DNA from: Desulfuromonas sp. SDB | GTDB taxonomy: Bacteria > SDB-A | Reading direction: 5' to 3' | DNA length: 10,648 nt | Assembly: GCA_001412365.1 (NCBI GenBank) | Contig: LKUE01000329.1 | Location: forward strand, 1-10,648 | Shown here: positions 1 through 10,648 of the stretch, piece by piece | Layout of the letters: each line of letters begins with the position of its first letter | Position numbering within the stretch: position 1 is the stretch's first letter | Position numbers and translations under genes: made by a program | The notes under the pieces: model-generated | Databases searched by the model: none | The model's input: the letters and a program-made list of their open reading frames with translations, nothing else | What the model was told of the DNA's origin: nothing

Positions 1-408
1 AATATTGACGATCCACTGTCAATTATTTTAAAAAAATTAATCGATTTTCAGAATATGAACATGTTTTGTTTAGAGGACCTGAAGATAAGTGATATAATTT
101 TACGGACTAATTACCTGTTCATGATTTGGACCGGTATTAAAAAATTTCCTGAAATAAGAGAAAGAATGTATGAAAGTAATAAGCGGAGTTTGAAATTTAT
201 GGAGAAGATTATAATCCAGGCTCAAACCCGGGATGAGATTAGTAAAGATCTTGATCCCGCAATATTAGCCTATCAATTAACCTCGATGATAAAAGGCGCC
301 ATTGTATTGGGGATGATTGATAAGCAGTTAAATATTGAAAATTTCAAGCAGGATTTATTAGACCTATTGAATGTAGAGTTAAGTCCAGAAGGAGTAAATT
401 ATGCATAA
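1..408 (+). CDS. TetR/AcrR-family transcriptional regulator, C-terminal part (5' end outside the window)
   Basis: The reading frame is open from base 1, so the gene begins upstream. What is visible is 135 residues of an all-helical, ligand-binding-type C-terminal domain. The DNA-binding helix-turn-helix, which would lie in the N-terminal 50 or so residues, is outside the window. The segment resembles TetR C-terminal domains: a middle helix near FMIWTGIKKFPEIRERM, then a helix beginning DLDPAILAYQLTSMIKGA, a pattern common in TetR regulators (acidic residues, then a helix ending in a small-residue dimer face). The frame ends inside the next gene, overlapping it by 8 nt (ATGCATAA), which implies translational coupling. 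By analogy with other TetR-exporter operons it may repress its own transporter operon in response to the transported molecule or an envelope lipid; that is inference. The first internal ATG at 55 is unlikely to be the true start because the domain continues upstream of it. Confidence 0.7.
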   Translation, partial: NIDDPLSIILKKLIDFQNMNMFCLEDLKISDIILRTNYLFMIWTGIKKFPEIRERMYESNKRSLKFMEKIIIQAQTRDEISKDLDPAILAYQLTSMIKGAIVLGMIDKQLNIENFKQDLLDLLNVELSPEGVNYA

Positions 409-1153
409 AAATATAATATTTGTTGTTTTGGCATTTATTCTTGCCAATATTGGCAGTTTATCAGCAGAAGCAGATATTGACCAGGTGATTGAAAAAATTG
501 ATCAATTATACCGCAGTAATACCAGCAGGGGAGAAGTGGAGATGGAAATAATCACCCCTCACTGGCAGAGAACTCTGCGTATGGATATGTGGACATATAA
601 AATGGAAAAGACATTTATCCGAATTACATCTCCAGCCAGGGAAGAGGGATTTGCCACCTTGAGGATTGATGATGAAATGTGGAATTATCTTCCTCAAACT
701 GATCAAGTTATGAAGATACCTCCATCCATGATGATGGGTTCATGGATGGGATCGGATTTTACCAATGATGATATTGTCAGAGAATCGTCACTTTTTGAAG
801 ATTATGATTACCAATTCACTGAAGTAGAAAATCCCCAACCGGAGAACTTGTACATCAAGCTGATTCCGCATGAAGATGCTCCGGTGGTGTGGAGTGAGAT
901 AATAATGGCGGTGGGAGAATCAGATTACCTGCCGGTTTGGGAAAAATTCTACGGTGAAAATCATGAATTGGCAAGAACCATGTATTTTAGAGATATTGAA
1001 ACAGTGGGAGGTAAAACCATTCCTACTGAAATGGAGTTAATTCCTGAAAATGAAGAAGGTCAAAAAACAGTAGTGAGGTATTTGCATATTGAATTTAATG
1101 TTGATATTGATGAAGATATTTTCAGTTTAAGAAATCTACAATCACAGCAGTGA
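401..1153 (+). CDS. LolA-like outer membrane lipoprotein-sorting protein (periplasmic)
   Basis: This 250-residue protein has a Sec signal peptide: a short basic start (MHKN), a hydrophobic core at residues 5-17 and a likely signal peptidase I site after SLSA at residue 22. The mature part resembles the COG2834 LolA-like family, which adopts an open beta-barrel that holds acyl chains. Family hallmarks seen are MWNYLP at 93-98 and the PPSMMMGSWMGSDFTNDD stretch at 107-124, where a Met-rich segment precedes the GSDF-xx-DD motif. An AAGGAG SD at 389-394 lies 6 nt before the ATG. The gene overlaps the upstream TetR gene by 8 nt and precedes two ABC permease genes. The likely role is a periplasmic carrier that takes a lipid or lipoprotein from the ABC complex to the outer membrane. 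It is not canonical LolA: that gene is usually shorter and unlinked to permeases, so the cargo is unknown. Confidence 0.82.
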   Translation: MHKNIIFVVLAFILANIGSLSAEADIDQVIEKIDQLYRSNTSRGEVEMEIITPHWQRTLRMDMWTYKMEKTFIRITSPAREEGFATLRIDDEMWNYLPQTDQVMKIPPSMMMGSWMGSDFTNDDIVRESSLFEDYDYQFTEVENPQPENLYIKLIPHEDAPVVWSEIIMAVGESDYLPVWEKFYGENHELARTMYFRDIETVGGKTIPTEMELIPENEEGQKTVVRYLHIEFNVDIDEDIFSLRNLQSQQ

Positions 1154-1165
1154 TTTCGGGAGTTA

Positions 1166-2386
1166 ATGATGCTGTTATTTAAAATTGCCCTCAGAAATGT
1201 TCTCAGACAAAAAAGAAGAACTATTTTGACCATGCTTACCATGGGGGGCGGATTCGTTCTTTGCGCTGCTTCCATCGGTTGGGCTGATGGCGCTTACGGT
1301 GATATAATTTATTCATTTACCAGCAATCAACTTGGTCAGATACAAATTCACAGCGAAGATTATCTGGATAATCCAACCATTTACAAGACCATTGTTGATT
1401 ATGAGAAGGTGGGAAAACAAGTTGATTCGGTGGAGGGAGTTAAAAATTGGACTCCCCGGATTTATGTGGGGGCTTTGGGCATGGTTAACCAGGAGGTATC
1501 CGGAGTGCAGGTGGTGGGCATTGACCCCTTGCGGGAAGACAGCACCACTAATTTTAACAACATGGTAACTGAAGGTGAACCCTTGCCCTCATTACCCGGA
1601 TATGATGTACTCATCGGCAAAGGTTTGGCTAAGGTTATTAAAGCGGAATTGGGCGATTCGCTGGTTCTGCTGTCCCAGGGAGCAGATGGCTCCATTGCCA
1701 ATGCCAAGTACGGGATTATGGGTATAGTTGAATCAGGAGAAATGGGAGGGGATCGGATGAATTGTTATATTGATATCAGATCAGCTCAGCAATTATTTGT
1801 TCTAGATAACCAGTGCCATGAAATTGTCATCACCGTTGAGGATATCTCGTCGGTAAATTCAGTTACCTCCAGTTTGAGATCCACGGTTAAATCAGATAAA
1901 CTGGATATTCAACCCTGGATGGTTTTTGCCAAATCCTTCTACGAAGCGATGAGGGCAGATATGAATGGATTATGGATCCAGCTGGGGATAATAATCCTGC
2001 TGGTCGCTTTTGGAGTACTTAACACCGTATTGATGTCAGTTTTAGAAAGACAGAGAGAATTTGGTCTGTTGAAGGCAATCGGCACTAAACCAGGAATGAT
2101 TATCATGCAAATTCTTTTGGAGATGAATCTAATTGCAATTTTTAGTGTAGTCAGCGGAAGTGTGGTCGCTTTAGGTTTGCTTTATTGGTTGTCAAATTAC
2201 GGTATATCGCTATCCACCCCCATGACTTTTGGAGGGGTGGAAATTCAGCAGATGAAGGCTACCATTAACCTCAGATCATTTGTAATCCCCTTGATTACGG
2301 TATTTGCCACTACTACTGTAGTGTCAATATTTCCCGCAGTAAAAGCTGCCCGTACTGATCCAGTTAAAACCATGAGAACAAACTAG
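1166..2386 (+). CDS. ABC transporter permease, FtsX/LolC-E/MacB type (first of two)
   Basis: This 406-residue inner-membrane protein has the type VII ABC layout. One N-terminal helix (about 20-38) follows a basic RQKRR patch. A large periplasmic MacB_PCD-like domain (about 45-265) comes next, then three C-terminal helices (about 269-292, 318-341, 371-391). FtsX-family signatures are present: ERQREFGLLKAIGTKP at 294-309, which forms the coupling helix region, and FPAVKAARTDP at 389-399 near the C-terminus. Such permeases act as mechanotransmitters, extracting or moving lipids, lipoproteins or peptides rather than forming a classical channel. Two adjacent ATGs exist; GGGAG at 1158-1162 is spaced better for the second (1169), so the first residue may be dispensable. 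It sits 12 nt after the LolA-like gene and 11 nt before a paralogous permease, suggesting a heterodimer like LolC and LolE. Substrate unknown. Confidence 0.9.
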   Translation: MMLLFKIALRNVLRQKRRTILTMLTMGGGFVLCAASIGWADGAYGDIIYSFTSNQLGQIQIHSEDYLDNPTIYKTIVDYEKVGKQVDSVEGVKNWTPRIYVGALGMVNQEVSGVQVVGIDPLREDSTTNFNNMVTEGEPLPSLPGYDVLIGKGLAKVIKAELGDSLVLLSQGADGSIANAKYGIMGIVESGEMGGDRMNCYIDIRSAQQLFVLDNQCHEIVITVEDISSVNSVTSSLRSTVKSDKLDIQPWMVFAKSFYEAMRADMNGLWIQLGIIILLVAFGVLNTVLMSVLERQREFGLLKAIGTKPGMIIMQILLEMNLIAIFSVVSGSVVALGLLYWLSNYGISLSTPMTFGGVEIQQMKATINLRSFVIPLITVFATTTVVSIFPAVKAARTDPVKTMRTN

Positions 2387-2397
2387 CGGGGGGAATT

Positions 2398-3723
2398 ATG
2401 TTCAGCCATATATTTTTATTTACTAAACTTGCCTGGAGAAACATCTTTCGGAATAAGCGCAGGACCATTATCACCGCAATATCTATGGGAATAGGCTTAA
2501 CCTCTTTGATTTTCACCGACGCTCTAGTGGTGGGAATGAAGGAGCATATGGTAAATTCGGCAACTTCTTCTTTCCTGGGGGAGGCACAAATTCACCGGGA
2601 AGGTTTTTTGGAAACCTATAATGTGGATAAAGTAGTTAGAAATAAAACTGAATTAATCAATCAGTTAAATGATTTTAATGAAGTTAAAAATTTCGCCTCC
2701 AGGACTTTAAGTTATGCCACCATTGCCTCGGCTAATGACGTAAAAGCGGTTAATTTGGTTGGAGTGGATCCAGTCTCCGAAGCTGACTTGTCTTTATTTG
2801 ATGAATCAACAGTGAGGGGAACTTTCTTTGATGATCATCTCCGCTGGCTGGACCTGTTCTATAATTCCACCGGGTTTAAAAAATCAGTTCAGTCAATTTT
2901 TGCCAAAAATATTTTAAATGAACCCTCCAATCCCAGAGATATTGTAATTGGAATGAACATTGCCCGGGAATTAGATGTTGACATCGGAAGCAGGGTGGTA
3001 GTTACAGTTAATCAGGCAGATAATCAGGGACTTTACCAGGAAATGTTCAGAGTTTCCGGAATTTTTAATTTTCACAATAAGGAATTTGACAATCAATTCA
3101 TTTTAATTGATATTGAAAAATCCCAGGAAATTTTAAATTTAAATGAAAATATCCATGAAATTGCAGTTGTCTTCAATAATTCAGATTATGCCAATGACAG
3201 CACTGCTGAATTTTTCACCTTGTTTACTCAACAGGGCAATAAAGCTCAGAGTTGGATTTCAATAATGCCCCAGGTACAGGATGCGTTTAAACTAGTTAAG
3301 ATTTCCATAACTATTGTTGCCGCAATTTTATTTTTCTTGGTTGCATTTGGTCTCATCAATACAATATTCATGTCAATTTTTGATAGAATTTACGAATTCG
3401 GAGTGCTACGGGCGGTGGGCACCAGGAGGAGAGACCTCATCCGGCTGATAATTTTTGAAACAGGTTCTATTTCATTGATCAGCATAGCGGTGGGAGTTTT
3501 GATGAGTTTAATTATCTGCTCATTTTTCGGTAAAATTGGTATCAGCTATTCAGGGGTGGAATACCAGGGATTAATTTTAAATGTAATCTACACCCGGATT
3601 AAGTTGTATCAATACCTGCTCTATCCTTCGCTTTTATTTTTATTCACTTTGATCATCGGACTTTATCCATCAATTTATGTAGCCAGGATTTCACCGGCAA
3701 ATGCAATGAGAAAAACCATTTGA
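2398..3723 (+). CDS. ABC transporter permease, FtsX/LolC-E/MacB type (second of two)
   Basis: This 441-residue paralogue of the preceding permease shares its start region (FxKLAWRNIFRNKRRTI against FKIALRNVLRQKRRTI). It has an N-terminal helix (about 21-42), a periplasmic domain and three C-terminal helices (about 301-328, 350-375, 404-423). The FtsX signature appears as DRIYEFGVLRAVGTRR at 329-344, with a C-terminal YPSIYVARISPANAMR. Compared with its partner it carries roughly 30 extra residues in the periplasmic domain (about 141-177, rich in aromatic and charged residues), just before the DIVIG segment that matches DVLIG in the partner. That asymmetry is what one expects of a LolC/LolE-like heterodimer, in which only one subunit contacts the carrier; this is inference. 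The ribosome binding site is an unusual run of six G (2388-2393), 4 nt before the ATG. Confidence 0.9.
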   Translation: MFSHIFLFTKLAWRNIFRNKRRTIITAISMGIGLTSLIFTDALVVGMKEHMVNSATSSFLGEAQIHREGFLETYNVDKVVRNKTELINQLNDFNEVKNFASRTLSYATIASANDVKAVNLVGVDPVSEADLSLFDESTVRGTFFDDHLRWLDLFYNSTGFKKSVQSIFAKNILNEPSNPRDIVIGMNIARELDVDIGSRVVVTVNQADNQGLYQEMFRVSGIFNFHNKEFDNQFILIDIEKSQEILNLNENIHEIAVVFNNSDYANDSTAEFFTLFTQQGNKAQSWISIMPQVQDAFKLVKISITIVAAILFFLVAFGLINTIFMSIFDRIYEFGVLRAVGTRRRDLIRLIIFETGSISLISIAVGVLMSLIICSFFGKIGISYSGVEYQGLILNVIYTRIKLYQYLLYPSLLFLFTLIIGLYPSIYVARISPANAMRKTI

Positions 3724-3735
3724 ACAGGAGTTGTT

Positions 3736-4434
3736 ATGAACCAGGAATTTAAAGATATAATCCGCACTGAAAATTTAAAAAAGATCTATGAAGATAATGG
3801 GGTACCGGTAGAAGCAGTGCGGGGTGTGGATTTAAAGATAAAACCAGGTGAATTTACCGCTTTGGCAGGTCCTTCTGGCTCAGGTAAGACCACTTTGATG
3901 AATTTAATTGCAGGACTGGACAAATCATCCCAGGGAAAAGTATGGCTTAAGGGTCAGGAAATATCCAAGATGTCCGGATCTCAGCTGACTGATTTCAGAA
4001 GAGATAATATCGGTTTTATATTCCAAGCTTACAATTTAATACCGGTGCTTACAGTGAAGGAGAACATTGAATACATAATGCTACTCCAGGGAGTGGATAA
4101 ACAAGTACGCAATGAGAGGATCTGTAAAATTTTAAATATAATCGGATTGAATGAATTTGAAAATCGTATTGTAACCAAACTGTCCGGGGGGCAGCAGCAG
4201 AGAGTGGCTATTGCCAGGGCAATGGTTTCCCAACCCGCTATAATTTTAGCAGATGAGCCCACTGCTAATCTGGATTCAGCCAATAGTTCAAATTTGCTGG
4301 ATATGATGCATGAACTTAATCATGAAACCGGAATGACTTTTCTATTTTCCACCCATGATCAACTGGTTATGGAGAAGGCAACCAGGTTGATAATTCTTAA
4401 AGACGGGAAAATATTTGATGATAAGCGGAAGTAA
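3736..4434 (+). CDS. ABC transporter ATP-binding protein, LolD/MacB type
   Basis: This 232-residue cytoplasmic ATPase has every motif needed for activity: Walker A GPSGSGKT at 45-52, Q-loop Gln97, ABC signature LSGGQQQR at 149-156, Walker B IILADEP at 169-175 with catalytic Glu174, D-loop NLDS at 178-181 and switch His207. The length and the pattern FRRDNIGFIFQAYNLIPVLTVKEN are typical of the LolD/MacB/FtsE subfamily that partners FtsX-type permeases. It lies 12 nt after the second permease, with AGGAG at 3726-3730, so it should energise the two-permease complex. The downstream barrel gene follows 10 nt after its stop. LolD itself is a possible name, but the linked carrier and barrel suggest a dedicated system, so no symbol is given. 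Confidence 0.95.
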   Translation: MNQEFKDIIRTENLKKIYEDNGVPVEAVRGVDLKIKPGEFTALAGPSGSGKTTLMNLIAGLDKSSQGKVWLKGQEISKMSGSQLTDFRRDNIGFIFQAYNLIPVLTVKENIEYIMLLQGVDKQVRNERICKILNIIGLNEFENRIVTKLSGGQQQRVAIARAMVSQPAIILADEPTANLDSANSSNLLDMMHELNHETGMTFLFSTHDQLVMEKATRLIILKDGKIFDDKRK

Positions 4435-4444
4435 AGGTCAGCTT

Positions 4445-5650
4445 ATGGGGAGTAAATGGTTATCTGAAAAATTGTTTTTAACTGTCCTAATCCTGTTAAT
4501 TCCCAGCTACCTGAGGGGTACACCAAATGTAAATCATTCCGGTTATTTTAAAAATTTTTTCACCGCATTGGATCAGCCAACAGCGGACAGCACAGTAATT
4601 ACCGGCTCAGTTTATCATAGGATAAGGTATCAATGCCTGGTCAGCTTTAATCATCTGGTCCAATTTAATCTTGCCTATAGTCTGGCTGCAGTAGTAGCCA
4701 CCAGGGATCAGCACAGATTAATCAGCGAGCAAACCGGGGATTACCGCTACCAGGATTTATCTAGCCGGATTTATCCCGGAGATCAAGATGAAATTGAGAA
4801 TTTTGCATTGTATCAGGATGTTGACCGTGCATTTATGAAAATCCGTTTTAATCTAGGTGATGTTTATATTGGCAGACAGCCATTTTCCTGGGGGATTTCC
4901 CGAAACTACAGCCCCACTGACTTTATCTCTCCATTTAGTTTAAATCAGCTTGATCAGGAACAGCGGAGGGGGTCAGACGGAGTGAGAGTAAAAATTCCGG
5001 TGGGGATGATGAATGAATTGGATTTTGGGTGGGTAGCAGGAAGTGAAGCTCAATCGGATTTAAATGCATATTTCACCAGGATGAGAATAAATATTGCCAA
5101 AACTGATTTTGAATTTATTGGAGCTTATTTCAGGAAAAATTTGCTAATCGGAGTAGGTTTTACCAGATCAATATTCCAGGCGGGATTCTGGAGTGAAGGT
5201 GCCTACCTTATACCGGATGCACATGAAAATATTGACCAATTCTATAAAAATGGATTTTTTAAGTTTTCCGCGGGAATGGATTATTCTTGGTGGGGGACAT
5301 TGTACGGTTTTGTTGAATACGATTACAATGGCGGTGGGAAGTCTTGCCCTGAACAATATTATTTATCTCAACAACGATCTGCCAGTTCACAACTGGGAAA
5401 ACATTATTTAGGAGGAGGTTTGAATTATCAATTTAAACCTTTGGTCAATATCAGCGGCAATTTAATTTTAAATCTCAATGATCAGTCGGTTTTTATCACT
5501 CCCCGGTTGGAATACAACATTGCTGAAAATATATATTTGTATTTTGGTTCTTACAGCGGAATAGGATCTAAACCTGATCAGATGGGGATGAAATCGGAAT
5601 TTGGCAGTTATCCCCGGATATATTACAGTTCATTTTCGGTGTATTTTTAG
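4445..5650 (+). CDS. putative outer-membrane beta-barrel protein of the ABC/LolA-like operon (DUF1302-like pattern)
   Basis: I chose the ATG at 4445 (401 residues) rather than an upstream in-frame ATG at 4415, because AAAGG at 4433-4437 lies 7 nt before it and the protein then begins directly with a signal peptide (basic start, hydrophobic core at about 10-20, cleavage near residues 21-26). The mature part alternates aromatic and polar residues as beta strands do, contains many Gly and Tyr, and ends in YSSFSVYF, a terminal Phe typical of BAM-inserted outer-membrane proteins. A conserved-looking block holds GRQPFSWG at 143-150, PTD at 157-159 and DQEQRRGSD at 170-178. From memory this resembles the RQ-xx-WG...D-x-E-xx-R-G-x-D pattern of DUF1302/alginate-porin-like barrels. 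Its place at the end of the operon suggests the outer-membrane end of the transport route. Family assignment is tentative; outer-membrane location is more secure. Confidence 0.68.
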   Translation: MGSKWLSEKLFLTVLILLIPSYLRGTPNVNHSGYFKNFFTALDQPTADSTVITGSVYHRIRYQCLVSFNHLVQFNLAYSLAAVVATRDQHRLISEQTGDYRYQDLSSRIYPGDQDEIENFALYQDVDRAFMKIRFNLGDVYIGRQPFSWGISRNYSPTDFISPFSLNQLDQEQRRGSDGVRVKIPVGMMNELDFGWVAGSEAQSDLNAYFTRMRINIAKTDFEFIGAYFRKNLLIGVGFTRSIFQAGFWSEGAYLIPDAHENIDQFYKNGFFKFSAGMDYSWWGTLYGFVEYDYNGGGKSCPEQYYLSQQRSASSQLGKHYLGGGLNYQFKPLVNISGNLILNLNDQSVFITPRLEYNIAENIYLYFGSYSGIGSKPDQMGMKSEFGSYPRIYYSSFSVYF

Positions 5651-5651
5651 T

Positions 5652-5679
5652 TCTCAGCGGAGAATTTTCTCCGCTGAGA
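5652..5679. terminator. perfect 13-bp hairpin between convergent genes
   Basis: Bases 5652-5664 (TCTCAGCGGAGAA) are perfectly complementary to 5667-5679, with only TT between them. The hairpin begins 2 nt after the stop of the barrel gene and lies 17 nt beyond the stop of the oppositely oriented membrane-protein gene. That position is right for a bidirectional transcript end. There is no T tract on the exit side in either direction, so it is not a textbook intrinsic terminator. It may instead protect 3' ends or assist factor-dependent termination. Confidence 0.55.
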
Positions 5680-5696
5680 TTGACTTCGGAGATTGG

Positions 5697-6038
5697 TCAG
5701 GATGAAGAATGGTTCTGTTTATTTTCAATATTCCGGACAATGAGGAAATAAACTAAAAATCCTAATCCTCCGAAAATCAGCATTAATGCAACCATTAAAA
5801 GATCTCTTTGGGGGACATCAACAAAAATACTTATTACCACTGCGATTCCCGCCCCAATTAACACTAGCGCCCACTTCAAGGCAGGATAAGGGGATTGAGT
5901 GAATAATCCTTTCAGATCACTATTGACTAATTCTTTCTCAACTATTTTATGCCGCAACCGATTATCGGATACTTGCTTAACTATGCCGAATATTAACAAA
6001 AACATTGATATCGGAATAAAAATTTCTAGTACTTCCAT
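5697..6038 (-). CDS. small three-helix membrane protein, DUF6249-like, divergent from ECF sigma factor
   Basis: This 113-residue protein has three predicted membrane segments (about 4-20, 54-73 and 78-101). A charged loop (KQVSDNRLRHKIVEKELVNS, 21-40) lies between the first two, and the tail is short and polar. The layout resembles DUF6249-type proteins, which I recall being encoded beside ECF sigma factors; this recognition is from memory and tentative. The start is well supported: on the - strand, AAGGAGG (complement of 6043-6049) lies 4 nt before the ATG. The gene is divergent from the sigma gene across a 127-bp gap filled with inverted repeats, and a possible ECF-type promoter faces it, so it may be a target or modulator of that sigma factor. 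Biochemical function unknown. Confidence 0.7.
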   Translation of the reverse strand: MEVLEIFIPISMFLLIFGIVKQVSDNRLRHKIVEKELVNSDLKGLFTQSPYPALKWALVLIGAGIAVVISIFVDVPQRDLLMVALMLIFGGLGFLVYFLIVRNIENKQNHSSS

Positions 6039-6071
6039 GGTTCCTCCTTGATTGAAATTTCATTTACCTAA

Positions 6072-6099
6072 TTAGACATTTAGAAATGAACGATGTTGC
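6072..6099 (-). promoter_or_regulatory. candidate ECF-type promoter for the divergent membrane-protein gene
   Basis: Read on the - strand, GCAACAT (complement of 6093-6099) is followed after 15 nt by GTCTAA (complement of 6072-6077). Many ECF promoters have an AAC-containing -35 element and a GTC-containing -10 element about 16 bp apart, so this could be recognised by the adjacent sigma factor. The first element is one arm of the large palindrome. The predicted start point would give a leader of roughly 25-30 nt containing the AAGGAGG site. The match is by eye only. Confidence 0.3.
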
Positions 6100-6120
6100 A
6101 AAAATTTTTGCAACATTGTT
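6089..6120. promoter_or_regulatory. 32-bp palindrome in the divergent sigma/membrane-protein gap
   Basis: Bases 6093-6104 (ATGTTGCAAAAA) and 6105-6116 (TTTTTGCAACAT) form a perfect 24-bp palindrome with no spacer. Allowing one mismatched pair (6092/6117) extends it to 6089-6120. It lies about midway between two divergent start codons (6038 and 6166). Its symmetry suits a dimeric DNA-binding protein controlling both genes, or two opposed promoter -35 elements (GCAACAT on each strand). A cruciform or RNA hairpin is also possible but less natural because there is no loop. Confidence 0.6.
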
Positions 6121-6126
6121 TAATCA

Positions 6127-6146
6127 TATAGACTCTTATGTCTATA
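6127..6146. repeat. inverted repeat just upstream of the sigma factor gene
   Basis: TATAGAC at 6127-6133 and GTCTATA at 6140-6146 are perfect 7-bp arms separated by 6 nt. The repeat ends 19 nt before the sigma ATG. It lies where the -10 region and start point of the sigma gene would be expected, so it could be an operator or a 5'-leader stem. No convincing sigma70 promoter could be fixed here. Confidence 0.4.
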
Positions 6147-6165
6147 AAAGGATGAACAATAAATA

Positions 6166-6759
6166 ATGGTCGAGGATGAAAAGGAACTGGTTGAAAAGGT
6201 TATCAAAGGTGATCAGGAAGCAGTTAAACAATTAATTGAAGATTATCAAAGGTTGGTGGCCAGTATTGTATGGAAAATGATAAACAATGAATTTGACCGG
6301 GAAGATCTCTGCCAGGAAATCATGATTAAAGTTTATAAAAATATCTCTAAATTCAGATTCCAATCCAAACTATCAACTTGGATTGGCAGGATATCTTATA
6401 ACCACTGTTATAATTTTATTAAAAAGAAGAAAAAAATGATTAATTTCAACACACTTGACCATTTAGATCCGGATTTGATAGGACATTCTGTTTTCGTGGA
6501 GGATTCCAAAAATTCAAAGAAAGAAATAGTTGAAGATAATATTGAACAGATTTTATTAAAAAGTTTGGATAAGCTCCCCCCGGTGTACAAACTAATTATT
6601 AATCTTTACCATTTTGAAAACCTGAGTTACAATGAAATTGCTGAAATAACTGATATGCCTATGGGTACAGTTAAAAGTTATCTTTACCGGGGAAGGGAAA
6701 AGTTAAAAGACATTTTGCAGTGTAATTTTTCAAGGGAGGAAATAACATCGAACATTTAA
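6166..6759 (+). CDS. ECF-family RNA polymerase sigma factor
   Basis: This 197-residue sigma70-family protein contains only region 2 and region 4, as ECF factors do. Region 2 spans about 22-88 and includes the core-binding DREDLCQEIMIKVYKNI (44-60), followed by the -10 recognition segment FRFQSKLSTWIGRISYNHCYNF. Region 4 spans about 136-183, with LPPVYKLIINLYHFENLSYNEIAEI and the recognition helix MPMGTVKSYLYRGREKL. A Lys-rich and acidic linker (86-130) joins them. The SD is weak: AAAGGA at 6147-6152, about 13 nt before the ATG. The gene overlaps a downstream anti-sigma gene by 13 nt, so the two are probably translationally coupled, with the sigma factor held at the membrane until an envelope signal arrives. 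The nearby targets may include the divergent membrane-protein gene. Confidence 0.95.
   Translation: MVEDEKELVEKVIKGDQEAVKQLIEDYQRLVASIVWKMINNEFDREDLCQEIMIKVYKNISKFRFQSKLSTWIGRISYNHCYNFIKKKKKMINFNTLDHLDPDLIGHSVFVEDSKNSKKEIVEDNIEQILLKSLDKLPPVYKLIINLYHFENLSYNEIAEITDMPMGTVKSYLYRGREKLKDILQCNFSREEITSNI
6734..6740 (+). promoter_or_regulatory. ribosome binding site that decides the anti-sigma start
   Basis: GGGAGGA lies inside the end of the sigma gene, 6 nt before the ATC at 6747. This spacing matches that of the AGGAG site of the bactofilin gene. It is a main reason to place the anti-sigma start at the non-standard ATC codon rather than at TTG 6822. Confidence 0.65.
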
Positions 6760-7235
6760 ATGACATCCAGATACAGAAATATATTTTTGAGCATAACAAA
6801 GATCCCGGAGTAGTTGAACATTTGAAGAATTGTCAGCGCTGCGGGGAAACTGTAGAGCAATATAAAAAAATTGGAGATGTTTTACAAAAAGATGAGATCA
6901 AGTTGTCACCTGATTTTTCAGCAAATGTCTTAAAAGAAATTAACCTTTACCGGAATGTGAAAGAAACCTTGAAGGAATATCTTTTTTACGGAGTACTTAT
7001 TTTAATATCAATATTTACCGGAATAATTTTCCTGAATAACCGATCTTTTATTTCTACCACCTATCGTTCCATTGTTGATTTCTTTACCAAGTTAAATATT
7101 TTGAAAAGTTTTAGCTTAGAGCAGATCAAGCTGGCTAATTACAATCCAGCAATTCTGATTGTAATAATCAGTTTAACTTTATTTATTGTAATTCAGTTTT
7201 TAGATTTTAAGTTTGTTGATAAAAATCATCTCTGA
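6747..7235 (+). CDS. membrane-anchored anti-sigma factor with zinc motif, probable ATC start
   Basis: From the ATC at 6747 the protein has 162 residues. The N-terminal part resembles ZAS (zinc anti-sigma) domains: a helix, HLNDIQIQKYIFEHN (3-17), leads into HLKNCQRC (25-32), an HxxxCxxC motif with ligands His25, Cys29 and Cys32; His16 or His3 could be the fourth. Two membrane helices follow (about 77-97 and 134-153) with a short loop between them. The frame is open from 6726, but no ATG, GTG or TTG occurs before TTG 6822. Starting there would remove His25 and the sigma-binding helix. ATC 6747 has a strong SD at ideal distance, so I take it as the start. It overlaps the sigma gene by 13 nt. 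The protein should sequester the upstream sigma factor at the inner membrane. A -1 frameshift product or a sequence error is a less likely alternative. Confidence 0.75.
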   Translation: MEHLNDIQIQKYIFEHNKDPGVVEHLKNCQRCGETVEQYKKIGDVLQKDEIKLSPDFSANVLKEINLYRNVKETLKEYLFYGVLILISIFTGIIFLNNRSFISTTYRSIVDFFTKLNILKSFSLEQIKLANYNPAILIVIISLTLFIVIQFLDFKFVDKNHL

Positions 7236-7261
7236 ATTTTACATCTTCTTTTCCTGTATTA

Positions 7262-7290
7262 TTGACTTAAAAGTCGTTTTCTGGTATATT
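7262..7290 (+). promoter_or_regulatory. sigma70-type promoter of the M23-bactofilin genes
   Basis: TTGACT at 7262-7267 and TATATT at 7285-7290 are separated by exactly 17 bp, and each differs from consensus at one position. A start point about 7 nt downstream of the -10 element falls at or next to the ATG at 7299. A small inverted repeat (GACTT-AA-AAGTC, 7264-7275) overlaps the -35 element. Confidence 0.72.
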
Positions 7291-7298
7291 TCCAGCAA

Positions 7299-8261
7299 AT
7301 GAGAAAAAAACAAGATAAACATTTAACCTTATTGCTTATACCTGATGGTGCTGATAAATCAAGGCAGTTTCATATCTCCCAGAAAATTTTAAAAATTTTT
7401 CTGGTATTTTTTGTTTTACTTTTATTTCTATCCTTTTCTTTAATTGGGTACATCGTGATAAAAAATATTACTCTTACCCGGAATAATAAGTTCCTGTTAA
7501 CTGAAAATACAAAATTAAATCAAGAAAAAAATGTGCTTTTGGCGGTCAATCAGCAGGTTGAACAAATGCAGGAGGACATGATTGAACTTCAGATTCTGGA
7601 AAAGCAGCTTGAAGAAAAGATCAATGAATCTTCACCGGAGGATTCTTTAAGCCAGTTTTTTCCTGCTGATATTGAACATCGGGGAATCGGCGGAAATCAG
7701 AGTATTACTCCATTAGTCAGTTTTGCCAGTGATGAAGATCAAAGTGATGTTGACCAGGTTTCCACTACCTGTCAATTTATCAGTGAAAACCTTCCCCGCC
7801 AGCTTTATCAAACCAGGGTATTGCTTAAACAGTACAATGATTACCAGGATGAAATGGCTAGAATTCCCTCTATTTATCCCACCATGGGTTCTTTTACTTC
7901 AGGCTTTGGGTTCAGGGAAGATCCTTTTACTCATCAATCCAGGTTTCATGAAGGCATTGACATTGCCAACTCTGCTGGCACTCCAATATACTCTACTGCT
8001 AAAGGCAGAGTTGTTTTTACAGGAAATATCAGCGGTTTTGGACAAACCATAAAAATAGAACACAGCTGTTCATTGGTTACCTTGTACGCTCACTTAAGCG
8101 CCATCCATGTTTCTACTGGCGATGAAGTGTGCAAAGGGCAGTTTATTGGAGAGATGGGCAGCACTGGAAGAAGTACTGATCCTCATCTGCATTATGGAGT
8201 TTATATTAATGATGATCCAGTAAACCCAGCAAGGTTTTTACCCTTGGAAAGGAGTAATTGA
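7299..8261 (+). CDS. M23-family peptidoglycan endopeptidase, membrane-anchored
   Basis: This 320-residue protein has a short cytoplasmic start, one membrane helix (about 31-56), a coiled-coil segment (about 62-110), a linker and a C-terminal LytM/M23 domain (about 195-315). All metal and catalytic residues are visible: His217 and Asp221 in FHEGID, His265 in YAHLS, and His296/His298 in DPHLHYG. It should therefore be an active zinc hydrolase that cuts peptide crosslinks in peptidoglycan from the periplasmic side. The N-terminal RKKQDKHLTLLLIPDG resembles the cytoplasmic tail of M23 proteins encoded beside bactofilins, which supports the ATG at 7299. No SD precedes it, consistent with a leaderless mRNA. 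Its stop codon overlaps the bactofilin start by 1 nt, pointing to a shared role in cell shape or local wall remodelling. Confidence 0.93.
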   Translation: MRKKQDKHLTLLLIPDGADKSRQFHISQKILKIFLVFFVLLLFLSFSLIGYIVIKNITLTRNNKFLLTENTKLNQEKNVLLAVNQQVEQMQEDMIELQILEKQLEEKINESSPEDSLSQFFPADIEHRGIGGNQSITPLVSFASDEDQSDVDQVSTTCQFISENLPRQLYQTRVLLKQYNDYQDEMARIPSIYPTMGSFTSGFGFREDPFTHQSRFHEGIDIANSAGTPIYSTAKGRVVFTGNISGFGQTIKIEHSCSLVTLYAHLSAIHVSTGDEVCKGQFIGEMGSTGRSTDPHLHYGVYINDDPVNPARFLPLERSN

Positions 8262-8677
8262 TGTTCGATGGGAAGAAAAATATTGACAAGGGAAAAGTGG
8301 ATACCATAATCGGAGCGGAGGCTAAAATTACCGGGACCATTGAATCTCAAGGTACCATACGCATAGACGGATATTTAGAAGGCGAAGTTCATTCAGATGC
8401 CAATATTATCATTGGGAAAACCGGAAAGGTAAAAGGTCAAATCAAATGCAGTAATCTTACCGTGGGCGGCCACATGGAAGGTAATGCGGATATTTTCTCT
8501 ACCTTAAGCTTAATTGAGACCGGAGAATTGGTAGGAGATATTACTGTAAAAGACCTGGATATTGAAAGTGGTGCAAAATTTAAGGGTACCTGCAAGATGA
8601 GAGACGAAATTAAATTACTGGAGAATTTAAATTCAAATAATAACCACTTATCTGAAGTCGAAGAATCAGAAAGTTAA
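8261..8677 (+). CDS. bactofilin (polymer-forming cytoskeletal protein)
   Basis: This 138-residue protein has a short disordered start, a central bactofilin domain (about 13-112) with the regular hydrophobic and glycine pattern of a right-handed beta-helix (IIGAEAKITGTIES, then IRIDGYLEGEVHS), and an acidic tail. Bactofilins polymerise without nucleotide at the inner membrane and position wall enzymes. I take the ATG at 8261 rather than TTG 8258, because AGGAG at 8250-8254 lies 6 nt before the ATG and the TGATG overlap with the M23 gene is typical of coupling. The M23-bactofilin pair is known from cell-shape systems such as CcmA with Csd proteins in Helicobacter, so the same partnership is likely here. 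Exact function is inference. Confidence 0.93.
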   Translation: MFDGKKNIDKGKVDTIIGAEAKITGTIESQGTIRIDGYLEGEVHSDANIIIGKTGKVKGQIKCSNLTVGGHMEGNADIFSTLSLIETGELVGDITVKDLDIESGAKFKGTCKMRDEIKLLENLNSNNNHLSEVEESES

Positions 8678-8720
8678 TTTATAAATTTACTTTCCCCGGG
8701 GTGATAAATCCTGATTATTA

Positions 8721-10648
8721 ATGTATAATTTAATCCCCAGATTCATTTGTTCTGCTTACAATCAGCAAATTAGTAAAGGTAGTTTTTTCGGATCCATTCT
8801 CTATGTTGATATAAATAACTACACTAATTTAGCCGATCATTTAAAAAAATTTGAATTTGAAGGAGCAGAACAGCTTTCAGTAATTCTGAATAAGATCTTT
8901 GAAAAATTAATTAAAGCAATTTACCGGGAAAGCGGTTTTGTAAGCAATTTTGCAGGTGATTCTTTAATTGTAATATTTAAAAATACCAATATTGACAAAG
9001 CCTATAAATCTTCTCAAAAAATAAGAGATATATTTATTAAATACCGCATTATTAAAACTTCTTTTGGCGATTTCGATTTATCAGCTAAATTTGGACTCAG
9101 TTATGGGAAAATTTCATGGGGGATAGTAGGTACCGAAGACCAAAAAACTTATTATTTTAAAGGATCTCCCATCAACAATGCTATTAAAATTTCTCAAAAA
9201 TCACATAATTTTCGTATTGAGATAAAGAAACAGAAATTATCAAAACAGGAGAAAGAACACCCCAGAAAATTTAAAGTACACAAGCAAATAAATCTCAATA
9301 CGGTAAAAAAATTCTTCTCTTCTTCTGTAATCAAGTACCCTTATTCAGGTGAGTTCAGAGAAGTCATATCTACCTTTATCGGATTTCCCCATACTGATAG
9401 CTATCAGAAAATAAACAGTTATTCATCGAAATTAATAGATATCGCCAAAATTTATCATGGTTATGTTAACTCGCTGGAATTTAGTGATAAGGGTCCCTTA
9501 TTTTTAGTAGTTTTTGGCGCTCCCACTTCTTACGAAAATAATTTAGTTCATGCCCTTGATTTTGCTTTACAACTGGATAGATTTTTGCCCCGAACTTTTA
9601 AAATAAGCATTTCCTGGGGAACTGTCTATTCCGGAATTTTAGGCAGTAAAACCAGATGCACCTACACGGTTCTGGGGGATGCAGTTAATCAGGCAGCAAA
9701 GATTTTGCAAAAAATTGCCTTTAATGAAATTGTAGTTACCAATCCAGTGTTCAGGAGGACAAAAAATCGCTACAATTATTCAGATTTGCCTCAAATTTTC
9801 ATAAAAGGCAAAAATAAGAAGCTTAAGGTATATAGGTTAAACCATAAGTTGACAAATATTAAGTATTTTAAATCTAAAAATCAGATGGTGGGAAGAGATG
9901 AGGAGTTTAACAAAATTATTGATTTTTTTAATCCTCTAAATCAAATCAAATCATCAAAGATAGTATTAATTACCGGTGAACCAGGAATAGGCAAGAGCAG
10001 ACTTTGTCAAGAGATTGAAAGAAATTTAAATGATAATTTTATTTTTTTCAATTTAAGAGGCGATGAGGTAAGAGATGACAGTTTTTTTATGTTTAAGATA
10101 TTTTTTAAGGATTATTTTTCAATATCAGAGTTAGATTGTAATGAAGATAATCTGAAGAAATTTAATCTTAAATGGCAGAAAATATATGACTCCTTTGTAG
10201 ATAACAAAAATTTCCTGTCTCAAGAATTTGTCAGAACCAAACCGGTTTTATCAAATTTAACCGGATTATACCTGCAAGATTTTCAATTCTTTGATAGATT
10301 GCAGCCAAAAGTCAAGTATTTAAATATAATATCAACAGTGAAAACTTTTTTCCGTGCAGTAAGTAATAAACACCCATTGATAATAATTTTTGATGATATT
10401 CAATGGATGGATAAAGACTCCAAAGAATTATTTGAAGAATTGATGGTTAATATTGAAAACTTTCCCATTAGTTTTATTGCAAGTTACCGTTCTGAATTTA
10501 AAAATTATATTTTTGATTTAGATATACCTAAAAATTATCAAATATTGAAAGTTAATTTAGATAAATTAAATACTGAAACTATATCTGAATTATCCCGGCA
10601 AATTTTTAAAATACAGCCGGATGACAGACTCCTTAATTTTTTAGCTGA
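8721..10648 (+). CDS. soluble-adenylyl-cyclase-like protein: tandem class III cyclase domains plus AAA/STAND NTPase (3' end outside the window)
   Basis: The frame is open from ATG 8721 to the window end, giving 642 complete codons. Cyclase domain 1 (about 22-160) has SILYVDINNYTNL with metal-binding Asp30 and FAGDSLIVIF with Asp80. Cyclase domain 2 (about 205-350) has FSDKGPLFLVVFGAP with Lys257 and YTVLGDAVNQAAK with Thr316 and Asn323. An NTPase domain follows: VGRDEEF at 390-396, Walker A GEPGIGKS at 419-426 and Walker B IIIFDDIQWMD ending at Asp564. This order is that of mammalian soluble adenylyl cyclase and bacterial COG3899-type relatives, which often end in TPR repeats. The protein probably makes cAMP, but the usual transition-state Arg is Lys in both domains (156 and 327). 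No SD is visible; an upstream in-frame stop (8712-8714) fixes the start. It lies 43 nt after the bactofilin gene. Confidence 0.88.
   Translation, partial: MYNLIPRFICSAYNQQISKGSFFGSILYVDINNYTNLADHLKKFEFEGAEQLSVILNKIFEKLIKAIYRESGFVSNFAGDSLIVIFKNTNIDKAYKSSQKIRDIFIKYRIIKTSFGDFDLSAKFGLSYGKISWGIVGTEDQKTYYFKGSPINNAIKISQKSHNFRIEIKKQKLSKQEKEHPRKFKVHKQINLNTVKKFFSSSVIKYPYSGEFREVISTFIGFPHTDSYQKINSYSSKLIDIAKIYHGYVNSLEFSDKGPLFLVVFGAPTSYENNLVHALDFALQLDRFLPRTFKISISWGTVYSGILGSKTRCTYTVLGDAVNQAAKILQKIAFNEIVVTNPVFRRTKNRYNYSDLPQIFIKGKNKKLKVYRLNHKLTNIKYFKSKNQMVGRDEEFNKIIDFFNPLNQIKSSKIVLITGEPGIGKSRLCQEIERNLNDNFIFFNLRGDEVRDDSFFMFKIFFKDYFSISELDCNEDNLKKFNLKWQKIYDSFVDNKNFLSQEFVRTKPVLSNLTGLYLQDFQFFDRLQPKVKYLNIISTVKTFFRAVSNKHPLIIIFDDIQWMDKDSKELFEELMVNIENFPISFIASYRSEFKNYIFDLDIPKNYQILKVNLDKLNTETISELSRQIFKIQPDDRLLNFLA

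Follow-up and report, generated by a model that had tools for sequence, protein, structure and literature searches.

A likely ATC start codon for a ZAS-type anti-sigma factor gene overlapping its ECF sigma factor gene in Desulfuromonas sp. SDB

In the draft genome of Desulfuromonas sp. SDB, a gene for a ZAS-type anti-sigma factor overlaps the end of an ECF sigma factor gene and appears to begin with the codon ATC. We consider it fairly probable that the anti-sigma protein is translated from this codon (position 6747), and that its use shifts the sigma:anti-sigma ratio towards free sigma and makes that ratio dependent on IF3. Provided that the base is right, ATC 6747 is strongly supported by sequence comparison as the only plausible start, because a protein begun at the alternative, TTG 6822, would lack His3, helix 1 and His25; that the base is right, that ribosomes initiate there, how efficiently they do so and with what regulatory effect are what we infer from the evidence below. 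How a sigma/anti-sigma switch behaves depends on the proportion of its two proteins, and a start codon is the simplest means of setting that proportion. If real, an AUH start that occurs naturally in an anti-sigma gene would be the wild counterpart of rsbW mutants described in Listeria and the mirror of sigR in Streptomyces.

The window, by which we mean the whole stretch of 10,648 nt that was analysed, is contig C329 (LKUE01000329.1) of a 3.14-Mb draft genome in 433 contigs, 98.7% complete, and every ORF in it is intact; the features of the locus are given in Table 1. The upstream protein carries Sigma70 regions 2 and 4 only, as expected of an ECF sigma factor, with both Pfam matches over the gathering cut-offs (Sigma70_r2 3.9e-16, Sigma70_r4_2 5.5e-16) and a TIGR02937 score of 109 bits against a cut-off of 42.9, and it is 42-47% identical to its orthologues in three genomes of the same family. 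The anti-sigma frame lies at -1 relative to the sigma frame and is open from 6726 to 7235, after a TAA at 6723-6725, and the two genes overlap by 13 nt at the end of the sigma gene. Reading the orthologous loci showed neighbours resembling the divergent DUF6249 gene in most of them (L004, L005, L006, L010, L011, L013, L014, L023). Elsewhere in the window, the contig end cuts off a large protein (8721-10646) that has an adenylate/guanylate cyclase domain and an AAA_16 domain.

Table 1. Features of the sigma/anti-sigma locus, in window coordinates
Feature	Position	Strand	Remark
DUF6249 membrane protein gene, divergent	5697..6038	-	Pfam DUF6249 4e-13
Putative divergent ECF-type promoter GCAAC-N17-GTCT, intact	6074..6099	-	towards DUF6249 gene
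Putative sigma-directed ECF-type promoter remnant	6110..6145	+	GCAAC 6110-6114, GTCTAT 6140-6145, spacer 25
ECF sigma factor gene, 197 aa	6166..6759	+	upstream partner of anti-sigma gene
Shine-Dalgarno (SD) GGGAGGA	6734..6740	+	within sigma gene, 6 nt before ATC
ZAS-type anti-sigma factor gene, 162 aa	6747..7235	+	H-x21-H-x3-C-x2-C
Proposed anti-sigma start codon ATC	6747..6749	+	aligned column for column with ATG of 7 orthologues
His3, predicted N-terminal zinc ligand	CAT 6753..6755	+	role by analogy with ChrR
TTG, first canonical in-frame start	6822..6824	+	codon 26 if ATC is codon 1; rejected

The anti-sigma frame opens with the codons TTT TTC AAG GGA GGA AAT AAC ATC(6747) GAA CAT. An earlier note on this DNA, made from the letters alone, had claimed that no ATG, GTG or TTG lies between the stop codon and TTG 6822, that GGGAGGA stands 6 nt before the ATC, and that a start at TTG 6822 would delete His25; the coordinates confirm all three, and the residues lost, 1-25, additionally include His3. 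None of the canonical start codons would hence leave the conserved N-terminus of the protein whole. His3 confines the start to 6726-6752, an interval in which ATC 6747 is the sole third-base variant of ATG; AAG 6732 is also one base from ATG, but coincides with the leading edge of the SD. The duplex of GGGAGGA with the anti-SD is calculated at -11.5 kcal/mol, next to -12.2 for infC and a weaker -6.3 for the SD of the sigma gene. As the genome is AT-rich, an ATH codon 5-9 nt past GGAGG is not rare by chance (ATC 2.1%, ATT 3.5%, ATA 2.3% per position), and since the SD-ATC pair alone is therefore weak, the strength of the assignment comes from the exact alignment with the ATG of the orthologues.

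Orthologous pairs were taken from three genomes of the same family (L004, L005, L006/L012), from loci annotated as Zixiibacteriota, KSB1 and Neomarinimicrobiota, and from genomes outside the phylum; twelve anti-sigma proteins, the window's among them, form the alignment (A4), and L023 was read separately. The anti-sigma gene starts with ATG in all 12 other loci, within the family as well as in other phyla, and with ATC in none. This ATG is exactly at the position of the window's ATC in seven of the 12 (starts MKHLDE, MKHVDE, MKHLDE, MKHLTD, MNHLSD, MKHLND and MYHIND, against ATC-EHLND in the window), in L026, L013, L014 and L023 its distance to the conserved His downstream is longer by 1-3 codons, and L011, counted as the fifth of the remainder, starts MALKN. 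The comparison of start codons that the earlier note had proposed thus returned a normal ATG. Because its position is that of the ATC, however, this result does not refute the ATC but pins down the site and lends support to 6747 as the place of initiation. The weak start itself is not conserved, as no orthologue shares the ATC. The sigma alignment succeeded in finding such loci, whereas the anti-sigma protein alone, which diverges too fast, found nothing as a query in the genome contigs. Searches at genus, order, class and phylum level gave no genome beyond the three of the same family, and a search for relatives extended to other phyla. Start-region DNA with N at 6749 had no exact match in viral contigs, which thus supplied no further copy of this locus.

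The protein read from the ATC has several features expected of the ZAS group. His25, Cys29 and Cys32 form an H-x3-C-x2-C motif that is conserved in 11 of the 12 aligned proteins, and His3 is kept in equally many, the exception (L011) being without the other three ligands too. An N-terminal His or Cys is the fourth ligand in ChrR, RslA and RsrA, in the pattern H/C-x24/25-H (PMC6432622); His3 would take this role in the window protein, at a spacing to His25 (x21) shorter than the published 24/25. Among profile matches, zf-HC2 is reached by three of the 12 aligned proteins (best 1.1e-07) and not by the window protein itself, which scores 18 bits for RseA_N, under the cut-off of 24. In an AlphaFold2 model of the ATC-started protein the first 40 residues have pLDDT 89-95, and helix 1 comprises residues 6-14. 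The best solved match of the model is ChrR in complex with SigE (2z2s_F, Z 7.9, rmsd 2.5, 52 residues), with model residues 1-52 superposed on ChrR 4-58 and the next match, an unrelated one, at Z 4.4; Foldseek also puts ChrR at the top of its hits, though with a weak score (E 1.6), and was not relied on alone. The model thus suggests, with moderate confidence, the three-helix ASD fold for the N-terminus, and together with the motif it supports the earlier reading of a ZAS-type protein with an N-terminal helix and a His upstream of CxxC. Two hydrophobic segments near the C-terminus indicate that the protein is probably membrane-anchored. Separately, the orthologue annotated as KSB1 (L011:3552-4043) keeps the ATG and the operon layout and is without all four zinc ligands, and would thus represent a zinc-free ASD.

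Two readings would dispense with the ATC altogether. The protein could start at TTG 6822, without N-terminal helix and zinc site: no canonical start comes earlier in the frame, and an ORF of 137 aa results, but 11 of the 12 aligned proteins keep the three elements that it removes, and no purine-rich SD precedes the codon (gtagttgaacat), which makes it very improbable. Gene callers restricted to ATG, GTG and TTG would nevertheless choose it and cut off the ligand-bearing N-terminus, as the earlier note had foreseen. Alternatively, -1 frameshifting before 6757 could join the two proteins into a sigma-anti-sigma fusion that needs no start codon, and the anti-sigma frame does stand at -1 and is open from 6726. 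We find this scarcely credible: no slippery heptamer of the form X XXY YYZ was found on reading 6724-6759, and the arrangement is not conserved, the frame relation being different in relatives (+1 in L004, L005 and L012) that have ATG starts.

A base error, or a minor strain variant, has to be weighed more carefully. On this reading the population would carry ATG GAA CAT, and the C at position 6749 would be an erroneous or minority call in place of G in an assembly of the metagenome type. It is favoured by the ATG of all 12 orthologous loci, from which ATC differs by one substitution, and by the single draft assembly that represents the species and genus. Against this, 37 gene homologues (37.6 kb) compared with a relative were free of internal stops and of convincing frameshifts, the sole multi-frame case resembling two neighbouring copies, so that the error rate of the assembly is not high, and the ORFs of the window are likewise undamaged. 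In addition, two homology-fixed AUH starts besides that of infC, both third-base changes, were found in the 19% of the genome that was sampled, and a comparable natural frequency is known elsewhere, with fixed non-canonical starts in 6 of 2265 conserved Listeria genes, the same order as in the sampled genome (PMC13068326). Given the clean homologues, the other AUH starts and the Listeria frequency, a real ATC is more likely than an error, and we regard the latter as rather unlikely.

The sample comprised about 587 kb (100 contigs plus the window) and was screened for SD-led non-canonical starts; about three of 465 ORFs have AUH starts fixed by homology. The first is infC, which starts with ATT (L064:4584-5180, contig C13) as it does in G001 and G002 (L049, L050), and the comparison with infC drawn in the earlier note is therefore apt. 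A nicotinamidase of the isochorismatase family appears to start with ATC (L076:15643, plus strand, contig C25) following GGGAGGACAACT with the SD GGGAGGA; the gene overlaps the upstream stop by 8 nt, its product aligns with PDB 1ilw residue 2 to residue 2, and no homologue was found in the three same-family genomes. Finally rsmH, encoding the 16S rRNA C1402 methyltransferase, appears to start with ATA (L093:5705, minus strand, contig C42); it has an SD and begins within the last part of a STAS-like gene upstream, and its same-family relatives start with ATG. Callers limited to ATG, GTG and TTG would likewise cut the N-termini of these three proteins. Cases in which a plausible ATG start follows closely on an ATT or ATC codon (e.g., L130:7038, L130:11690, L142:7394) were left uncounted, and a CTG candidate at L076:8003 lies 7 codons before an ATG. 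Across the genome, ATH codons were not in excess after GGAGG, and AUH starts are therefore rare in this genome too.

For the anti-sigma gene, we propose that the initiator fMet-tRNA would mispair with the third base of AUC at 6747, and that initiation would be aided by the strong SD and by ribosomes that have translated the overlapping sigma gene and terminate 10 nt downstream of the ATC. The output of anti-sigma protein per mRNA would be lowered, well below that from the ATG of relatives, the ratio would move towards free sigma, and it would become dependent on IF3, since IF3 discriminates against AUH codons. A role of the weak start in setting the ratio and tying it to IF3, put forward in similar terms in the earlier note (initiation fidelity, as in infC), is plausible by analogy with known systems, and the anti-sigma ATC is probably a new natural case of a known tuning of start codons. 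In Listeria monocytogenes, changing the ATG of rsbW to ATA or ATT lowers translation of the anti-sigma factor (ATG > ATA > ATT) and raises SigB activity (PMC13068326). There too an AUH codon replaces ATG where the anti-sigma gene overlaps its upstream neighbour, by 17 bp as opposed to 13 here; however, the Listeria strains are laboratory-selected mutants and RsbW is of the kinase type, whereas the window holds a natural assembled sequence with ATC in a ZAS-type ECF anti-sigma gene. Streptomyces sigR starts with GTC and is repressed by IF3 (PMC5472188), and it shares with our case a sigma/ZAS pair, a non-canonical start with C as third base, a strong SD, overlapping genes and, on the mechanism proposed here, a balance of the two proteins that depends on the weak start. 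Apart from differences in codon and lineage, the weak start is there on the sigma gene, giving an excess of anti-sigma, and here on the anti-sigma gene, so that the expected shift is opposite. The infC gene likewise combines an AUH start with a strong SD, yet its weak start is widely conserved and autoregulatory, while the anti-sigma ATC is found in one genome and has no obvious autoregulation. A natural ATC start has been confirmed experimentally for Listeria rnhC, according to work cited in PMC13068326, although rnhC is no sigma regulator.

The upstream region of the sigma gene raises the question of decay. A GNAAC-N17/18-GTC element directed towards the sigma gene occurs in 11 of the 12 orthologous loci examined (none was found in L025), and in 10 of those 11 a second, divergent copy points towards the DUF6249-like gene where the neighbour was read, an arrangement that suggests a bidirectional promoter used by the sigma factor itself. 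The window has no sigma-directed copy with the normal spacer of 17-18. Within 6074-6145 we also note that the GCAAC elements stand back-to-back in a palindrome (GTTGCAAAAATTTTTGCAAC), and that the sigma-directed promoter holds an ATAGAC/GTCTAT inverted repeat. The lineage with the weak anti-sigma start may thus also have changed how the pair regulates itself, through rewiring or early decay. If the circuit were being lost, the ATC would be a knock-down or null of the anti-sigma gene alongside a damaged sigma operon promoter, as the 25-nt spacer and the ease with which disabling anti-sigma mutations arise (Listeria rsbW) would suggest. However, apart from its start codon the anti-sigma gene shows no damage, its frame being open and all four zinc ligands present, and the SD, the divergent promoter and the sigma gene are intact as well. 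A sigma factor without restraint is usually costly. A developmental block is shown in PMC5472188. We therefore judge decay to be decidedly unlikely and retain a functional ATC start.

An extension of the proposed mechanism, which we consider unlikely, is that the AUH starts form a small set in this lineage that is read out by start-codon fidelity and couples the ECF stress regulon to it. Here infC (ATT) and rsmH (ATA) would encode fidelity determinants that are themselves weakly started; relaxed fidelity would give more anti-sigma protein and restrain sigma, tightened fidelity would free sigma, and the altered spacing of the autoregulatory promoter would be part of the same rewiring. The ATA of rsmH could be a second autoregulatory loop of the infC kind, because in E. 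coli initiation at non-AUG codons increases on ribosomes that lack the methyl group added by RsmH (PMC7379855, PMC7600485). As a separate observation, the IF3 of this genome has a 14-residue insertion in its C-terminal domain (the TDRTKSNSPLQNKR region). This domain is the part of IF3 that discriminates start codons. The insertion is absent from the solved bacterial IF3s aligned, and a similar one is present in G001 and G002.
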